Source: Deltaproteobacteria bacterium (GTDB lineage Bacteria > JAGRBM01 > JAHCIT01). Taken from it: a stretch of DNA of 64,000 bases. The stretch covers positions 186,001 through 250,000 of the forward strand of contig JAHCIT010000005.1 of the NCBI GenBank assembly GCA_026129095.1, read 5' to 3'. The notes beneath the pieces are model-generated. The model had not been told where the DNA came from, searched no databases, and worked only from the letters and a program-made list of their open reading frames with translations. Both the position numbers and the translations under genes were made by a program. Of this stretch, positions 1 through 64,000 are shown in pieces. How positions within the stretch are numbered: the stretch's first letter is position 1; each line of letters starts with the position of its first letter.

Positions 1-1456
1 CGAAATCCGCCCGCGGTTTCGACGCCGCCACGAGCCGCGGAATCAAAAACGCCGTCCACTCCGGACTGGTCGCTTCCGGCCGGGGGAGCGTCTCGCCAGG
101 TTCCAGCGAGAGGAGTACGAGTCTCAGCGCCTCGGCGCCGAGAACGCCCGCCTTCATCGTGATCGTGGCGGCGCCGTCCTCGCCCTGCCGGGCGAAAGCC
201 CGCTCCACGGCCGATTTCGCCTCCGGGGTGAGACGGAACTTCGCGGGATCGAGAAAGGCATAGAGAAGCCCATCGTTGTCCCGGTCCCTCATTCCCCGCC
301 CGAGGCGGTCCAGAAGCAGCGTGCAGGCGGGCGGACGCTTGAGGCCGAAACAGCCCTGCACGAGCCCCGCCGTGATCTCCTCCGGCAGGGCGGCCGCCAC
401 GCCGCTCGCCGCGTGGATATCGTCCACGTAGGGCTTCAGTTCCGGGGCAATGGCGATCCGCCGGTCCCAGCGGCCGAACGAGAGGGGCCGGACCGGCATC
501 CCCTCGATCGTGCTCCAGACCTGTTCGGGCAGCATCCGGGGCGTGAGCCGCTTTTTCTGCCCGCCGCCGGATGTCTCCTCCTGTTCATCGTGCTCGTCGT
601 GAAGGATCACCAGCGTGGGACTCCCCGCTGTCTCCAGCGGAACCCCGGCCATGAACTGCCGGGGGCCGCTTTCGGCGGGCAGCGGAGCCCGCGCCGCCTG
701 CGCCTGCGACATCCCGCCGGCGGCGATCACGGGCAGAAGCGCCAGCGCCGACTGCCGCCAGTCCCGCACGGCCAGCCGCCACACGAAGAGAAAGAGGCCG
801 GTCGTCCAGAGCACAAGCACCACCGACCGTTCCAGCACCGGACCCCAGAACGGCGCGCCGGGCCGGGACACCAGATCAAGCCGTGATGCCTGGTGCGCAG
901 CCACGTGGCCGCTGGTGAGAAGCATGAGGACGCCGAGCGAGAGCGCGCTCCCCGCCAGCACGAGCAGCGGGAGCGGCAGCGGGCGCACAAAGACGGACTC
1001 TTTCGGCGGTTTCAGGGCCATCCAGACGCCGAGCCCCGCGAGCGCGCCCGGCAGCATCGCCCAGGCCATCGAGCCCCCCGACTGGAGCCACGGGGCCCAG
1101 GAGCCAAGCAGCATCGAGTGGAAGACGGCGGCGATGGCGAACGAGAAGTCGCTCACCGATTCGGGCCATGGCTTTACTTCCAGTTCCGGCGGCCGGATGC
1201 CGGAGGTGAAAAGCCGCGCCCCCAGCAGCGCGAGCCCGGCAAACAGGCCCACCGACAGGGCGACGAGCGGCAGGCTCCGGAGCCAGCCGGTCATCCCAAG
1301 CACCGGCTCCCACGCATACGCCTCCACCGGCACCACGCCCGTGTCCAGCGGCGGAACCACCTGCGCCGCCGAGATGAGACTCACCCGGAGTTCGTGGAGG
1401 AAGTGGGGAACGGCGAGGAGCACGAGGCCCCAGACGATGCGGCGGCGGCTGGTCAC
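1..1456 (-). CDS. Polytopic membrane protein of unknown function (3' end beyond window)
   Basis: An uninterrupted frame of 485 codons starts at a GTG at 1456 and runs off the left edge, so the C-terminus is not visible. An in-frame TAG lies four codons upstream of the GTG, which fixes the start region. The N-terminal half has about six or seven hydrophobic segments (near residues 8-26, 62-82, 105-125, 135-148, 162-182, 212-230 and 236-250). The second half is soluble and carries an acidic/glycine loop near 286-300 and a calcium-loop-like D391-R-D-N-D-G396. No family was recognised. The longer ORFs on the plus strand over this region have arginine/proline-rich, non-protein-like composition and are shadows. 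A TAGGCT hexamer ends 6 bases before the GTG, so the message could be leaderless, but no -35 box was found. Confidence 0.8.
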   Translation of the reverse strand, partial: MTSRRRIVWGLVLLAVPHFLHELRVSLISAAQVVPPLDTGVVPVEAYAWEPVLGMTGWLRSLPLVALSVGLFAGLALLGARLFTSGIRPPELEVKPWPESVSDFSFAIAAVFHSMLLGSWAPWLQSGGSMAWAMLPGALAGLGVWMALKPPKESVFVRPLPLPLLVLAGSALSLGVLMLLTSGHVAAHQASRLDLVSRPGAPFWGPVLERSVVLVLWTTGLFLFVWRLAVRDWRQSALALLPVIAAGGMSQAQAARAPLPAESGPRQFMAGVPLETAGSPTLVILHDEHDEQEETSGGGQKKRLTPRMLPEQVWSTIEGMPVRPLSFGRWDRRIAIAPELKPYVDDIHAASGVAAALPEEITAGLVQGCFGLKRPPACTLLLDRLGRGMRDRDNDGLLYAFLDPAKFRLTPEAKSAVERAFARQGEDGAATITMKAGVLGAEALRLVLLSLEPGETLPRPEATSPEWTAFLIPRLVAASKPRADF

Positions 1457-1513
1457 GGGCCGAGCCTAGTTGGGCCGCGGGCGGAGAGGGAAGGAGGGGG
1501 TGAACAGCAGGAC

Positions 1514-1542
1514 TTGGATGATATAGGACTCAGTGCTATAGT
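1514..1542 (+). promoter_or_regulatory. Predicted sigma-70-type promoter with operator-like inverted repeat for the toxin-antitoxin genes
   Basis: TTGGAT (1514-1519) and TATAGT (1537-1542) are separated by 17 bases, and a TG at 1534-1535 makes an extended -10. An inverted repeat TATAG (1522-1526) / CTATA (1536-1540) overlaps the -10 and could be the autoregulatory site of the downstream HTH antitoxin. The expected start of transcription falls on the GTG of the toxin gene at 1549, so the toxin reading frame may be leaderless. This is a pattern match only. Confidence 0.55.
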
Positions 1543-1548
1543 TTCCCC

Positions 1549-1940
1549 GTGGCTGCCGCCTTCAAGACACGGGGATTTGCCAAGCAGGCCCGAAAGGCAG
1601 GGATCACCGATACGGCGCTGGTAAATGCCGTGGAAGAGATGAAACGCGGGATAGTCGATGCCGAGCTTGGCGGAGGTGTCGTAAAGAAGCGGGTACCTCT
1701 GCCGGGACGCGGCAAGCGTGGTGGAGCTAGAACGCTGCTCGCCACTAACCGGCACGACCGGTGGATATTCCTCTATGGTATGGCTTCGCCAAGAACGAGA
1801 AGGAGAATGTGAGCGAGGCCGAACTGGAGGCTCTCAAGCTGCTGGCGAAAGATTTGCTTGGACTGACGGCGACCGAACTGGCCCGGGCCATCGAAGCCGG
1901 AGAACTGCTGGAGTTGTGTGATGAAAAAGACCACCACTAG
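1549..1940 (+). pseudogene. HigB/RelE-like toxin gene, frameshifted by a 5-bp tandem duplication
   Basis: The first frame (GTG 1549) encodes a typical HigB-type RelE-superfamily toxin start, with FKTRGFAKQARKAG followed by a GGGVVKKR segment and the family's LYG near residue 76. It then goes out of frame and stops at 1812. The expected continuation (GFAKNEKENV-like, then a helical tail ending at TAG 1938-1940) is intact in another frame. The switch lies exactly at TATGG-TATGG (1774-1778 and 1779-1783); deleting one copy restores LYGFAKNE and a single 128-residue protein, a normal family length. Intact relatives are mRNA-cleaving or ribosome-associated toxins. The 3' end overlaps the antitoxin gene by 20 bases, as usual for such pairs. 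A sequencing or assembly error is possible, although the duplication itself is a natural slippage product. Confidence 0.8.
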
Positions 1941-2250
1941 AAAGACCGGGAGCCGCATTCTCGCCGCCGTCCATGAAACGGCCAGCGGGCTCCATCGCGC
2001 CGGGTTGATCGACAAGCGCCGGATGCGGGACTACGACGCTCTGGCCCTTACGGCCGTCGAGCCGTTCAGCCCAAGGCGAATCCAGTCGCTCCGGCGTGAA
2101 CTGAACGTCAGCCAGGCCGTTCTCGCAGCCCTCCTGAACAGCAGCGTCTCCACCGTGCAGAAATGGGAAGTCGGCGCCAAACGTCCCAGCGGCCCGTCGC
2201 TGAAGCTGCTCAACATCCTGGAAAAGAAGGGGATCGAGGCCGTGGCCTGA
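1921..2250 (+). CDS. HigA/XRE-family HTH antitoxin
   Basis: A 109-residue protein with a basic N-terminus and a C-terminal helix-turn-helix of the XRE/MqsA-HigA type: FSPRRIQSLRRELNVSQ opens the domain, and a recognition-helix region (SVSTVQKWEVGAKRPSG) follows. It would neutralise the upstream HigB-like toxin and repress the shared promoter. ATG at 1921 is chosen over the adjacent GTG at 1918. The gene overlaps the toxin reading frame by 20 bases, implying translational coupling. The antitoxin frame is intact although the toxin frame is broken, so the protein may now act only as a regulator. Confidence 0.8.
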   Translation: MKKTTTRKTGSRILAAVHETASGLHRAGLIDKRRMRDYDALALTAVEPFSPRRIQSLRRELNVSQAVLAALLNSSVSTVQKWEVGAKRPSGPSLKLLNILEKKGIEAVA

Positions 2251-2302
2251 GGTAACGGCCTTCAATCCATACCGTCTCGACCGTCTCGCAAATCAGGCAC
2301 TG

Positions 2303-2647
2303 TCACATGTGGGTGATGCTGAATCCGGCGCCGAGCAGTACCCAGAGGAAGCATCCGGCCACGGACAGCACAAGGGTGGTGCGTCCAGGGCGCTTCCAGT
2401 GGATGAGCGGCAGTAGCGTCGCACCGGCGCAAAACAGCAGGAACCCGGCATTGGAAGCAATGGAATGGTATTTCATGAGATGCAGCCGCCCCAGGACATT
2501 CAGGGGGCCCAGAATCATGCGGACAATGATGCCGCCCCGGACATATTCCGAATAGCTGAACCAGACGGTGGCCGCCGCTAGCATCTGCACGCCGGTAAAC
2601 GCCGCAAGGCACCTCGAAAAGGCCTTTTTCCGGTCCGTCCAGTCCAT
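2303..2647 (-). CDS. Small membrane protein of unknown function
   Basis: A 114-residue protein beginning MDWTDRKKAF at ATG 2647. It has about four hydrophobic segments (roughly residues 12-30, 37-50, 64-82 and 90-110), so it should be an inner-membrane protein. A longer form starting 23 codons upstream is possible in frame, but the extra stretch is rich in Pro/Gly/Arg and looks untranslated. The Shine-Dalgarno is weak. It converges on the toxin-antitoxin pair. No family was recognised. Confidence 0.6.
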   Translation of the reverse strand: MDWTDRKKAFSRCLAAFTGVQMLAAATVWFSYSEYVRGGIIVRMILGPLNVLGRLHLMKYHSIASNAGFLLFCAGATLLPLIHWKRPGRTTLVLSVAGCFLWVLLGAGFSITHM

Positions 2648-2803
2648 GACCCGAAGGATACCGGACCCCCAGCCGCACGGGAACCGGGGATTTGCCTGAT
2701 CCCCGTGATGTCTCAAAAACCCCCGAAAAATCCTCCCCGATTCCCCACTGATTCCGCCTGGCTGGAAGCTGTGTCATGCCCTGTCATATGGTCGTGCTTC
2801 ACT

Positions 2804-2827
2804 CCTCCCATAACCTTAGTAGGGAGG
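2804..2827 (+). promoter_or_regulatory. Possible hairpin sequestering the ribosome binding site of the gene at 2838
   Basis: CCTCCC (2804-2809) is exactly complementary to GGGAGG (2822-2827) across a 12-base loop. The right arm is the Shine-Dalgarno of the gene that starts at ATG 2838, 10 bases further on. The structure could modulate translation. It is short, and its use in the cell is not shown. Confidence 0.35.
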
Positions 2828-2837
2828 TGCCTTCATC

Positions 2838-3578
2838 ATGAATCCGTCCATCAACGAGCCCTTGAGCCCGGAGCCGCCGCCCGCGGCGGGCCCCGGCACG
2901 CGCCCGCCGTATCCCGGCATTCCGCCGCCCAATCCCGGCGAGCCGCTCCAGGCAGCCGGCGCCCCGCCCGGCATCTGCATCGACCTGGTGCGGTTCCAGC
3001 CGACCCGCTATCCCGGCGACGAGACCTGGGAGCCCTGGGCCGTGGGGCTCATCTGCGAGCGAATGTGCCACTACCGGATTCCGGACTGGTACCCGGCCGA
3101 GTGGCGGCCCGGAATGGAGATGCGGCTCCGCATGGTGCTGGGGTTCCTCCGGATCAGCGAGCACGCCAACAACGAGCGCGTCTGCCTGTCGGCCCTGAAC
3201 ACGGCGAGCCGTGACTTCAGGCAGATCCAGATGGAGATCCAGGCGGCCGCCGAGAATCTGGCGAAGGACCGGTCCGGGAATGGCCAGACGGGTGGTGGGG
3301 TGTCCGGCAATCCGGACACAAAAGAGTTTAACACGCTAAGGAGTGAAAAAAGTGGTCACGGGCCGGAACCCGCCCCGGAGCCAAGGCCGGAACCGCCACT
3401 GGAGGCGGCCCCTCCCGCCAGTACCGCCCGGTCCCCCGGTACCGGAGGCGAGCCGGGAGAAGGCCATCCGCGCCTGCCGCCGCTTACCCGCCAGCAGCGG
3501 CGAAGGCTGGACCGCCAACTCCGGAAGAACCGCGAGCGGCTGGAAAAAGGCCAGGCGACCAAACCCTTGAGCTGGTAG
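2838..3578 (+). CDS. Hypothetical protein, proline-rich ends around a small folded core
   Basis: A 246-residue protein with a strong GGGAGGTG ribosome binding site 10 bases before ATG 2838. Residues 1-45 and about 155-215 are low-complexity Pro/Ala/Glu/Gly. A folded core spans roughly residues 46-140 and contains Trp/Cys-rich ICERMCHYRIPDWYP. The C-terminus (215-240) is a very basic helix (TRQQRRRLDRQLRKNRERL) that could bind nucleic acid or ribosomes. The DNA around 3310-3355 is locally less GC-rich. No family was recognised and no function is proposed. Confidence 0.65.
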   Translation: MNPSINEPLSPEPPPAAGPGTRPPYPGIPPPNPGEPLQAAGAPPGICIDLVRFQPTRYPGDETWEPWAVGLICERMCHYRIPDWYPAEWRPGMEMRLRMVLGFLRISEHANNERVCLSALNTASRDFRQIQMEIQAAAENLAKDRSGNGQTGGGVSGNPDTKEFNTLRSEKSGHGPEPAPEPRPEPPLEAAPPASTARSPGTGGEPGEGHPRLPPLTRQQRRRLDRQLRKNRERLEKGQATKPLSW

Positions 3579-3619
3579 GGAGTGGCCCCGCATGACAGGG
3601 CCGGGCTGACCAGGCCTTC

Positions 3620-3799
3620 TTATTCCTTCGCCTTGATGATGGCGCGGCCCTTGTAGTAGCCGCAGGACGAGCAGGCGCGGTGGGGCTCGGTGTATTCGAG
3701 GCAGTTGGGGCACTGGTATTTGCCGGGGACACCCAGACGGTCCTGGGCGCGACGGCTCTTGCGGCGGGATTTTCCGGGCTTGCGTTTCGGGACACCCAT
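3620..3799 (-). CDS. rpmF: 50S ribosomal protein L32
   Basis: The 59-residue protein opens MGVPKRKPGKSRRKSRRAQ, the diagnostic L32 N-terminus, followed by a zinc-ribbon with C30-x2-C33 and C43-x2-C46, so this is the zinc-binding (C+) form. It is a structural part of the large ribosomal subunit. The start at 3799 is set by homology; the open frame extends 28 codons further up. In many bacteria rpmF follows yceD directly in one operon. Here yceD is upstream on the same strand, but an opposite-strand gene (3957-4715) lies between them. Confidence 0.97.
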   Translation of the reverse strand: MGVPKRKPGKSRRKSRRAQDRLGVPGKYQCPNCLEYTEPHRACSSCGYYKGRAIIKAKE

Positions 3800-3956
3800 G
3801 ACCACGGCTCCTTGAGAATGAGGCACTGCTGCCCGCGGGCAGTCAGGGGCCCCGTTGGTAGCCCGGCAGGACGGGCAAATCAAGGGGGATTTTCGGCCCC
3901 GGGACCGCTATCCTCACCGGCCGGGGTCAGATTAACGAAGGGGCGGCTCGAAGGCC

Positions 3957-4715
3957 TTGAGGCTCTATTTTCTCAACATCCTGTTCCAGGCGGACGAGGC
4001 CCGGTTCGAGCGCCTCATGCAGCGGGTCCGCGACCTGGAGCCCGACGTGATCGCCTTCGTGGAAGCCGACGGCTGGGCCAGGGGGCGGGCCGAGCGGTTC
4101 GCGCGGGAGATGAAAAAGGACTCCTACGTGGCCGAGAGCCCGAGCGGCCTCGACCTTGCCGTCTTCGCCCCCTATGGCTGGATGAGCGAGAAGGCGCCGG
4201 TGGGGGCCGGGCTGTTCTTCCACGGCGCCTGCCGGGTGACGATCCGCCCCCGGACGGGCGGGCCGTTCCGGCTCTACACGACACACCTCAACCCCAAGGG
4301 GGAGGACCGCCGCCTGAAGGAGATGGACGCACTGCTCGCCGATGCCGCCTCCGGGCCGCCGGGCGAGCCGGTCCTCATCGTGGGCGACCTGAACTCCGTG
4401 CGCGGCGAGGACCGGATCGCCGGACGCCCCATCGCCGGGATCGTCCCCGACGAGAACTCCCCCTACTGGCTCCACGACAAGCTGCCGCCCAAGGTGATCG
4501 ACCGGGTGCTGAAGGACGGCTGGCACGACCTCTACCGGGAACTGGAGCCGCAGGCCGACGGGTTCACCTTTCCGTCCACCGCCCCGGCCGCCCGGTACGA
4601 CTTCACCCTCGCCAATGCCGCCATGCGCCCGAGGGTCCGGGGCGTCCAGCTTCTCGGTTCGCAGGCGGACGTGCAGGTGTCGGACCACCTGGGCCTGATG
4701 GTCCGGGTGGAGTGA
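3957..4715 (+). CDS. Endonuclease/exonuclease/phosphatase-superfamily protein
   Basis: A 252-residue protein of the EEP (DNase I-like) fold. Motifs in order are an N-terminal LYFLN (N7), the metal-ligand FVEAD (E36), TTHLN (H110-N112), VGDLN (D144, N146) and the terminal SDHLG (D243, H244). These are the catalytic residues of metal-dependent phosphodiesterases, acting on nucleic acids, phosphoinositides or similar esters; the substrate cannot be told. No signal peptide is visible. TTG at 3957 is the only start after an in-frame TAA eight codons upstream. The gene lies between yceD and rpmF on the opposite strand and converges on yceD with a 23-base gap. Confidence 0.85.
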   Translation: MRLYFLNILFQADEARFERLMQRVRDLEPDVIAFVEADGWARGRAERFAREMKKDSYVAESPSGLDLAVFAPYGWMSEKAPVGAGLFFHGACRVTIRPRTGGPFRLYTTHLNPKGEDRRLKEMDALLADAASGPPGEPVLIVGDLNSVRGEDRIAGRPIAGIVPDENSPYWLHDKLPPKVIDRVLKDGWHDLYRELEPQADGFTFPSTAPAARYDFTLANAAMRPRVRGVQLLGSQADVQVSDHLGLMVRVE

Positions 4716-4738
4716 ACATATATATCAACCCCGACAGG

Positions 4739-5407
4739 TCAGCCCTTCTTGAGTTCCTTCAGCACCGCCCAGCGGGGGTCCGCGCCCCTGGCCCGGTCCG
4801 GGGCCAGCGCGCCGGGGTCCACCGCGCAGGTCCGTCCCGGAACCATCTCGCAGGTGGCCCGCATGGGGAGTTCCAGGGCCACAAGCTCGTAGAGGTAGGG
4901 CTCCAGGTCGATCTCCGCGCCGGAGTAGGTCATCTCGTCCAGGTCGCCAGCGGCGAGCCGGTTCCCGGATTCGTCCTCCGGGCCGGCCGCCTCGAACTGC
5001 TCCAGGGGCTTCTTCCCCTTCGGGGCCGGCTTTGCTGTTTTTGCCGGCTTCGCGGCCTTTGTGGCCTTTATCTCCAGGCGGCTCTCCTTCTGGAAGACGA
5101 ACCGGACCTTCTCGTCCATCCGGAACGGAAGCACCTGGCCGCACCGGTCGCAGGGCCGCTCGTAGTCGAACGCGAGCCTTCCCTCGGCCACCACCACGTC
5201 GCCCGCCTTCGAGACCTGGAGCTCCGCACGGATGGGCCCCTTCACCCCGACACCGAGACCGCTGGTGTCGGTCCCCGTGGGCGAGCGTCCCGCCGCGCCG
5301 GTGGCGTCCGGCGGCAGGTGGCCGTCGGCCGAGAGGAGCGGCACACTGGCCGTGATCTCCCTCGGTTCCTGTTCGATGTCGCGGAGGCTCACGAGAAACT
5401 GGCTCAT
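4739..5407 (-). CDS. yceD: YceD/DUF177 family protein
   Basis: A 222-residue protein with the DUF177 signature CDRC at 86-89, the acidic motif around residues 164-172 (EIDLEPYLYE) and the family ending DPRWAVLKEL at 210-219. Relatives are linked to 23S rRNA maturation and large-subunit assembly and are usually encoded next to rpmF. A Lys/Ala-Pro-rich insert at 112-134 and a disordered stretch at 28-55 make it longer than the usual 170-180 residues. The start ATG 5407 (MSQFLVSLRDIE) is the homology-supported one; the open frame extends further upstream over non-coding sequence. Confidence 0.88.
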   Translation of the reverse strand: MSQFLVSLRDIEQEPREITASVPLLSADGHLPPDATGAAGRSPTGTDTSGLGVGVKGPIRAELQVSKAGDVVVAEGRLAFDYERPCDRCGQVLPFRMDEKVRFVFQKESRLEIKATKAAKPAKTAKPAPKGKKPLEQFEAAGPEDESGNRLAAGDLDEMTYSGAEIDLEPYLYELVALELPMRATCEMVPGRTCAVDPGALAPDRARGADPRWAVLKELKKG

Positions 5408-5539
5408 GGGCGGAATCATACACGATCGGCCGCCCCCTGAGAGGGGTACTCCCGCCACAAAAATGGCCCGTCTTGCCACCCCCGCCCCGCCGGTGGCAGG
5501 GTCAGCCGGTTGCTGCTGCCGGAGCAAGGGAGAGCCGCC

Positions 5540-6616
5540 ATGACCACACCCACCGAGATGCCGCCGAACTTCAGGGCCATACCGGAACTGGACGACGGGT
5601 GGAGGGACACCCATCCCGGCCACCGGGTCGAGGAAATGCGCGAGCGGGGGCGGTCCTTTCAGAAGCAGTTCCTGAAGGATGGCCCCGTGCGCGGCGTCCG
5701 GACGGTGGATCTGCTGCCCTTCCCCTATCCCGTCGCGTTCGGCTTCTGGCAGGCCGCGCCGAACAAGGCGAAATACCTCATCATGCGGAACCGCATGGAG
5801 GTGATCGAGTTCGAGGATTTCTCGGGGCAGGTGAGGACGCTGCTCGTGAATCCCACCGAGCATGACCTCTCCGGCCGGGCGCCGTTCTTCGAGAACGCCC
5901 GCCGGGAGCTGATGCCGTTCGTGTCGGAGCAGCGGCTGGCGAAGATGGACGGCCCGGTGCCGAAGCTGAAGAAGCTCGGCCTCGACCCGGCAAAGATCGA
6001 CTACATCACCTTCGACCACCTGCACGTGCAGGATCTCCGGCGCGGCCTTCTCGGCGAGAACGGCCGCCCGCCGCTCTACCCCAACGCCCGGCTGGTCGTG
6101 AACCGGCGCGAGATCGAGACGCTCCAGAGCATCCACCCGCTCCAGCGGCCCTGGTGGATCGAGGGCGCTCTGGACGGCGTTCCGCCGGAGCGGATCCTCT
6201 CCGTCGAGGGGTCGGTCTGGCTCGGCAAGGGCGTCGCCATCGCCTGGACGCCGGGCCACACGCTCGGCAACCACACCATCGTCTTCCATGCCGAAGGCCG
6301 CGGTGTCTTCACCGTCTCGGAGAACGGAATCTCGCCCGACAGCTACGTGCCGGAGCGGTCGAAGCTGAAGTCGCTCCGGGAATATGCGAAAAAGTACGGC
6401 GCCGAGGTGGTGATGAACGGCAACGCACTCGAAAGCACCTTTTCACAGTATTCGTCGATGATCCTGGAGAAAGAGCTCGCCGGACGGACCGCGGATGGCG
6501 TTCCGCAGGTCTACAACTCGTCGCCGTTCATACGGACGCCGATGGCCTGGGGAATCGGCCCCACCTTCACGATCGACCCGGTCAACACCGGCTCGGTCAC
6601 GAAGGCGAAAGCCTGA
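5540..6616 (+). CDS. Metallo-beta-lactamase-fold hydrolase-like protein
   Basis: A 358-residue protein starting at ATG 5540 behind GGGAGA. It has MBL-fold features: a beta-strand/turn leading to H160-x-H162-x2-D165 and a later TPGHT motif (H240). The usual HxHxDH is altered: the residue after D165 is Leu, so one zinc ligand of the second site is missing, and the last ligands are not obvious. The N-terminal 150 residues are a substantial extension. The enzyme may bind a single metal or be non-hydrolytic. It converges on the thioredoxin-like gene with a 3-base gap between stops. The substrate is unknown. Confidence 0.75.
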   Translation: MTTPTEMPPNFRAIPELDDGWRDTHPGHRVEEMRERGRSFQKQFLKDGPVRGVRTVDLLPFPYPVAFGFWQAAPNKAKYLIMRNRMEVIEFEDFSGQVRTLLVNPTEHDLSGRAPFFENARRELMPFVSEQRLAKMDGPVPKLKKLGLDPAKIDYITFDHLHVQDLRRGLLGENGRPPLYPNARLVVNRREIETLQSIHPLQRPWWIEGALDGVPPERILSVEGSVWLGKGVAIAWTPGHTLGNHTIVFHAEGRGVFTVSENGISPDSYVPERSKLKSLREYAKKYGAEVVMNGNALESTFSQYSSMILEKELAGRTADGVPQVYNSSPFIRTPMAWGIGPTFTIDPVNTGSVTKAKA

Positions 6617-6619
6617 CGC

Positions 6620-7171
6620 TCACTTCCACTTGATCGTGCAGCCGATGGAGTAGGTTTCGGGCACCGCCGGGGCCTTGCCGGCCATGATCGCGTCGAGTGC
6701 ATTCCTGAGATCGTGGCTTTTCGCTCCGGCCGGATCCTTGTAGTTCTCGTCGATCCGGCCGTGGTAGGCGAGCCTGCCGTCCCGGCCGAACACGAAGCAC
6801 TCGGGGGTATGGGTCGCGCCGAAGGCCTTGGCCGTCCCCTGGGTGTCATCCCGCAGGTAGAGGAAGTTGAACCCCTTTTCGCGGTGCCGCTTCACCATCC
6901 CGGCGAAGGAGTCCTCCGGGTAGTTCAGATCGTCATTGGCGTTGATGCAGGCGATCCGGAGGCCCCTGGGGCCGTAGTCCTTCTGGATCTGGACCATGCG
7001 CCCCTCCCACCCCTGCACGTAGGGACAGTGGTTGCAACTGAAGATGACGGCGAGGATGCCGTCCTTCAGCAGTTCCACGCTGGACACCATCCTGCCGTCC
7101 ACGTTCTTCAGCGTGAACGGCGGGCACGGGGTTCCGGTGCGGATCGACTTCTCGTTGGTGGATACCGACAT
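6620..7171 (-). CDS. Thioredoxin-fold (AhpC/TSA-like) protein
   Basis: A 183-residue protein with a thioredoxin fold of the peroxiredoxin-like/TlpA type: a CNHC active-site motif at 46-49, HTPECF with the cis-Pro at 123 and a C-terminal helix. CxxC makes a thiol-disulfide oxidoreductase or atypical peroxiredoxin role likely. There is no signal peptide, so it should be cytoplasmic. It lies 11 bases downstream of lgt and is probably the last gene of the ileS-lspA-lgt transcript. An additional Cys at 178 is near the C-terminus. Confidence 0.85.
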   Translation of the reverse strand: MSVSTNEKSIRTGTPCPPFTLKNVDGRMVSSVELLKDGILAVIFSCNHCPYVQGWEGRMVQIQKDYGPRGLRIACINANDDLNYPEDSFAGMVKRHREKGFNFLYLRDDTQGTAKAFGATHTPECFVFGRDGRLAYHGRIDENYKDPAGAKSHDLRNALDAIMAGKAPAVPETYSIGCTIKWK

Positions 7172-7182
7172 GGCGCGGGGGA

Positions 7183-8010
7183 TTATGACCCCTTGGGCGC
7201 CGGCTGGCCAGCCGGCGGGACGCCATCCCAGTAGTACCGGGGCTTCTTCTTCCAGTATGCCCAGGCGATGATCCCCAGTCCGAACAGGACGGAGAACAGC
7301 GAAATGAACTGGGAGGTGGAAAGGCCCGTGTCCCCCACGAAACCGCGCACCGTATCGCCGCGGTACAGCTCGATCACGCTCCGGGCGATGGCGTAGGTGA
7401 TGAACACCATGCCGGTCGTGATGCCGTCGTGTTTCTTGTACTGGTTGAGAACGATACCCAGCCCGACGATCGCCATGCAGGCGAGGAACTCGTAGATGGG
7501 CGTCGGATGGACCGGCAGCCCCTGCCGGAGGTAGTCGGAGGCCGCCGCTGGCGGATAAACGACGCCCCACGGCACGCCGGTCACCTTCCCGTAGCAGCAT
7601 CCGGCCGCGAGGCAGCCGAACCGCCCGATGCCAAGCGACAGCATCATCGCGACCGCGCCGATGTCCGAGTAGGCGAAGGCCCCGACGTTCTTCCGGCGGA
7701 ACACCCAGAAGGCGACCGGCACGACCAGCATCGGGCCGCCATAAAACACGAGCCCGCCCTTCCAGATGGCGAATACGTCCCAGAAGTTGTCCTCGAACCG
7801 CTCCCAGGTGACGAGCACGTACAGGGCGCGTGCCCCGATCACCCCGACGATCACGAACAGGAACGCCAGGTCGGCAGCGAACTCCGGGTCGAGCCGGATC
7901 CTCCGCGCCTGCCACTGCATGTAGTAGAGCGCCAGCAGGAACCCGGCGGCGGCCGTCAGGCCGTAGGTGTGAAGCTGGAACGGGCCGATCTCAAACAGGA
8001 TTGGACGCAT
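7183..8010 (-). CDS. lgt: Prolipoprotein diacylglyceryl transferase
   Basis: A 275-residue inner-membrane protein with about seven hydrophobic segments, starting MRPILFEIGPFQLHTYG, the typical Lgt opening. It contains VFYGGP near 100, the conserved LGIGRFGCLAAGCCYGK region and the HPTPIYE motif near 185. Lgt transfers diacylglycerol from phosphatidylglycerol to the lipobox cysteine of prelipoproteins, the step before LspA cleavage. It overlaps the 3' end of lspA by 20 bases, placing the first two lipoprotein-processing enzymes in one transcript. Several predicted lipoproteins occur in this window (47464, 48173, 50372, 52579, 62636). Confidence 0.95.
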   Translation of the reverse strand: MRPILFEIGPFQLHTYGLTAAAGFLLALYYMQWQARRIRLDPEFAADLAFLFVIVGVIGARALYVLVTWERFEDNFWDVFAIWKGGLVFYGGPMLVVPVAFWVFRRKNVGAFAYSDIGAVAMMLSLGIGRFGCLAAGCCYGKVTGVPWGVVYPPAAASDYLRQGLPVHPTPIYEFLACMAIVGLGIVLNQYKKHDGITTGMVFITYAIARSVIELYRGDTVRGFVGDTGLSTSQFISLFSVLFGLGIIAWAYWKKKPRYYWDGVPPAGQPAPKGS

Positions 8011-8518
8011 GACTGGTGTCTTCCTTACGCAGCAGCTCAAAGACAATGATGATGACGGCCCCCACCGTGATCCCTATGTCCGCGACGTTGAACGTCGGCC
8101 AGGCAGGCCCGCCCTTGCCCCAGTAAAAATCGAGAAAATCGACAACGAAGCCGAAACGGGCCCGGTCCACGGCGTTGCCCACCGCCCCCGAAAAGATGAG
8201 GCCGAGCCCCGACGCCATCCAGTAGTCCCGCGCCGGAATGGTGATGAGGAACCAGAAGATCGCCGAAACCGCCACGATGGTCACCACGGCAAAGAACCAG
8301 CCGCGCGCCCCGTCGGGAAGATCCCGGAAGAGGCTGAAGGCGGCGCCGTAGTTCCGGGCATAGGTGATGCTGAACAGTTCGTCGATAATCACCCGGCTCT
8401 GCCCCGGCCGGAAGTCGCGGACGATCAGGTCCTTGGTCCACAGGTCAAGGAACACCATGATCGGGACGATCGAGCCGAAGATGACATATTTGGGCGGAAG
8501 CGGCCGGCGTTCGCTCAT
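7991..8518 (-). CDS. lspA: Lipoprotein signal peptidase II
   Basis: A 175-residue aspartic protease with four membrane segments. It has the conserved RNYGAAFS (N56) and the two catalytic aspartates in GNAVDR (D118) and NVADIGI (D147). It removes the signal peptide from diacylglyceryl-modified prolipoproteins. The start ATG 8518 overlaps the ileS stop in an ATGA arrangement, so translation is coupled to ileS; ileS-lspA order is common in bacteria. Confidence 0.96.
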   Translation of the reverse strand: MSERRPLPPKYVIFGSIVPIMVFLDLWTKDLIVRDFRPGQSRVIIDELFSITYARNYGAAFSLFRDLPDGARGWFFAVVTIVAVSAIFWFLITIPARDYWMASGLGLIFSGAVGNAVDRARFGFVVDFLDFYWGKGGPAWPTFNVADIGITVGAVIIIVFELLRKEDTSHASNPV

Positions 8519-11382
8519 GGGACCACCTCGATGCACCGCTCGCACAGGTCCGGGTGCCTTTCGCAGGATCCGGTCTTTTCTGAATGATGCCAGCACCGGC
8601 CGCAACGGGCGCCGGACGCCTTCCCGACGTGTATCTGCACCGTATCGGCCTCCGGCAGCAGCTCAAAGGATGACACGACGAGCAGTTCCTCCATGAGCGA
8701 CAGGCGGTTTACGTCGCGACCTGCCGCCACCCGCAGGAAGTCCGCCGGAATCTCCCCGCGTTTGGGAGCGACGGCCGCCTTTGCCTCCTCGGATTTCCCG
8801 ATGCTGCCCGCCACCCGGAACTTCTCCAGTTCCAGGTTCACGGCCTCGCGGAGCGCGAGCAGCGGCACGAAATCCGCCGCCAGCTTCCGGTGCCGGTCCA
8901 GTTCCGTACCGGAAGGGCCGGGCATGTCGTTCAAAAAGACCGACTCTGCCGCCAGCGGACCGAACGGCGCATCTTTCGCCGTCCCCGGCGCCTGCCGGTG
9001 CAGTTCGCCCCAGGCTTCCTCGCAGGTAAAGGAGCACACCGGCGCGAATACGGTGAGCAGCGTCACCAGCACGTCATACATGGAACTCTGCGTGGAACGG
9101 CGCGCCGGATCGTCCGCCTTGAGGATATACAGGCGGTCCTTGGTGGCGTTGGCGTAGATGGATGAAAGATCCACGGTCACAAACTGGTTCACGCCGTGAT
9201 AGACACGGTGGAACTCGTAGTTTTCGTAGGCCGCCCGCGCTTCGGCCGCCAGCACCATCGCGCTGGAGAATATCCAGCGGTCCAGAAGCGGCCGGCGGTC
9301 ATAGGGGACATAGTTCGCCGCCGGGGAAAACCCGTCCAGGCAGCCCAGCAGGTGACGGACGATGTTGCGGAACTTGCGGTACATCTCCGACAGCCGCTGG
9401 AGGATTTCGTCGCCGAAATGGATGTCGTTCCGGTAGTCCTCGGCAGCTACCCACAGGCGGAACAGTTCCGGCCCGCTCGTCTTCAGCGTCTTTTCCGGCG
9501 GCGTGTAGGTCGGGTTCGACTTGGAATACTTCTTACCCTCGTGGTCCACCACGAAGCCGTGGGTCAGTACCGCACGGTAGGGCGGACCGCCACGGGTGGC
9601 GACCGAGGTGAGCAGCGACGAATGGAACCACCCTCGGTGCTGGTCGGAGCCTTCCAGATACAGGTCGGCAGGCCAGGCAAGTTCCGGGTTCCCTTCCAGC
9701 ACGGCGGCGTGGGACACCCCGGAGTCGAACCACACGTCGAGGATATCGCCGCCTTTCTTCCATTCCGTCTGGCCGCACCGGGGGCATTTGTACCCGGCGG
9801 GGATGAGCTGTTTCACGTCGCCGGCGAACCAGACCTCGATACCGTGCTGCTCGATCTGTCTGGCCACCAGTTCGACCAGCTCCGGCGTCGATTCCACATG
9901 ACCGCAGCCCGAACACTCGTAGCTGACGATTGGCACGCCCCACACCCGCTGGCGCGAGATGCACCAGTCGGGACGGTTCGCCACCATGTTGTAGATCCGG
10001 TCCCGGCCCCACGGGGGAATCCACTGGACCTTCCCGTCGATGGCCTCAAGGGATTTTTCGCGCAGGCCGTCGTGCTCCAGCGAGACGAACCACTGGGGCG
10101 TCGCCCGGAAAATGACCGGTTTCTTCGACCGCCAGCAGTGCGGGTAGCTGTGGCTCACCTTGCCCTGCGCGAGCAGCGCACCTGCGGCATCGAGCTTTTC
10201 GATTACCTTCGGATTGGCATCGAACACCTGAAGTCCCACAAGATCCTTCAGATTTTCATGGAGGTCAGCCGTATAACGGCCCCTCGAGTCCACCGGCGAA
10301 TAGACATCAAGATCGTAATGGCGGCCCATCACGTAGTCCTCGGCTCCGTGGCCCGGCGCCGTATGAACAATTCCGGTGCCCTGTTCGAGCGTGACGTGGG
10401 TGCCGAGCATGATGAGCGACGCCCGGCCGGTGAGCGGGTGCCGGGCGGTCTTCCGCTCCAGATGGCCGGGACGGAACTCCGCCACCACCACCGGATCCTT
10501 CAGCTTGCAGGCGGCCGCAAACGCCTCCAGAAGTCCCTTGGCGACAATGAATACGCGCCCGCGCCCGGCTGCATCGGCCGTCTTCACGGCCACGTAGTCC
10601 AGTTCCGGGTGGAGCGAGAGGCCCAGGTTCGCCGGAATGGTCCAGGGCGTCGTCGTCCAGATGACAAGCTCCGGCTTCTCCCCCTTCAGTTCGGGGGCAA
10701 TCTCCGACCCGTCTCCGTCGTAGGGAAATGCCACATAGACCGATGGCGAGGTGTGGTCATCATACTCCACTTCCGCCTCGGCGAGCGATGTTTCCAGCGC
10801 CCAGCTCCAGTAGACCGGCTTGTTCTGCCGGTAGACGTAGCCCTTCGACAGGAACCGCCCGAACTCGCGAAGGATCTTCGCCTCGTAATCCTTCGTCATC
10901 GTCCGGTAGCAGTTGGCGTAGTCCGCCAGCACACCCAGTTCGCGGAACTCCGCCATCTGGATGCCGATGAACTCCGAGGCGTAGTCCCGGCAGGCGGCCA
11001 CCATCTGCTCCGGCGTCGCCTGCTGTTTCTTCGCCCGGAAGTTTTCGGCCACCTTCTGCTCGATGGGGAGGCCGTGGCAGTCCCATCCCGGCACGTACGG
11101 TGCCCCCTGCGTGCCGGAAAGGTTCCGGTACTTGACGATGATGTCCTTCAGGACCTTGTTGAGGATGTGCCCGTGGTGGATATGGCCGTTGGCGTAGGGC
11201 GGACCATCATGGAGAACGAACCGCCTGCGGCCTTTCGTGCGCGCCACCATCCGGCCATAGGTGTCTTCCGACTCCCAGCGCCTGACGAACTCCGGCGCCC
11301 TCCTGGCCATGTCGGCGCGCATGGGGAACGCCGTCTTCGGAAGGAAGATGGTGTGCGACCAGGGATTATCGTTTTTGGCCAT
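8515..11382 (-). CDS. ileS: Isoleucyl-tRNA synthetase
   Basis: A 954-residue class I synthetase. The HIGH region is at 67-72 (HIHHGH after PPYANG), the long CP1 editing domain follows, the KMSKS equivalent is KYSKS at 618-622, and a C-terminal zinc finger (CGRCWHH...CERC) closes the protein. It charges tRNA-Ile. MAKNDNPWSHTIFLPKTAFPMR sets the start at 11382; the longer frame covers the leader. The extensive plus-strand ORF across this gene is a shadow. It is followed in the same operon by lspA and lgt. Confidence 0.98.
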   Translation of the reverse strand: MAKNDNPWSHTIFLPKTAFPMRADMARRAPEFVRRWESEDTYGRMVARTKGRRRFVLHDGPPYANGHIHHGHILNKVLKDIIVKYRNLSGTQGAPYVPGWDCHGLPIEQKVAENFRAKKQQATPEQMVAACRDYASEFIGIQMAEFRELGVLADYANCYRTMTKDYEAKILREFGRFLSKGYVYRQNKPVYWSWALETSLAEAEVEYDDHTSPSVYVAFPYDGDGSEIAPELKGEKPELVIWTTTPWTIPANLGLSLHPELDYVAVKTADAAGRGRVFIVAKGLLEAFAAACKLKDPVVVAEFRPGHLERKTARHPLTGRASLIMLGTHVTLEQGTGIVHTAPGHGAEDYVMGRHYDLDVYSPVDSRGRYTADLHENLKDLVGLQVFDANPKVIEKLDAAGALLAQGKVSHSYPHCWRSKKPVIFRATPQWFVSLEHDGLREKSLEAIDGKVQWIPPWGRDRIYNMVANRPDWCISRQRVWGVPIVSYECSGCGHVESTPELVELVARQIEQHGIEVWFAGDVKQLIPAGYKCPRCGQTEWKKGGDILDVWFDSGVSHAAVLEGNPELAWPADLYLEGSDQHRGWFHSSLLTSVATRGGPPYRAVLTHGFVVDHEGKKYSKSNPTYTPPEKTLKTSGPELFRLWVAAEDYRNDIHFGDEILQRLSEMYRKFRNIVRHLLGCLDGFSPAANYVPYDRRPLLDRWIFSSAMVLAAEARAAYENYEFHRVYHGVNQFVTVDLSSIYANATKDRLYILKADDPARRSTQSSMYDVLVTLLTVFAPVCSFTCEEAWGELHRQAPGTAKDAPFGPLAAESVFLNDMPGPSGTELDRHRKLAADFVPLLALREAVNLELEKFRVAGSIGKSEEAKAAVAPKRGEIPADFLRVAAGRDVNRLSLMEELLVVSSFELLPEADTVQIHVGKASGARCGRCWHHSEKTGSCERHPDLCERCIEVVP

Positions 11383-11395
11383 GATGGTTAAAGGA

Positions 11396-11454
11396 CGCGG
11401 CCAATGGCCGCGTGCGGAACCGGTCCTATAATCCGCGCCGGAAACCGGGAGCAA
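11396..11454 (-). promoter_or_regulatory. Predicted ileS promoter with a 5'-terminal palindrome in the leader
   Basis: Reading the minus strand, TTGCTC (11454-11449) and TTATAG (11431-11426) are 17 bases apart. The predicted transcript begins near 11418. A perfect palindrome with arms CGCGGCCA / TGGCCGCG around a single base occupies 11412-11396, so the mRNA would start almost directly with a GC-rich hairpin. No T-box elements were seen. Confidence 0.5.
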
Positions 11455-11544
11455 GTGAAAAGACGTTCACCACGGACGCCCCTGTGGTTCCTCTCCGCCA
11501 TTCACGGAAAGGATTGCAGGGGCACCCGGATCTACGGTAAAAGC

Positions 11545-12219
11545 CTACTTCTTCCCCGCAGCCTTGCGGTGGGCGGCCTTGCGGGCCTTCTGGACATACA
11601 CGATGCCGTTGATCGGGCCGGGAACCGATCCCTGTATCAGGATCACGTTCTCGTCGGGGCGGACCTGAACCACCTTGAGGTTCTGGGTCGTGACCTTGTC
11701 GACACCCATGTGGCCCGGCATGCGCTTGTTCTTCCACACCTTGCCGGGGTGCTCGCGGGCGGAGATACCGCCGCCGTGCCGGAAATATTCGTGCGTGCCG
11801 TGGGTGGCACGGAAGCCGCTGAACTTGTAGCGGCGGATCACGCCAGAGAAGCCCTTGCCCTTGGTGATGCCGGCGACATCAACCAGTTCGCCCGCCTCGA
11901 ACGCCTTTACCGTCAGGTCGTCGCCCACGTTGATCTTGGCGAGTTCCTCAGAGGGAAGCCGCACTTCCTTCAGATGCGCCAGCGGCTCGTGTCCGAGCGC
12001 CTTGAAGCGCCCGAGATCCGGCTTGTTCGTGCTGTAACTCTTTTTGGATCCGAACCCGATCTGGACGGCCTCGTAGCCATCCTTTTCTTTTGTCCTCTTG
12101 GTGACGACCTTGCACGGTCCTGCCTCAACAACAGTGACGTTGAGGCGGCTGCCGTCGTCGGTAAACACGCTCGTCTGTCCGAGCTTGCGGCCGAGAATGC
12201 CGAAAGTATCAATGCGCAT
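11545..12219 (-). CDS. rplC: 50S ribosomal protein L3
   Basis: A 224-residue L3 with the family N-terminus (FGILGRKLGQTSVFTDDG), VTVVEAGPC at about 29-37, the long central-loop region GFSGVIRRYKFSGFRATHG and the HPGKVWKNKRMPGHMG motif. L3 binds near the 3' end of 23S rRNA and the peptidyl-transferase centre. ATG 12219 follows GGAAGGAGA at good spacing; an upstream in-frame extension is leader. It stands alone: rplD, rplW and other S10-operon neighbours are absent on both sides, with DUF4340 upstream and ileS downstream on the same strand. Confidence 0.96.
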   Translation of the reverse strand: MRIDTFGILGRKLGQTSVFTDDGSRLNVTVVEAGPCKVVTKRTKEKDGYEAVQIGFGSKKSYSTNKPDLGRFKALGHEPLAHLKEVRLPSEELAKINVGDDLTVKAFEAGELVDVAGITKGKGFSGVIRRYKFSGFRATHGTHEYFRHGGGISAREHPGKVWKNKRMPGHMGVDKVTTQNLKVVQVRPDENVILIQGSVPGPINGIVYVQKARKAAHRKAAGKK

Positions 12220-12282
12220 GGAATGGTCTCCTTCCAGAGAGGTTGGGATGAGATAGTTCGGGCGGGACTCCAGCCCCTGCGC

Positions 12283-12305
12283 GGTTTCCAGAACGAACTG
12301 GAACC
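12283..12305 (-). promoter_or_regulatory. Stem-loop in the rplC leader
   Basis: On the minus strand GGTTCCAG and CTGGAAACC flank a TTCGTT loop (12305-12283), giving an 8-bp stem with one bulged base. It sits about 65 bases before the rplC start, in a 240-base untranslated region. Ribosomal-protein leaders often carry autoregulatory structures, but no known L3 motif was matched. Confidence 0.3.
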
Positions 12306-12429
12306 CTGGGGCCTTTGTGCCGCGTCCTGCCATATGGCCGGACTCACTTCAACATCTTGAAATCACTTGTGTTTCCCCGCTCCGTCCCTTGCGGAAACCG
12401 TTACCGGGAACCGACCGGTTAAACGACAA

Positions 12430-12454
12430 CAGGCCCCCGTGTCAACAGGGCCTG
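12430..12454 (-). terminator. Possible rho-independent terminator after the Gld/DUF4340 operon
   Basis: Minus-strand CAGGCCC and GGGCCTG form a 7-bp stem with an 11-base loop, 12 bases after the DUF4340 stop, followed by a loosely T-rich TTGTCGTTT. The tail is weaker than in classic terminators, so rplC may still receive some read-through. Confidence 0.45.
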
Positions 12455-12465
12455 AATGCTCGCAA

Positions 12466-13473
12466 TCAGGGTGCCGGAGCAGGAGTTTCAGGTGCTTCCG
12501 CAGGCGGCGCTTCCTTCACCATGAGGTAATCCGGCCCGGAGGGCATCTGGTCCCGGCTGAACTTCGAGATGGTCACGATTTCCCCGGACCGGCTGGACCA
12601 GGTCCAGGTGCCTTCGCTGCTTTTCTCCACCGACCCGAACCGTACCTTATCCAGCAGCTTGCCGTCCTCGCCATACAGTTCCGCTTCCAGCACGGGCCTG
12701 TCGAGGCCGTATTTGCCGAAGCTGTCCTCGCCCTCTCCGCTGAACTTCACCGCCCTGAGAAGCCGGAGTTCCGACAGGAAATCATCCAGCCGGTCCACAT
12801 CGATCTTCCCCTCGGGTCCGGCAGCGAACTTCCAGCCGTCCTTGCCCCGCTCCAGCACCGTCTCGCCGGTCCCCTTTTCGCCCCAGCGGACCACGGCCCT
12901 GAACACCTGGGCAGGCTCGGCGTTCACCAGCTTCTTCTCCCGCAGGTCTTCTGTCTTCCGTTCGAACGGGTAGAGCGTATGTGCCGCCGTAACGTATACC
13001 GGGCCATCCAGGTCCACACGGATATAGCGGGAGTTCCCGAGCGGCGAATCCCCGCCAATCAGGATGTCGGTCTGGTCCTTGTTCTTCTCCCGAAACCAGA
13101 CCGTGCGTGGCGGATGATCCAGACCGAAGCTGGAGTCCGGCACGTTTTCATCCGTTTCGATCATGCGACCCCTGATCGCCGCCAGCGCGCTCACCAGATC
13201 TCCCACGGCGGACGGATCTGCCAGATGGCGGCGATCGCCGTCACGGACCTCCCACTCGCCGTTCGCCTTCTGGAAGACAGTGAACGACCCCTTCTCGTCG
13301 GCAATGCCCACTTCCTCTACATTGACGGCCGAAAGCCCCGGAAACAGCTTTTCCCCCTCGCCGGGTTGCACTTCCTCCGCCACGGGTCTTTCCGACTCGA
13401 CGAAATACATGTACGCGCCTGCGGCGACCGCAAGAAAAGCGAGCATGAGCGTGTTGCGTAGTTCCCGGTTCAT
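12466..13473 (-). CDS. DUF4340 domain protein of a Gld-type ABC locus
   Basis: A 335-residue protein with one N-terminal membrane anchor (residues 8-25) and a periplasmic part built of repeated strand-rich units. It shows the DUF4340 pattern (EWEVRDGDRRHLADPSAVGDLVSAL, the GLDHP motif and a second YGLDRP unit). The C-terminus is Pro/Ala/Glu-rich. It is the last gene after the ABC ATPase, permease and GldG-like protein, 15 bases from GldG. DUF4340 proteins are commonly found beside such ABC systems; the biochemical role is not established. Confidence 0.8.
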   Translation of the reverse strand: MNRELRNTLMLAFLAVAAGAYMYFVESERPVAEEVQPGEGEKLFPGLSAVNVEEVGIADEKGSFTVFQKANGEWEVRDGDRRHLADPSAVGDLVSALAAIRGRMIETDENVPDSSFGLDHPPRTVWFREKNKDQTDILIGGDSPLGNSRYIRVDLDGPVYVTAAHTLYPFERKTEDLREKKLVNAEPAQVFRAVVRWGEKGTGETVLERGKDGWKFAAGPEGKIDVDRLDDFLSELRLLRAVKFSGEGEDSFGKYGLDRPVLEAELYGEDGKLLDKVRFGSVEKSSEGTWTWSSRSGEIVTISKFSRDQMPSGPDYLMVKEAPPAEAPETPAPAP

Positions 13474-13488
13474 AGGCGATCCCGAAGG

Positions 13489-15129
13489 TCAGAGCCGCCG
13501 GCGGCGGAGCTGGATGAATACGCCCATCAGCACCAGCAGGAGCGGGAACAGCAGGGAGGGCACCCAGCTGATGAAGCGGGTGAAGCTCTCGCTCGGCAGG
13601 TTGATCGGCCTCTCGCCGCGCTTCCGGGGCCGGATGGAGATCAGCTCGGTATCCCCGGTCGCCCAGCTCACGGCGTTCAGGAACAGGTCCTTGTTGCCGT
13701 AGTAGCTGACCCACTGGTTCGTGATGAAGTCCGAGTCGCCCGCCACGACAAACCGGACGCTCCGGGTCTTGCCCTCGCCGCTGTCTTCCCCGGCTTCGTC
13801 TCCGTCATCTCCGCCGCCATCAGCATCCGGACGCTTCACCAGCCGGATTCCCGCCTCCATCAGCACCACAGGCCCCAGGGCATCCTTGCCCTGGTCGGGC
13901 CGGGGCCTTGTTCCCTTGGCAAGGTCCGTCTCGCCCCAGGAATCCTCGCTCGTAAACACGATCGAGGTGGATGTGGCGGCCGGATCGGTAGCCTCGACCC
14001 CTTCGATCCGCTCCAGTGACCGGGCGAGCGGGAAAATCGTCTGCACGTTCTTCATCTTGTCTATGATCTCGTGCCTGCCATAGGCAGCGGCCACGGGCGC
14101 GAGGAAGTTCTGGCCGGTCATCTGATTAAGCGGATTGGCGTCCACCACCACGTCGTTGCGGGGCCGGACATTGAAATATTTCAGCAGGCCCGACTGGTCG
14201 GGTGTCTGCGGATCGACCAGCACCATCAGCGCGCCGCCGCGCCCGTCCACGAAATCCCTGATAAGCGGAATCTCGTCTGGCGAGAGCGCCCTCGTCGGCC
14301 CGGCGATCACCAGCAGGCTGCATTCCGGCCGGACACCACCCTCTGACAGGATGTTGACCCCCATGACCTTCAGCCCCTGCCCGGCCAGTTCGCTCCGGAC
14401 CGTGGTGAGACCTTCGCCTTCGGGATCATCCAGACCGCGCTCGCCGTGACCGGTAGTGAAGCAGACCGTCTTTTCCACCTGGCGGGTAATCCGGATCAGC
14501 CCGCGGGTCAGTTCCTGCTCGTCGGTAGCCGGGAGCGACTGCCGTTTCTCGCCGCTTTCGAGAATGACCGTACCGGCCATGCCAACATTGTAATCCCGCG
14601 TCGTTACCGGATCGGCGTCCGGATCAATCAGCCGTACGGTGATCCGGGGCGAGGCTTCGGCATAGAGCCCCGCCAGTTCCTTGAACGTGTCCCGCGCAGG
14701 CTGACCGGACTTGAAGAAGCCCAGAATCGTCACGTCCTGACCGAGCGCCCGGGCCACTTCCTCGGACTGCGGGGCGAGCATGTTGATTCTTTCTTCTGTC
14801 AGGTCCCACTTCTTGTAGTTGCGGCTGGCGAAGTAGTTCACCGAGACGATGATCGCGAGCACCATCAGTATCTGGACAAGCGCGCCGGCGGTCCGGAGCG
14901 TGCCCCCCGACTTCACGGCCCGGACGACGGTTTCCCAGTCCCACGCCAGGTATCCGGCGAGCAGGCTCACGCCGAGACCCAGGATCAGGCTCCAGACATG
15001 GAACAGGTCGCCCCATATCTTGAGGTCGCCCCGGACCCGCAGGAACAGGAGTCCAATGACAATGACAGCTATGGATGCCAGCAGCAGGGGCCAGCGTCCG
15101 GTGGTTTCGCGGCGGCGGGGTGCGTTCAT
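13489..15129 (-). CDS. GldG-like ABC-type auxiliary/permease subunit
   Basis: A 546-residue protein with three N-terminal membrane segments (about residues 15-32, 44-62 and 82-100), a large periplasmic GldG/IFT52-like domain (VTILGFFKSGQPARDTFKEL, TTGHGERGLDDPEGEGL) and a C-terminal membrane helix (about 518-540). An Asp/Gly/Glu-rich loop lies near 440-460. ATG 15129 is preferred over ATG 15138 because GGGGAGGA lies 9 bases before it, whereas it directly abuts 15138. The stop of the upstream permease overlaps the ribosome binding region. With the neighbouring ATPase and ABC-2 permease it forms an export or gliding-type transporter; no gliding gldJ/K/L/M/N genes are in view. Confidence 0.85.
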   Translation of the reverse strand: MNAPRRRETTGRWPLLLASIAVIVIGLLFLRVRGDLKIWGDLFHVWSLILGLGVSLLAGYLAWDWETVVRAVKSGGTLRTAGALVQILMVLAIIVSVNYFASRNYKKWDLTEERINMLAPQSEEVARALGQDVTILGFFKSGQPARDTFKELAGLYAEASPRITVRLIDPDADPVTTRDYNVGMAGTVILESGEKRQSLPATDEQELTRGLIRITRQVEKTVCFTTGHGERGLDDPEGEGLTTVRSELAGQGLKVMGVNILSEGGVRPECSLLVIAGPTRALSPDEIPLIRDFVDGRGGALMVLVDPQTPDQSGLLKYFNVRPRNDVVVDANPLNQMTGQNFLAPVAAAYGRHEIIDKMKNVQTIFPLARSLERIEGVEATDPAATSTSIVFTSEDSWGETDLAKGTRPRPDQGKDALGPVVLMEAGIRLVKRPDADGGGDDGDEAGEDSGEGKTRSVRFVVAGDSDFITNQWVSYYGNKDLFLNAVSWATGDTELISIRPRKRGERPINLPSESFTRFISWVPSLLFPLLLVLMGVFIQLRRRRL

Positions 15130-15146
15130 CTGCGTCATTCCTCCCC

Positions 15147-15923
15147 TTAGCTCCGCCACTGGCTCGTGCCGAGCGTACGATGCGTGGCGAACAGGAACAG
15201 CGCCGGCAGCGACACGAAGTAAACGATATCCCGCGTGTCGAGGATGCCCTTGGACAGGTTCTCGAAGTGCTTGTCATACGCGGCGTATTCGATCACCGGC
15301 CTCAGGAACGACCCCTCGAACATTCCTGTCAGCCATCCCAGCACCAGAAGCGTCAGCAGTCCCACGAACGACAGCAGCGCCGCAACGATCTGGCTCTCGG
15401 TGACCGAACTGGCAAAAACGCCGATGCTGGTGAAGGCGGCCCCCACCAGGAACACGCCCAGGTAGCCGGAATACAGCGGCCGCAGGTCGAGGGGGCTGAT
15501 CTGGTGCAGTACGGCGGGTATATGGAGCGTCCCCGCCAGCATCACGGCCACAACGAACAGCGCGGCGGAATACTTGCCGAGCACGATCGCCGTGGTCGAT
15601 ACCGGCGAAGTGAACAGCAGTTCGTCGGTTTTCATGGTGCGCTCTTCAGTGAACAGCCGCATCGTGATGAGCGGCGTGAAGAACAGCAGGAATGTCGTCA
15701 GGTAGGGGAATACGCCCTGCGACATCATGATGTTGATGTCCGGCGTCTGGCCCCGCATGATCGGACTGTCGCGGCTCATCAGGTAATCCCGCACGTATGA
15801 GTCCATCATTGCCAGAAAGAACTGGCCGCTCAGGAACAGGAATCCGCCCGCCACGGTCCACGCCATCGGCCCGCTGAAGTAGGCGCGGACCTCGCGCCAG
15901 AAGATCGTCAGGAAACCCTTCAT
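15147..15923 (-). CDS. ABC-2 type permease (GldF-like)
   Basis: A 258-residue integral membrane protein with six hydrophobic segments. It opens with FLTIFWREVRAYFSGPMAW, has a periplasmic loop at about 42-70 and the conserved RLFTEERTMKTDELLFTSPVS region. It is the membrane partner of the ATPase encoded immediately upstream (4-base ATGA overlap, 15920-15923) and of the GldG-like protein. The substrate is unknown. Confidence 0.9.
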   Translation of the reverse strand: MKGFLTIFWREVRAYFSGPMAWTVAGGFLFLSGQFFLAMMDSYVRDYLMSRDSPIMRGQTPDINIMMSQGVFPYLTTFLLFFTPLITMRLFTEERTMKTDELLFTSPVSTTAIVLGKYSAALFVVAVMLAGTLHIPAVLHQISPLDLRPLYSGYLGVFLVGAAFTSIGVFASSVTESQIVAALLSFVGLLTLLVLGWLTGMFEGSFLRPVIEYAAYDKHFENLSKGILDTRDIVYFVSLPALFLFATHRTLGTSQWRS

Positions 15924-16870
15924 GCCTGCGGCACCTCCCCGGACGCTTCCTCGGAAGTCAGCCGCCGGAAGATCGACTCCAGCGATTCGGCCGCCCCGCG
16001 GAACTCGACAAGCCCATAACCCTTCTCGACGGCGAAACGGGCGATCTCTGCCCGCGAATCCGGCTCAAGTCCGGTTTCGATCACCAGCGTGCGGTGCGAA
16101 TCCTCGCCAGCCCAGCTCGCTGACCGGACGCCCGGGACTGACAGTATTTCACTGGCGGCTGCCGGGGCCTCCTTCTCGAATACCAGCTGAAGGCGGCGGC
16201 CACCCGATCCCTGGAGCAGCCGTTCGACCGTATCGCTCGCCACGATCCGCCCCTCGTTGATGATCGTGACCTGGCGGCAGGTCTTCTCGACCTCCGACAG
16301 GATGTGCGTTGACAGGATCACCGTGCGCTCTTTGGCCAGGTCGGCAATCACTTGCCGGATCTCGATCACCTGATTGGGGTCGAGCCCCGAGGTGGGCTCA
16401 TCAAGAATGACAACCCGTGGCTCATGGACAATCGCCTGCGCGATACCAACCCGTTGCCGGTAGCCCTTCGACAGGTTGCGGATAAGCCTCCCCGACACGT
16501 CGGAAAGACCGCAAAGCTGGATGGCCCGGTCCACAAGGCCGTTGCGGCGGCTCCCCTCGACGCCCTTGAGGTCGGCGACGAACCGGAGATAATCGACGAC
16601 GATCATGTCGCCATAGAGTGGCGGCGTCTCGGGCAGGTAGCCGATCCGTTTCTTCACCTCGAAGGGGGCCTCGGTCACGTCGAAGCCGTCCACAACCACA
16701 CGTCCCGAGGTCGGAGGCAGGTAGCCCGTGAGGCAGCGCATGGTAGTGGTCTTTCCGGCACCGTTCGGCCCCAGGAATCCCATCACCTGTCCTTCGTCGA
16801 CACGAAATGAAACATCCCGCACGGCCAGATAACTGCCGAAATAGCGGTCCAGATGCGAAACTTCGATCAT
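15920..16870 (-). CDS. ABC transporter ATP-binding protein (GldA/CcmA-like)
   Basis: A 316-residue ATPase: Walker A GPNGAGKTT near 34-42, Q-loop YLPETPPLY, ABC signature LSKGYRQRVGIAQ, Walker B VVILDEPTSGLDP and the H-loop STHIL. A C-terminal extension of about 90 residues beyond the nucleotide-binding domain is typical of the GldA/DrrA branch. It starts the operon ATPase-permease-GldG-DUF4340 and is divergent from the MshEN gene at 17123. Confidence 0.93.
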   Translation of the reverse strand: MIEVSHLDRYFGSYLAVRDVSFRVDEGQVMGFLGPNGAGKTTTMRCLTGYLPPTSGRVVVDGFDVTEAPFEVKKRIGYLPETPPLYGDMIVVDYLRFVADLKGVEGSRRNGLVDRAIQLCGLSDVSGRLIRNLSKGYRQRVGIAQAIVHEPRVVILDEPTSGLDPNQVIEIRQVIADLAKERTVILSTHILSEVEKTCRQVTIINEGRIVASDTVERLLQGSGGRRLQLVFEKEAPAAASEILSVPGVRSASWAGEDSHRTLVIETGLEPDSRAEIARFAVEKGYGLVEFRGAAESLESIFRRLTSEEASGEVPQA

Positions 16871-17007
16871 GGCCCCTGGTTCTCCCGGTTCAGACTGCGA
16901 GCAATCGGATAATGCCGCCCTGTCCCCGGGGCAAGAACCCCGGTGATTAAAAAATGTTCAGTCCACTACTGAAACGCATCCTGGGCCTGCCGACCGGACC
17001 CGGAAGT

Positions 17008-17035
17008 TTGCAAGGGCGCGGGCAACGCCTATAGT
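17008..17035 (+). promoter_or_regulatory. Predicted sigma-70-type promoter for the MshEN protein
   Basis: TTGCAA (17008-17013) and TATAGT (17030-17035) are spaced 16 bases apart, giving a predicted start near 17042 and a leader of about 80 bases before the GTG at 17123. Confidence 0.55.
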
Positions 17036-17122
17036 GACGCTTCCCGGCCTTCCGGTTCTGCCTGTTTCCGCAGTTTGCCGGACTTTGGGGCATTAAAGAC
17101 GGCCGGGAAGGGGTCAGTTCCT

Positions 17123-18265
17123 GTGGCATCGTTAGGAACCCTGCTCGTGGATGCGGGGCTCATCACCCAGAAGCAGTTCGATGAGGCGCTCCAGAGCCAG
17201 GTGCTCTTCGGCGGCAGTATCGGCACGAACCTGATCGAACTGGGCTATCTGGATGAGGACAAGCTGTGCCAGGCACTGTCAAAGCAGCTCGGCATCCCGA
17301 CGGTGCTGGCTGCCGAACTGGAGCGCATCGCCCCCAATGTCATCGCCGCGGTTCCGGCTCCGCTTGCCCGCGAATACTACTCGGTCCCGTTCCGGCTCGA
17401 TGGGGACGAACTGCATGTGGCGATGGCCGATCCGCGCGATCCGGTGGCCCTCCAGCAGCTGACGCTCAAGACAGGCCGCAAGATCCGCCCTCACGTGGTG
17501 CCTGAAGTGCGGATCTCCTACCTGATGGAAAAGTTCTACGGCATCCGGCGCGAGCAACGCTACCTGAGCATCGCCAAGCCGGCCCAGGAAAAGCCGGCGG
17601 CATCCGCCCTCTCACTCACGCCGCACCTGATGGCCGCCCCCGAGCCACGGCCGGGAGAGAAGCATGAGGCATTCGCCCGCCTGAGCGCATCCCGGCCGCC
17701 TGAACCGGCCGAAAAGCTCCCGGAACCGAAAGCGGCGGAAAAGGAGCGGCCGCGCCGGTACACACCCGCCGAACTGGCCGAGATGATCAAGGGCGTCAAA
17801 AACCGCGACGATCTCGCCCAGATCATACTGGAATACGCGAAGGGCTACCTGAAGCGTGGCGTCCTGTTCGTCGTGAAGCGGGATATCGCCTTCGGCTGGG
17901 CGGGTTTCGGCGAGCGGATCACGCCGGAAACCGTCCGCGGGCTGATGCTGCCGCTCTCGCAGCCGTCACTGTTCCAGCTGGTCTGGAAAAGCCACGGGCA
18001 CTACCTGGGCAGCGTCGCCAGTTCCCCGATCAACAACCGGTTTTTCAGCGCCCTCGGTGACATGCACCCGCTCACGGTCATCGTGCTGCCGATCCTGTAC
18101 AACAACAGCATGATCGCGCTGCTCTATGGCGACAACGGCGAGGGCAAGGGGGTGAGCCCGGCCCGCGCCACCGACCTCCAGATCCTCACCACCCAGGTTG
18201 CATCGGGATTCGAAACCCTGCTCCGCAACCTGCGCGAGACGCGCCCGGCCGCCGCGGCCCGATGA
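17123..18265 (+). CDS. MshEN (GspE N-terminal) domain protein with C-terminal GAF-like domain
   Basis: A 380-residue protein without an ATPase domain. Residues 3-26 and 32-55 each fit the 24-residue MshEN half-motif (x-L-G ... L-x3-L-x2-Q) and are separated by exactly five residues, the arrangement that binds cyclic di-GMP in MshE and PilB. The first Arg of each half is Ser here. The rest of the T2SSE-N domain runs to about 135, a Pro/Glu/Ala linker spans about 145-215, and a GAF-like alpha/beta domain fills 225-370. GTG 17123 is preferred (AAGGGG 9 bases upstream; MASLGTLLVDAGL matches family starts) over TTG 17075. It is probably a second-messenger effector; the partner is unknown. Confidence 0.8.
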   Translation: MASLGTLLVDAGLITQKQFDEALQSQVLFGGSIGTNLIELGYLDEDKLCQALSKQLGIPTVLAAELERIAPNVIAAVPAPLAREYYSVPFRLDGDELHVAMADPRDPVALQQLTLKTGRKIRPHVVPEVRISYLMEKFYGIRREQRYLSIAKPAQEKPAASALSLTPHLMAAPEPRPGEKHEAFARLSASRPPEPAEKLPEPKAAEKERPRRYTPAELAEMIKGVKNRDDLAQIILEYAKGYLKRGVLFVVKRDIAFGWAGFGERITPETVRGLMLPLSQPSLFQLVWKSHGHYLGSVASSPINNRFFSALGDMHPLTVIVLPILYNNSMIALLYGDNGEGKGVSPARATDLQILTTQVASGFETLLRNLRETRPAAAAR

Positions 18266-18291
18266 CCGCGCCGGGGTAGATCAGAACCACC

Positions 18292-19641
18292 ATGCCCCGC
18301 GACTATCCAGAAACTCCGGTCGTCTCGGTGGCCGATTTCGTCCGGCAGGTAAACGACGTCCTGCGGTCAAATGTTCCGGGCGTGTGGGTCGAGGGCGAAC
18401 TGTCCAGTTACAAGGTCTGGCCGAGCGGCCATGCCTACTTCACGCTGAAGGACCGGGATGCGGTCCTCGAGGCGGTCATGTTCGCTCCCGGTCCGAGGCA
18501 GCTCCGCTTCCAGCCGCGTGCGGGGCTTTCGGTCATCGTGCACGGGCGGCCGGACATCTACCCGGCGAGGGGCCAGTTCAAGCTGCTGGCCGACCGGATA
18601 CTCCCCCAGGGCGAGGGAATCCTGCAGCTCCAGTTCCAGCAGCTCGTCGAGCGACTCCGCAAGGAAGGACTGTTCGACGACCAGTGGAAGCGGCCCATTC
18701 CGCCGTTCCCCGAGCGGATCGGCGTCGTTACGTCGGTGCGGGGCGCCGCCGTGCGGGATTTCCTCCGGACCCTTTTCCACCGCTGGCCGGGAGCGGCCGT
18801 CGTGCTCGCCGACAGCCCGGTCCAGGGTGCGGATGCCCCCCTGAGGCTCGTGCATGCACTGCATGACCTCGCCACCCATGGAGAGGTGGATGTCATCGCC
18901 CTGGTCCGGGGCGGAGGCTCGCTGGAAGACCTGTGGGCCTTCAATGACGAGAATCTCGCCAGGGCCATCCGGTCCTGCCCTGTCCCCGTCGTGACCGGAG
19001 TCGGCCACGAAACCGACACCACTATCGCAGACTTCGCAGCCGATCTCAGGGCCTCCACCCCCACGCAGGCGGCGATGATTCTCTCGCGCAGCGTCGCCGA
19101 CGTATCCGACGGCGTACGCAAGCGGCGGCAGGCGATCGTGAGAACCATGCAGGTGCGGCTCCAAGATGCCCGCCTGCGGGCGCAGGCAGCCTCCACCCGT
19201 ATCGCCGATCCCCGCCACCTGTTCGCCGGCCGAAGGCGGCAGATCACCGATGCCTCTGGCCTGCTTGAACGCCTCCTCCGGTCCCGGCTCTCCGGCTGGA
19301 AATCCCGGACAATTACAGCACTGGAGCGGGTCCAGGCGGCTGATCCGCGCAAACGGCTTGCCGCGCAGCACCGGAGGGCATCCGATCTCAGACAAATCCT
19401 GATCCGGTCAGCCGAGCGGCTGCTCGCCGAGCGCCGACGGAGATTCGGCGAACTTCCCGCCCGGCTAGATGCCATGAGCCCGCTCAAGGTGCTTTCGCGG
19501 GGCTATTCGGTCCTCACCACTGCCGCCGGCCAGGCCGTCCGCAGCGCCACCGAGGTCAGGCCGGGGGAACGCCTGACGGCCCGGCTCCACCACGGCCGGC
19601 TCGACGTTGAGGTCAAAACCCGTTACGAGGAGTCTGGCTGA
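18292..19641 (+). CDS. xseA: Exodeoxyribonuclease VII large subunit
   Basis: A 449-residue XseA. The N-terminal OB domain contains NVPGVWVEGELSSYK and GHAYFTLKD. The catalytic domain carries GVVTSVRGAAVRDFL, ALVRGGGSLEDLWAFND and GVGHETDTTIADFAAD-x-RASTPT. A long basic coiled-coil follows, ending in SPLKVLSRGYSVLTT. With XseB it degrades single-stranded DNA to acid-soluble oligonucleotides. xseB is not adjacent; ribF follows instead. Confidence 0.96.
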   Translation: MPRDYPETPVVSVADFVRQVNDVLRSNVPGVWVEGELSSYKVWPSGHAYFTLKDRDAVLEAVMFAPGPRQLRFQPRAGLSVIVHGRPDIYPARGQFKLLADRILPQGEGILQLQFQQLVERLRKEGLFDDQWKRPIPPFPERIGVVTSVRGAAVRDFLRTLFHRWPGAAVVLADSPVQGADAPLRLVHALHDLATHGEVDVIALVRGGGSLEDLWAFNDENLARAIRSCPVPVVTGVGHETDTTIADFAADLRASTPTQAAMILSRSVADVSDGVRKRRQAIVRTMQVRLQDARLRAQAASTRIADPRHLFAGRRRQITDASGLLERLLRSRLSGWKSRTITALERVQAADPRKRLAAQHRRASDLRQILIRSAERLLAERRRRFGELPARLDAMSPLKVLSRGYSVLTTAAGQAVRSATEVRPGERLTARLHHGRLDVEVKTRYEESG

Positions 19642-19679
19642 ACGGCTTGGCCGCCAGCCCCTATCGAGGACGCCCGCAG

Positions 19680-20636
19680 GTGAAAGTCGCCAATGCCAGA
19701 AAGATCGGCCCCCGGTTCTTCGACCGGACCGTGCTCGCCATCGGAAACTTTGATGGCGTTCACAGGGGGCATCACGCGATCCTGAGCGAGGTGGTGCGGC
19801 TCGCAAAAACGACCGGCGGGCCCTCCGTCATCTACACCTTCCAGCCGCATCCCCGGAAGGTCCTGTTCGGCCCCGATTCGACCCGGGTGCTGACCGACTT
19901 CGACACGAAGGTCCGGTTACTGTCCAGATTCGGCGTGGACTGGATGGTCTGGGATGAATTCACCCGTGATTTCTCCGAGCAGTCGGCAGCCGAATTCGTC
20001 GAGAAGCGGCTGGTCGGGACATTCCACGTCGAACACGTGCTGCTGGGCTATGACAGCCACTTCGGCAAGGACCGCTCGGGCGGCGCGAGCGAACTGGTTG
20101 AGCTGGGCCGCCGGTTCAACTTCACCGTGGACCAGCTCGGGCCGGTACATGTGGGCGAGCGGCCCATCAGTTCGACCTGGATCCGCGAATCCATCGAGTC
20201 AGGCAACATACGGATGGCGAACGGGCTGCTCGGTTACGAGTTTTTCCTGAACGGAATCGTCTGGAAGGGTCAGCGGCGGGGCCGGACTCTCGGCTTCCCG
20301 ACCGCGAACCTGCTCACGCAGGCCGAAGTACTGCCCAAAACCGGTGTCTATGCCACCCGTGTCCGGCTGGATGGAAAGATACTGGATAGTGTGACCAACG
20401 TGGGGCTCAACCCGACCTTCACCGAAGGTGGCGCCGGTCATCCCCTCAACATCGAGACGCACATTTTCGGGCTCGACGCCGACATCTATGGCCGCCAGAT
20501 TGACGTGATTTTTCATGACCGGCTTCGCGATGAGCAGAAGTTTTCCGGCGTGGAGGCCCTCAAGGCGCAGATTACGGCAGATTGCCAGAAGGCGCGGGAC
20601 CTCCTGGCGAAAATGCCTCCACCGGAGGATTTCTGA
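19680..20636 (+). CDS. ribF: Bifunctional riboflavin kinase/FAD synthetase
   Basis: A 318-residue RibF. The N-terminal nucleotidyltransferase has AIGNFDGVHRGHH and, after it, YTFQPHPRKVL and VLLGYDSHFGKDRSG. The C-terminal kinase domain has GQRRGRTLGFPTANL and the closing IFGLDADIYGRQIDVIFHDRLRDEQKF. It makes FMN and FAD from riboflavin. GTG 19680 is chosen because GAGGA lies 9 bases before it; TTG 19647 would add 11 residues with no family match. It is followed after 2 bases by aroE. Confidence 0.95.
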   Translation: MKVANARKIGPRFFDRTVLAIGNFDGVHRGHHAILSEVVRLAKTTGGPSVIYTFQPHPRKVLFGPDSTRVLTDFDTKVRLLSRFGVDWMVWDEFTRDFSEQSAAEFVEKRLVGTFHVEHVLLGYDSHFGKDRSGGASELVELGRRFNFTVDQLGPVHVGERPISSTWIRESIESGNIRMANGLLGYEFFLNGIVWKGQRRGRTLGFPTANLLTQAEVLPKTGVYATRVRLDGKILDSVTNVGLNPTFTEGGAGHPLNIETHIFGLDADIYGRQIDVIFHDRLRDEQKFSGVEALKAQITADCQKARDLLAKMPPPEDF

Positions 20637-20638
20637 GC

Positions 20639-21517
20639 ATGGATTCCCGCACCGCTGCCGGTATCCGGGCCACGACACGGCTCCTCGCCGTGCTGGGCCA
20701 CCCCGTGAGCCATTCGCTGAGCCCTGCTATGCATAACGCTGCCATTGCCGCGCTCGGTCTCGATCTGTTGTACATCGCACACGACGTCGAACCCCGAAAT
20801 CTCGACGACGTGCTGAAAGGCCTCCGGAAGGCGGGATACCTTGGTGTCAATCTCACCATTCCGCACAAGGAGGCTGCCGTCCGGCTTTGCACGAAAATCT
20901 CGCCGGAAGCCCGGCTCGCCAGAAGCGTGAATACACTCCGGTTTGGTGCGGACGGCATCTACGGCGACACGACCGATGGCGCCGGCCTGCTGGATTCCCT
21001 GAAGGCGGAATTCGGGTTCTCGCCAAAAGGAAAGCGGATTGTCATTCTGGGAGCCGGTGGCACTGCACGGTCGGTGGCGGCCGCGCTCGCTGGCACCGCA
21101 AAGACGATTCACATCGCCAACCGCACGGTTGAAAAGGCCGACCATCTGGCGGCGCTGATGAACCGGGCACCGGGCAAAACGCTTTTCACATCGTCAATGC
21201 TGGACCAGTTGGAGCTGGCCGCCCCGCTCCAGGACGCGCAACTGGTCATCAATACGACCAGCGCCAGTCTCACGGGCGCGGCCCTGCCCCGTCTCCCATG
21301 GAAAATCCTGGATACGGACACCATCGCCGTTGATGTGATGTACGGAAGGCCCACAAAGTTTCTGGCTGATGCGAAACGCCACGGACTTCGCCATTCGGAC
21401 GGCCTGGGTATGCTCGTCCATCAGGGAGCACGGGCCCTCCGCATCTGGACCGGCCGGAATCCCGACACCCGGATCATGCGGGAAGCGGCGCGAAAAGCAC
21501 TGAAGCAGGGCCGTTGA
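20639..21517 (+). CDS. aroE: Shikimate dehydrogenase
   Basis: A 292-residue AroE: substrate-binding GHPVSHSLSPAMHNAA, the catalytic Lys in VNLTIPHKEAA, VNTLRFGADGIYGDTTDGAG, the NADP Rossmann motif GAGGTARSV and ADVMYG-like VDVMYGRPT, ending with DGLGMLVHQGARAL. It reduces 3-dehydroshikimate in aromatic amino-acid synthesis. ATG 20639 begins 2 bases after the ribF stop, so the two are co-transcribed. Confidence 0.96.
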   Translation: MDSRTAAGIRATTRLLAVLGHPVSHSLSPAMHNAAIAALGLDLLYIAHDVEPRNLDDVLKGLRKAGYLGVNLTIPHKEAAVRLCTKISPEARLARSVNTLRFGADGIYGDTTDGAGLLDSLKAEFGFSPKGKRIVILGAGGTARSVAAALAGTAKTIHIANRTVEKADHLAALMNRAPGKTLFTSSMLDQLELAAPLQDAQLVINTTSASLTGAALPRLPWKILDTDTIAVDVMYGRPTKFLADAKRHGLRHSDGLGMLVHQGARALRIWTGRNPDTRIMREAARKALKQGR

Positions 21518-21543
21518 CCCGGCCTCCCCCGGCCCCCTAGGTT
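21514..21543 (+). promoter_or_regulatory. Predicted promoter for the MMPL exporter gene
   Basis: TTGACC (21514-21519, overlapping the aroE stop codon) and TAGGTT (21538-21543) are 18 bases apart, with a predicted start near 21550 and the ATG at 21571. The -10 is of the TAGG type also seen upstream of other genes in the window. Confidence 0.4.
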
Positions 21544-21570
21544 GCAACCGACGGCTATTCACGACGGCAG

Positions 21571-24048
21571 ATGCCCGAAACATTCATCAACTCGCTTGCC
21601 CGCCGCTGGTCCCGGCTTGTGCTCCGGTGGCCCGGCATCCTTCTTGCCCTGCTAACGGCGGCGACGGGCCTGCTCGGCTGGTATGCATCGGGCCTTGAGC
21701 TGCGTTCCGATTTCAAGGAACTCCTGCCGCAGGAGTCGCAGGCCGTCAGGGACTACAACCAGTACCGTGACCGGCTGGGCGGTGTCGGTAACTTTATCAT
21801 CGTCGTCGAGAACCGGAACTTCGACGCCGCCCGCGACTATGTGGATGCGCTGGTTGCCGCGCTGGAGGAGAAGACCCCTCCCGGCCAGATCGAATACATC
21901 GACTACCGCGTGACCGCCCAGCGGGAGTTCTTCGAGAAGAACAAGTACCTCTATGTCGATGTGGAAGATCTCGTCACGATCCGCGAGCGGCTCCGCACCA
22001 AGATCGAGTGGGAGACCATCTGCAGCAACCCGATGTATATCGACATCGCTGGCGATTGCGACGAGGACCCCGGTTTCACCTTCGACGACATCCAGGACAA
22101 ATACCGCGCCCTTGGCCGCCGTTACGACCACTATATCGAGAACTACTACACGTCGGCCGACGGCAGCCTGATCGCCATACTCATCAAGCCGAGCCACGAT
22201 GCGGCGAGCGTCACCAACGTGGAGGCGTTCCTCAAGGCCGTCGAACCGGTGATCCAGTCGGTCGATCCCGCCGCCTTCGATCCGTCCATCCAGCTCAGAT
22301 ACACGGGCGCCTTCATGATGGCCTATGGGGAATACAAGGCCATCTTCAACGATATTCTCTCCACGGCCGCGCTCTGCTTTGTCCTGGTGCTCCTGGCTCT
22401 GGTCCTCTATTTCCGGCGGTTCCGGACGATTTACCTGATCTTCAGCGGTGTCATCTTCGGCCTCGTCTGGATGTTTGCCCTGACGCGGCACCAGTACGGT
22501 TTCCTCAACTCCGTCACGGGATTCCTCGGAATCGTGGTGCTGGGGAACGGCATCAACAACGCGATCGTGCTCGTCGCCCGATACCTCGAAGAACGCCGCC
22601 GCGGGGAAGAGATGCCGGAGGCGATGGAAACCGCCCTGGCCTCGACCCTTCGTGCGACATTCGTCGCTGCCTTCACGACGGCGGCGGCCTACGCGACGCT
22701 CGTCATCTCCGACATGCAGGGGCACAAGCAGTTCGGCGTCATCGGCTCCTTTGGCATGGCCGCCTGCTGGCTGGCCACGTTCCTCGTCGTCCCACCGCTC
22801 ATCTGCCTGTCGGAGCGGTTCCGCCCGATCTCGCCGGAAGGCTACGCCGAAAGCCGGATCCGGGTGGGAGACTGGATCTACAAGTCGATCCGCCGGTATC
22901 CGCAAGGCTGGATTTCAGCGGGTGCCCTGCTCACCGTGGCCGGGACCGTCTGCCTCGGCCTGTTCCTCCGGGATCCGTGGGAAGAGGACTACACAAAAGT
23001 CCGGTCACAGTCGTCGCTCCGGAGCGGCTACCAGGCGACCAACCGTCTCATCATGGAGCGGATATTCGACCTGTCGCTGACCCCCGCAGCGGTCCTTGTG
23101 GATGATCCGGAAGATGTCCCCGCTGTTGTCGCCGAACTGGAACGGCGGCGGGAGACGCCGGATTCCATCATCGACTCCATCCGGTATGTGGCGGGATTTG
23201 TTCCGGACCGGCAGGGGGAGAAGCTCGCTGTCCTCGACGATATCCGCGAACTGATGGACGGGCAGGCACTCAGATTCCTGAATGCCGAGCAGCGCACGGA
23301 GGTGGACCGGATCCGCGAGTCCATCAACCTGGAGAAAATCACCGTGGATGACCTCCCCGATGAGATCGTCCGGAACTTCCGCGAAAAGGACGGTTCATTC
23401 GACAAGGTAATCTACGTGTTCCCCGACAACAGCCGGGAGCTGGTCTACAAGAGCAACCTCCAGGCGTATGTGGACTCCGTACGGCATATCCGGCTGGATA
23501 ACGGCAAGGAAGTCACTTCCGCCAGCGAGCAGACGCTGGTTATCGACACCATCAACCTGACGATCGAGACCGCCCCTGTCGTCGTCGGCCTCGCCTACGG
23601 GCTTGTGCTGCTGCTGGTGGCCGTCCTGTTCCCGTCAGCACGCGCAATCATCACGCTGATGATCACGCTGACGGCCGGCTTCCTGATGATCTTCATGGGG
23701 TTCTATGGACTCAACCAGAAGCTCACATTCTTCAACTTCATCACCCTGCCGCTCACCATCGGCATCGGTATCGACTACGGAACGAACATCTACAGCCGGT
23801 ACGAACTGGATGGCCGCGGCTCGATCCGCGACGTGCTGAGGACGACCGGCGGAGCCGTGATGCTCTGCTCGGTAACAACAGTGATCGGGTACCTGTCGCT
23901 GCTCATCGCCAACAACCTGATGCTGGTCTACTTCGGGTGGCTGTGCCTCATTGGCGAGATCACCACCGTTTTTACCGCCATCGTGCTGCTCCCCGCCTGG
24001 CTCCTGTGGCGGGAACGGCGGGAACTGGTCATGCCACCGGCGGGCTGA
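21571..24048 (+). CDS. MMPL/RND-superfamily exporter
   Basis: An 825-residue, twelve-span transporter in two homologous halves. An N-terminal helix (residues 18-38) is followed by a large periplasmic domain, helices 2-6 from about 255 to 410, helix 7 near 440-460, a second periplasmic domain and helices 8-12 from about 665 to 815. The second half contains GIGIDYGTNIYSRYE, the MMPL helix with acidic residues used in proton relay. MMPL exporters move lipids, hopanoids or other hydrophobic cargo to the envelope. The gene stands alone between its own promoter and a strong terminator, so no cargo can be inferred. Confidence 0.88.
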   Translation: MPETFINSLARRWSRLVLRWPGILLALLTAATGLLGWYASGLELRSDFKELLPQESQAVRDYNQYRDRLGGVGNFIIVVENRNFDAARDYVDALVAALEEKTPPGQIEYIDYRVTAQREFFEKNKYLYVDVEDLVTIRERLRTKIEWETICSNPMYIDIAGDCDEDPGFTFDDIQDKYRALGRRYDHYIENYYTSADGSLIAILIKPSHDAASVTNVEAFLKAVEPVIQSVDPAAFDPSIQLRYTGAFMMAYGEYKAIFNDILSTAALCFVLVLLALVLYFRRFRTIYLIFSGVIFGLVWMFALTRHQYGFLNSVTGFLGIVVLGNGINNAIVLVARYLEERRRGEEMPEAMETALASTLRATFVAAFTTAAAYATLVISDMQGHKQFGVIGSFGMAACWLATFLVVPPLICLSERFRPISPEGYAESRIRVGDWIYKSIRRYPQGWISAGALLTVAGTVCLGLFLRDPWEEDYTKVRSQSSLRSGYQATNRLIMERIFDLSLTPAAVLVDDPEDVPAVVAELERRRETPDSIIDSIRYVAGFVPDRQGEKLAVLDDIRELMDGQALRFLNAEQRTEVDRIRESINLEKITVDDLPDEIVRNFREKDGSFDKVIYVFPDNSRELVYKSNLQAYVDSVRHIRLDNGKEVTSASEQTLVIDTINLTIETAPVVVGLAYGLVLLLVAVLFPSARAIITLMITLTAGFLMIFMGFYGLNQKLTFFNFITLPLTIGIGIDYGTNIYSRYELDGRGSIRDVLRTTGGAVMLCSVTTVIGYLSLLIANNLMLVYFGWLCLIGEITTVFTAIVLLPAWLLWRERRELVMPPAG

Positions 24049-24061
24049 TCCCTCTTGCCAG

Positions 24062-24098
24062 CGGCCCTTTTCCCCAAGGGAAAGGGGCCGTTCGTTTT
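24062..24098 (+). terminator. Strong rho-independent terminator after the MMPL gene
   Basis: CGGCCCTTTTCCC (24062-24074) pairs with GGGAAAGGGGCCG (24078-24090) over a 3-base loop, with a single G-T wobble, and is followed by TTCGTTTT. This is the strongest hairpin terminator in the left half of the window. Confidence 0.9.
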
Positions 24099-24216
24099 CA
24101 CACATTCCCTGATTCAGGTCAGGTTTTTCCGGCTCTGGCCTGTGCTACGAAGGGCGGCTATGAAATGTGGCAAGTTAAGGCATATATCGGGAACTGGTTA
24201 TTAAGGACGGCGACTC

Positions 24217-26061
24217 ATGGATCTTCAGCATACGGTATTCGGCATGTGGAACGGCGGGCACTTCCTGCACTTCGGCGAGGATATCGGCGCCGAACGGCTG
24301 AAGGCGCTGGTGCGCAAATCCTATGACCTGGGCGTCCGGACGTTCATCACGGCCGATGTCTATGGCGAGGGCGAATCCGACCGGATCGCGGGCGAAGTGC
24401 TGAGCGCCTATCCCCGCGACAGCTACTGCCTTGTGGGCGGCATCGGGCACGACTTCATCAAGGGCCAGCGCGACGGAGAAAAGGGGTTCCCCCGGTTCAC
24501 CGACCCCAGCCTTCGCCCGGCCTCCGAATACGAGAGCTACATCCGCACGTCGGTCGAGGAGTCCCTCAAGCGGTGCCGGACGGACCATTTCGACCTCGTG
24601 TTCCTGCACAACCCCGACCAGACGGGCTACGAAAGCCCGGTCGTCTGGGACGCGATGGCAAAACTCAAGGCCGAGGGGAAGACCCGGATGCTCGGCCTCG
24701 CGCCGGGCCCGGCCAACGGCTTTACCTTAGACATCATCCAGTGCTTCGAAAAATACGGCGAGCGGATCGACTGGGCCATGATCATCCTGAACCCGCTGGA
24801 GCCCTGGCCGGGAAGCTACTGCTTCGCGGCGGCCAAAAAGCACAATATCAAGGTGCTGACTCGCGTGGTGGATTACGGCGGCCTCTTCCATGGCTACATC
24901 AGGCCGGGCCACCGGTTCGGGCGGAACGATCACCGCTCCTTCCGGCCTGCAGGCTGGGTTGAGGAAGGACTGAAGAAGATCGACCAGATGCGGCCCATCG
25001 CCGAGCGGCACAACCTCTCGCTTTTACATCTCGCCTGCCAGTGGACAATGGGACACGATCCGGTGGAAGCCGTCGTGCCGACCCTGCTTCAGGAAGCCGG
25101 TCCCGATGCGAAGCCGGTAGAAGCGCAACTGGAAGACCTGGCGAAACTGCCAGCGAAGAAGCTCCTTTCGCCGGAGGAAGTCGCCGCCATAACGAAGATC
25201 GGCGACAACAAGGGCTGCATGCAGCTCAAGGGCGCCTCGCGCCAGTACAGCGGTCCGCCGCAGGGCGACCAGTGGGCCATGACCCCGCAACTGGAAGAGG
25301 TGGCCAGGCGCTGGAACTTCCGGCCCGACCGGGATTTCTATTTCGCGGGCGACCCCCGCGACATGCGCGAAAAAGGACTCCCCATCCGCGGCGAGCCGCA
25401 GCTTGAGGACCGGCGCCTGTTCATCCAGCTCCAGTGCTTCACGGGCGCCAACGGAGCAGGAACGCTCGTCGAGGCGATGAAAAAGAGCCAGCTCGAATGC
25501 GTCCTGTATTCCAGCGCCAACGATCCGCATGGCGTGGGCGTGCTGGTCCTGAGCGAGAACGAGAACACCTTCGTCACGACGGCCCGCGACCTGTTCAACA
25601 GCGATCCGTTCCAGAAGCTCGTGCCTGTTCCCGCCATGACCATGTTCGGCCGGACCTACGGCGGCGGCCGGGAACCGGACCTCAAGGACTGGCTGCTCGA
25701 CAAGCCCCGCCGCAACGCGATGAACGGCGACTGCCCGTGGGCCATCTGGTATCCGCTCCGCCGCAAGGGCGCGTTCTACCGGCTGCCGGATGCCGAGAAG
25801 GGCAAAATCCTGTTCGAGCACGGAATGATCGGCCGCAACTACGGCAACGCGGGGCTCGCCTTCGACATCCGCCTCGAATGTTTCGGCATGGACCCGAACG
25901 ACAACGAGTTCGTGATCGGGCTCGTGGGCCCGCGCCTCCACCCGCTCTCGAAACTGATCGCCGACATGCGCCCCACCACCCAGACCTCCGAATACATGGA
26001 CAAGCTGGGGCCTTTCTTCGTCGGCAAGGCGATCTGGCAGAGTGGCGTGAAGGGCTCATAA
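24217..26061 (+). CDS. Aldo-keto-reductase-like domain fused to a chlorite dismutase/HemQ-like domain
   Basis: A 614-residue two-domain protein. Residues 1 to about 345 follow the aldo-keto reductase barrel (GVRTFITADVYGEGES, FDLVFLHNPD, GKTRMLGLAPG, LSLLHLACQW). The catalytic set is incomplete: the Asp of the usual DTADxYG is Ile44 and the TK Lys is missing (LVGGIG), while Tyr49 and His131 remain. Residues about 396-610 match the Cld/HemQ family: YPLRRKGAFYRLPDAEKGKI, then EHGMIGRNY with His535 at the position of the proximal haem ligand, then FVIGL and a final FVGKAIW. This predicts a haem-binding partner domain. The function is unknown; two zinc alcohol dehydrogenases follow (80- and 10-base gaps), suggesting a redox pathway. 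Confidence 0.8.
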   Translation: MDLQHTVFGMWNGGHFLHFGEDIGAERLKALVRKSYDLGVRTFITADVYGEGESDRIAGEVLSAYPRDSYCLVGGIGHDFIKGQRDGEKGFPRFTDPSLRPASEYESYIRTSVEESLKRCRTDHFDLVFLHNPDQTGYESPVVWDAMAKLKAEGKTRMLGLAPGPANGFTLDIIQCFEKYGERIDWAMIILNPLEPWPGSYCFAAAKKHNIKVLTRVVDYGGLFHGYIRPGHRFGRNDHRSFRPAGWVEEGLKKIDQMRPIAERHNLSLLHLACQWTMGHDPVEAVVPTLLQEAGPDAKPVEAQLEDLAKLPAKKLLSPEEVAAITKIGDNKGCMQLKGASRQYSGPPQGDQWAMTPQLEEVARRWNFRPDRDFYFAGDPRDMREKGLPIRGEPQLEDRRLFIQLQCFTGANGAGTLVEAMKKSQLECVLYSSANDPHGVGVLVLSENENTFVTTARDLFNSDPFQKLVPVPAMTMFGRTYGGGREPDLKDWLLDKPRRNAMNGDCPWAIWYPLRRKGAFYRLPDAEKGKILFEHGMIGRNYGNAGLAFDIRLECFGMDPNDNEFVIGLVGPRLHPLSKLIADMRPTTQTSEYMDKLGPFFVGKAIWQSGVKGS

Positions 26062-26140
26062 GTCCACCCGCTTGCCCTCCTCCCGCGGGGCCCGTATGTT
26101 TCGCCCCTCGGCGCTCCGGGAGGCCGCCCTTAACGACGTC

Positions 26141-27190
26141 ATGCGAGCAGCGGTCTATCACGGCAAGGACCAGGTGAAGGTCGAGGAGGTTCCGGTACCG
26201 GATGTGGGGCCGGGGGAAGTCCTCGTCCGCGTGAAGGCCTGCGGCGTCTGCCAGTCGGACATCAAGAAGATCCACTACGGCCTGCACGAGGGCCCGCGCA
26301 TCTACGGACACGAGACGGCCGGCGTCGTGGAGCGCACGGGCGCTGGTGTGACGAAATGGAAGCCGGGCGACCGGGTGGTGTTCCACCACCACTATCCGTG
26401 CATGAACTGCCGCTACTGCCGCACCGAGAACTACTCCATGTGCCAGGTGTACAAGGACGTGGTTTCAACGGCCGGGTTCGTGCCGTCGGGCGGCGGATTC
26501 GCCGAACTGGTGAAACTGCCCAGGCACCTTGCCGATCACGCCGTCATTGCCATGCCGGACAGCATCTCGTTCGAGGAAGCCACGTTCGTCGAGCCGCTCA
26601 ACTGCACGCTGAAGGCGGTCCGAAAGGCGCGGGTACAGGCGGGCGATTTTTCATGGGTGATCGGCGCGGGACCGATGGGCCTGCTGTTCGTCATGGCGCT
26701 GAAGGCCCTTGGCGCCCGGCCCATCGTCTCCGACCCCCTTCCCGAACGGCGCGAACGGGCCCTGAAACTGGGCGCGGCCCACGCGCTCGATCCACTGGCG
26801 GCCGGTTTCGCCGGTGAGCTGGCGGAGGTTTCCGGTGGCCTTGGTCCGGACCAGGCCTTCCTCGCCGTGGCCCAGATGAAGCCGCTGGAACAGGCCCTCC
26901 GGCTCGTCCGCAAGGGCGGGACGGTTTGCGTGTTCAGCGAGTTCCCCGAGGAGCAGCGGCTTGGCGTCGATCCGAACCTGATCTACGGCCGCGAGGTGGA
27001 CCTGATCGGCAGCTACTCCTCGTCAGCCGCCGTGCAGGATCTTGCCGCCGAACTGGTGTTTTCGCGCCGCGTCCCGGTACGGGAACTGATCTCCAGAACC
27101 TATCCGCTCACCGGCCTGATGGACGCCATCAACGAGGCGCTCCACCCCACGCCCGCCACCTGCAAGCTGATCGTTACGCCGGAAGGATGA
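26141..27190 (+). CDS. Zinc-dependent medium-chain alcohol dehydrogenase
   Basis: A 349-residue MDR protein. Catalytic zinc ligands are C37, H57 and E58 (GVCQSD and GHE), the structural zinc Cys set is C87, C90, C93 and C101, and the NAD-binding fold opens near 180 with VIGAGPMGLLFV. This layout is that of sorbitol/threonine/alcohol dehydrogenases; the substrate cannot be specified. The ATG at 26141 is supported by homology; a longer in-frame start at 26072 lacks family similarity. It lies between the AKR-Cld fusion and a second MDR gene, only 10 bases from the latter. Confidence 0.88.
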   Translation: MRAAVYHGKDQVKVEEVPVPDVGPGEVLVRVKACGVCQSDIKKIHYGLHEGPRIYGHETAGVVERTGAGVTKWKPGDRVVFHHHYPCMNCRYCRTENYSMCQVYKDVVSTAGFVPSGGGFAELVKLPRHLADHAVIAMPDSISFEEATFVEPLNCTLKAVRKARVQAGDFSWVIGAGPMGLLFVMALKALGARPIVSDPLPERRERALKLGAAHALDPLAAGFAGELAEVSGGLGPDQAFLAVAQMKPLEQALRLVRKGGTVCVFSEFPEEQRLGVDPNLIYGREVDLIGSYSSSAAVQDLAAELVFSRRVPVRELISRTYPLTGLMDAINEALHPTPATCKLIVTPEG

Positions 27191-27200
27191 GAGCCGGGAA

Positions 27201-28229
27201 ATGCGCGCCGCCATTCTTCATGGAAAGGAAGACCTCCGGCTGGAGGAGGTGGAGCGGCCCCGGCCCGCGCCGGGAGAGGTTGTGGTCCGGGTACGGGCGG
27301 CGACCACCTGCGGAACGGATCTCAAGGTCTGGCTCAGGGGCGGACACGCGAGGATGATCCAGCCGCCCGCCCCCTTCGGACACGAGTTCGCTGGCGAGGT
27401 GGCAGAACTGGGCGAAGGGGTGACGGCGTTCGCCACAGGCGACCGGATTGTCGCCAACAATTCGGTACCGTGCGGAAGCTGCTTTTTCTGCCGCAAGGAC
27501 CAGCCGAACCTCTGCGAGCAGATCGCCTTCGTCAACGGCACCTATGCCGAATACCTGCTTCTGCCGGCGGCCCATGTTTCCCGTGCGGCGATCCGGATAC
27601 CGGACGGGGTTCCATTTGAAACCGCCTCCCTTTCGGAACCGCTCGCCTGCGTCCTGTGGGGCCTTGAGAACACGCCTGTCACCCGTGGTGACGAACTCGT
27701 GATCCTGGGCGATGGCCCCATCGGCCTCATGTTCGCCGCCGAGGCGGTCCTGACGGGGGCCACCGTGCGGGTAATTGGCGGGTCCGATTCCCGGCTTGCC
27801 TGTGCACGGAGAATCGGCGCTGCCGAGACGTACAACTACCACCAGCAGCCGGACACGGTCGCCCTCGTGAAAAAACGCTGCAACGGCGGCCGCGGACCGG
27901 ATCTCGTGGTGGAAGCGACCGGGAAGTCCGGCGCCTGGAACGAGGCGGTGGACCTCGTGAGAACCGGCGGCCGGGTCAACCTGTTTGGCGGTTGCCCGAA
28001 GGGCACCGCCGTCAGCTTCGACACCGAACGGATTCACTACGGGCAGGTCTCGCTGCACGGGGTATTTCACAACACCCCGGAGACATTCCGCAGGGCACTG
28101 GAGCGGCTCGCATCGGGCGGCTTCCCCGTCAGGGAGATTCTCTCCGAAGAACGCCCGCTCCCGGAACTGGCGGCCGCCTTCGACCGCATGCGCCGCCGGG
28201 AAGTGGTCAAGGTTGTGATCCGTCCATAG
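27201..28229 (+). CDS. Zinc-dependent medium-chain alcohol dehydrogenase
   Basis: A 342-residue MDR protein, paralogous to its upstream neighbour. It has C37, H61-E62 for catalytic zinc, C91, C94, C97 and C105 for structural zinc, and the Rossmann motif GDGPIGLMFA. The start MRAAILHGKEDLRLEEV matches family starts, 10 bases after the preceding stop. With the upstream dehydrogenase and the AKR-Cld fusion it probably handles successive oxidations of one polyol, sugar or related substrate; this is inferred from context only. Confidence 0.88.
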   Translation: MRAAILHGKEDLRLEEVERPRPAPGEVVVRVRAATTCGTDLKVWLRGGHARMIQPPAPFGHEFAGEVAELGEGVTAFATGDRIVANNSVPCGSCFFCRKDQPNLCEQIAFVNGTYAEYLLLPAAHVSRAAIRIPDGVPFETASLSEPLACVLWGLENTPVTRGDELVILGDGPIGLMFAAEAVLTGATVRVIGGSDSRLACARRIGAAETYNYHQQPDTVALVKKRCNGGRGPDLVVEATGKSGAWNEAVDLVRTGGRVNLFGGCPKGTAVSFDTERIHYGQVSLHGVFHNTPETFRRALERLASGGFPVREILSEERPLPELAAAFDRMRRREVVKVVIRP

Positions 28230-28235
28230 GGCCCC

Positions 28236-28262
28236 TTGCTCCTCCCGATAACCGTCTATACT
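28236..28262 (+). promoter_or_regulatory. Predicted uvrB promoter
   Basis: TTGCTC (28236-28241) and TATACT (28257-28262) are 15 bases apart (16 if CTTGCT is taken), giving a start of transcription near 28269, just before GTG 28291. No LexA-type palindrome was recognised. Confidence 0.45.
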
Positions 28263-28290
28263 GGCTGGTTACGCCGGGAGGCGAAACCGG

Positions 28291-30444
28291 GTGCGCTACA
28301 AGGATGACAAGCCGTTTGAACTGGTGAGCCCCTTCCGGCCGGCAGGGGATCAGCCGCAGGCAATCGACCAGCTCGTCCGGGGCCTGCAGGCGGGTTCCCG
28401 CCACCAGGTGCTGCTGGGTGTCACGGGGTCCGGCAAGACGTTTACCATGGCGAACGTGATCGCCCAGGTGAACCGGCCGGCTCTGGTGCTCGCGCACAAC
28501 AAGACGCTCGCCGCGCAGCTCTATTCCGAGTTCAAGGAACTGTTTCCGAAGAACGCGGTCGAGTATTTCATCTCCTATTACGACTACTACCAGCCGGAAG
28601 CCTACATCCCCGGTTCGGACACCTACATCGAGAAGGACAGTTCCCGGAACGAGGAGATCGACAAGATGCGGCACGCGGCCACCCGCTCCCTGCTGGAACG
28701 GCGGGACGTCGTGATCGTGGCATCGGTCTCCTGCATCTACGGCATCGGCTCGCCGGACGCTTATGGCGACATGCTGTGCGCCATCGAAACGGGCGAGGAA
28801 ATCGACCGGGACATGTTCCTCCGGAAGCTGGTGGAGATCCTCTACCAGCGAAACGACGTGGATTTCGCCCGCGGCACGTTCCGCGTACGCGGCGACACGG
28901 TGGAGGTATTCCCGGCCTGGGAGATGGAGCGGGCCATCCGGGTGGAGTTCTTCGGGGACGAGATCAGCTCGATCCGCCTGATTGACGCTCTCACCGGAAC
29001 GACACTGGACCGGCTCGAATCGGTGGCGATCTACCCGGCCTCACACTATGTCGTGCCGCCGGACATGAAGTTCCGCGCCATCGAATCGATCAAGACCGAA
29101 CTGCGCGAGCGGCTGGCCCAGCTCCGCGACCAGGGCCGGATGCTGGAAGCCGAACGTCTGGACCAGCGGACGACATTCGATCTGGAGATGATACAGGAGG
29201 TAGGAACCTGCCCCGGAATCGAGAACTACTCGCGGCACCTCACAGGCCGCAAGGCCGGCGACCCGCCTGCCACGCTGCTGGACTACTTCCCCAGGGATTT
29301 CCTGCTGGTGGTGGATGAAAGCCACCAGACGATCCCGCAGGTTGGCGCCATGTTCAAGGGCGACCGGTCACGGAAGGAAACCCTCGTCGAGTACGGTTTC
29401 CGGCTGCCCTCGGCGCTGGATAACCGGCCCCTCAACTTCCAGGAGTTCGAGGGCCGCATCTCGCAGGCTGTCCACGTATCGGCCACCCCCGGCGACTGGG
29501 AACTCCAGAAGGCCGGCGGGGTGGTGGTGGAGCAGATCGTCCGGCCGACCGGCCTCGTCGATCCGGCCATCGAAATCCGGCCCGCCACGAACCAGGTGGA
29601 GAACCTGTTGTCAGAAGTCCGTGCCGTCGTCGCCAGGGGTTACCGGGTATTCATCACGACGCTCACCAAGCGGATGGCCGAGCACCTTTCCGAGTATTAC
29701 GCCAATGCCGGCGTCCGCGTGAAATATCTCCATTCCGATATCGACGCGCTGGAGCGGGTGCAAATCCTGCGCGAACTCCGGCTTGGCGAGTTTGATGTCC
29801 TGGTCGGGATCAACCTGCTCCGTGAAGGCCTGGACATACCGGAGGTGGCGCTCGTTGCCATCCTCGATGCTGACAAGGAAGGTTTCCTCCGTGGCCGTAC
29901 GGCACTCATCCAGACATTCGGCCGTGCCGCCCGCAACGTGGACGGACGTGTCGTCATGTACGGCGATACGGTGACGAAGGCGATGGAAGAAGCCATCGCC
30001 GAAACCGATCGCCGCCGCCGGATCCAGACTGCCTACAACGAGAAGCATGGCATCATTCCGCAAACCATCGTGAAGGCGGTCCGCGAGGGGCTCAAGACCT
30101 CTGACGGCGGAGCGGCCTACGAACGCGACGCCCGGGCCGGCCTGAGGGCCGCCGAAGAACCCGCCGACTATCTGCCGGTGGCCAAACTGCCGCAGGTGAC
30201 GGCGCGGCTGGAAAAGGAAATGAGGGAAGCGGCAAAGTCCCTGGATTTCGAAAAAGCCGCGGCCCTGCGGGACCGCATCCGCGAACTGAACGAGCGGGCC
30301 CTCGGCCTTCGTGACGACCAGATGATCAACACCGCCGCCCTCACTACCCTGCCCGTGCAGCCCCGCCGTGCCAAACCCTATCCATCGACAGCAGTCCGGA
30401 TGGCAAAAAAGAAGGCCTCCCGCGGGCGGCGGACTGGCCGGTAA
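28291..30444 (+). CDS. uvrB: Excinuclease ABC subunit B
   Basis: A 717-residue UvrB. It has Walker A GVTGSGKT (43-50), the beta-hairpin region [24 protein letters not shown], the helicase motifs ending in [16 protein letters not shown] and a C-terminal UVR domain (about 625-665) for UvrA/UvrC contact. It loads on damaged DNA in nucleotide excision repair. GTG 28291 gives the family start [14 protein letters not shown]. The last 45 residues after the UVR domain are a basic, low-complexity tail. Confidence 0.98.
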
Positions 30445-30449
30445 CCGCC

Positions 30450-31235
30450 GTGCGTTTTCTCGGTATCGATCTGGCCTGGAAGGACGGCAACCCCTCCGGG
30501 CTCGCGCTTCTTGGCGGACAGAAGTTCCCGCTTCACCTGCGGGAGACCGTCCATACGCTGGACCGTCATCCGGAAGTCCACGGCTGGATTGCACGGCAGG
30601 TCAGGAACCACCGGGCGGCAGTGGGCGTCGACGCGCCGCTGCTGGGCCTTGGAACCGGAGCCCGCCGGGAATGCGACGATGCCATCAGCCGTGCTTTCGG
30701 ACGGTTTCATGCCTCGACCCACAGTCCCTCCCGGTTCCCCGGCCTGGAACATTTCGCCGCCAGGCTGGTGCGTGACCACGGCATGAGGTGCTTCGCCCCG
30801 GACTGGCGTCCGGCACCGGCCCTGCCGGCCATCCGCGAGGTTTACCCTAACGCCCTGCAGGTGATGCTGTTCGGACTTGATACGAAGCCCCGCTCCACTA
30901 TCGTCAAATACAAGCGGCGACGGTTTTCAACGAAAGCCGACTGGGTCCACCGGGGCCTGGGGCCGTTTGTCCGCAAGCTTATGAACGTGGTCGCAGGACG
31001 CTATGTCGTTCCCGCTGGCCGCGAGTGGCAGGCTCTCGTTTCAGCAACGCCATCGCCCTCGATGACGGGCTCTGAACTGAAATCCATCGAGGACCAGTGG
31101 GACGCGCTCCTGTGCGCGCTGGCCGTTGCGCTTGAGTTCTTCCAGAAAGATTCCATGCGCCCCTATCCGGACAGCTATAACTGGCGGCAGGGATACATAC
31201 TGGCACCGGTGCCGGGCGGGAGCGGAAACCAGTGA
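30450..31235 (+). CDS. DUF429 family protein
   Basis: A 261-residue protein with the DUF429 RNase H-like opening MRFLGIDLAWKDGNPSGLAL, VGVDAPL near 70, REVYPNALQVMLFG near 130 and the terminal EDQWDALLCALAVALEF. These acidic residues lie where RNase H-fold enzymes hold metals, so a nuclease activity is plausible but untested. GTG 30450 is 5 bases after uvrB, hence likely co-transcription and perhaps a DNA-repair link. Its stop overlaps the next gene by 4 bases. Confidence 0.8.
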   Translation: MRFLGIDLAWKDGNPSGLALLGGQKFPLHLRETVHTLDRHPEVHGWIARQVRNHRAAVGVDAPLLGLGTGARRECDDAISRAFGRFHASTHSPSRFPGLEHFAARLVRDHGMRCFAPDWRPAPALPAIREVYPNALQVMLFGLDTKPRSTIVKYKRRRFSTKADWVHRGLGPFVRKLMNVVAGRYVVPAGREWQALVSATPSPSMTGSELKSIEDQWDALLCALAVALEFFQKDSMRPYPDSYNWRQGYILAPVPGGSGNQ

Positions 31236-33145
31236 CCTCCGGACCATGCCGAAACCGAATGCTGCCAACGCTCGCGCTCGCCGGCGTGGCGATCCTGACC
31301 ACGTCGTGGGTGCATGTCCGGAACTGGCAGAACGGGATGGAGGGATGGAGGAACGAGCGGTATACGGCTTACAGCATCCACTTTTCCGAATACGGCCTTT
31401 TCCAGTCCGGGCCCATTCCCCGGCCCGTCGTTCGTCAGCTGGAAACGCCCCGTTACTACACAAACTATCCGCCGCTCTACCCGGTCGCTGCCAGCATTCC
31501 GGTAACGCTGTTCGGCGAAAATGCCCTTGGCACCAGCCTTGTCGACATCCTTCTGGCCGCCGGCATCGTGTTCATTCTCGCCCGGCTGGCGGCCCGACCG
31601 GCGCCCGCCGATCCCCGCTGGGCGATACTGGCCCCGCTGTTCGCCGCCGTATTGCCGGGACTCCCGTTCGCCGCAAGAACCAGCGAGGCTCCCGGTGTAC
31701 CGTCGCTGTTTGGCAGCCTTCTGGTGCTGCTGGCCTATGTGCGGTTCGCCGAACGCCCCGGTAACGGCCGTCTCACCGCTCTGGCAACGGCCTCTGTTGC
31801 CGCATTGCTGACCGGATGGGCCACGCTGGCCGCCATCGCCGTTTGCATGGCTCATCTGCTGCTCCGGCGGCAGGAGATTCCCGCCTGGAAAAAAATGGCC
31901 GCCATCTGGCTCATGACAGCGGTATTTACGGCTCTGTTTCTAATTACTGTCTACATGTCACCGGGGGGCGGCCTGCTTGGGCTGGCGCGCTTCATCGAAA
32001 GAGTCACCTACTATCTCAGCAGCTCGCAGGGTATCAGCGGGACTGCCGTGTTCTGGCCACACTGGACGGCGGTATTTTCCACCTGGCGCTGGATGGCGAC
32101 CCTGCCGGTATTGCTTCTGGGAACTGCCGGTCTTTCCCTGTACATGACGGAGACTGACCAGCCGGTGCCCATATCTGCAGTCACCATCAACCGGCTCCTG
32201 CTCACAATTGCCCTGGTCCATGCATTTTCCTACCGGTCAATGCTGAACGACTGGTTCGCGCTTGGCATTCCGGTCACCGTCGCCCTGGCGTTTTCCGCCG
32301 GACTTCTGCTCGCTTCATTGCCCTGGAAACGGGTCGCCATTGCTGCGGCGGCAGCCATTGCTGCCGCGGGGCTCGCTGGAATCCACTGGCGGCTGGAAAC
32401 CGAGCGGATATTCTACGCGCCTGTCGTCGCCTTGTACCAGGAGACAGCGGACTATTTGCGGGGCACCGCCCTCTCCAGCCTGCGACCGGCTGCCATCGGC
32501 ACCAATTTGTGGATTCCAGAAGGGTTTGAGAATGCCGCCGGGCCCGGCATTGAACTCGTCACATCCAGCAATATCTCGCTGCTGCCCCACATGGGGTTGG
32601 GCGCCTATCTCGCCGTCAATCTTGAAAACCGGCGGGATCTGGCGCCGGACTACCTGGGTCCGAAGCACCACGGAGAAGCTCTCCATCTTCTGAGTGACCG
32701 GCCCCTCGCCCGAGGAGAAACATACAGGCTGGTACCTCTTACTCCCGGCCAGACTGACCGGCCAGATACGCCGCTTGAGGTTTCCACCTCTCTGAGAGAC
32801 GGCACCTCCATCAGCTTCCGCCCTCCCATCCTGCTCGCCCGGTCGGAGATACGGATCATGGACACGCCATATCTGGGACATGAACTGCTCCGGGAGGCGG
32901 GGCCCGAGCTGGCGGTCACCGTCGCGGATAACCTGATGACACTGCGGCTCCCCCCCGCAGGAAAATCAATGGATGCGTTTTTCAGGTCGCTGATCCGCTA
33001 TCCCTGGCTGCTGGGCCGCTACCGGGATGCTCCGGTAGGCGGAACTGTCACGCTGGCCGACGGCGGGCGATGGCAGTTCAGCTGCCCGCTCCCCGTGGAT
33101 GGCCGCGCCCGGTGTGAAACCCGCCTGCTTCCGGCCGCGCCCTGA
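31232..33145 (+). CDS. Polytopic membrane protein resembling ArnT/PMT-type glycosyltransferases
   Basis: A 637-residue protein with about ten hydrophobic segments in residues 10-385, followed by a soluble C-terminal domain of about 240 residues. The first loop has E42 (NERYTAYSIHFSEYG), and RYYTNYPPLYPVAASIP resembles the sugar-lipid-binding loop of GT-C enzymes. The acidic catalytic motif is not certain, so the substrate and even enzymatic activity are inferred. The GTG start overlaps the DUF429 stop (GTGA). Confidence 0.65.
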   Translation: MTSGPCRNRMLPTLALAGVAILTTSWVHVRNWQNGMEGWRNERYTAYSIHFSEYGLFQSGPIPRPVVRQLETPRYYTNYPPLYPVAASIPVTLFGENALGTSLVDILLAAGIVFILARLAARPAPADPRWAILAPLFAAVLPGLPFAARTSEAPGVPSLFGSLLVLLAYVRFAERPGNGRLTALATASVAALLTGWATLAAIAVCMAHLLLRRQEIPAWKKMAAIWLMTAVFTALFLITVYMSPGGGLLGLARFIERVTYYLSSSQGISGTAVFWPHWTAVFSTWRWMATLPVLLLGTAGLSLYMTETDQPVPISAVTINRLLLTIALVHAFSYRSMLNDWFALGIPVTVALAFSAGLLLASLPWKRVAIAAAAAIAAAGLAGIHWRLETERIFYAPVVALYQETADYLRGTALSSLRPAAIGTNLWIPEGFENAAGPGIELVTSSNISLLPHMGLGAYLAVNLENRRDLAPDYLGPKHHGEALHLLSDRPLARGETYRLVPLTPGQTDRPDTPLEVSTSLRDGTSISFRPPILLARSEIRIMDTPYLGHELLREAGPELAVTVADNLMTLRLPPAGKSMDAFFRSLIRYPWLLGRYRDAPVGGTVTLADGGRWQFSCPLPVDGRARCETRLLPAAP

Positions 33146-33151
33146 CCTCCA

Positions 33152-33769
33152 TCAGACTTTTTCGCCGCCACGGAAGGCGAGCCATTCCTCCGCTGTATTG
33201 ATGTTGAGGAACTGGTGCGGACCAGCATCGAGATCGGCGGCGGGGATGACCTTGACGCCCGTGACAGACGAAAGCGCCCGGACGAGCCCGCGTTCACCGC
33301 CTGCCCACAACCGGTTGAGTTCTTCCAGCAGGCTGGTGCTGTAGATGCCGTGGAGCGGTTCCGGTCCCGAAGCCGACCGGGGCAGGATGGCGCGAGCATC
33401 CGACTCCGCCGCCAGTTCGACCAGCGCGGCGATCGGCCCCGGCTCGATTCCCGCCAGGTCACAGGAAATAACGAGATTCCAGGACGCCGCACCCAGTCCC
33501 AGAGCCGTCAACAGCCCGCCCAGCGGCCCTTCTCCGGGATACTCGTCCACAAGAACCGGGTAGCCGAACTGGCTGTAGGGAGCCGCCGAGCCTGCCACCA
33601 GGCAGACCTCGCTGCACAGCGGGCGGAGGATACCCGCCACATGGGCCACGAGCGGGCGCCCCCGGAAATCGAGCAGCGCCTTGTCGCGTCCCATGCGGCT
33701 GGATTTGCCGCCGCAGAGCACGAAACCGGCCGGTTTTCCAGCATGAGCCACCCCGGAAGCGTAGAGCAT
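33152..33769 (-). CDS. mobA: Molybdenum cofactor guanylyltransferase
   Basis: A 205-residue MobA. It has the nucleotide-binding LCGGKSSRMGRDKALL at 18-33, VDEYPGEGPLGGLLTAL near 73-89 and a DLAG acidic motif near 103. It attaches GMP to molybdopterin to form the MGD cofactor. The modABC molybdate importer at 50372-52573 fits a molybdoenzyme-using organism. ATG 33769 is used; the first ten residues are poorly conserved. It converges on the glycosyltransferase-like gene. Confidence 0.93.
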   Translation of the reverse strand: MLYASGVAHAGKPAGFVLCGGKSSRMGRDKALLDFRGRPLVAHVAGILRPLCSEVCLVAGSAAPYSQFGYPVLVDEYPGEGPLGGLLTALGLGAASWNLVISCDLAGIEPGPIAALVELAAESDARAILPRSASGPEPLHGIYSTSLLEELNRLWAGGERGLVRALSSVTGVKVIPAADLDAGPHQFLNINTAEEWLAFRGGEKV

Positions 33770-33867
33770 CGGCGCGGAACGTGTAAGGCACTCCAGATGG
33801 CCGTTGCCTTGGAACTCCCTTCGTGGGAGAATGCCGTTTCGATCTGCTCGTCCGGAGGGGCATCAGA

Positions 33868-34074
33868 TTGGGCGAACCGGAAACCAGGCGGCGCTGGAGA
33901 TGTTCGTGGTGCGGATTCGAGCACGATGGACCTGCGCCCGTGCACGTCTGCGACGTATGCGGAGCACCGGGAGACGAGTTCGTCGAGGTGGCTGCGAAAA
34001 CGGCCGAAACGGCAGGCGACACCTCCCTTCTTTACCGGAAGGGCGGGCCGCTTCCCGGCAACCAGGAGGAGTAA
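33868..34074 (+). CDS. Rubredoxin-like small zinc/iron protein
   Basis: A 68-residue protein with a zinc-ribbon/rubredoxin pattern C12-x2-C15 ... C28-x2-C31 (CSWCG and CDVCGAP). TTG 33868 is preferred because GGAGGGG lies 7 bases upstream; GTG 33823 in the same frame would add 15 residues with no match. It may carry electrons or act as a metal-binding partner for the nearby radical SAM protein; that is inference from context. Confidence 0.65.
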   Translation: MGEPETRRRWRCSWCGFEHDGPAPVHVCDVCGAPGDEFVEVAAKTAETAGDTSLLYRKGGPLPGNQEE

Positions 34075-34080
34075 GGGGAG

Positions 34081-34521
34081 ATGTTCATTACATACGCATT
34101 GGGGCTGGTTCTCGACTACGACACGGAAACCGCCGGTTCGGTCATCAACAGGGTCTGGGCGGCACTCGAAACCGACCCCGTCATGAAGAAAAAGATCAGC
34201 AAGGCGGCCGCCGTGGAGGGTTCCAACGCTGACCGGCTCGAAAAGGCATTCCGTGAACTGACCGGTTTCCCGCTGCTCCCCAATCCGCTGGCCTATGCCC
34301 AGGGATTCGCAGGCGGCGTGGCAGCCGCGATGATTCCTTCGAAACGCATTACTGCCCTGTTCGACTCGGGCCTTCTGGACCGGGTGGTGGAAATCTACTG
34401 GGGCCTGAAACGCGACTACGGCGATGAGCGGGGCCGCGAACTGTTCCAGACGATGATCGATACCCACAAGGCCGAGTTCGCCATGTTCAAGACCAAGCGG
34501 CATCTGCGCCGTGTGGCATGA
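34081..34521 (+). CDS. Hypothetical helical protein
   Basis: A 146-residue protein starting at ATG 34081, 6 bases after the rubredoxin-like gene. It is preceded by AGGAGG and GGGGAG. It is mostly helical, without cysteine, signal peptide or membrane segments. Hydrophobic patches (ITYALGLVL, YAQGFAGGVAAAMIP) suggest a compact fold. No family was recognised. Confidence 0.7.
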   Translation: MFITYALGLVLDYDTETAGSVINRVWAALETDPVMKKKISKAAAVEGSNADRLEKAFRELTGFPLLPNPLAYAQGFAGGVAAAMIPSKRITALFDSGLLDRVVEIYWGLKRDYGDERGRELFQTMIDTHKAEFAMFKTKRHLRRVA

Positions 34522-34555
34522 CTAAAGCCCTCCGGGCCGTCCACACTGGCGCGGT

Positions 34556-35599
34556 ATGGCCGGATTCCCAGGATTGCGCCGGACTGAAGCACGCACCCTT
34601 CCGGAGCGGCTCGGAACATTCGTTGAGGTGGCGTCGAATAACGCCTGCAACCTGTCGTGCGTTTACTGCTATGGCCTCGGCCATCCCCCGCCAATGCGCA
34701 TGACCGAAACCGGGTATGCGGGCCTGCTGGATGAACTGCTGCCCCGTGCCAGCATACTGGTGCCTTCGGCCGGGAGCGAACCCTTCTCGGCGCATCTGGA
34801 CATTGCCACCCGCAAGGTCGTCGAGCACGGCCGCCGGATGCTCCTCATCACCAACGGAACATTCCCCATGGCCAGCACGGTCCAGACGCTGGGGAAGCAT
34901 CTCTACCGGCTCCAGGTTTCGGTCGATTCCCATCTGGAAGAGACCTACGAGCGGATGCGGCCAGGAGCGAAGTTCCGCAATGTTCTGGCCAACCTGCGTG
35001 AGGCCATCGGTGTGTTGCGCGGCATGGACCTCCTACACCGGCTCGTTGTGAGCATTGTCCTGACCCGGGATACCGCCCACTCGGTTGCCGGGACGATCCG
35101 TTTCTTCCGGAAAGAAGGCGTGGAGGCTTTTCTCGTGCAGGAGCTGTACCGGTTCGACCCGCGTCTCGACGCCTACCAGCCCGACCGGACGTCCATAGAA
35201 CAGGTCCGCAGCCAGTGTCCGGCAGTGGCCCGTGAAACCCTGAGCGATATCCTGTTCGCGCATCCGCCGGTACAGCGGTTCAACGGGCGCGCAGAAACGG
35301 CGCCGCCCGTGGAGTGGGATCCCGAAAACATCCGGGCCCGGATGGCCGAAAAGCCTGGCCAGTGCTGGCAGGCCTGGGAGTGGCTCAAGATCCATCCGGG
35401 CGGGAATGTCCACCCCTGCTGCGTTGCGCCCCCTGAACTGGAACTGGGAAATCTCTCCCGGAAAACCCTGGCAGAAATTCTGGCCGGTGGCGGGCGGGAG
35501 AGGCTGCAAGCCGCTTTTGAAAATGGTAATCCCCCGTCCGTATGCCGGACCTGCCCTCTGCTCGGTCAGATAGCCCGGCCTCTGGAAGTGGTGACATGA
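34556..35599 (+). CDS. Radical SAM protein with C-terminal SPASM-like cysteines
   Basis: A 347-residue protein. C31-x3-C35-x2-C38 (CNLSCVYCYG) binds the SAM-cleaving 4Fe-4S cluster, and a GSEP segment near 73 fits SAM binding. The C-terminal part has VHPCCVAPPELELGNL and CRTCP, a SPASM/Twitch-like auxiliary cluster set. The LGNL wording is typical of SPASM enzymes that modify peptides or of anaerobic maturases. No short precursor peptide gene was recognised nearby. It overlaps the thioesterase gene by ATGA. Confidence 0.82.
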   Translation: MAGFPGLRRTEARTLPERLGTFVEVASNNACNLSCVYCYGLGHPPPMRMTETGYAGLLDELLPRASILVPSAGSEPFSAHLDIATRKVVEHGRRMLLITNGTFPMASTVQTLGKHLYRLQVSVDSHLEETYERMRPGAKFRNVLANLREAIGVLRGMDLLHRLVVSIVLTRDTAHSVAGTIRFFRKEGVEAFLVQELYRFDPRLDAYQPDRTSIEQVRSQCPAVARETLSDILFAHPPVQRFNGRAETAPPVEWDPENIRARMAEKPGQCWQAWEWLKIHPGGNVHPCCVAPPELELGNLSRKTLAEILAGGGRERLQAAFENGNPPSVCRTCPLLGQIARPLEVVT

Positions 35600-36087
35600 G
35601 CGAAAGCAAGACCCCGGAAACCGGTGACTGGCCCTTCCACGACGATATGCCGCCCGGCCGCGAGGCCCGCCAGCTTGAGCGCGCCAACACCGCGCCGTTC
35701 CTGAAACTGATCGGCGCCCGCGTGGAAGCCGTCCGCAAGGACTGGGCGCGGATGGCCATCGATTACCGGCCGGACCTGAACCAGCCAGCGGGGATCATGC
35801 ACGGCGGCGTGCACGCCACGCTGGTGGATACGGCAGTTGCCCAGGCAATCGTCACGACGATCAAGCCGGGCTTCCAGATGGTGACGATCCACCTCGATAC
35901 CAAATATTTCAAGCCCACCGCGTCGGGAACCCTCATCGCCGAGGGGACAATCATCCGCAAGGGCAAGCGCGTCGTGCATGGCGAAGTCTCGGTGACGAAC
36001 CAGAAGGGCGAACTGGTTGCACAGGGCTGGTGCGTCTATGCCATCGTGAAAGCCCGCCCCGAGGAAACCGCGGGCGTGGCAAAGTAG
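35596..36087 (+). CDS. PaaI-type hotdog thioesterase
   Basis: A 163-residue hotdog protein with the motif GIMHGGVHATLVDTAVAQAI near 72-91. HGG is the thioester-binding turn, with Asp in the helix as candidate general base. VTIHLDTKYFKP forms the second strand. It would hydrolyse an acyl-CoA. The ATG overlaps the radical SAM stop, so translation is coupled, and the epimerase-like gene follows after 9 bases. Confidence 0.88.
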   Translation: MSESKTPETGDWPFHDDMPPGREARQLERANTAPFLKLIGARVEAVRKDWARMAIDYRPDLNQPAGIMHGGVHATLVDTAVAQAIVTTIKPGFQMVTIHLDTKYFKPTASGTLIAEGTIIRKGKRVVHGEVSVTNQKGELVAQGWCVYAIVKARPEETAGVAK

Positions 36088-36096
36088 GGAGCTTTC

Positions 36097-37005
36097 ATGG
36101 ACCTGAAAGGCAAGAAGATCGCCGTTACCGGAGCTACCGGATTTCTCGGACGCTATATCGTGGATACGCTGATTGGGCACGGGGCCCTTGTGGTTGGCGT
36201 CGTGAGAAATCCGGACCGTGTGCCCGAACTGAAGGTGAAAGGTGTTGAACTCCGCAAGGCCGACCTTGCCGACCGGGACCTTCTGGCTGAAGGGTTCCGG
36301 GGGACGGATGCGGTCATCTCCAATGCCGCCCTGTTCGACATCGCCAACCAGAACTGGGAGGACCACCTCCGGACCAACATCGACGGCACGCGCAACGTGT
36401 TCGATGCGATCCGTCAGTCAGGGGTCAAACGGGCAGTGCATGTCTCGTCAGTGGCCGTCTACCGTGGCCACAAAAAGCCGGTTACCGAGGACCACCCGCA
36501 GCACACCGAAGCCAGCCGCCGCAACCGCGCCACTATCTATGTCATCTCCAAGGCCCTGTCGGAGCAGCTCGCATGGAAACTGGCCGCCGAATACAGCATC
36601 AGCCTCACCAGCGTCCGGCCGTCCGCGATCTACGGAGCGTTCGATACCAACATCACGCCCTGGATCCGGCGGCTCATGGCGCCGCCGGTCACGATCGCCC
36701 CGGCCATGCTGCATTTCCCGCTGGTCTACGCGGGCGACGTGGCCGAGGGCATCGCACTCGTACTGGAAAAGCCGGAGATCACGGCAGGAAAGGCATACAA
36801 TCTTTCCGGAAGTGATGTGAGCGTATGGTCGTTCATGGACGCCTGGGCCGAGGCCAAGGGGAAGCGGCCCCTGCTCCGGATCCCGATCCCGGTGCCCATC
36901 AACCGTCATTTTGATATCACCCGCGCCGCCACTGAACTGGGCTGGCAGAACCGCCCGTTTATCGACTGTCTCAAGGAGACTTTCGCGGCGGAGGCAGGGA
37001 AATAA
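36097..37005 (+). CDS. NAD-dependent epimerase/dehydratase family protein (extended SDR)
   Basis: A 302-residue extended SDR. NAD-binding GATGFLGRYI is near 12-21, Thr/Ser-rich VSSVAVYRG near 115-123 and the catalytic YVISK near 149-153. It acts on a nucleotide sugar or steroid-like/hydroxyacyl substrate; the family is too broad to name one. GGGAGC precedes ATG 36097. It is the last gene of the rubredoxin/radical SAM/thioesterase group. Confidence 0.85.
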   Translation: MDLKGKKIAVTGATGFLGRYIVDTLIGHGALVVGVVRNPDRVPELKVKGVELRKADLADRDLLAEGFRGTDAVISNAALFDIANQNWEDHLRTNIDGTRNVFDAIRQSGVKRAVHVSSVAVYRGHKKPVTEDHPQHTEASRRNRATIYVISKALSEQLAWKLAAEYSISLTSVRPSAIYGAFDTNITPWIRRLMAPPVTIAPAMLHFPLVYAGDVAEGIALVLEKPEITAGKAYNLSGSDVSVWSFMDAWAEAKGKRPLLRIPIPVPINRHFDITRAATELGWQNRPFIDCLKETFAAEAGK

Positions 37006-37051
37006 AACCGCCCTTGCCGGTCCCGGCTGCATTCAGATAAGGAACAGTCCC

Positions 37052-37489
37052 ATGAAGATTGCCGCCGGAGCCGACCATGCGGGTTTTGAACTGAAGGCCC
37101 AGCTCGCCGAAAAGCTGCGATCACTCGGCCATGAGGTGACCGATTTCGGCGTCGCTGCGGCAGATTCGGTGGACTACCCCGACTACGCGGCAAAGGTCTG
37201 CAAGGCAGTCATGGCAGGCGAGACAGAACTGGGCATTCTTGTGTGCGGCACCGGACAGGGCATGGCGATGACCGCCAACCGTTTCCGCGATATCCGCGCT
37301 GCCGTCTGTTCCGAGCCCTTTTCGGCCCGTATGGCCCGTGCCCACAACAATGCCAACGTCCTGTGCCTGGGAGCACGGGTCGTGGGAGCGGGCCTTGCCG
37401 GAGAAATCCTCGACACCTTCCTCAATACCGCCTTCGAGGGCGGCCGCCACGAACGCCGAGTTCACAAGATCAACAGTTCCAGTGCCTGA
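37052..37489 (+). CDS. rpiB: Ribose-5-phosphate isomerase B
   Basis: A 145-residue RpiB: MKIAAGADHAGFELK (D8-H9), VDYPDYA near 40-46 and the catalytic CGTGQGMAMTAN (C65). ARAHNNANVLCLGARVVG follows. It interconverts ribose-5-phosphate and ribulose-5-phosphate. AAGGAAC precedes ATG 37052. It leads the rpiB-glyA-dCMP deaminase-nrdR group, a conserved nucleotide/one-carbon neighbourhood. Confidence 0.96.
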   Translation: MKIAAGADHAGFELKAQLAEKLRSLGHEVTDFGVAAADSVDYPDYAAKVCKAVMAGETELGILVCGTGQGMAMTANRFRDIRAAVCSEPFSARMARAHNNANVLCLGARVVGAGLAGEILDTFLNTAFEGGRHERRVHKINSSSA

Positions 37490-37508
37490 AGGGCGTTCCA
37501 GCCCCCGT

Positions 37509-37565
37509 TTGCCCCGCTGCCCGGTTGGGATATAGGTATGCGGTCCGGGGCGTCCAGCCCGGACC
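37509..37565 (+). promoter_or_regulatory. Predicted glyA promoter and 5'-terminal hairpin
   Basis: TTGCCC (37509-37514) and TATAGG (37531-37536) are 16 bases apart. The predicted start near 37543 coincides with an 8-bp perfect stem: GGTCCGGG (37542-37549) and CCCGGACC (37558-37565) with an 8-base loop. A hairpin right at the 5' end may stabilise the message. No glycine or other riboswitch core was recognised. Confidence 0.45.
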
Positions 37566-37597
37566 CAATGGGCCGCTCCGGGGGAGTTCAACGACAC

Positions 37598-38899
37598 ATG
37601 CCCAGCCTCGCCGCCAAACCCTCCGCCAGCGATACCGGACCGGCCATCGTGGCCGACGAAGCCCGTCTCCGGGCCCAGGATCCCGAAATCTGGCAAACGC
37701 TTTCCGACGAACTGGCCCGCCAGCGCGGCCAGCTCGAGATGATTGCCTCCGAAAATTTCACCAGTCCGGCCGTCATGGCGGCCGTCGCCTCGGTGCTTAC
37801 CAACAAGTACGCCGAAGGATATCCGGGGAAACGCTACTACGGCGGCTGCGAAGTGGTGGACGTGACCGAAACGCTCGCCATCGAGCGGGCCAAGAAGCTC
37901 TTCAACTGCCAGTTCGCCAACGTGCAGCCCCATTCGGGCTCATCGGCCAACATGGAAGCCTATGCCGCCCTCATCAGTCCCGGCGACACGATCATGGGGC
38001 AGGATCTCTCGCACGGAGGGCATCTCACGCATGGCTCGCCGGTGAACTTTTCCGGTTCGCTCTACAAGGTCGTCTCCTACCAGCTGGATCCGCAGACCCA
38101 GCGGCTCAACTTTGACCTGATCCGCAAGGCGGCACTCGAGCACAAGCCGAAGATGATCATTGCAGGAGCATCCGCGTACGCCCGGCTCATCGACTTCGCC
38201 GAATTCCGCAAGATCGCCGACGAGATCGGGGCATTCCTCGTGGCCGACATCGCCCATGTGGCGGGGCTTGTTGTCACGGGCCTGCACCCCCATCCGTTTC
38301 CCCATTGCCACATCGTGACCACCACGACGCACAAGACGCTCCGGGGGCCACGCGGCGGACTCATCCTCACCAACGACGAGGCGATCGCCAAGAAGATCAA
38401 CTCGAAAGTATTTCCAGGCAACCAGGGCGGCCCGCTGATGCACGTTATCGCCGGCAAGGCCGTGGCGTTCAGGGAAGCCCTCCAGCCGGAATTCGCTGTC
38501 TATGCGAAACAGATCATCTCCAACTGCCAGGCGCTCGCCAGGGTGCTGCTGACGCGGGGCATCGCCCTCGTCTCCGGCGGCACAGACAACCATCTTCTGC
38601 TCATCGACCTGTCGAGCCGCGAAGTGACCGGCAAGGACGTGGAGGACGCCTTGGGAGAGGCGGGCATCACGGTGAACAAGAATACCGTTCCCTATGAAAA
38701 GCGTTCGCCGTTCGTCACTTCCGGCGTCCGCGTCGGAACGGCGGCCCTCACCACCCGGGGCATGAAGGAGCCGGAAATGGAACAGATCGCCGGGTGGATA
38801 TCCGACGTGATCGGGAACCCGAAGGACACGGCCCGCATCCAGAAGATCCGTGCCGCCGTGGCGGACCTGTCAGCCCGGTTCCCGCTATACCGGTCCTGA
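37598..38899 (+). CDS. glyA: Serine hydroxymethyltransferase
   Basis: A 433-residue PLP enzyme. It has ENFTSPAVM and the [14 protein letters not shown] motif near 71-84, [18 protein letters not shown], and the PLP-binding [14 protein letters not shown] with K246. It converts serine and tetrahydrofolate to glycine and methylene-THF. The N-terminus is about 20 residues longer than in Escherichia coli. ATG 37598 follows GGGGGAG. The dCMP deaminase gene begins 15 bases after the stop, tying folate one-carbon supply to thymidylate precursors. Confidence 0.98.
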
Positions 38900-38914
38900 G
38901 GCTCAAGGAAAGGC

Positions 38915-39481
38915 ATGGAGAACAAACCGCCGCTTCGCAATACCCACGCCCGGCCCGACTGGGACGAGTATTTCATGGACATGGTCCATGTGGTCAAAAA
39001 CCGCTCGACCTGCATCCGGCGGGCAGTAGGGGCGGTGATCGTCAAGGACAAGCAGGTACTCGCCACCGGTTACAACGGCCAGCCCCGGGGCGCGGCCCAC
39101 GCAGCCGAGGTGGGGTGTCTCCGCGAAAGGCTGGGCGTGCCGTCCGGCGAACGGCACGAACTGTGCCGCGGGCTCCATGCCGAGCAGAATGCGATCATCC
39201 AGGCCGCCTACCACGGCGTCGCCATCGCCGGGGCGGAGGTTTACTGTACCACCAAGCCATGCATCATCTGCACGAAGATGCTCATCAACGCGGGCATCCA
39301 GCGCGTCCACTACGAGGAGTTCTATGACGATCCGCTGGCCGACGAGCTGGCGGCCGAATGCGGCATGGAGATGGTCCAGTACCTTCCCAAGGACCAGCGC
39401 CCTTCCGCAGCCGCCGAAAAGGCCGGTGTGCCCGAGTTCCGGCCCGGCCTCACCCACAAGGGCGAGACTGTCCCCGGCTAG
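38915..39481 (+). CDS. dCMP deaminase family protein (ComEB-like)
   Basis: A 188-residue cytidine-deaminase-fold protein. Catalytic zinc is bound by H88-A-E90 (HAEQNAI) and PCIIC (C116, C119), with an N-terminal [13 protein letters not shown] strand. It deaminates dCMP to dUMP for thymidylate synthesis. A C-terminal tail of about 35 residues goes beyond the core. It lies between glyA and nrdR, the usual neighbours in many bacteria. Confidence 0.92.
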
Positions 39482-39502
39482 GAAAGGCAGGGTCGCACCC
39501 AC

Positions 39503-39958
39503 GTGAAGTGTCCCTTCTGCGGTCATCTCGATACCTCGGTGGTCGATTCCCGGGAAACCCCCGACCAGCGGCAGGTCCGCCGCCGGCGCGAATGCAAATC
39601 GTGCAACGAGCGGTTCACGACCTATGAAACCGTCGAAGAAATCCTCCCACAGGTGGTGAAAAAGGATGGCCGCCGGGAGCCCTGGGACCGGCACAAGCTC
39701 CATATCGGCTTGCGGCGGGCCTGCGAAAAGCGGCCGGTCTCCGAGGAGCAGATCACCAGGCTGATTACGGGCGTCGAAGAGCGTCTTTTTGAAAAGTACC
39801 CGCGCGAGGTCAGTTCGCAGGAGATCGGCGAAGCCATGATCGCCGAACTGCGCAATCTCGACCCGATCGCCTACCTCCGCTATGCCAGCGTATACCGCCA
39901 ATTCGACGACCCAAGCCAGTTCGCCGAGGAAGTGAACCGGCTGCTGGGCCGCAAGTAG
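39503..39958 (+). CDS. nrdR: Transcriptional repressor NrdR
   Basis: A 151-residue NrdR: zinc ribbon C3-x2-C6 ... C31-x2-C34 (MKCPFCG, CKSCNERFTT) followed by the ATP-cone domain (VVKKDGRREPWDRHKL to the ending VYRQFDD). It senses ATP/dATP and represses ribonucleotide reductase genes. GTG 39503 is the family start. No NrdR box was recognised in this window and no nrd genes are present. Confidence 0.96.
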   Translation: MKCPFCGHLDTSVVDSRETPDQRQVRRRRECKSCNERFTTYETVEEILPQVVKKDGRREPWDRHKLHIGLRRACEKRPVSEEQITRLITGVEERLFEKYPREVSSQEIGEAMIAELRNLDPIAYLRYASVYRQFDDPSQFAEEVNRLLGRK

Positions 39959-40030
39959 CCCCGGAAGCCGCCACCGGAAACCGCCGCCATTTCTTGAAAC
40001 CGCTGGCGATATCCACCTAAAAATACCCCC

Positions 40031-41398
40031 ATGTCCGGCCCCCGAATCCTGACCGTCGACGACGAGGATCTGATCCGCTGGTCGCTGAAGGAGCGGCTGT
40101 CGGCCGCCGGCTATGAGGTCCATGAGGCCGAGACCGGTGCCAGGGCCGTCTCCCAATGTGAATCCGGGGTGGATCTCGTGCTGCTGGATTACCAGCTACC
40201 GGATACCGACGGACTGACCCTGCTCGGAAAGATCAAGACACTTGATCCGGACATACTGGTAATCCTGATGACCGGACACACCAGTGTGGAAACCGCCGTC
40301 GAGGCGATGAAGCAGGGTGCCTACGACTACGTGAACAAGCCATTCAACCTGGACGAGATCGAAATGCTCGTTGCCAAGGCGCTGGAAACGACGCGGCTCC
40401 GGCGTGAGGTGAAGGCGCTCCGGCAGGGGGTGAACGGCACATACGGATTCGACCAGATCATCGGCGAGTCTCCCGCCATGCACTCGGTGAAGGAACTGCT
40501 CCAGCGTATTGCCGCGAGCCCCGGTTCCACGGTCCTGCTGACCGGCGAGAGCGGCACCGGCAAGGACCTTGCCGCCAAGGCGATCCACTACAACAGCAGC
40601 CGGGCCGACGGTCCGTTCATGAACATCACCTGCTCGACCATCGCCGAGACGCTGCTGGAAAGCGAGCTGTTTGGCCACGAAAAGGGGGCGTTCACCGATG
40701 CCAAGGGCCAGAAGAAGGGGCTCCTGGAACTGTCCCACGGGGGAACGGTCTTTCTGGACGAGATCGGCGAGATCAGTCCCGCCCTGCAGGCCAAGCTGCT
40801 GCGGTTCCTTGAGGACCGGACCCTGAAGCGCGTCGGCGGCCATGCCGATATCCGGGTGGACGTGCGCGTCGTCGCCGCCACCAACCGCAACCTGGAGGAA
40901 GCGGTCCAGAAGCGGGAGTTCCGTGAAGATCTCTACTACCGGCTCCGGGTTCTCCCGGTGGCCCTGCCCCCGCTCCGGGAGCGTCGCGGCGACATACCGC
41001 TCCTGCTCAACTTCTACATCGACCGGTTCAACCACGAGTTCAGACGGAACGTGAAGGGCGTAACGCCGGAAGCGCTGAAAGCGCTCGAAGCCCACAACTG
41101 GCCCGGCAATATCCGCGAGTTCAAGAATGCCGTCGAGCGGGCGATGCTGCTCACGACCAACGATACCTTGGGACCGGAGGATTTCCTCATGCTGGCACCC
41201 CGGCAGGCCGCTGAACCCGGCGCCTTCCGGCTGCCGGCCGACGGCATCCGGCTCGAAGACGTGGAGCGTGACCTGGTCCGGCAGGCCCTCGACCTTGCCA
41301 AGGGCAACCAGACCCGCGCCGCCGCCCTTCTTGGCATGAACCGGGACCAGATCCGCTACCGGATCGAGAAGTTCGGGTTCGACAAGCCGCCAAACTGA
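40031..41398 (+). CDS. NtrC-family sigma-54-dependent response regulator
   Basis: A 455-residue regulator with receiver (1-120; acidic pocket D10-D11, phosphoacceptor D53, LMTGH and VNKPF), AAA+ domain with Walker A GESGTGKD near 171-178, and a C-terminal Fis-type HTH (NQTRAAALLGMNRDQIRYRIEKFGF). The sigma-54 contact loop reads GAFTDA rather than GAFTGA, a known variant. No cognate histidine kinase is adjacent. The downstream gene is UbiB-like, 102 bases away. Confidence 0.93.
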   Translation: MSGPRILTVDDEDLIRWSLKERLSAAGYEVHEAETGARAVSQCESGVDLVLLDYQLPDTDGLTLLGKIKTLDPDILVILMTGHTSVETAVEAMKQGAYDYVNKPFNLDEIEMLVAKALETTRLRREVKALRQGVNGTYGFDQIIGESPAMHSVKELLQRIAASPGSTVLLTGESGTGKDLAAKAIHYNSSRADGPFMNITCSTIAETLLESELFGHEKGAFTDAKGQKKGLLELSHGGTVFLDEIGEISPALQAKLLRFLEDRTLKRVGGHADIRVDVRVVAATNRNLEEAVQKREFREDLYYRLRVLPVALPPLRERRGDIPLLLNFYIDRFNHEFRRNVKGVTPEALKALEAHNWPGNIREFKNAVERAMLLTTNDTLGPEDFLMLAPRQAAEPGAFRLPADGIRLEDVERDLVRQALDLAKGNQTRAAALLGMNRDQIRYRIEKFGFDKPPN

Positions 41399-41433
41399 AC
41401 GGTTCCATTGCCGGACCTGCCGCTTCCGGCTAG

Positions 41434-41447
41434 GGGAACCGGTTCCC
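41434..41447 (+). promoter_or_regulatory. Perfect 14-bp palindrome upstream of the UbiB-like gene
   Basis: GGGAACC directly abuts GGTTCCC (41434-41447), with no loop, so it is an operator-like dyad rather than a hairpin. A related but imperfect GAACGGTTCC begins at 41397. It lies 54 bases before ATG 41501. The binding protein is unknown. Confidence 0.35.
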
Positions 41448-41500
41448 TGAAAGGATGGCTGCCCGCCTCCAACTGACAGGGCACACAAACCGGAGCCCGG

Positions 41501-42880
41501 ATGCGAGCCGTTTTCACCGCCATTTTCCTGTGCATGGTTCTGGGAATCGAACTAGTCCGCTACGGCTGGGCGAACCTGTGGATCACGCTCGGACCCAGGA
41601 CGAAGCGCCGTGCAGGCCGGCTGCACGCCAAGGGAGCAGCCATAGCCCGGTTCTGCAGCAACACAGGCCCGACCTTCACCAAGATCGGCCAGATTCTTTC
41701 AAGCCGGCCTGACATCCTGGAGCCCGAGATCATCGAAGAACTGGCCATGCTTCAGGACCGCGTACCGCCCGTGCCATTCGCACTCATCCAGAAGATTATC
41801 GAAGGCGATCTCGGCGGCCCGCTGGAAAAGTTTTTCCTGCAGTTCGAGGAAAAGCCGATCGCCGCCGCGAGCGTGGCGCAGGTCCACCGGGCCTGGCTTC
41901 ACGATGGGCGTGCGCTGGCGGTAAAGGTCCAGCGGCCCGGCATGGCACGCAAGTTCGAAAGCGACATCTCCGTGCTCAACTTCTTTGCCGCGTTCACTTC
42001 GCTGGTTCCCGGCGTGAAGAACCTCCGGCTGCCCGAGCAGGTGGACGAGTTCGGACGTGCGCTTCACAGCCAGCTCGATTTCAGGGGCGAGCGGGATAAC
42101 AACCGGCTTTTCGCCGCCCTGTTCCGCGACGTGCCGTGGGTACGGCTGCCCGCCGTACACGAGGAACTCTCCGGCCCCCGCGTCATCACGATGGAGTTCG
42201 TCGAGGGGAAGAAGGTTCCCGATTACATCCGGAGCCGGAACGCCCCGGACACCGAGCTGGCGGAGCGGCTGTATACCCTCTATCTGCTCATGTGCATCGA
42301 ACGGCACACGCTCCATGCCGACCTGCATCCCGGCAATCTGCTCATCGACAACGACCGCCGGATCGTCATGCTCGACACGGGACTCGTTTACGCCGTCCCC
42401 CGGCACTACGCGCAGAAATACATGCAGCTGCTGCTCGCCTTCGGAACATTCGACGGCCACCTGCTCACCCGGGCCTATCTCGCCGACCGGACGGACATCG
42501 ATGAAGATCGCCGCCGCATCATCGGCGACAAGACCCACGAAATGACACAGAAGGTGCTCCAGGGCGACGTGCGCGAGATCGATCTTGCCGACGTCTGGCA
42601 GGATCTTCTTGCCCTGCTCCGCGAGCAGGCGGTGACTTTCGACCGGGAACTGACATTGATTGCCGTCACGGATTCCACGTTTTCCGGCATGGCCCGGCAA
42701 CTCGATCCGGAGTTCGACTTCTTCCAGTTCATGATCCGGGAGACAGCGCGCCTTATCTTCGAGAAGAAGGTTCTCCCGGCAGACGACCCGTACCTGAAGG
42801 AAGCCCTGCGTATCCAGATGCTCGGCGGCGCCAAGAAGGTTTACGAGCAGAAGCAGGCATCCGCCGCCGCACAATCCTAG
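41501..42880 (+). CDS. ABC1/UbiB (ADCK-like) atypical kinase
   Basis: A 459-residue protein of the UbiB/ABC1 family. An N-terminal hydrophobic stretch (1-28) is followed by the KxGQ signature (FTKIGQILSSRPD), the Ala-rich nucleotide loop IAAASVAQVHRA, VKVQRPG, HADLHPGN and the metal-binding LDTG. Relatives support ubiquinone synthesis or lipid homeostasis through ATPase activity. The stop codon shares a CTAG with that of the convergent hydrolase gene. Confidence 0.88.
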   Translation: MRAVFTAIFLCMVLGIELVRYGWANLWITLGPRTKRRAGRLHAKGAAIARFCSNTGPTFTKIGQILSSRPDILEPEIIEELAMLQDRVPPVPFALIQKIIEGDLGGPLEKFFLQFEEKPIAAASVAQVHRAWLHDGRALAVKVQRPGMARKFESDISVLNFFAAFTSLVPGVKNLRLPEQVDEFGRALHSQLDFRGERDNNRLFAALFRDVPWVRLPAVHEELSGPRVITMEFVEGKKVPDYIRSRNAPDTELAERLYTLYLLMCIERHTLHADLHPGNLLIDNDRRIVMLDTGLVYAVPRHYAQKYMQLLLAFGTFDGHLLTRAYLADRTDIDEDRRRIIGDKTHEMTQKVLQGDVREIDLADVWQDLLALLREQAVTFDRELTLIAVTDSTFSGMARQLDPEFDFFQFMIRETARLIFEKKVLPADDPYLKEALRIQMLGGAKKVYEQKQASAAAQS

Positions 42881-43752
42881 CGGCTGAAAAACCCGCCCAG
42901 CGTTTTCGCAAGCAGTTCCGGCTGGTCGTAGTGGACCATGTGCCCCGCGCCGGGAATAACCGTATAGCTGCCGTTTGCGAACAGCGCCGCCCGGTCCTCG
43001 TACCGCTGGCGGTCGTATTCGCTCTCGCCACCCCGGATGCAGAGCACCGGGCAAGTGATCCGCGCCCAGAATGATCTGGCCTGTTCGGCATTGAACGGCT
43101 GGGGCGACATCACCTTGTGAACCGGATCATGGGCGAACTGGACCTTCCCTTCGCCATCACGGACCGAAATCTCGTCTGCCAGGAACCGGGCGAACTCCGG
43201 CGCAAGCCGGGGGTACATTTTCATCAGCCGGGCAGAGATGTCCTCTACCGTGTCATACGGCCGCGGACGCTTCGTGCGGAACTTGCGGTGCTCGCCGATC
43301 CACCGCCGGAACCGGTCCGGTGCAATCGAGACGCCCACATCCGGAGGCCCGAGCCCCTCGATATTCACGTATTTCACGGTCCGCTCCGGAAACGTGCCCA
43401 CGTACAGCGACGATGCCATCCCACCCATCGAATGGCCCACCAGATAAAACGGCTGGTCAGGGGAAATGTGGTCAGCCACCTCGGCGATATCCTGCACATA
43501 GTCGGGAAAGTGGTAGTCCCCTCCCCGCTGCCAGGTGGAACGGCCCATCCCCCTGAAATCGAACGAATAGGTACGGAACTGCAGGGCGAAATGCGGGGCT
43601 ACCCGTGCCCAGGCGGCTCCGAGGTCCAGCCAGCCGTGGCAGAACAGCAGCACCGGAGCGTCAGCCGGCGCTCCCGGCCAGTTGAGGTACTGGAGCCGGA
43701 GCCCCGGAAGGTTCAGCCAGTGACGGGTGGGGGGATGGGTCTGCTCGTTCAT
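42877..43752 (-). CDS. Alpha/beta hydrolase
   Basis: A 291-residue alpha/beta-hydrolase: oxyanion-hole LLFCHGWLD near 39-47, FDFRGMGRS, nucleophile elbow GHSMGG, an acidic residue in the CIRGGESEYD segment and the catalytic His in GAGHMVHYDQP. Substrate class (ester, epoxide or haloalkane) cannot be told. ATG 43752 (MNEQTHPPTR) is used; ATG 43767 is a possible alternative. Its stop overlaps the UbiB-like stop by four bases. Confidence 0.88.
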   Translation of the reverse strand: MNEQTHPPTRHWLNLPGLRLQYLNWPGAPADAPVLLFCHGWLDLGAAWARVAPHFALQFRTYSFDFRGMGRSTWQRGGDYHFPDYVQDIAEVADHISPDQPFYLVGHSMGGMASSLYVGTFPERTVKYVNIEGLGPPDVGVSIAPDRFRRWIGEHRKFRTKRPRPYDTVEDISARLMKMYPRLAPEFARFLADEISVRDGEGKVQFAHDPVHKVMSPQPFNAEQARSFWARITCPVLCIRGGESEYDRQRYEDRAALFANGSYTVIPGAGHMVHYDQPELLAKTLGGFFSR

Positions 43753-43803
43753 CCGGACAGCGAGCATAGACGCACCGGCCCGGCAGGTTAAACTGGTCTG
43801 CCG

Positions 43804-44580
43804 ATGGCCCTTGAAATCATCCAGTTGCCCCAGTGGCAGGATAACTACGCCTACCTCATTGCCGACCCCGTGGCGGGAGAGGCCGCCGTCGTGGACGCGC
43901 CGGAGCCGGGGCGGATACCGGAACTCCTGAAAGAGAAGAACTGGCAGCTCAAGGCGATCTTCAACACCCACCACCATCCGGACCACATCGGCGCCAACCG
44001 GGAGCTGATCCGGATGTATCCGGGGCTGGAAATCTACGGCCACCAGAACGACGCCGGGCGCATCACCGGAATGAACCGGCCGGTGGATGACGGCGACACC
44101 GTGAGACTGGGCAGTGAAACCGCCGAAGTCCTGTTCGTCCCCGGCCATACGTCGGGGCATATCGCCTACCGGTTCGGAGGCGACGTGTTCGTGGGCGATA
44201 CGCTGTTCGCCGGTGGCTGCGGCCGGCTGTTCGAGGGCACGGCGGTCCAGATGCACCGGTCCCTCTCCCGGCTGGCCGCCCTGCCCGCCATTAGCCGCGT
44301 CTGGTGCGCCCATGAATACACGGAGAGCAATCTCCGGTTCGCCGTCACCATCGAACCTGGCAACAGGGCGCTTGCAGCCCGTTACCAGAAGGTCCGCGAC
44401 CAGCGGACAAAAGGAGTCCCGACGGTCCCTTCCACCATCGGCGAGGAAAAGGAAACCAACGTCTTTCTCCGGTGGGATTCGCCCGAAATCATCGAAAGAT
44501 GCCGGGAAACGGACCCCGGCTCCGCCGCCGACCCGGCGCAGCGGTTCGCCATCGTCAGGAAACTCAAGGACCGGTTCTAG
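43804..44580 (+). CDS. gloB: Hydroxyacylglutathione hydrolase (glyoxalase II)
   Basis: A 258-residue glyoxalase II. The metal-binding motif THHHPDH is at 55-61, VPGHTSGH near 112-119, FVGDTLFAGGCGRLFEG near 128-144 and CAHEYTESNLRFA; the C-terminal domain has the HAGH-type TVPSTIGEEKETNVFLR. It hydrolyses S-lactoylglutathione in methylglyoxal detoxification. Glyoxalase I is not in the window. It is divergent from the hydrolase and shares stop bases with the next minus-strand gene. Confidence 0.94.
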   Translation: MALEIIQLPQWQDNYAYLIADPVAGEAAVVDAPEPGRIPELLKEKNWQLKAIFNTHHHPDHIGANRELIRMYPGLEIYGHQNDAGRITGMNRPVDDGDTVRLGSETAEVLFVPGHTSGHIAYRFGGDVFVGDTLFAGGCGRLFEGTAVQMHRSLSRLAALPAISRVWCAHEYTESNLRFAVTIEPGNRALAARYQKVRDQRTKGVPTVPSTIGEEKETNVFLRWDSPEIIERCRETDPGSAADPAQRFAIVRKLKDRF

Positions 44581-46106
44581 ATCAGGAAGTTCCGCCGCTC
44601 GTCGGCGATGAGATCGGCGCACTCCATCCCCGACTGGCAGGCGAGCTCGGTGCCGACGCCGCGTGAACCGGCGGCGTCTCCGCACATGTACAGGCCACGG
44701 ATCGGAGTCCGGTGCCCCGGCCTGTTTTTACCCACCTGGTCGGGCGTCTGGCCCGTGGTCACGGCCGCGCCGCTCGACTTTCCGATCCAGCTCGCGATTG
44801 CCTGCACCGAGAAGGTGTCCTCGAACACCACCTGCTCCCTGGAACCCGGCACCATGTCGTAAACAGCCGTCAGCATGTTGTCGATCCACTTCTTCGGCCC
44901 GTCGTCCAGTTCCACGTCTGTCGTCGGGGCGACCGCGCAGGCGGTGAGAAGCTGCATTCCCGGCGGAGCGAGACCGGGATCGAAGTTCGTCGGGATCGGG
45001 CAGTAGATCGGCGTGAACGGCGCGACCTTTCCACTTTCAAGCTGCCGGAAGGTTTCAATCATCGTCTCGTGGTTCATCTGGTTCCGGTCAATCTTGCGCG
45101 GGTACCCCCCGCAAATGCACCCGGCGCGGGTCACACCCTTTTTGAGACCGATCTTCGCCTGCACCGCGATGTAGCTTCCCTTGATCGCCTGCACCCGTTT
45201 TGCATAGGCCTCGGAAAGATACTCCTTCCCCACCATGCGGAACATGGTGTCCTGCATGGATGAGGTGGAGATGACGACCGGGGCGCGGAACGTCCGGTTC
45301 CCGCGGGCGATGACGCCAGTGGCCTTGCCGTCCTCGACGAGGATTTTCTCGACACCGGCCATCGTCATCACCTGCGCGCCGTGTGCCTCGGCGCCCTTCA
45401 GGAACGTCTGCGGTATGATCGCCGAACCGCCTTTCGGATAGCTCAGGCTGTTGTCGCGGAGAAAATGCTGGAGGTTCCAGATCGACTCCCCCGCCGACGC
45501 CTGCCAGGTGGGCAGGATGAAGTAGAGCCCCAGAAGAAACCCGATCAGCGTGTGGACAAACGGGTCTTTCGTATAGACCGACATGAACTCGTCGATGGTC
45601 CGGGTGTCCCAGTATTCGATCCGGTCCTGCGGCATCGTCACGATATCACGGAACATGCGGATGATGGACGGCAGTGCCGTCAGCGGCAGCCCCGACTGGA
45701 CCAGCACCTGCAGCGCGAATACCGGAAGCCGCCGGGGATCGGACGGCATCCGGGCGTCAATGTTGAACCCTCGCACCCAGGCGATGTCCCTCGTCCGCCG
45801 GAACTCGATCGGTGTCCCCATGCCGAGACGTTTCGTGCATACGCCGAACGGCCCCTTGTTCCCGCGGATGAACATGTGGGTTCCCATGTCGATCCGGAAG
45901 CCGTCCTTCTCGTACCAGGAACAGGACCCACCCACGCGGGGATTCTTTTCCAGTATCAGTGTCCTGAATCCATGCTTTGCCAGGATCGCGCCGCAGGCCG
46001 ACCCGCCCATGCCGGTACCGATGACGATGGCATCGAAACTGTCTTCGGCAGCGCGGCTGGCGGACTTCTTCCGGCTCCGGGTGGCCGGGGCGGCAGTAGC
46101 TGGCAT
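44577..46106 (-). CDS. FAD-dependent oxidoreductase of the phytoene-dehydrogenase-like family
   Basis: A 509-residue flavoprotein. The FAD Rossmann motif AIVIGTGMGGSACGA is near 26-40, with EKNPRVGGSCSWYEKDGFRIDMGTHM following, and a C-terminal FAD motif LYMCGDAAGSRGVGTELA. This is the COG1233 family of carotenoid desaturase/isomerase and retinol saturase-like enzymes; the substrate is probably a hydrophobic polyene or a related lipid. No carotenoid synthesis genes are adjacent. GGGGGA precedes ATG 46106, and a TetR-type palindrome lies 24 bases upstream. Confidence 0.85.
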   Translation of the reverse strand: MPATAAPATRSRKKSASRAAEDSFDAIVIGTGMGGSACGAILAKHGFRTLILEKNPRVGGSCSWYEKDGFRIDMGTHMFIRGNKGPFGVCTKRLGMGTPIEFRRTRDIAWVRGFNIDARMPSDPRRLPVFALQVLVQSGLPLTALPSIIRMFRDIVTMPQDRIEYWDTRTIDEFMSVYTKDPFVHTLIGFLLGLYFILPTWQASAGESIWNLQHFLRDNSLSYPKGGSAIIPQTFLKGAEAHGAQVMTMAGVEKILVEDGKATGVIARGNRTFRAPVVISTSSMQDTMFRMVGKEYLSEAYAKRVQAIKGSYIAVQAKIGLKKGVTRAGCICGGYPRKIDRNQMNHETMIETFRQLESGKVAPFTPIYCPIPTNFDPGLAPPGMQLLTACAVAPTTDVELDDGPKKWIDNMLTAVYDMVPGSREQVVFEDTFSVQAIASWIGKSSGAAVTTGQTPDQVGKNRPGHRTPIRGLYMCGDAAGSRGVGTELACQSGMECADLIADERRNFLI

Positions 46107-46129
46107 GGCGGATCCCCCTCAACTTCAAG

Positions 46130-46147
46130 ACTGACACAGGTGTCAGT
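46130..46147 (-). promoter_or_regulatory. TetR-type operator-like palindrome before the FAD oxidoreductase
   Basis: Arms ACTGACAC (46130-46137) and GTGTCAGT (46140-46147) form a perfect 8-bp inverted repeat with a 2-base spacer, the geometry of TetR-family operators. It lies 24 bases upstream of the start of the minus-strand oxidoreductase gene and about 120 bases before trxB. No tetR-like gene is in the window. Confidence 0.55.
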
Positions 46148-46269
46148 GAGTCCGGGACTACCACAGCCCGCCCCTGCTGAAAAGCCCCGCGGAACCGGCT
46201 GGCCCTCCCCCTTGTCACCACCTGCCGGATCGGAAAGGTTTAGGCCCCTCGCTGAAAGGAAACCCATCC

Positions 46270-47220
46270 ATGTCCGAGCGCGAAAAGATTGTCATCATCG
46301 GAAGCGGACCTGCCGGCTATACGGCGGCCATTTATGCCGCCCGCGCCAACCTCAAGCCCCTGATAATCGAGGGGCTCCAGCCGGGCGGCCAGCTCACCAT
46401 CACGACCGACGTGGAAAACTACCCCGGCTTTCCCAAGGGGGTCATGGGGCCGGACCTGATGCTGGAGTTCCGGGCCCAGGCCGAGCGGTTCGGAACCCGG
46501 ATCATTAGCGCCACGGTGACGGCGGTCGAAAACGCCAAAGCACCCTTCAGGGTCGTCCATGACGGAGGCGAGCCGGTGGAAGCCGAGGCGGTCATCATCG
46601 CCACCGGGGCGAGCGCCAAGCTCCTCAACACGCCGAGCGAAAAGAAGCTGTTCGGCTATGGCATATCGGCCTGCGCCACCTGTGACGGGTTCTTCTACAA
46701 GGACAAGGACGTGATCGTCGTGGGCGGCGGCGACACGGCGATGGAAGAGGCCAACTACCTCACCAAGATGTGCAAGTCGGTCACGGTCGTCCACCGGCGG
46801 CAGGAGTTCCGGGCCTCGAAGATCATGGTCGAGCGGGCCCAGAAGAACCCCAGGATGCGGTGGGAGCTGGACTCCGAGGTGGACGAGTTCCTGGGCGAGG
46901 CCGGCCACGGAAAGCCCGGCCTCACCGGCGTCAGGCTGAAGCACATCCCGTCCGGCAAGACGAAAGAGGTCGCCGTGCACGGCGCGTTCATCGCCATCGG
47001 ACACAAGCCCAACACCGATTTCCTCAAGGGAAAGCTCGACATGGACGAGAACGGCTACATCAGGGTGAAGCCGGGCACGACCTGGACGAACGTCGAGGGC
47101 ATATTCGCCTCCGGCGATGCAGCCGACCACGTCTACCGGCAGGCGGTCACGGCCGCCGGCACGGGCTGCATGGCCGCCATTGACGCCGAGCGGTGGCTGG
47201 CCGGGCGGGGAATAGATTAA
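46270..47220 (+). CDS. trxB: Thioredoxin-disulfide reductase
   Basis: A 316-residue TrxB. It has the FAD motif GSGPAGYTAAIYAAR at 11-25, the redox-active C135-A-T-C138, the NADPH motif VVGGGDTAMEEA and the final FAD motif GIFASGDAADHVYRQAVTAAGTGCMAA. It reduces thioredoxin with NADPH. ATG 46270 is about 11 bases after GAAAGGA. A TTGTCA hexamer at 46212 could be a -35 box, but no well-spaced -10 was found. Confidence 0.97.
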   Translation: MSEREKIVIIGSGPAGYTAAIYAARANLKPLIIEGLQPGGQLTITTDVENYPGFPKGVMGPDLMLEFRAQAERFGTRIISATVTAVENAKAPFRVVHDGGEPVEAEAVIIATGASAKLLNTPSEKKLFGYGISACATCDGFFYKDKDVIVVGGGDTAMEEANYLTKMCKSVTVVHRRQEFRASKIMVERAQKNPRMRWELDSEVDEFLGEAGHGKPGLTGVRLKHIPSGKTKEVAVHGAFIAIGHKPNTDFLKGKLDMDENGYIRVKPGTTWTNVEGIFASGDAADHVYRQAVTAAGTGCMAAIDAERWLAGRGID

Positions 47221-47375
47221 AAAATGGCCCCCCGGAACGGGGCGCCCACCCGCTCAATTTATTAATAAATCCGGCTTTTGAAAACGCCACGGCGTGACCA
47301 AAAACACATGCTAAGGCCGGTTTCGTGGATATTTGTGAACTCTGTGGATTCCTGGCGCCCAATTAAAAAAAGTCC

Positions 47376-47404
47376 TTGCATCGCTTCATAGAGAACAGTA
47401 GGCT
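47376..47404 (+). promoter_or_regulatory. Predicted promoter of lipoprotein cassette copy 1
   Basis: TTGCAT (47376-47381) and TAGGCT (47399-47404) are 17 bases apart. The same arrangement with near-identical flanks recurs upstream of copy 2 (48083-48111), and conservation between the copies supports the call. The leader to ATG 47464 contains conserved GGTTTTGGCGAA and AAGGGGTAA segments. Confidence 0.6.
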
Positions 47405-47463
47405 CGCCTCCACAACGCCAGAATGGTTTTGGCGAACAACACACCTTAAGGGGTAATACTCAC

Positions 47464-47925
47464 ATGTTCTCAAGCAAGAAGTTTCTCTCTCTCATTGGGG
47501 CCGCTGGCCTCGCTTTCGGCGCTTCGGCCTGCAGCAGCAGCTCGGGCGGCGGCAGCATCACGGGCGTCTGCGTTGATGATATCGACTTCCTGGCGGCCGT
47601 GATTACGGCCACCTACTCGTTCATCGCGGGCGAAACCGAGATTCCGGATGAGGTCGTTGACCAGGACGTGCTGGATGAGTCTGCTCTCATCTCGATCTGC
47701 GCCGAAGTGGGCGTGACCGATGCCAACCCGACTGTTGAAGCCGATGCGGCAGCCCCGGCCGACATCGAAGGATCGGACCCCTCTGCCGAGTGCACCGGCA
47801 TTCCGGTCGAGATCGACGAGACGACGTTCGAAGCGTCCGGCACCGCCGACATCACCGTCTACGGTGAAAACGACTTCAGCGAAGAAGACTGCGACGACCT
47901 GGAAGGCACCTACGACACTCTCTAA
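47464..47925 (+). CDS. Small acidic lipoprotein-like protein, copy 1 of a duplicated cassette
   Basis: A 153-residue protein. It has a KK-containing signal peptide (MFSSKKFLSLIGAAGLAFG) and a lipobox-like A-S-A-C23 followed by a Ser/Gly linker (SSSSGGG). The mature part is strongly acidic, with many Asp/Glu, four further cysteines and a C-terminal SEEDCDDLEGTYDTL. The signal peptide and the overall plan match the next gene (48173), while the mature sequences are largely different. AAGGGGTAA precedes the ATG. It is probably an outer-membrane-anchored surface or periplasmic protein; the function is unknown. Confidence 0.75.
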   Translation: MFSSKKFLSLIGAAGLAFGASACSSSSGGGSITGVCVDDIDFLAAVITATYSFIAGETEIPDEVVDQDVLDESALISICAEVGVTDANPTVEADAAAPADIEGSDPSAECTGIPVEIDETTFEASGTADITVYGENDFSEEDCDDLEGTYDTL

Positions 47926-47957
47926 GAGAGTTTCGACTAGTTGCTGATCAAAACCGG

Positions 47958-47993
47958 ACGGGCGTCCCCACTGGGGGCGCCCGTTCTGTTTTT
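47958..47993 (+). terminator. Rho-independent terminator of lipoprotein cassette copy 1
   Basis: ACGGGCGTCCCC pairs with GGGGGCGCCCGT across a 3-base ACT loop (one wobble pair), followed by TCTGTTTTT. The outer stem and tail are the same as in the terminator after copy 2. Confidence 0.92.
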
Positions 47994-48082
47994 GGGAACC
48001 AGAAGATTAAAAACAGCCCCGGCAAAGCGGGCTCCTCCACATTAGACCACCCAAAAACGCCCAAATCCACATTAAAAAGGTC

Positions 48083-48111
48083 TTGCAACGGCCCATGGAG
48101 AGCGGTAGGCT
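48083..48111 (+). promoter_or_regulatory. Predicted promoter of lipoprotein cassette copy 2
   Basis: TTGCAA (48083-48088) and TAGGCT (48106-48111), 17 bases apart, aligned with the copy 1 promoter including the TTAAAAA run upstream and the GGTAGGCTCG downstream. Confidence 0.6.
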
Positions 48112-48172
48112 CGGTTTCACAGCACTAGAAGGGCTTTTGGTGAAAACACCGGGCCACAAGGGGTAAGAACAC

Positions 48173-48718
48173 ATGTTTTCAGGCAAGAAACTTCTCTCTT
48201 TCATTGGGGCAGCCGGGCTCATCATGGGCGTGGCGGCCTGCGGCGGCAGCGGCGGCGTGGCGGCCTGCGGCGGCAGCGGCGGCGTGGGTGGCACGATCAC
48301 CATCGCCTGTGTGGACGGCACGGTAACGCTTTGCGCGAATGGCAGTGTCATCTATTCGCTCGTGACACCGGCGGGAGTCACGGTACCGCCCAGCTCCGGC
48401 CCGGTTGATTACACGGAAGTGGTCAATGCGCTGGCCTGTGGCGAGCTTGGCCTGTTCTACGATGATATCGACGAATGCGGCGATCCGGGTCTTGAGGACG
48501 AGGATGGCGGCGTCTGCTCGGTCACGATCTCGGACAACCCCGATTATGTGAACGAAACGTCGGCCTACTACTCGCTTGATGGCAGCGTTGATATCACCGC
48601 TGACGGCTCGCACGACTTCTTCCTGGACGAATGCGATGACCTCGACAATACCGAGGAACTGACGGAAGTGGATCCCTACGAGATCGCCACCGAGTGCGAC
48701 GACTGCTCGGACGACTGA
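48173..48718 (+). CDS. Small acidic lipoprotein, copy 2, with a duplicated lipobox
   Basis: A 181-residue protein with the signal peptide MFSGKKLLSFIGAAGLIMG, nearly the same as in the preceding gene. The lipobox V-A-A-C (20-23) is repeated as V-A-A-C (29-32) because of a 27-bp exact tandem duplication; either cysteine could be lipidated, C23 being the more likely. The mature part is acidic, has about nine cysteines and ends in an Asp/Cys-rich CDDCSDD. The C-terminal portion shares with copy 1 a short GS(V/A)DIT(A/V)-like strand followed by an acidic DCDDL-type segment. Function unknown. Confidence 0.78.
   Translation: MFSGKKLLSFIGAAGLIMGVAACGGSGGVAACGGSGGVGGTITIACVDGTVTLCANGSVIYSLVTPAGVTVPPSSGPVDYTEVVNALACGELGLFYDDIDECGDPGLEDEDGGVCSVTISDNPDYVNETSAYYSLDGSVDITADGSHDFFLDECDDLDNTEELTEVDPYEIATECDDCSDD
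48227..48280 (+). repeat. 27-bp exact tandem duplication within the lipoprotein gene
   Basis: Two identical 27-base units (48227-48253 and 48254-48280), each encoding G-V-A-A-C-G-G-S-G, then the first six bases of a third unit. The duplication preserves the reading frame and doubles the lipobox. Confidence 0.97.
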
Positions 48719-48742
48719 TCCAGTCATCGTCCGAAAAGCCAG

Positions 48743-48775
48743 ACGGGCGTCCCACCGGGGCGCCCGTTCTGTTTT
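48743..48775 (+). terminator. Rho-independent terminator of lipoprotein cassette copy 2
   Basis: ACGGGCGTCCC pairs with GGGGCGCCCGT (one wobble) around an ACC loop, followed by TCTGTTTT. It is homologous to the terminator at 47958. Confidence 0.92.
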
Positions 48776-48876
48776 GTACGCCACCGGATATCGACCTCGC
48801 CCCCCGCTCCTGCCATAATCCGCTTGAGTCATGATTTCCCGGCTGGCTTTTTAGGCAAGGAAGGCGGTTCGCGCTG

Positions 48877-49758
48877 GTGAAAGGTATTGTTCTGGCCGGC
48901 GGTTCGGGCACGCGCCTCTATCCGCTGACGATCGGCGTGAGCAAGCAGCTTCTGCCCGTTTATGACAAGCCGCTTGTCTACTATCCGCTGTCGGTCCTGA
49001 TGCTGGCCGGGATCCGGGAGATCCTCGTCATCTCGACGCCGCAAGACCTGCCCCAGTTCGAACGGCTTCTGGGCGATGGTTCCCGGTGGGGGCTTTCCTT
49101 CAGCTATGCACAGCAGCCAAGGCCCGAGGGAATAGCGCAGGCGTTCATCATCGGGGAGAAGTTCATCGGCAGCGATCCGGTGGCGCTCGTCCTGGGTGAC
49201 AACATCTTCTACGGCCACGGCCTCGCCCAGACGCTCCAGAAGGCGGCCCGCCAGGAGAAGGGAGCCACCGTATTCGGATATTACGTCCGCGACCCCGAGC
49301 GGTACGGCGTCGTGACCTTCGACAGCCAGGGTCGAGCCACTGATATTGAAGAAAAGCCCAAAAATCCCCGGTCACGCTATGCTGTCGTCGGCCTTTATTT
49401 CTACGACAACGACGTCGTTCCCGTCTCCAGAAACCTGAAGCCCTCGGGCCGTGGCGAACTGGAAATCACCGACGTCAACCGCGAATACCTGCGCCGGGGA
49501 ACGCTCAAGGTGGAACTTCTCGGCCGGGGCACCGCCTGGCTCGACACCGGCACCCACGAATCCCTGCTGGCTGCCGCCAATTTCGTCGAGGTGGTCGAGG
49601 CCCGGCAGGGCCTCAAGGTCTCCTGCCCGGAGGAGATCGCCTACCGGATGGGTTACATCGACGCCGCCCAGCTGGAACGGCTGGCTGCTGATCTCTCGAA
49701 AAACAGCTACGGCCAGTATCTTCTGGATATCCTCAAGACGGGCAGACAGGTTCCGTGA
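48877..49758 (+). CDS. rfbA: Glucose-1-phosphate thymidylyltransferase
   Basis: A 293-residue RfbA/Rml[19 protein letters not shown] with the nucleotide-binding G-rich loop, [23 protein letters not shown] near 106 and the [10 protein letters not shown] motif near 222. It makes dTDP-glucose for rhamnose and other deoxysugars in surface polysaccharide. GTG 48877 is the family start; a CATAAT at 48813, 16 bases after TCGACC, may be its promoter. rfbC follows with a 4-base GTGA overlap; rfbB and rfbD are not in the window. Confidence 0.96.
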
Positions 49759-50306
49759 AGATTACCGCCACCCCGCTCCCTGGTCTGCTCCTGATCGAAC
49801 CCAGGGTGTTCGGCGACGACCGGGGATTCTTCCTGGAGAGTTTCCGCTCCGACCGGCTGGCCGAGGCGGGAGTTACGCTTCCGTTCGTCCAGGACAACCA
49901 TTCCCGGTCCCGAAAGGGTGTTCTCCGGGGGCTGCATTTCCAGATCAAATACCCCCAGGGGAAACTGGTCCGGGTGACACAAGGCGAGGTGTTCGACGTT
50001 GCCGTCGATATCCGGCCCGGTTCTCCCTCATTCGGCAAATGGTACGGGGCGCGTCTCAGCGCCGAAAACCACCTGGAGCTCTGGATACCGCCCGGCTTCG
50101 CCCACGGCTTCGCCGTACTGACGGAAACCGCCGATTTCCTCTACAAGTGCACCGACTACTACCGCCCGGATGACGAGGGCGGGATCCTCTGGAATGACCC
50201 GGATATCGGGATCAACTGGCCACTGGCTGATCCGCAACTGTCCTCCAAGGACCGGGCCTACCCGTGCCTCAAGGATATACCCAAGGACCGGCTGCCGCAG
50301 GGCTGA
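49755..50306 (+). CDS. rfbC: dTDP-4-dehydrorhamnose 3,5-epimerase
   Basis: A 183-residue cupin-fold RmlC. The catalytic His is in [20 protein letters not shown] (H61, K70), with [18 protein letters not shown] and [13 protein letters not shown] following; a Tyr near 130 would be the second catalytic residue. It epimerises dTDP-4-keto-6-deoxyglucose in the dTDP-rhamnose pathway. Translation is coupled to rfbA. Confidence 0.95.
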
Positions 50307-50371
50307 AACCTGTCTTGCTTCGGTGTCTCCGGATGAAATAGATAGGCTCGCGCCCTGTCAAGGAGTCACAG

Positions 50372-51193
50372 ATGAATCCTGCCCGTATCTTCAAGCCGTT
50401 CCTGTTCCTGCTGGCGGCGGCAGCCCTGACCGGCTGCCAGAAATCCCCGAATCCGCAGGCCCCGGCAAAGGCTCCGGAACCCGTGACGTTCAAGGTCGGC
50501 GCGGCGGCGGACCTGCACTTCGCATTCGAGGAACTGGGCTCGCTGTTTGAAAAACAGACCGGAAAGAAGCCGGTTTTCGTCTTTGGCTCCACGGGCCAGC
50601 TGGCCCAGCAGATCAACAACGGCGCACCGTTCGACCTGTTCGTGGCCGCCAATGAGTCGTTTGTCGATGACGTCATTGCCGCCGGTGTCTGCCTGCCCGA
50701 TACCAAGGCCATGTATGCACGCGGGCGGATTGCCATCTGGACCCGGAAAGATTCCACCATCCCGGCGCCGGAGAAGATCGAGGCGCTGACCGGCGCGGCC
50801 TTCCAGAAGATCGCCATCGCCAATCCGGAGCACGCACCCTACGGAAAGGCGGCAAAACAGGCAATGGAATCGACCGGAACCTGGGAGGCCATCGAGCCGA
50901 AGCTGGTGTACGGCGAGAACGTCCGGCAGACGCTCCAGTTCGCCGAGTCCGGAAACGTCGAGGCCGCCGTCGTCGCCCTCTCGCTGGCCATTGTCACGCC
51001 CAATGGTGTCTGGGAACTGGTCCCCGAGGAACTTCACAAGCCGATCGACCAGGCACTTGCGGCCTGCACAGGTGGCGACAACGTGGAGACCGGCAAGGAG
51101 TTCGCCCGGTTCATCAACTCCCCTGAAGGGCGGGCGGTCATGAAGCGCTATGGTTTCGTGCTACCGGGAGAGCAGATCGCACACGCCCCATGA
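50372..51193 (+). CDS. modA: Molybdate ABC transporter substrate-binding lipoprotein
   Basis: A 273-residue ModA. It has a signal peptide with lipobox LTGC (C22), then the periplasmic binding fold starting VGAAADLHFAFEEL, FVFGSTGQLAQQI, FDLFVAANESFVDDV and YGENVRQTLQFAESGNVEAAVVAL. It captures molybdate or tungstate. As a lipoprotein it would be membrane-anchored. It is followed by modB (4-base overlap) and modC. A TAGGCTCG element lies 24 bases before the start. Confidence 0.94.
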   Translation: MNPARIFKPFLFLLAAAALTGCQKSPNPQAPAKAPEPVTFKVGAAADLHFAFEELGSLFEKQTGKKPVFVFGSTGQLAQQINNGAPFDLFVAANESFVDDVIAAGVCLPDTKAMYARGRIAIWTRKDSTIPAPEKIEALTGAAFQKIAIANPEHAPYGKAAKQAMESTGTWEAIEPKLVYGENVRQTLQFAESGNVEAAVVALSLAIVTPNGVWELVPEELHKPIDQALAACTGGDNVETGKEFARFINSPEGRAVMKRYGFVLPGEQIAHAP

Positions 51194-51858
51194 TACAGTG
51201 GAGTCCGATCCTCCTCTCGCTGAAGGTTTCGGCCATTGCGACGCTCGTGGCAGCCGTGGTGGGGATCATTCTCGCCATCCTGCTGGCCACCCGGAAGTTT
51301 CCCGGCCGTGACCTGCTGGATGTCCTCTTCACCGTTCCGATGATTCTCCCGCCGACCGTGCTCGGCTACTACGTGCTGGTCGCCGTCGGACGGCGCAGTT
51401 TCATCGGCGGCGTCTGGGAAGACATTTTCGGCTCGCCCATCGTATTCACCCAGACCGGCGCCGTGCTCGCGGCCATGCTGGGCGCGCTGCCGTTCGTGGT
51501 GAAATCGTCCCGTACCGCATTCGAAGGCGTGCCGCCGGTGCTGGTACAGGCAGCCCGGACGCTCGGCGCAAACCGGCTGCGCGTCTTCTGGACCGTCCGG
51601 ATTCCGCTCGCCTGGCCGGGAATCATGGCGGGGATCATGCTTGGCTTCGCCCGTGCGCTCGGGGATTTCGGCGCGACGCTCATGGTGGCGGGAAACATCC
51701 CCGGCAAGACCCAAACGGCCTCGCTCGCCATCTACGATGCCATTCAGGCGAACCGCGAGCGTGAGGCGCTCGCCATGATCGTGGTGCTGACGGCCGTTGC
51801 CGTTTTCATGCTGTATGCAGCCAACAAGCTGACCGGAAAACCGCATTCCCATGCCTGA
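51190..51858 (+). CDS. modB: Molybdate ABC transporter permease
   Basis: A 222-residue inner-membrane permease with five hydrophobic segments. It carries ILPPTVLGYYVL and the cytoplasmic EAA-type loop AARTLGANRLRVFWTVRIPLAWPGIMAG, which docks on ModC. The ATG overlaps the modA stop by four bases and its 3' end overlaps modC by eight. Confidence 0.95.
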   Translation: MIQWSPILLSLKVSAIATLVAAVVGIILAILLATRKFPGRDLLDVLFTVPMILPPTVLGYYVLVAVGRRSFIGGVWEDIFGSPIVFTQTGAVLAAMLGALPFVVKSSRTAFEGVPPVLVQAARTLGANRLRVFWTVRIPLAWPGIMAGIMLGFARALGDFGATLMVAGNIPGKTQTASLAIYDAIQANREREALAMIVVLTAVAVFMLYAANKLTGKPHSHA

Positions 51859-52573
51859 TACCCTTGCCGCAGTGCTGAACTATGCCGTCCCTGGCGATGG
51901 CGGGTTCACGCTGGATGTCGGCCTTGAAGTTCCGCCGGGGCTCACCGTGCTGTTCGGGCCATCCGGTTCAGGCAAAAGCACCGTGCTCGCACTCATCGCC
52001 GGACTCCGGCGTCCGGCGTCCGGCCGTGTGCAGCTCGGCTCAAACATCTGGTACGATTCCGGAACCGGAGCCGATACACCGGTCCACAAGCGGGGCATAT
52101 CCTTCGTGTTCCAGTCGGCGGCGCTGTTTCCGCACCTGAGCGCGCTCGGCAACGTCGAATACGGGATCAGCCGCGAAATCGGCCGGAACGAGCGCCGCGA
52201 CCGGGCCCTGCACATGCTGGAACGGATGAAGGTCCCCCATCTGGCGAAACGCAAGCCAGCGACATTTTCCGGTGGCGAGGCGCAGCGCGTGGCGCTCGCC
52301 CGCGCCTTCGCCCGGTCACCCTCGCTGGTCCTGCTGGACGAGGCGTTTTCGGCACTCGACCGGGAACTTCGCCGGTCACTGGGGGAAGACGTCCGCCAAC
52401 TCATCGGCGAGGCCGGTATTCCGGGGCTTCTCGTCACCCATCACCGGATGGAGGCGCTCCAGCTCGCCACCCGTGCTATCCTGATCCGCAACGGCAGGAT
52501 CGAGGGGACCGGAGCCATCGAGGAACTTCTGCCCGCCGGGGGCGGGTACTTTGATGACGAAAGCGGAGGATAA
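51851..52573 (+). CDS. modC: Molybdate ABC transporter ATP-binding protein, lacking the Mop/TOBE domain
   Basis: A 240-residue ATPase: Walker A GPSGSGKST, Q-loop FVFQSAALFPHLSA, signature FSGGEAQRVAL and Walker B LVLLDEAFSALD. Most ModC proteins are about 350 residues and end in a molybdate-binding Mop/TOBE domain; this one stops after the nucleotide-binding domain, so substrate feedback through ModC is not expected. It energises ModAB. Confidence 0.93.
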   Translation: MPDTLAAVLNYAVPGDGGFTLDVGLEVPPGLTVLFGPSGSGKSTVLALIAGLRRPASGRVQLGSNIWYDSGTGADTPVHKRGISFVFQSAALFPHLSALGNVEYGISREIGRNERRDRALHMLERMKVPHLAKRKPATFSGGEAQRVALARAFARSPSLVLLDEAFSALDRELRRSLGEDVRQLIGEAGIPGLLVTHHRMEALQLATRAILIRNGRIEGTGAIEELLPAGGGYFDDESGG

Positions 52574-52578
52574 GGATC

Positions 52579-53097
52579 ATGAAGCTGTATTACAGGGTTC
52601 TTCTGGTTCTTGCTTCCCTGTCGGCATGCAATACCGGCCCCCAGAACGAAGGGAAGATGATGCCTCGCCTGCCGGTTCCATCCGAGGCCCGTCCGATCAC
52701 CACGCAGCCGGTGGAGATATTCTCCGGTGATGAAAAGCGGCAGTCACTCACCGGAGAAAAACTCGCCTCCACGCCGCCCGACTATTCCGATGACCAGCGC
52801 CGCGCCTGGCGGCTTGAAACCCTGACAGGCGCCGATCCGGCCACCGCCACTTATGAAATCACCGGCCGGCACGGGATCGTCGTGACGCTCAAGGCGGGGA
52901 AAGATACCGGCGCACTCATTCCGGCCCTCCTCCTGAACCAGAGGGGCGAGGCCCTGGTCGTCATGCTCGATCCCGCCAACCCGTTCCCCGAGTACCATGG
53001 ACAGGGCGGGCGAATCGAACGGACCAACGATCCCTTCATCCGGATCCCGGCAGTGACGAGAATCCGTGTCATGACTGCGGAGCCCGCTGCGCCCTGA
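52579..53097 (+). CDS. Putative lipoprotein of unknown function
   Basis: A 172-residue protein with signal peptide MKLYYRVLLVLASLSAC (lipobox L-S-A-C17), a charged linker and a mature domain of about 130 residues predicted to be beta-rich. It starts 5 bases after modC and may be read from the same transcript, but nothing in the sequence ties it to molybdate. No family was recognised. Confidence 0.72.
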   Translation: MKLYYRVLLVLASLSACNTGPQNEGKMMPRLPVPSEARPITTQPVEIFSGDEKRQSLTGEKLASTPPDYSDDQRRAWRLETLTGADPATATYEITGRHGIVVTLKAGKDTGALIPALLLNQRGEALVVMLDPANPFPEYHGQGGRIERTNDPFIRIPAVTRIRVMTAEPAAP

Positions 53098-53119
53098 ATC
53101 AGGAGCACGGACCTTCCGC

Positions 53120-54526
53120 ATGGAACTGGATTTCCGTAAAGACCCCGCGATCCTCGCCGCCGTGGTGGACGCCATGGCCGATGGTGTCTTTACCGTGGAT
53201 GCCAGCGGCAACTTCGCGGCCTGGAGCGAGGGCGCCGAGAGAATCACCGGCTACCGGAGCGAGGATGTGGTCGGCCGGCCCTGCACGATCCTGGAAGGCC
53301 CCAACTGCAAGGGTTTCGGCAACCTGCGGGAACTGATGAGCCAGCCGCCGCCGGTCCCCGCAGGAATCTGCAACCAGGAGTGCAAGGTCCTCTCCCGTGA
53401 CGGACGGGAGCTGCATCTGCACGGCAATGTCCGTGTACTTACCGATTCCGCAGGCAAGGTGCAGGGGGCCGTCGGCACCTTCGCCGACATGACCTCCTTT
53501 GTCACGGCCAACGAGCGCATCGCCCTGCTGGAAGAGCAGTCCCGCTCCCGGCATGCGTTCGAGGGGATGGTCGGGAAAAGTGCCATCATGCAGGAGGTGT
53601 TCCGGCGCATCCGGCTGGCGGCGCAGAGCGACGTGACGGTGCTCGTCACCGGCGAATCCGGAACGGGAAAGGAACTGGCGGCTCGGGCCGTCCACTCCCT
53701 GAGCGACCGCAAGGATAAGCCGTTCATCGCCGTCAACTGCTCGGCCCTGCCGGAAACCCTGCTGGAGAGCGAGCTGTTCGGCCATGTGCGCGGAGCCTTT
53801 ACCGGGGCGATCCGGGACAAGACGGGCGTATTCCAGGCTGCCGACGGGGGAACGCTGTTTCTGGACGAGATCGGCGACGTCAGCCCGCTACTCCAGCTCA
53901 AGCTTCTCCGGGCGCTGGAAACCCGCGAGATCCGCCGCGTCGGCGACGACCGGGCGACTACAGTCAATGTCCGGCTGGTCACGGCCACCAACCGCGACCT
54001 TGCCGGTCTTATTGCCGCCGGGACCATGCGGGAGGATTTCTACTACCGGATCCGCGTGTTCGAGATCCGTCTTCCCTCCCTGAGGGAACGCCGCGAGGAT
54101 CTGCCGCTGCTGGTGAACCATTTTCTCGGCGAGGCGGCCAGGGGCCGCCCGCGCCCGGTGACCGGCATCAGCCACGACGCCCTGCAGAAGATGATGGACT
54201 ACGGCTGGCCGGGAAACGTCCGCGAACTCCGCAATGCCATCGAGCATGCGCTGGTCACCGTCCAGGGCGAGCAGATCACCCTGTTCGACCTGCCTCCCGA
54301 ACTGCGGACGGCAGAACCGCCGGCAGCTCATGCCGGGACAGCCAAACGCCACCGGGCACCGAAGGGCCCCGCCAGTTCTATGGCCGAACGGATGCGGGCG
54401 CTCGAAGCCCTCCGCCAGTCACACGGCAACCGGACCGAAGCAGCCCGTCTGCTGGGCATCAGCCGGGTCGCCCTCTGGAAGAAGCTCAAGCGGCTCGGCA
54501 TAGATGCTGACACCGCCCCAGAGTGA
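53120..54526 (+). CDS. PAS-domain sigma-54-dependent transcriptional activator with four PAS cysteines
   Basis: A 468-residue activator: PAS domain (about 8-125), AAA+ domain with Walker A GESGTGKE (178-185), canonical GAFTGA (225-230), [11 protein letters not shown] and arginine-finger region, and a C-terminal Fis-type HTH ([24 protein letters not shown]). The PAS domain has four cysteines (C55, C63, C84, C88), suggesting thiol, sulfane-sulfur or Fe-S sensing. The gene immediately precedes a sulfur-oxidation operon that carries a -24/-12-like promoter, so it is its likely regulator, in the manner of FisR-type control of persulfide dioxygenase genes. The link is inferred from position. Confidence 0.9.
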
Positions 54527-54537
54527 TAACCCTTACA

Positions 54538-54589
54538 GTTAACAATCTGGTTTACACTATGTTAACTTTTTAGGTTAGCATACCGGTAT
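54538..54589 (+). promoter_or_regulatory. Enhancer-like region: four GTTAAC-type boxes and a palindrome
   Basis: In a markedly AT-rich stretch, GTTAAC (54538), GTTTAC (54550), GTTAAC (54561) and GTTAGC (54574) recur every 11-13 bases, about one helical turn apart. They are followed by the palindrome ATACCGGTAT (54580-54589). The block lies 88-139 bases upstream of the -24 box, the usual distance for activator binding at sigma-54 promoters. Confidence 0.55.
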
Positions 54590-54676
54590 CATTCGCCTTT
54601 TAACATATCCGAAATACTGAGATAACTGACTGATAAAACTCATGATTTCCGGATTTCATCGCTGATACCCTGAGGG

Positions 54677-54691
54677 TGGCACACCGATTGA
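54677..54691 (+). promoter_or_regulatory. Candidate sigma-54 (-24/-12) promoter of the sulfur operon
   Basis: TGGCAC (54677-54682), five bases, then TTGA (54688-54691). The consensus is TGGCAC-N5-TTGC, so the final C of the -12 element is replaced by A. The distance to ATG 54720 allows a short leader with GAAGGAG as ribosome binding site. The adjacent sigma-54 activator gene supports the call. Confidence 0.5.
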
Positions 54692-54719
54692 TATAGCGGG
54701 GTGAGAAGGAGCCCAGATC

Positions 54720-56153
54720 ATGATTCTCAAGCAGTATTACCTCGGCTGTCTCGCCCATGCCTCCTACCTCGTCGGGGACAGGGAAACCGGCGTGGCGGCG
54801 GTCATCGATCCGCAGCGGGACGTGGACCAGTACATCGCCGACGCCAAGGCCAATGGCCTCAAGATCAGGCATGTGTTCCTGACCCATTTCCATGCGGACT
54901 TTCTGGCGGGCCATCTGGAACTGAGGGACCGCGAAGGCGCGGCGATCTATCTTGGTGCGAGAGCAGGAGCGGAATACGCCCACACGCCCCTGAAAAACGG
55001 CGACGTGCTTGAGTTCGGCAAGGTGCGGCTCGAAATACTGGAAACCCCCGGCCATACGCCCGAGGGCATCTCCATCGTCGTGTATGACCTGGAAAAAGAC
55101 GCCCGGAAGCCCCAGGCGGTCTTCACCGGCGATACCCTGTTCATCGGCGACGTGGGCCGTCCCGATCTGCTCGCCTCCATCGGCGTCACCGCCGACGAAC
55201 TGGCCAGAATGCTTTACCATTCGCTCCACGAGCGCCTGATGAAGCTCCCTGACGAAACCATCGTCTACCCGGCCCACGGTGCGGGTTCCCTGTGCGGGAA
55301 GAACCTGAGCAGCGACACTTCATCCACGATCGGCATCCAGCGGAAGTTCAACTATGCGCTCCAGCCCATGAGCGAGGAGGAGTTCCGCAAGATCGTCACG
55401 GCGGACCAGCCCGATGCCCCCGCCTACTTCGTTCATGACGCCATTCTGAACCGGAAGGAACGCCAGACCCTCGACGAGGCGCTCGAAAAGGGCCTGAAAA
55501 AACTCGCCATCGATGATGTGCTCAGGCTCCAGAACGCCGGCGCGCAGGTGGTCGATGTGCGCGATCCGGCCGAGTTCGAGGCCGCGCACCTCAAGGGCTC
55601 TCTCAACATCGGGCTGGGCGGCAAATATGCCACCTGGGCGGGCACGCTGCTCGACAAGGAACGGCCCATCGTCATCATCGCCGAGCCCGGCCGGGAAAAT
55701 GAGGCTGCGACACGGCTCGGACGGATCGGGTTCGACAACCTCGCCGGTTACCTCCACGCCTGCATGGAAGCCTGTCAGGCCCGCCCGGAACTGGTGGAAA
55801 AGACCGAGCGGATCACTGCCGGGAACCTCGCCGAGGCGATGGCCTCGAAAAACCCGCCGCTCGTGGTCGATATCCGCAGCGAGAAGGAATGGAGCGGACG
55901 CCGGATCGGGGGCAGTATCAACCTGCCGCTGAACCGGTTGCGCGAGCGGGCCGATGAGCTGTCCAGGGACCGCAGCATCGTGGTTCACTGCGCCAGCGGA
56001 TACCGGTCAGCCATCGGCGCGAGTATCCTGCAGCAGATGGGGTACACAAAGGTGGCGGACCTCGTGGGCGGCATCGCCGCCTGGGAGGCATCCCGCGGGG
56101 AACCGGCAGCGGCGGCCAGCTGCTCCATCGCCGCCGGAAAACCCGCCGCCTGA
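54720..56153 (+). CDS. Persulfide dioxygenase (ETHE1-like) fused to two rhodanese domains
   Basis: A 477-residue protein. Residues 1-240 are an ETHE1-type metallo-beta-lactamase domain (THFHADF at 55-61, GHLEL, TPGHTPEG, FTGDTLFIGDVGRPDL, YPAHGAGSLCGKNLS) that would oxidise glutathione persulfide to sulfite with a mononuclear iron. Rhodanese 1 (about 265-350) has IIAEPGRE where the catalytic Cys should be, so it is inactive or structural. Rhodanese 2 (about 370-460) has the catalytic loop CASGYRS and should transfer sulfane sulfur. The fusion couples persulfide oxidation to sulfur transfer. It is the first gene of an operon with TauE-like and YeeE/YedE-like genes. Confidence 0.92.
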   Translation: MILKQYYLGCLAHASYLVGDRETGVAAVIDPQRDVDQYIADAKANGLKIRHVFLTHFHADFLAGHLELRDREGAAIYLGARAGAEYAHTPLKNGDVLEFGKVRLEILETPGHTPEGISIVVYDLEKDARKPQAVFTGDTLFIGDVGRPDLLASIGVTADELARMLYHSLHERLMKLPDETIVYPAHGAGSLCGKNLSSDTSSTIGIQRKFNYALQPMSEEEFRKIVTADQPDAPAYFVHDAILNRKERQTLDEALEKGLKKLAIDDVLRLQNAGAQVVDVRDPAEFEAAHLKGSLNIGLGGKYATWAGTLLDKERPIVIIAEPGRENEAATRLGRIGFDNLAGYLHACMEACQARPELVEKTERITAGNLAEAMASKNPPLVVDIRSEKEWSGRRIGGSINLPLNRLRERADELSRDRSIVVHCASGYRSAIGASILQQMGYTKVADLVGGIAAWEASRGEPAAAASCSIAAGKPAA

Positions 56154-56187
56154 TCCGGACCAGCCGCTGCCAACGGAGGAAAGACCC

Positions 56188-56964
56188 TTGCTACTTGTCG
56201 CCGCCGCCCTCTCGCTGCTGATAGGCCTCTCCCTCGGGCTTCTGGGGGGCGGTGGGTCGATCCTCACCGTTCCGATCCTGATCTACGCGCTCGGCATGGC
56301 CGAGAAACCTGCCATCGCCACCTCCCTGCTGGTGGTATCAGTCACCAGCGCGGTGGCAGCCATCCAGCACCACCGGAACGGAAACGTCTGCTGGAAGAAC
56401 GCCATTGCCTTCAGCCCGGCGGCGATGCTGGGCGCCTACGGAGGCGGCCGGGTAGCCCAGTTCATACCGGCCTGGATTCTCCTGCTTCTCTTTGCTGCCA
56501 TCATGATCGCGACGGCGGCAGCCATGTGGTTTGGACGCGCCGAAACCGCCGAGCAGGCTGCCAATCCCTGCGGCGTCCTCGGCAGCGGAGGGAAACTGCC
56601 CTACGGCCGGATAGCGGCCGAGGGACTGGCGGTCGGCACCGTCACTGGTCTCGTGGGCGCGGGCGGCGGATTTCTTGTGGTCCCTGCGCTGGTGATGATG
56701 GGCGGCCTCATCATGAAGGCCGCCATCGGAACGTCGCTTGTGGTCATCGCCCTCAAGTCCGCTACCGGATTCGCTGGCTATATCAGCCACGTCACCATTG
56801 ATTACCGGCTCGCGGCGGTCGTCACCGCCGCGGCAGCGGCCGGGTCGCTCATCGGCGCGCCACTGGGCAAGCGGATCAGCGCCCAGTCGCTCCGCAAGGG
56901 GTTTGCCGCGTTCGTTTTCGTAATGGCCCTGTTCATCATCTACAAGGAGGTTCCCAGACCATGA
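56188..56964 (+). CDS. TauE/SafE-family sulfite exporter-like membrane protein
   Basis: A 258-residue protein with about eight hydrophobic segments in two repeated halves. Each half has a Gly-rich loop: LLGGGGSILTVPIL at the N-terminus and VGAGGGFLVVPALV in the second half, the TauE/SafE signature. It probably exports sulfite or another organosulfur anion made by the dioxygenase upstream. TTG 56188 is the start because GGAGGA lies 7 bases before it and the protein opens directly with the first helix. A longer frame from 55954 covers the end of the dioxygenase gene. ATGA overlap with the next gene. Confidence 0.88.
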   Translation: MLLVAAALSLLIGLSLGLLGGGGSILTVPILIYALGMAEKPAIATSLLVVSVTSAVAAIQHHRNGNVCWKNAIAFSPAAMLGAYGGGRVAQFIPAWILLLLFAAIMIATAAAMWFGRAETAEQAANPCGVLGSGGKLPYGRIAAEGLAVGTVTGLVGAGGGFLVVPALVMMGGLIMKAAIGTSLVVIALKSATGFAGYISHVTIDYRLAAVVTAAAAAGSLIGAPLGKRISAQSLRKGFAAFVFVMALFIIYKEVPRP

Positions 56965-57440
56965 TTGAAACCCTGTTCGTTGAGCGTTGGCCCTGGTGGG
57001 CCGGCGGGCTCGCCGTGGGACTGTTCGTCCTCGTATTCGTTCTTGGATCAGGCCACCTGCTCGGTGTCTCCACCGGATACGCCGACGCCTGCTCGGCCGT
57101 CTCCGATCCGAAAGTCCGCAAGTCCTGGCGGCTGCCGTTCATCGGCGGTATCGTCCTGGGCGGGCTCCTGTCGGTCCTCCTCGCCGGAAGCTACCACCCG
57201 ACGGCACTGATGGGGCTGCTGGACGCCGAACTGGCGCCTCCCCTCTGGGCAAAGACCCTGATCTTCACCGGCGGCGGCATGCTGATCGGCTATGGCGCAC
57301 GGCTCGCCGGAGGCTGCACGTCGGGCCACGCCATCGTCGGTGTCGCCCAGATCGCCCGCAGTTCCATCATCGCCACCATCGGCTTCATGATCGCTGGAAT
57401 GGCCGTCACCAATATCATGTTCCGGCTGATTGCCGGATAA
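56961..57440 (+). CDS. YeeE/YedE family membrane protein (first half)
   Basis: A 159-residue protein with four hydrophobic segments and the family motif GARLAGGCTSGHAIVG containing the conserved Cys (CTSGH). YeeE (TsuA) proteins import thiosulfate through Cys-based relay; many bacteria split the protein into two short subunits, as here with the gene at 57462. It starts inside the stop of the TauE-like gene. Role in this operon: uptake or transfer of a reduced sulfur compound. Confidence 0.87.
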   Translation: MIETLFVERWPWWAGGLAVGLFVLVFVLGSGHLLGVSTGYADACSAVSDPKVRKSWRLPFIGGIVLGGLLSVLLAGSYHPTALMGLLDAELAPPLWAKTLIFTGGGMLIGYGARLAGGCTSGHAIVGVAQIARSSIIATIGFMIAGMAVTNIMFRLIAG

Positions 57441-57461
57441 CCTCGCGGAGGAACACCACAT

Positions 57462-57926
57462 ATGCGCACACTCAAACTGCTCGGATTCGGAATTCTGTTC
57501 GGCTTCATCCTGTCGAGAATCGGCGCCACCGACTACACGGCCATCGCCGAAATGTTCCTGCTCCGCGACTATCACCTGATGGGCGTGATGGGCACGGCCA
57601 TCGTCACCGCCGGGATCGGACTCCGGCTCCTGCAGAAATCGGGAATCAGGACGGCTGAAGACAAGCCTGTGGAACTCTGCCCAAAGCCCGCCTCGCCGGG
57701 GAACCTCTGGGGCGGACTCCTGTTCGGAGCCGGGTGGGGTATCACCGGTACCTGTCCCGGCACGGCCTTGAGCCAGCTCGGCGAGGGAAAAGTCATGGCG
57801 GCCTTCACCGTGCTCGGCATCTTCCTCGGCACGATGCTCTACATCCGCACCGGCAAGGACGTGGAGAGCTGGCTGAAGGGCTCCGCCCGCCGCAGCGAAT
57901 CTCCCCCAAAACCGGTCGCGGCATAA
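57462..57926 (+). CDS. YeeE/YedE-like (DUF6691-type) membrane protein (second half)
   Basis: A 154-residue protein with four hydrophobic segments and the motif GAGWGITGTCPGTAL, the counterpart of CTSGH in the first half, plus a further Cys near 71. It pairs with the preceding gene to make a complete YeeE-type channel. GCGGAGGA precedes ATG 57462 by a normal distance. It is the last gene of the sulfur operon. Confidence 0.87.
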   Translation: MRTLKLLGFGILFGFILSRIGATDYTAIAEMFLLRDYHLMGVMGTAIVTAGIGLRLLQKSGIRTAEDKPVELCPKPASPGNLWGGLLFGAGWGITGTCPGTALSQLGEGKVMAAFTVLGIFLGTMLYIRTGKDVESWLKGSARRSESPPKPVAA

Positions 57927-58015
57927 GCCCGCTCCCCTCCGTCCCGTTCCCCGGTTAGGCTCATCCCCGCTGGCGGCCCTGCTTCCGGAGCAGAAAGCCA
58001 GCGGGGAGAGTGTTC

Positions 58016-59680
58016 ATGGGGACCGTGCAGGATTCCGCCGCCGGCAACGCGCAGCCGTGGTTTGTCAAGGGCGACATTGACGGGTTTTTCGGCCTCGCCA
58101 TCGACAACCTCATCCAGTTCATCCTGATCCTGGGGCTTTGCACCGGAGTCCTCGGTTTTCCGGTGGAACTGGTGCTGGGCACGGTCATACCGGGCGCGGC
58201 TGTCTCGATCCTGGTCGGGAACCTCTACTATGCCTGGCAGGCCCGGCGGGTGTCGGCCGAAACCGGCCGCACGGGCGTTACCGCCCTCCCCTACGGGATC
58301 AATACCGTCTCGCTGTTTGCCTACGTGTTCCTCGTCATGCTGCCGGTGAAGCTCGCCGCACAGCACGGCGGCGCATCCACCGAAAGTGCCGCCCGGCTCG
58401 CCTGGCAGGTGGGCGTCGCCGCCTGCTTCGTGTCGGCGGTGTTCGAATCGGCCGGGGCCTTCGCCGGGGACTGGATCCGCCGGCACACGCCGAGGGCGGC
58501 GTTACTGTCCACCCTCGCCGGCATCGCCATCAGCTTCATCTCCATTGATTTCGCCATCCGGACGTTCCAGTCGCCGCTCGTGGCGATCCTGCCGCTCGGG
58601 GTGATCCTCACCACCTACTTCGCCCACACCCGGATGCCGCTCGGACTGCCCGGCGGTGCGTGGGCCGTGGGGCTGGGGACGCTCGCCGCCTGGCTGCTCC
58701 GGGGCCTGGGCCTCGAAACGCCGGTCGATCCCGCCCGCATCGGCGAGGCCGCCGCCCACGCCGGTTTCCACCTTCCCCTGCCGGTCATCGGGGATCTGCT
58801 GGCGGGCCTCACGAACCCGCTCATGCTGGAATACCTCGTCCCCGTGATGCTCCCGATGGGGCTCTTCAACGTGCTGGGGTCGCTGCAGAATCTCGAATCG
58901 GCCGAGGCCGCCGGGGACCGGTTCCCGACGCGGCCCTCCATGCTGGTGAACGGGCTCGGTTCCGGCGCCGCCGCCCTGTTCGGCTCCTGCTTTCCGACGA
59001 CGATCTACATCGGCCATCCGGGCTGGAAACGGCTCGGCGCGACATCCGGCTATTCGGTCCTGAACGGCATATTTTTCACGGTCCTTGCGCTCTCGGGACT
59101 GACCTTCCTCGTCAATGCCTTCATCCCGATGGAAGCGGGCATGGCGATCGTCCTGTGGATCGGCATCATCATCACCGCGCAGGCATTTGAGGCGACCCCC
59201 CAGACCCACGCGCCCGCCGTCGCCGTGGGACTGTTCCCCGCCATCGCGGCCTGGGGACTTCTTGTTCTCACGCAGACGCTGGGAGCCGCCAGCTTCGCCA
59301 CCGGGGATTCCGGACTCGCGGGCCGGGTGCTGGAAAACAGGGGCGCGTTCGCGGCGGCCGGACTGAACCTCGACGGCCTCACTGCCATCTCGCAGGGGTT
59401 CATGCTCACCTGCATGGTCTGGTCGGCCCTGAGCGCGGAGCTGATTGACCGGCGGTTCCGGCGCGCCGCGCTCTGGGCGTTTGCCGGCGGGGGGCTCGCG
59501 TTCTTCGGGTTCGTTCATGCCGGCGAGACCGGCCCGTCGGGCGGGATCTACCGTATCGGGTTTGGGACCGGCTGGCAGTGGGCGCTGGCCTATTTCGCCA
59601 GCGGCGGGTTTTTCCTGTCCATGGGACGCTGGGCAAAAGGCCAGCAAGACGACAGCGGGCAGGAAAAGCCGCCCGCCTGA
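58016..59680 (+). CDS. NCS2-like (xanthine/uracil permease superfamily) membrane protein
   Basis: A 554-residue protein with about twelve hydrophobic segments. The N-terminal GFFGLAIDNLIQFILILG region and the TALPYGINTVSLFAYVF and ESAEAAGDRFPTRPSM segments match putative nucleobase permeases of the NCS2 group, and TTIYIGHPGWKRLGATSGYSVLNG is a second conserved block. Substrate unknown: purine, uracil or another small anion. ATG 58016 follows GGGGAGAG; GTG 58010 would overlap that site. It could be read with the sulfur operon, 89 bases downstream, but has its own TTAGGCTC element. Confidence 0.8.
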   Translation: MGTVQDSAAGNAQPWFVKGDIDGFFGLAIDNLIQFILILGLCTGVLGFPVELVLGTVIPGAAVSILVGNLYYAWQARRVSAETGRTGVTALPYGINTVSLFAYVFLVMLPVKLAAQHGGASTESAARLAWQVGVAACFVSAVFESAGAFAGDWIRRHTPRAALLSTLAGIAISFISIDFAIRTFQSPLVAILPLGVILTTYFAHTRMPLGLPGGAWAVGLGTLAAWLLRGLGLETPVDPARIGEAAAHAGFHLPLPVIGDLLAGLTNPLMLEYLVPVMLPMGLFNVLGSLQNLESAEAAGDRFPTRPSMLVNGLGSGAAALFGSCFPTTIYIGHPGWKRLGATSGYSVLNGIFFTVLALSGLTFLVNAFIPMEAGMAIVLWIGIIITAQAFEATPQTHAPAVAVGLFPAIAAWGLLVLTQTLGAASFATGDSGLAGRVLENRGAFAAAGLNLDGLTAISQGFMLTCMVWSALSAELIDRRFRRAALWAFAGGGLAFFGFVHAGETGPSGGIYRIGFGTGWQWALAYFASGGFFLSMGRWAKGQQDDSGQEKPPA

Positions 59681-59707
59681 CCTTCAACTTCTCTGAAGCC
59701 TGGGGAC

Positions 59708-60868
59708 TTAAGCGCTCTTCAGCGACCGCTCGAAGCTCGCCAGTTTCGAGAAGCGGCTTATGTGATGGTCGGCGTCGCCGAAAAGTCCCTGCAGGACGCG
59801 CACCCGCTTGAAGAAGAGACCGGCGTCCTGCTCGTCGGTGATTCCAATGCCGCCGTGGAGCTGGATCGCCTGCTTCTGCACGACCCATCCGCCCTCGGTC
59901 AGGTAGGCCTTCGCCGCCGAAATCTGCTCCTTGCGCTCGGTCTCGTCCGTCTCGTCGGCCTTGATCGCCGCGAGGATCATCATCGACTTGCACAATTCCA
60001 CCTGGGCGAACATGTCGGCCGCCCGGTGCTGGAGCACCTGGAACGATCCGATGGGACGGCCGAACTGCTCGCGCTGCTTGAGGTACAGCACCGTCCGCTC
60101 GAACAGTTCCTGCAGGCAGCCCTGCGACTCGGCGCAGGCGGCGGCCGCCGCCCGGTCAACGAGCCGTTCCAGCACGGACAGGGCCTTTCCCGCCCCGCCC
60201 AGAAGCCGGTCCGCACCCACCTCGACACCCTTCAGCTTCAGCCAGCCGGTCTTGTGGCCGTCCATGCCACTGACCGCCGTCCGCTCAAGACCGGCGGCGT
60301 TGCCGTCCACGATGAAGAGCGAGAGGCCGTCCGCGTCGAACTGGCCGCCACTGGTGCGGGCCGCCACGACGATCTGGTCAGCCGCGTGGCCATTCAGCAC
60401 CCACCGTTTCTCGCCGGTGATCTTCCAGCCGCTGCCGGACTTCTCGGCCTTCGTAAGGCAGTCGTTCAGGTTGTAGCGGCTCTGGTTTTCCGCATAGGCG
60501 AGCGCCAGCGACGTTGCGCCCTCGATCATCGGGGCGAGGAACTTCTCCTTCTGCTCCTTCGTGCCGGCCGAGGCGATGGCCTCGCCGCCCAGGATCACCG
60601 ACGCGATGTAGGGCTCTGGCACCAGCCCGCGGCCGAACTGTTCCAGGATCAGCGCCGCGTCCACGAAGCTCCCGCCGAAGCCGCCGTCCGCCTCGGAGAA
60701 GGCGACGCCCATCCAGCCGTTGTCGCCCATCTTCTTCCATACGGCCTTGTCCCAGACGGCGGCGGTCGTCCGGGCCTTGCGGAACCGCTCGACGTTCGAC
60801 TCGTTCTTGACGAACTTGCCGACCGCCGAAACGAGCATCTTCTGTTCATCGGTGAGATCGAAATTCAT
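59708..60868 (-). CDS. Acyl-CoA dehydrogenase
   Basis: A 386-residue flavoprotein of the acyl-CoA dehydrogenase family: N-terminal helical domain from MNFDLTDEQKMLVSAV, FAD-binding LALAYAENQSRYNLNDCLTKAEKSG, WVLNGHAADQIVVAART and the C-terminal helices REQFGRPIGSFQVLQHRAADM and LHGGIGITDEQDAGLFFKR. AGGAGCC precedes the ATG. It lies 37 bases after a second, distinct family member, the paired arrangement known from steroid side-chain and other branched acyl-CoA degradation, where two different subunits form one heteromer. Confidence 0.9.
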   Translation of the reverse strand: MNFDLTDEQKMLVSAVGKFVKNESNVERFRKARTTAAVWDKAVWKKMGDNGWMGVAFSEADGGFGGSFVDAALILEQFGRGLVPEPYIASVILGGEAIASAGTKEQKEKFLAPMIEGATSLALAYAENQSRYNLNDCLTKAEKSGSGWKITGEKRWVLNGHAADQIVVAARTSGGQFDADGLSLFIVDGNAAGLERTAVSGMDGHKTGWLKLKGVEVGADRLLGGAGKALSVLERLVDRAAAAACAESQGCLQELFERTVLYLKQREQFGRPIGSFQVLQHRAADMFAQVELCKSMMILAAIKADETDETERKEQISAAKAYLTEGGWVVQKQAIQLHGGIGITDEQDAGLFFKRVRVLQGLFGDADHHISRFSKLASFERSLKSA

Positions 60869-60905
60869 GGCACTGGCTCCTAACTTGTGGTGTCGCGTTG
60901 CCGGA

Positions 60906-62090
60906 TCAGGCGCCCGGAAGCTGGAGAATCAGCTTGGCGATGATGTTCCGCTGGATCTCGTTCGATCCGCCGTAGATCGTCGTCGCCCGCAGGTAGTTGA
61001 ACTGGGAGGCGACCCACTGCTCGTGCATCGGCAGGATCTCGCCCGAATCGAACCACCCCAGGGCGTTGTGACCCATGGCGTCCATCATCAGTTCGTAGCA
61101 GTACTGCTGGATCTCGGAGCCAACGATCTTGAGGATCGAGCTTTCCGGTCCCGGGGCGCGGCCGAGCTGCGCCGAGGCGAGCGTGCGGTAGTTGGCCATC
61201 ATGAGCGCCCGGTGCCTGATCTCCAGCGCGGCGATCCGCGCCCGGAATGCCGGGTCTTCCAGCAGCGAACCGGTGCCCACCTTCGTGTCGCGGGCGATCC
61301 GCTTGATGAGGTTGATGTAGCGCCGGATCTCGCCCACCCCGGCGATGGTCGTCCGCTCGTGGCCGAGCAGCGCCTTCGCCATCGTCCAGCCGCCGTTTTC
61401 GGGGCCCACGCGGTTGGCCTGCGGAACACGGGCGTTCTCGAACCAGGTCTCCGAGAAGGCGAGCGTGCCGCCGGTGGTCATGAACGGCTTGACGGTGATG
61501 CCCGGCGTGTTCTTGACGTCGCACAGGAGGAAGGTGATCCCCTCCTGCTGCTTGCCGTCGAACTTTGTCCGGCAGAGGACGAAGATCCAGTCGGCATACT
61601 GGGCGTGGGTTGTCCAGGTCTTCTGGCCGTTCAGGACGTAGTTGTCTCCGTCCTTCTCGGCCTTGAGCTGGAGACTGGCGAGGTCCGAGCCGGAGTTCGG
61701 CTCCGAGTAGCCCTGGCACCACACCTCCTCGCCGGCGAGGATCTTCGGCAGGTAGCGGGTCTTCTGCTCCGGCGTGCCGAACTGGATGATGAGCGGGCCC
61801 ACCATCGCCAGCCCGAAGGGCGAGAGCGGCGGCGCCGAGGCGCGGGACAGCTCCTCGTTGAAGATGAACCGCTGCGTGGCGTCCCAGCCGGTACCGCCCA
61901 CCTCCTTCGGCCAATGCGGGGCGACCCAGCCCTTCTTGTACAGGGTCTTGTGCCACTCCATCTGCTCCTCGTGCTCGAAGTGGGCGCCGTTCTGGGCCTT
62001 CTTGCGGATCGGGGCCGGCATCGCCTGCTCGATCCACTGGCGGACCTCTTCCCTGAATCTGATCTGCTCGGGGGTAAACGACATGTCCAT
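60906..62090 (-). CDS. Acyl-CoA dehydrogenase
   Basis: A 394-residue acyl-CoA dehydrogenase. It has WPKEVGGTGWDATQRFIF, the FAD-binding QGYSEPNSGSDLASLQ, KTWTTHAQYADWIFVLCRT and the C-terminal GHNALGWFD and TTIYGGSNEIQRNIIAKLIL motifs. The ending IYGGSNEIQRNIIAK is the family hallmark. ATG 62090 or the ATG two codons on may be used. It is the first of two co-directional acyl-CoA dehydrogenase genes; the acyl substrate is not evident. Confidence 0.92.
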   Translation of the reverse strand: MDMSFTPEQIRFREEVRQWIEQAMPAPIRKKAQNGAHFEHEEQMEWHKTLYKKGWVAPHWPKEVGGTGWDATQRFIFNEELSRASAPPLSPFGLAMVGPLIIQFGTPEQKTRYLPKILAGEEVWCQGYSEPNSGSDLASLQLKAEKDGDNYVLNGQKTWTTHAQYADWIFVLCRTKFDGKQQEGITFLLCDVKNTPGITVKPFMTTGGTLAFSETWFENARVPQANRVGPENGGWTMAKALLGHERTTIAGVGEIRRYINLIKRIARDTKVGTGSLLEDPAFRARIAALEIRHRALMMANYRTLASAQLGRAPGPESSILKIVGSEIQQYCYELMMDAMGHNALGWFDSGEILPMHEQWVASQFNYLRATTIYGGSNEIQRNIIAKLILQLPGA

Positions 62091-62213
62091 GACGGTACCG
62101 GTCTCCTGGTCGTGATGCTTATTTGGATGGGCGCGCCCGTGCGCGGCCCCTATGAGTAGCCCAAAGCCCCAAGGCCCGCCAACGGAAAACCGCCGTGAAA
62201 ACTCCGATTTCTT

Positions 62214-62663
62214 TTGCCGTCAGGTGACAGCGGCGTCAGGGGCGAGCGGGCCTCTTTCTACGAGGAGAACTACCTCGCCAACCTCATCGCCTGGGACTGG
62301 CCGCGCATCTCGGAGAAGATCGCGCCCGTCCTCGTCCGGATGGTCCGCTACCTGCTCCTGATGCCCCACCGGCTGCTGCTGGGCTGGCTACTGGTGCTGC
62401 TCACGCTGCAGGCGGCACGGGAACTCGCCCGCCGGGACCCCGCCGCTCCTGCCTTCGCGCCCCACCGGCTGCTGCTCGCTTCCGCCTGGATGTATCTCGC
62501 GGCCGTTTACCTGATGTTTCTCGTCTCGCCCTGGTACGGCGACATGCAGGTCCGGGCCGCCTTCGACCGGATTCTCACGCATCTGGGGCCGGTGATGGGA
62601 GTGGCGGCTGTCCTTCAAAATAGCTGCACACCACCCTACTCGTCCCATTCATCCGGAAGCTGA
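62214..62663 (+). pseudogene. Remnant of a polytopic membrane protein gene (possible glycosyltransferase C-terminus)
   Basis: An open frame (TTG 62214) with clear protein-like sequence from about residue 12: SFYEENYLANLIAWDWPRIS, two long hydrophobic helices (about 44-68 and 82-108) and LVSPWYGDMQVRAAFDRILTHLGPV, wording typical of the C-terminus of GT-C/O-antigen-type membrane proteins. No normal N-terminal helices, ribosome binding site or start is present. After about 62610 the reading continues into AT-rich DNA that is the reverse of the next gene's 3' end. It is therefore best seen as a fragment cut on both sides. Confidence 0.6.
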
Positions 62664-63082
62664 TACAATCCGCCTACGTCCCTGCAATGAGTTCGTGGAT
62701 TTTGAAATTCAGGAAAGTAATAAAAATAAAAGTAAGACGCATATCTCTCATGGATTTTCGGGTAGGCATCATCCAATACACATCTACTAATAGCTCCCTT
62801 ATTTGCACATTCGGCAGTTGAGAATTCACCATTCAACTGTGTTTCACAATCCTCACGAATTACATTTTCGCCGAAACTGAAATTTCCGTCGGCTCCAGAC
62901 TCCAAAAATATATTCAAGCAGTAGTTTTCGACAGGAACATTGCACGAAACCCACTTAAAATCCGTATAATCACACCCAAAGATACAAAAGACCATTAGGG
63001 TGCCACACAATCGAAGACTTTCAGTACGGCCATTTCCCCCACGGCCACGACTCCTGATTGTGCCCAATGCCAAATTTTTCAT
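62636..63082 (-). CDS. AT-rich putative lipoprotein, downstream of the Rhs gene
   Basis: A 148-residue protein starting at ATG 63082. A basic N-terminus (KNLALGTIRSRGRGG) and hydrophobic stretch LCGTLMVFCIFGC give a lipobox-like I-F-G-C37. The mature part has seven cysteines and aromatic-rich YASYFYFYYFPEF. Base composition is clearly less GC-rich than neighbouring genes, a sign of transfer. It overlaps the 3' end of the Rhs gene by 62 bases on the same strand, the position of an immunity gene, but it does not match a known immunity family. Confidence 0.55.
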   Translation of the reverse strand: MKNLALGTIRSRGRGGNGRTESLRLCGTLMVFCIFGCDYTDFKWVSCNVPVENYCLNIFLESGADGNFSFGENVIREDCETQLNGEFSTAECANKGAISRCVLDDAYPKIHERYASYFYFYYFPEFQNPRTHCRDVGGLYQLPDEWDE

Positions 63083-64000
63083 GATGTCCTGCCTCCAGGG
63101 GGTTTGATCGACCATGCCAGTCTCCACTGAATACCAGGCTCGACAAACCTGTCGCTACATGCAGCGGGATGTAGGCATTTCCAAGCACGCCAACCTGGGA
63201 TGCGAAATGAACAGACTCGTCGTACATCTTTCCGCCATAGGTATGGCGTGCTGGACTCCCCGCACGGCCCTTTGGGGATTTTATCAGTACCGCATGCCCC
63301 AAGGTCTGGGCTGGTGCATCGCCAAGCACGAATCCGGCGCCCGAGAATGCAATCACCCCGGTGCCATCGACAGATTCGGCATGGATGCCAACATGCTTCC
63401 CCTGCATCGCACCGACTGCAATCGCGGCAACGCCAGCCGTCAGTCCGAATAGTGTCGTTCGGGCCCCGGTCAGATATCCGTGGAACCCCACGCCCCCCTG
63501 CCGCTGGGTCGATGCGTAGGTTGCCGCGTCTGCACCGATCACAAATGGGTTTGCCGCCATCTGCCCAAGTATATCCCAGAACGCATCCGACAGCCCAAAG
63601 CCGGGCAAGGGAATGGGGAGAATTGCCATGAAGAGTGCCTGCATGACGATGCTGATCACGCTGGATAACACTTTCAGAACGAACTTCTTCACCCACTTCC
63701 AGAACCCGTACCCGTCCACATCCACCCGGTTCAGCGGGTTGTTGAGCACGTAGCTGAACCGGTTCAGATCCTGCGGCTCAAATGTCCGCCCCTGCCAGTC
63801 CTGCACCTGCTCCCGGATGCCGTCCGCAGGCGCGGCTCTGCCCGACTGGAACCCCCATTCGACAAGCCGCATCGCCTGAAGCGGAGCGGGTTCGAGTTGC
63901 CGGGGATCGGCGGAGATGAACCGGCCCACGAGGGGGTCGTAGTAACGGTTTTCGAAGTTCATGAGGCCAAGCGCGGCGTCCTGCCGCTTGCGGGTGAATG
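63021..64000 (-). CDS. Rhs-family protein, C-terminal part (5' end beyond window)
   Basis: The frame enters from the right edge and stops at 63021. The Rhs core hallmark is seen: ALGLMNFENRYYDPLVGRFISADP at about 63985-63890 and LNRFSYVLNNPLNRVDVDG at about 63765-63700, which normally ends the shell-forming repeat. About 225 residues follow as the variable tip, with two hydrophobic stretches and a His/Trp-rich end. Rhs proteins deliver C-terminal toxins; this tip was not matched to a known toxin family. An internal ATG at 63962 is part of the core and not a start. Confidence 0.88.
   Translation of the reverse strand, partial: FTRKRQDAALGLMNFENRYYDPLVGRFISADPRQLEPAPLQAMRLVEWGFQSGRAAPADGIREQVQDWQGRTFEPQDLNRFSYVLNNPLNRVDVDGYGFWKWVKKFVLKVLSSVISIVMQALFMAILPIPLPGFGLSDAFWDILGQMAANPFVIGADAATYASTQRQGGVGFHGYLTGARTTLFGLTAGVAAIAVGAMQGKHVGIHAESVDGTGVIAFSGAGFVLGDAPAQTLGHAVLIKSPKGRAGSPARHTYGGKMYDESVHFASQVGVLGNAYIPLHVATGLSSLVFSGDWHGRSNPLEAGHHEKFGIGHNQESWPWGKWPY

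Follow-up and report, generated by a model that had tools for sequence, protein, structure and literature searches.

We describe a gene from a deltaproteobacterial genome, contained in a window of 64,000 nucleotides (the whole stretch of DNA analysed), in which a domain with the aldo-keto reductase (AKR) fold is joined in one reading frame to a divergent C-terminal domain of the chlorite dismutase (Cld) family resembling coproheme decarboxylase (ChdC/HemQ). The fusion is real, and gene content across the genomes that encode it or its separate AKR counterpart provides a well-supported link to the siroheme haem pathway; that the fusion and its AKR relatives have a role in siroheme-based haem synthesis is very probable. 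We put at roughly even the chance that the fusion is, more narrowly, a bifunctional enzyme ending siroheme-dependent haem biosynthesis, with its AKR domain standing at the AhbC step. What is new here is the domain combination, along with a candidate enzyme for a known, incompletely assigned pathway: neither an AKR-ChdC fusion nor an AKR acting in haem synthesis is described in the open-access papers searched, in keeping with the initial annotation, which had regarded the combination as undescribed.

Haem synthesis is near-universal. Since both AhbC and AhbD belong to the radical SAM enzymes, the siroheme-dependent route has been regarded as chiefly a pathway of archaea and of anaerobic life. 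To our knowledge AhbC is the only enzyme that turns didecarboxysiroheme into coproheme, and no AKR is known to cleave carbon-carbon bonds in a tetrapyrrole. In this route AhbAB converts siroheme to 12,18-didecarboxysiroheme, AhbC produces iron-coproporphyrin III, and AhbD or ChdC yields haem (PMC3942049, PMC7242693); AhbC takes off two acetate groups by a mechanism that is unsettled (PMC12505453). Haloferax, which uses the siroheme route, employs ChdC (PitA) aerobically and AhbD anaerobically, and the authors of that study allow that coproheme may be reached by an unknown route (PMC5746218).

The initial annotation had read the frame as an AKR joined to a Cld/HemQ-like domain, had proposed profile searches with both families, and had named a fusion by assembly error as one finding that would undo this reading. 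Both Pfam domains, PF00248 and PF06778 (Chlor_dismutase; residues 505-604, E 9.5e-15), exceed their curated cut-offs within the single 614-residue frame, and full-length counterparts with 51-60% identity in nine other distinct genomes show that the fusion is no product of faulty assembly. NCBIfam searches returned AKR and Cld models only, with weak AKR and HemQ matches and no equivalog. AlphaFold2 models the entire chain with a pLDDT of 89.3 and a pTM of 0.84, and a ribosome-binding-like AAGGA, read from the sequence, lies at 24203-24207, about 10 bases 5' of the ATG. The features of the gene are collected in Table 1.

Table 1. Features of the fusion gene, with positions in the window
Feature	Position	Strand	Remark
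AKR-Cld/ChdC fusion CDS, 614 aa	24217-26061	+	ATG start, no internal stop
AKR-fold domain, residues 8-327	24238..25197	+	PF00248, E 4e-31; nearest solved fold AKR11 (IolS, 1pyf)
Ile44 codon, AKR catalytic Asp position	24346..24348	+	Asp in 0/85 subfamily members
Tyr49, AKR catalytic Tyr	24361..24363	+	kept in 85/85
Gly75, AKR catalytic Lys position	24439..24441	+	Lys in 0/85
His78-Asp79, near-invariant	24448..24453	+	83/85 and 85/85
His131, AKR catalytic His	24607..24609	+	kept in 85/85
Asp238-His239-Arg240...Arg243 motif	24928..24945	+	subfamily-invariant; also in the G030 AKR adjoining AhbAB
AKR C-terminal extension and linker, residues 328-395	25198..25401	+	GDNxGCMxLKG; present in AKR-only proteins too
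Cld/HemQ-type domain, residues 396-604	25402..26028	+	PF06778 match in second half only
Tyr512, aligns with coproheme decarboxylase catalytic Tyr	25750..25752	+	
His535, proximal haem ligand by alignment	25819..25821	+	

Counting duplicate genome entries once (G189 = G174), we found the fusion in ten genomes from several phyla. These include the source genome, the sole other examined genome of its phylum (G001), three genomes of a second phylum (G013, G173 and G174, the last being the same genome as the Sumerlaeaceae MAG at locus L041), and MAGs labelled Planctomycetota, Omnitrophota and Gemmatimonadetes. The halves also occur separately: AKR-only orthologues of about 374 residues (51-58% identity) account for 74 of the best 80 matches, mostly in Verrucomicrobiota and Thermoleophilia, where they are widespread at 55-58% identity, and five genomes in the unbiased sample encode Cld-only relatives (47-55% identity). 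In a FastTree phylogeny the AKR-only proteins nest inside the fusions, which would imply fission; with supports of 0.63-0.86 and few outgroups this is suggestive only. Plasmids searched for orthologues, haloarchaeal or otherwise, yielded just ordinary AKRs below 30% identity among the matches listed.

Modelled alone, the C-terminal part folds confidently (AlphaFold2 pLDDT 89.8) into the two ferredoxin-like barrels of the Cld fold. Its nearest solved structures are coproheme decarboxylases (from Listeria, Corynebacterium, Geobacillus and Streptomyces), and true chlorite dismutases come lower in the ranking. The predicted fold is shared across the whole domain with ChdC/HemQ of Listeria monocytogenes (4wws/5loq) and C. 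diphtheriae (6xuc; Foldseek E ~2e-12), even though identity in the structure alignment is just 15-20% and the first half of the domain lacks a Pfam match. Tyr512 aligns with the catalytic tyrosine of coproheme decarboxylases, which we take to be Tyr147 in Listeria and Tyr135 in C. diphtheriae, and His535, singled out in the initial annotation as the proximal haem histidine, indeed aligns with the proximal histidine of these enzymes; both residues are invariant in the alignment of fusions, Cld-only relatives and canonical HemQ. The Cld-only subfamily (L005-L009) is itself divergent, with its first half poorly matched by Pfam. Its gene is the sole HemQ-family gene in five genomes that also encode HemY and ferrochelatase, and in G113 the Cld-only gene adjoins the ferrochelatase gene; the L005-L009 proteins are probably the coproheme decarboxylases of their genomes.

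These observations bear on the role first suggested for the protein, that of a redox enzyme whose substrate is a peroxide or a chlorinated intermediate and whose partners are two zinc alcohol dehydrogenases. Directly downstream of the fusion, on the same strand, there are indeed two MDR alcohol dehydrogenases of the zinc type (26072-27190 and 27201-28229, +), kin of threonine and inosose dehydrogenases that score under every curated cut-off. An invariant Arg552, near the distal site, might be compatible with a functional chlorite dismutase, as judged from the alignment, in which Asp550 aligns nearest to the distal-arginine position and Arg552 is two residues off. However, a survey for the same downstream genes found neither dehydrogenase beside any other fusion within the flank read (about 10 kb per side at L036, L038, L039, L040 and L041; shorter at L037 and others), so that the proposed pathway with these dehydrogenases finds no support. 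The ranking of solved folds, and the occurrence of the same type of Cld protein as the sole HemQ-family member of genomes with HemY and HemH, or next to ferrochelatase, likewise speak against this reading, which we consider very improbable. The earlier interpretation is therefore partly supported but redirected to haem biosynthesis: the involvement of peroxide stands, since HemQ/ChdC uses H2O2, but co-occurrence points to haem biosynthesis and away from a chlorinated intermediate.

We then compared the haem genes of the genomes encoding the AKR (fused or separate) with those of the Cld-only genomes; all co-occurrence counts below are uncorrected for phylogeny. A Cld/HemQ protein is encoded in all 39 AKR genomes searched, and in each of the 33 AKR-only genomes as a separate full-length gene. 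Ferrochelatase (PF00762) is found in one of 43 AKR genomes as against five of five Cld-only genomes, and the same counts hold for HemY/CgoX (TIGR00562 over cut-off); in the source genome TIGR00562 gave nothing over cut-off and PF00762 no match. Thus, the AKR genomes possess the last enzyme of the coproporphyrin-dependent route without the two that precede it. Conversely, AhbAB (PF17805) is present in 41 of 43 AKR genomes (all except G198 and G208) versus none of the five Cld-only genomes. Across the unbiased sample it exceeds the cut-off in 22 of 145 genomes; without the three fusion genomes the figure is 19 of 142, against which the AKR genomes differ with a Fisher p of ~6e-24 (relatedness uncorrected). 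In the source genome a fused AhbA-AhbB on contig C1 scores above each of the curated cut-offs (250.7/140 and 238.8/125 bits), and the verrucomicrobial AhbAB proteins are divergent and score under them. The lone exception with regard to the coproporphyrin route, a verrucomicrobial MAG (G204, L069), encodes the AKR, AhbAB and HemQ along with an adjacent hemH-hemY pair, which could stem from a foreign contig or serve a second route to haem.

The absence of ferrochelatase had initially led us to entertain the AKR as a non-homologous ferrochelatase, an idea set aside because HemY is missing too and AhbAB is present. Another reading would have it replace coproporphyrinogen oxidase or coproporphyrin ferrochelatase by a non-homologous enzyme within the coproporphyrin-dependent pathway. 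Although this would account for the joint absence of HemY and ferrochelatase from 42 of 43 AKR genomes with HemQ present, the presence of AhbAB in 41 of the 43 and the demand that one protein replace two steps speak against it, and we hold it to be quite improbable.

The siroheme route itself appears incomplete in many of these genomes. Radical SAM proteins resembling AhbC (380 bits or more, yet under the curated 650) were recovered in 14 of 43 AKR genomes and are missing from 29. At least 24 AKR-only genomes combine the AKR, AhbAB and HemQ without AhbC, HemY or HemH, and as complete chromosomes are among them (Svornostia abyssi, G217, and a Verrucomicrobiae MAG, G215), assembly gaps are not the cause of these absences. 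With the first and last steps present, AhbC often absent, and the AKR either fused to HemQ or in a gene row with the flanking enzymes (see below), the AhbC step is the simplest assignment for the AKR. We consider it about as likely as not that the domain performs the specific AhbC-like reaction. The proposed reaction is that of AhbC (TIGR04546), directly before coproheme decarboxylation, but AhbC belongs to the radical SAM [4Fe-4S] enzymes, and the AKR-fold barrel has no sequence relation to it; the fusion matches neither radical SAM/SPASM nor TIGR04546 and is proposed as an analogue only.

We read the residues of this domain from alignments to IolS/1pyf and to 94 relatives; the subfamily counts refer to 85 aligned AKR parts. 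IolS is its best solved match both by sequence (7.6e-21) and by fold (TMt 0.82), and with a PF00248 barrel and an AlphaFold2 model matching AKR11 structures it belongs to the AKR superfamily as a fold. Unlike AKR11, it lacks the catalytic Asp and Lys, replaces the IPGAK-type NADP loop by PTxxxE with an insertion, and bears the GDNxGCMxLKG extension. The alignments thus agree with the initial annotation that Tyr49 and His131 of the Asp-Tyr-Lys-His tetrad are kept and that Asp (Ile44) and Lys (Gly75) are lost. As neither lost residue occurs in any of the 85 AKR parts, the loss is not a defect of one gene. Invariant across the same set are D47, Y49, D79, H131, N132, D238, H239, R240 and R243.

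This pattern can be read in two ways. The uniform loss of Asp and Lys is what might be seen in an enzyme that has lost catalysis, and the domain could be a partner of HemQ that binds, delivers or regulates coproheme or haem, with AhbC carrying out the step where it is present and another enzyme doing so elsewhere. The source genome and seven of the other nine fusion genomes do encode an AhbC/NirJ1-like radical SAM protein (8/10 in all), and PitA offers a precedent, its ChdC being joined to an ABM-like domain for which haem binding has been proposed (PMC5746218). However, the invariance of Tyr49, His131, D47, D79 and D238-H239-R240 suggests a retained active site, 33 genomes keep the AKR as a protein of its own that is not linked to HemQ, and a mere partner would leave the AhbC step unexplained in 24. 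We therefore regard the partner role as unlikely, while giving it more credence than the other alternatives to a catalytic AKR at the AhbC step. Where an AhbC-like protein accompanies the fusion, the AKR could be an alternative to it, much as Haloferax has ChdC and AhbD as alternatives, or could have another role. The copy in the source genome fails both cut-offs (466/650 and 518/650 bits), with its NirJ1 score above its AhbC score.

PitA resembles the fusion in several respects: it couples ChdC to a second domain, it serves aerobic haem synthesis, and it belongs to an AhbAB organism without CgoX or CpfC. It differs in that its ABM-like partner follows ChdC whereas the AKR-fold partner precedes it here, and in that Haloferax has a recognised AhbC, absent from 29 of the 43 AKR genomes. 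Canonical ChdC/HemQ differs in turn, as the fusion domain sits behind an AKR fold in siroheme-route genomes lacking CgoX or CpfC.

Gene order provides a further connection. In G030 an AKR (L280:11041-12084, -), AhbAB (9884-11131, -) and HemQ (9169-9918, -) lie directly in a row on a single strand, an order observed in this genome only; an IspH-like gene (named by eye) follows the trio (L280:9169-12084, -). The G030 AKR belongs to a sister group that joins the fusion AKR group with support 1.0 against the few other AKRs included in the tree, and it keeps the full catalytic tetrad, Asp and Lys included. In Thermoleophilia AhbAB is tied to haem by its placement between hemB and hemL, and genes for cytochrome b and a Rieske protein (named by eye) lie nearby. 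AKR-only genes have no haem genes beside them in flanks of up to 10 kb and no Cld gene within the available flank, and conserved-neighbour clustering around 80 AKR loci yielded no haem operon. Likewise, 15 AhbC contexts had no conserved neighbours except a radical SAM gene and an MDR-type dehydrogenase in five of the 15.

The intact tetrad of the G030 protein, encoded beside AhbAB, raises the alternative that these AKRs catalyse a preceding step of the siroheme branch, such as that of an NAD(P)-dependent precorrin-2 dehydrogenase or of a sirohydrochlorin ferrochelatase, AhbC being replaced by something else. Yet the fusion-type AKRs lack the residues for hydride transfer, both AKR groups lack the IPGAK-type NADP loop, and the fusion partner HemQ acts on coproheme, which makes the neighbouring step the better guess; we thus hold an earlier step to be improbable.

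Returning to the AhbC assignment, we infer that the AKR domain binds a tetrapyrrole and probably replaces AhbC. The loss of Asp and Lys fits a switch from hydride transfer to other chemistry, possibly an acid-base elimination involving Tyr49, His131 and His78/Asp79/Asp238-His239-Arg240. By our reasoning, removing acetic acid from a saturated ring involves, on paper, no net redox change overall, making a non-radical acid-base enzyme conceivable. The divergent ChdC/HemQ domain would then convert iron-coproporphyrin III to haem b with peroxide, via Tyr512 and His535. If so, AhbAB, the AKR and ChdC could constitute a complete oxygen-tolerant siroheme route in aerobic bacteria (Verrucomicrobiota, Thermoleophilia and others), a proposal we place slightly below an even chance, as we do its corollary that in several phyla the last two steps of the route reside in one polypeptide. 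Gene content implies that whole bacterial groups, cultured strains included, use a siroheme route ending in ChdC without AhbC, and hence that one enzyme is absent from current knowledge; the AKR-fold domain is a concrete candidate for this missing oxygen-tolerant step.

Other genes of the source genome deserve mention. An MMPL/HpnN-like RND transporter (21571-24048, +) lies directly upstream of the fusion, and further along the window (34556-35599, +) is the gene of a radical SAM-like protein that matches AhbC weakly (26% identity, 4.5e-6). Elsewhere, three NirJ/AhbC/AhbD-like radical SAM proteins are encoded within 15 kb at L190 (G000 contig 12, 40000-59999); none passes the AhbC, AhbD or NirJ cut-offs, and one passes TIGR04053.
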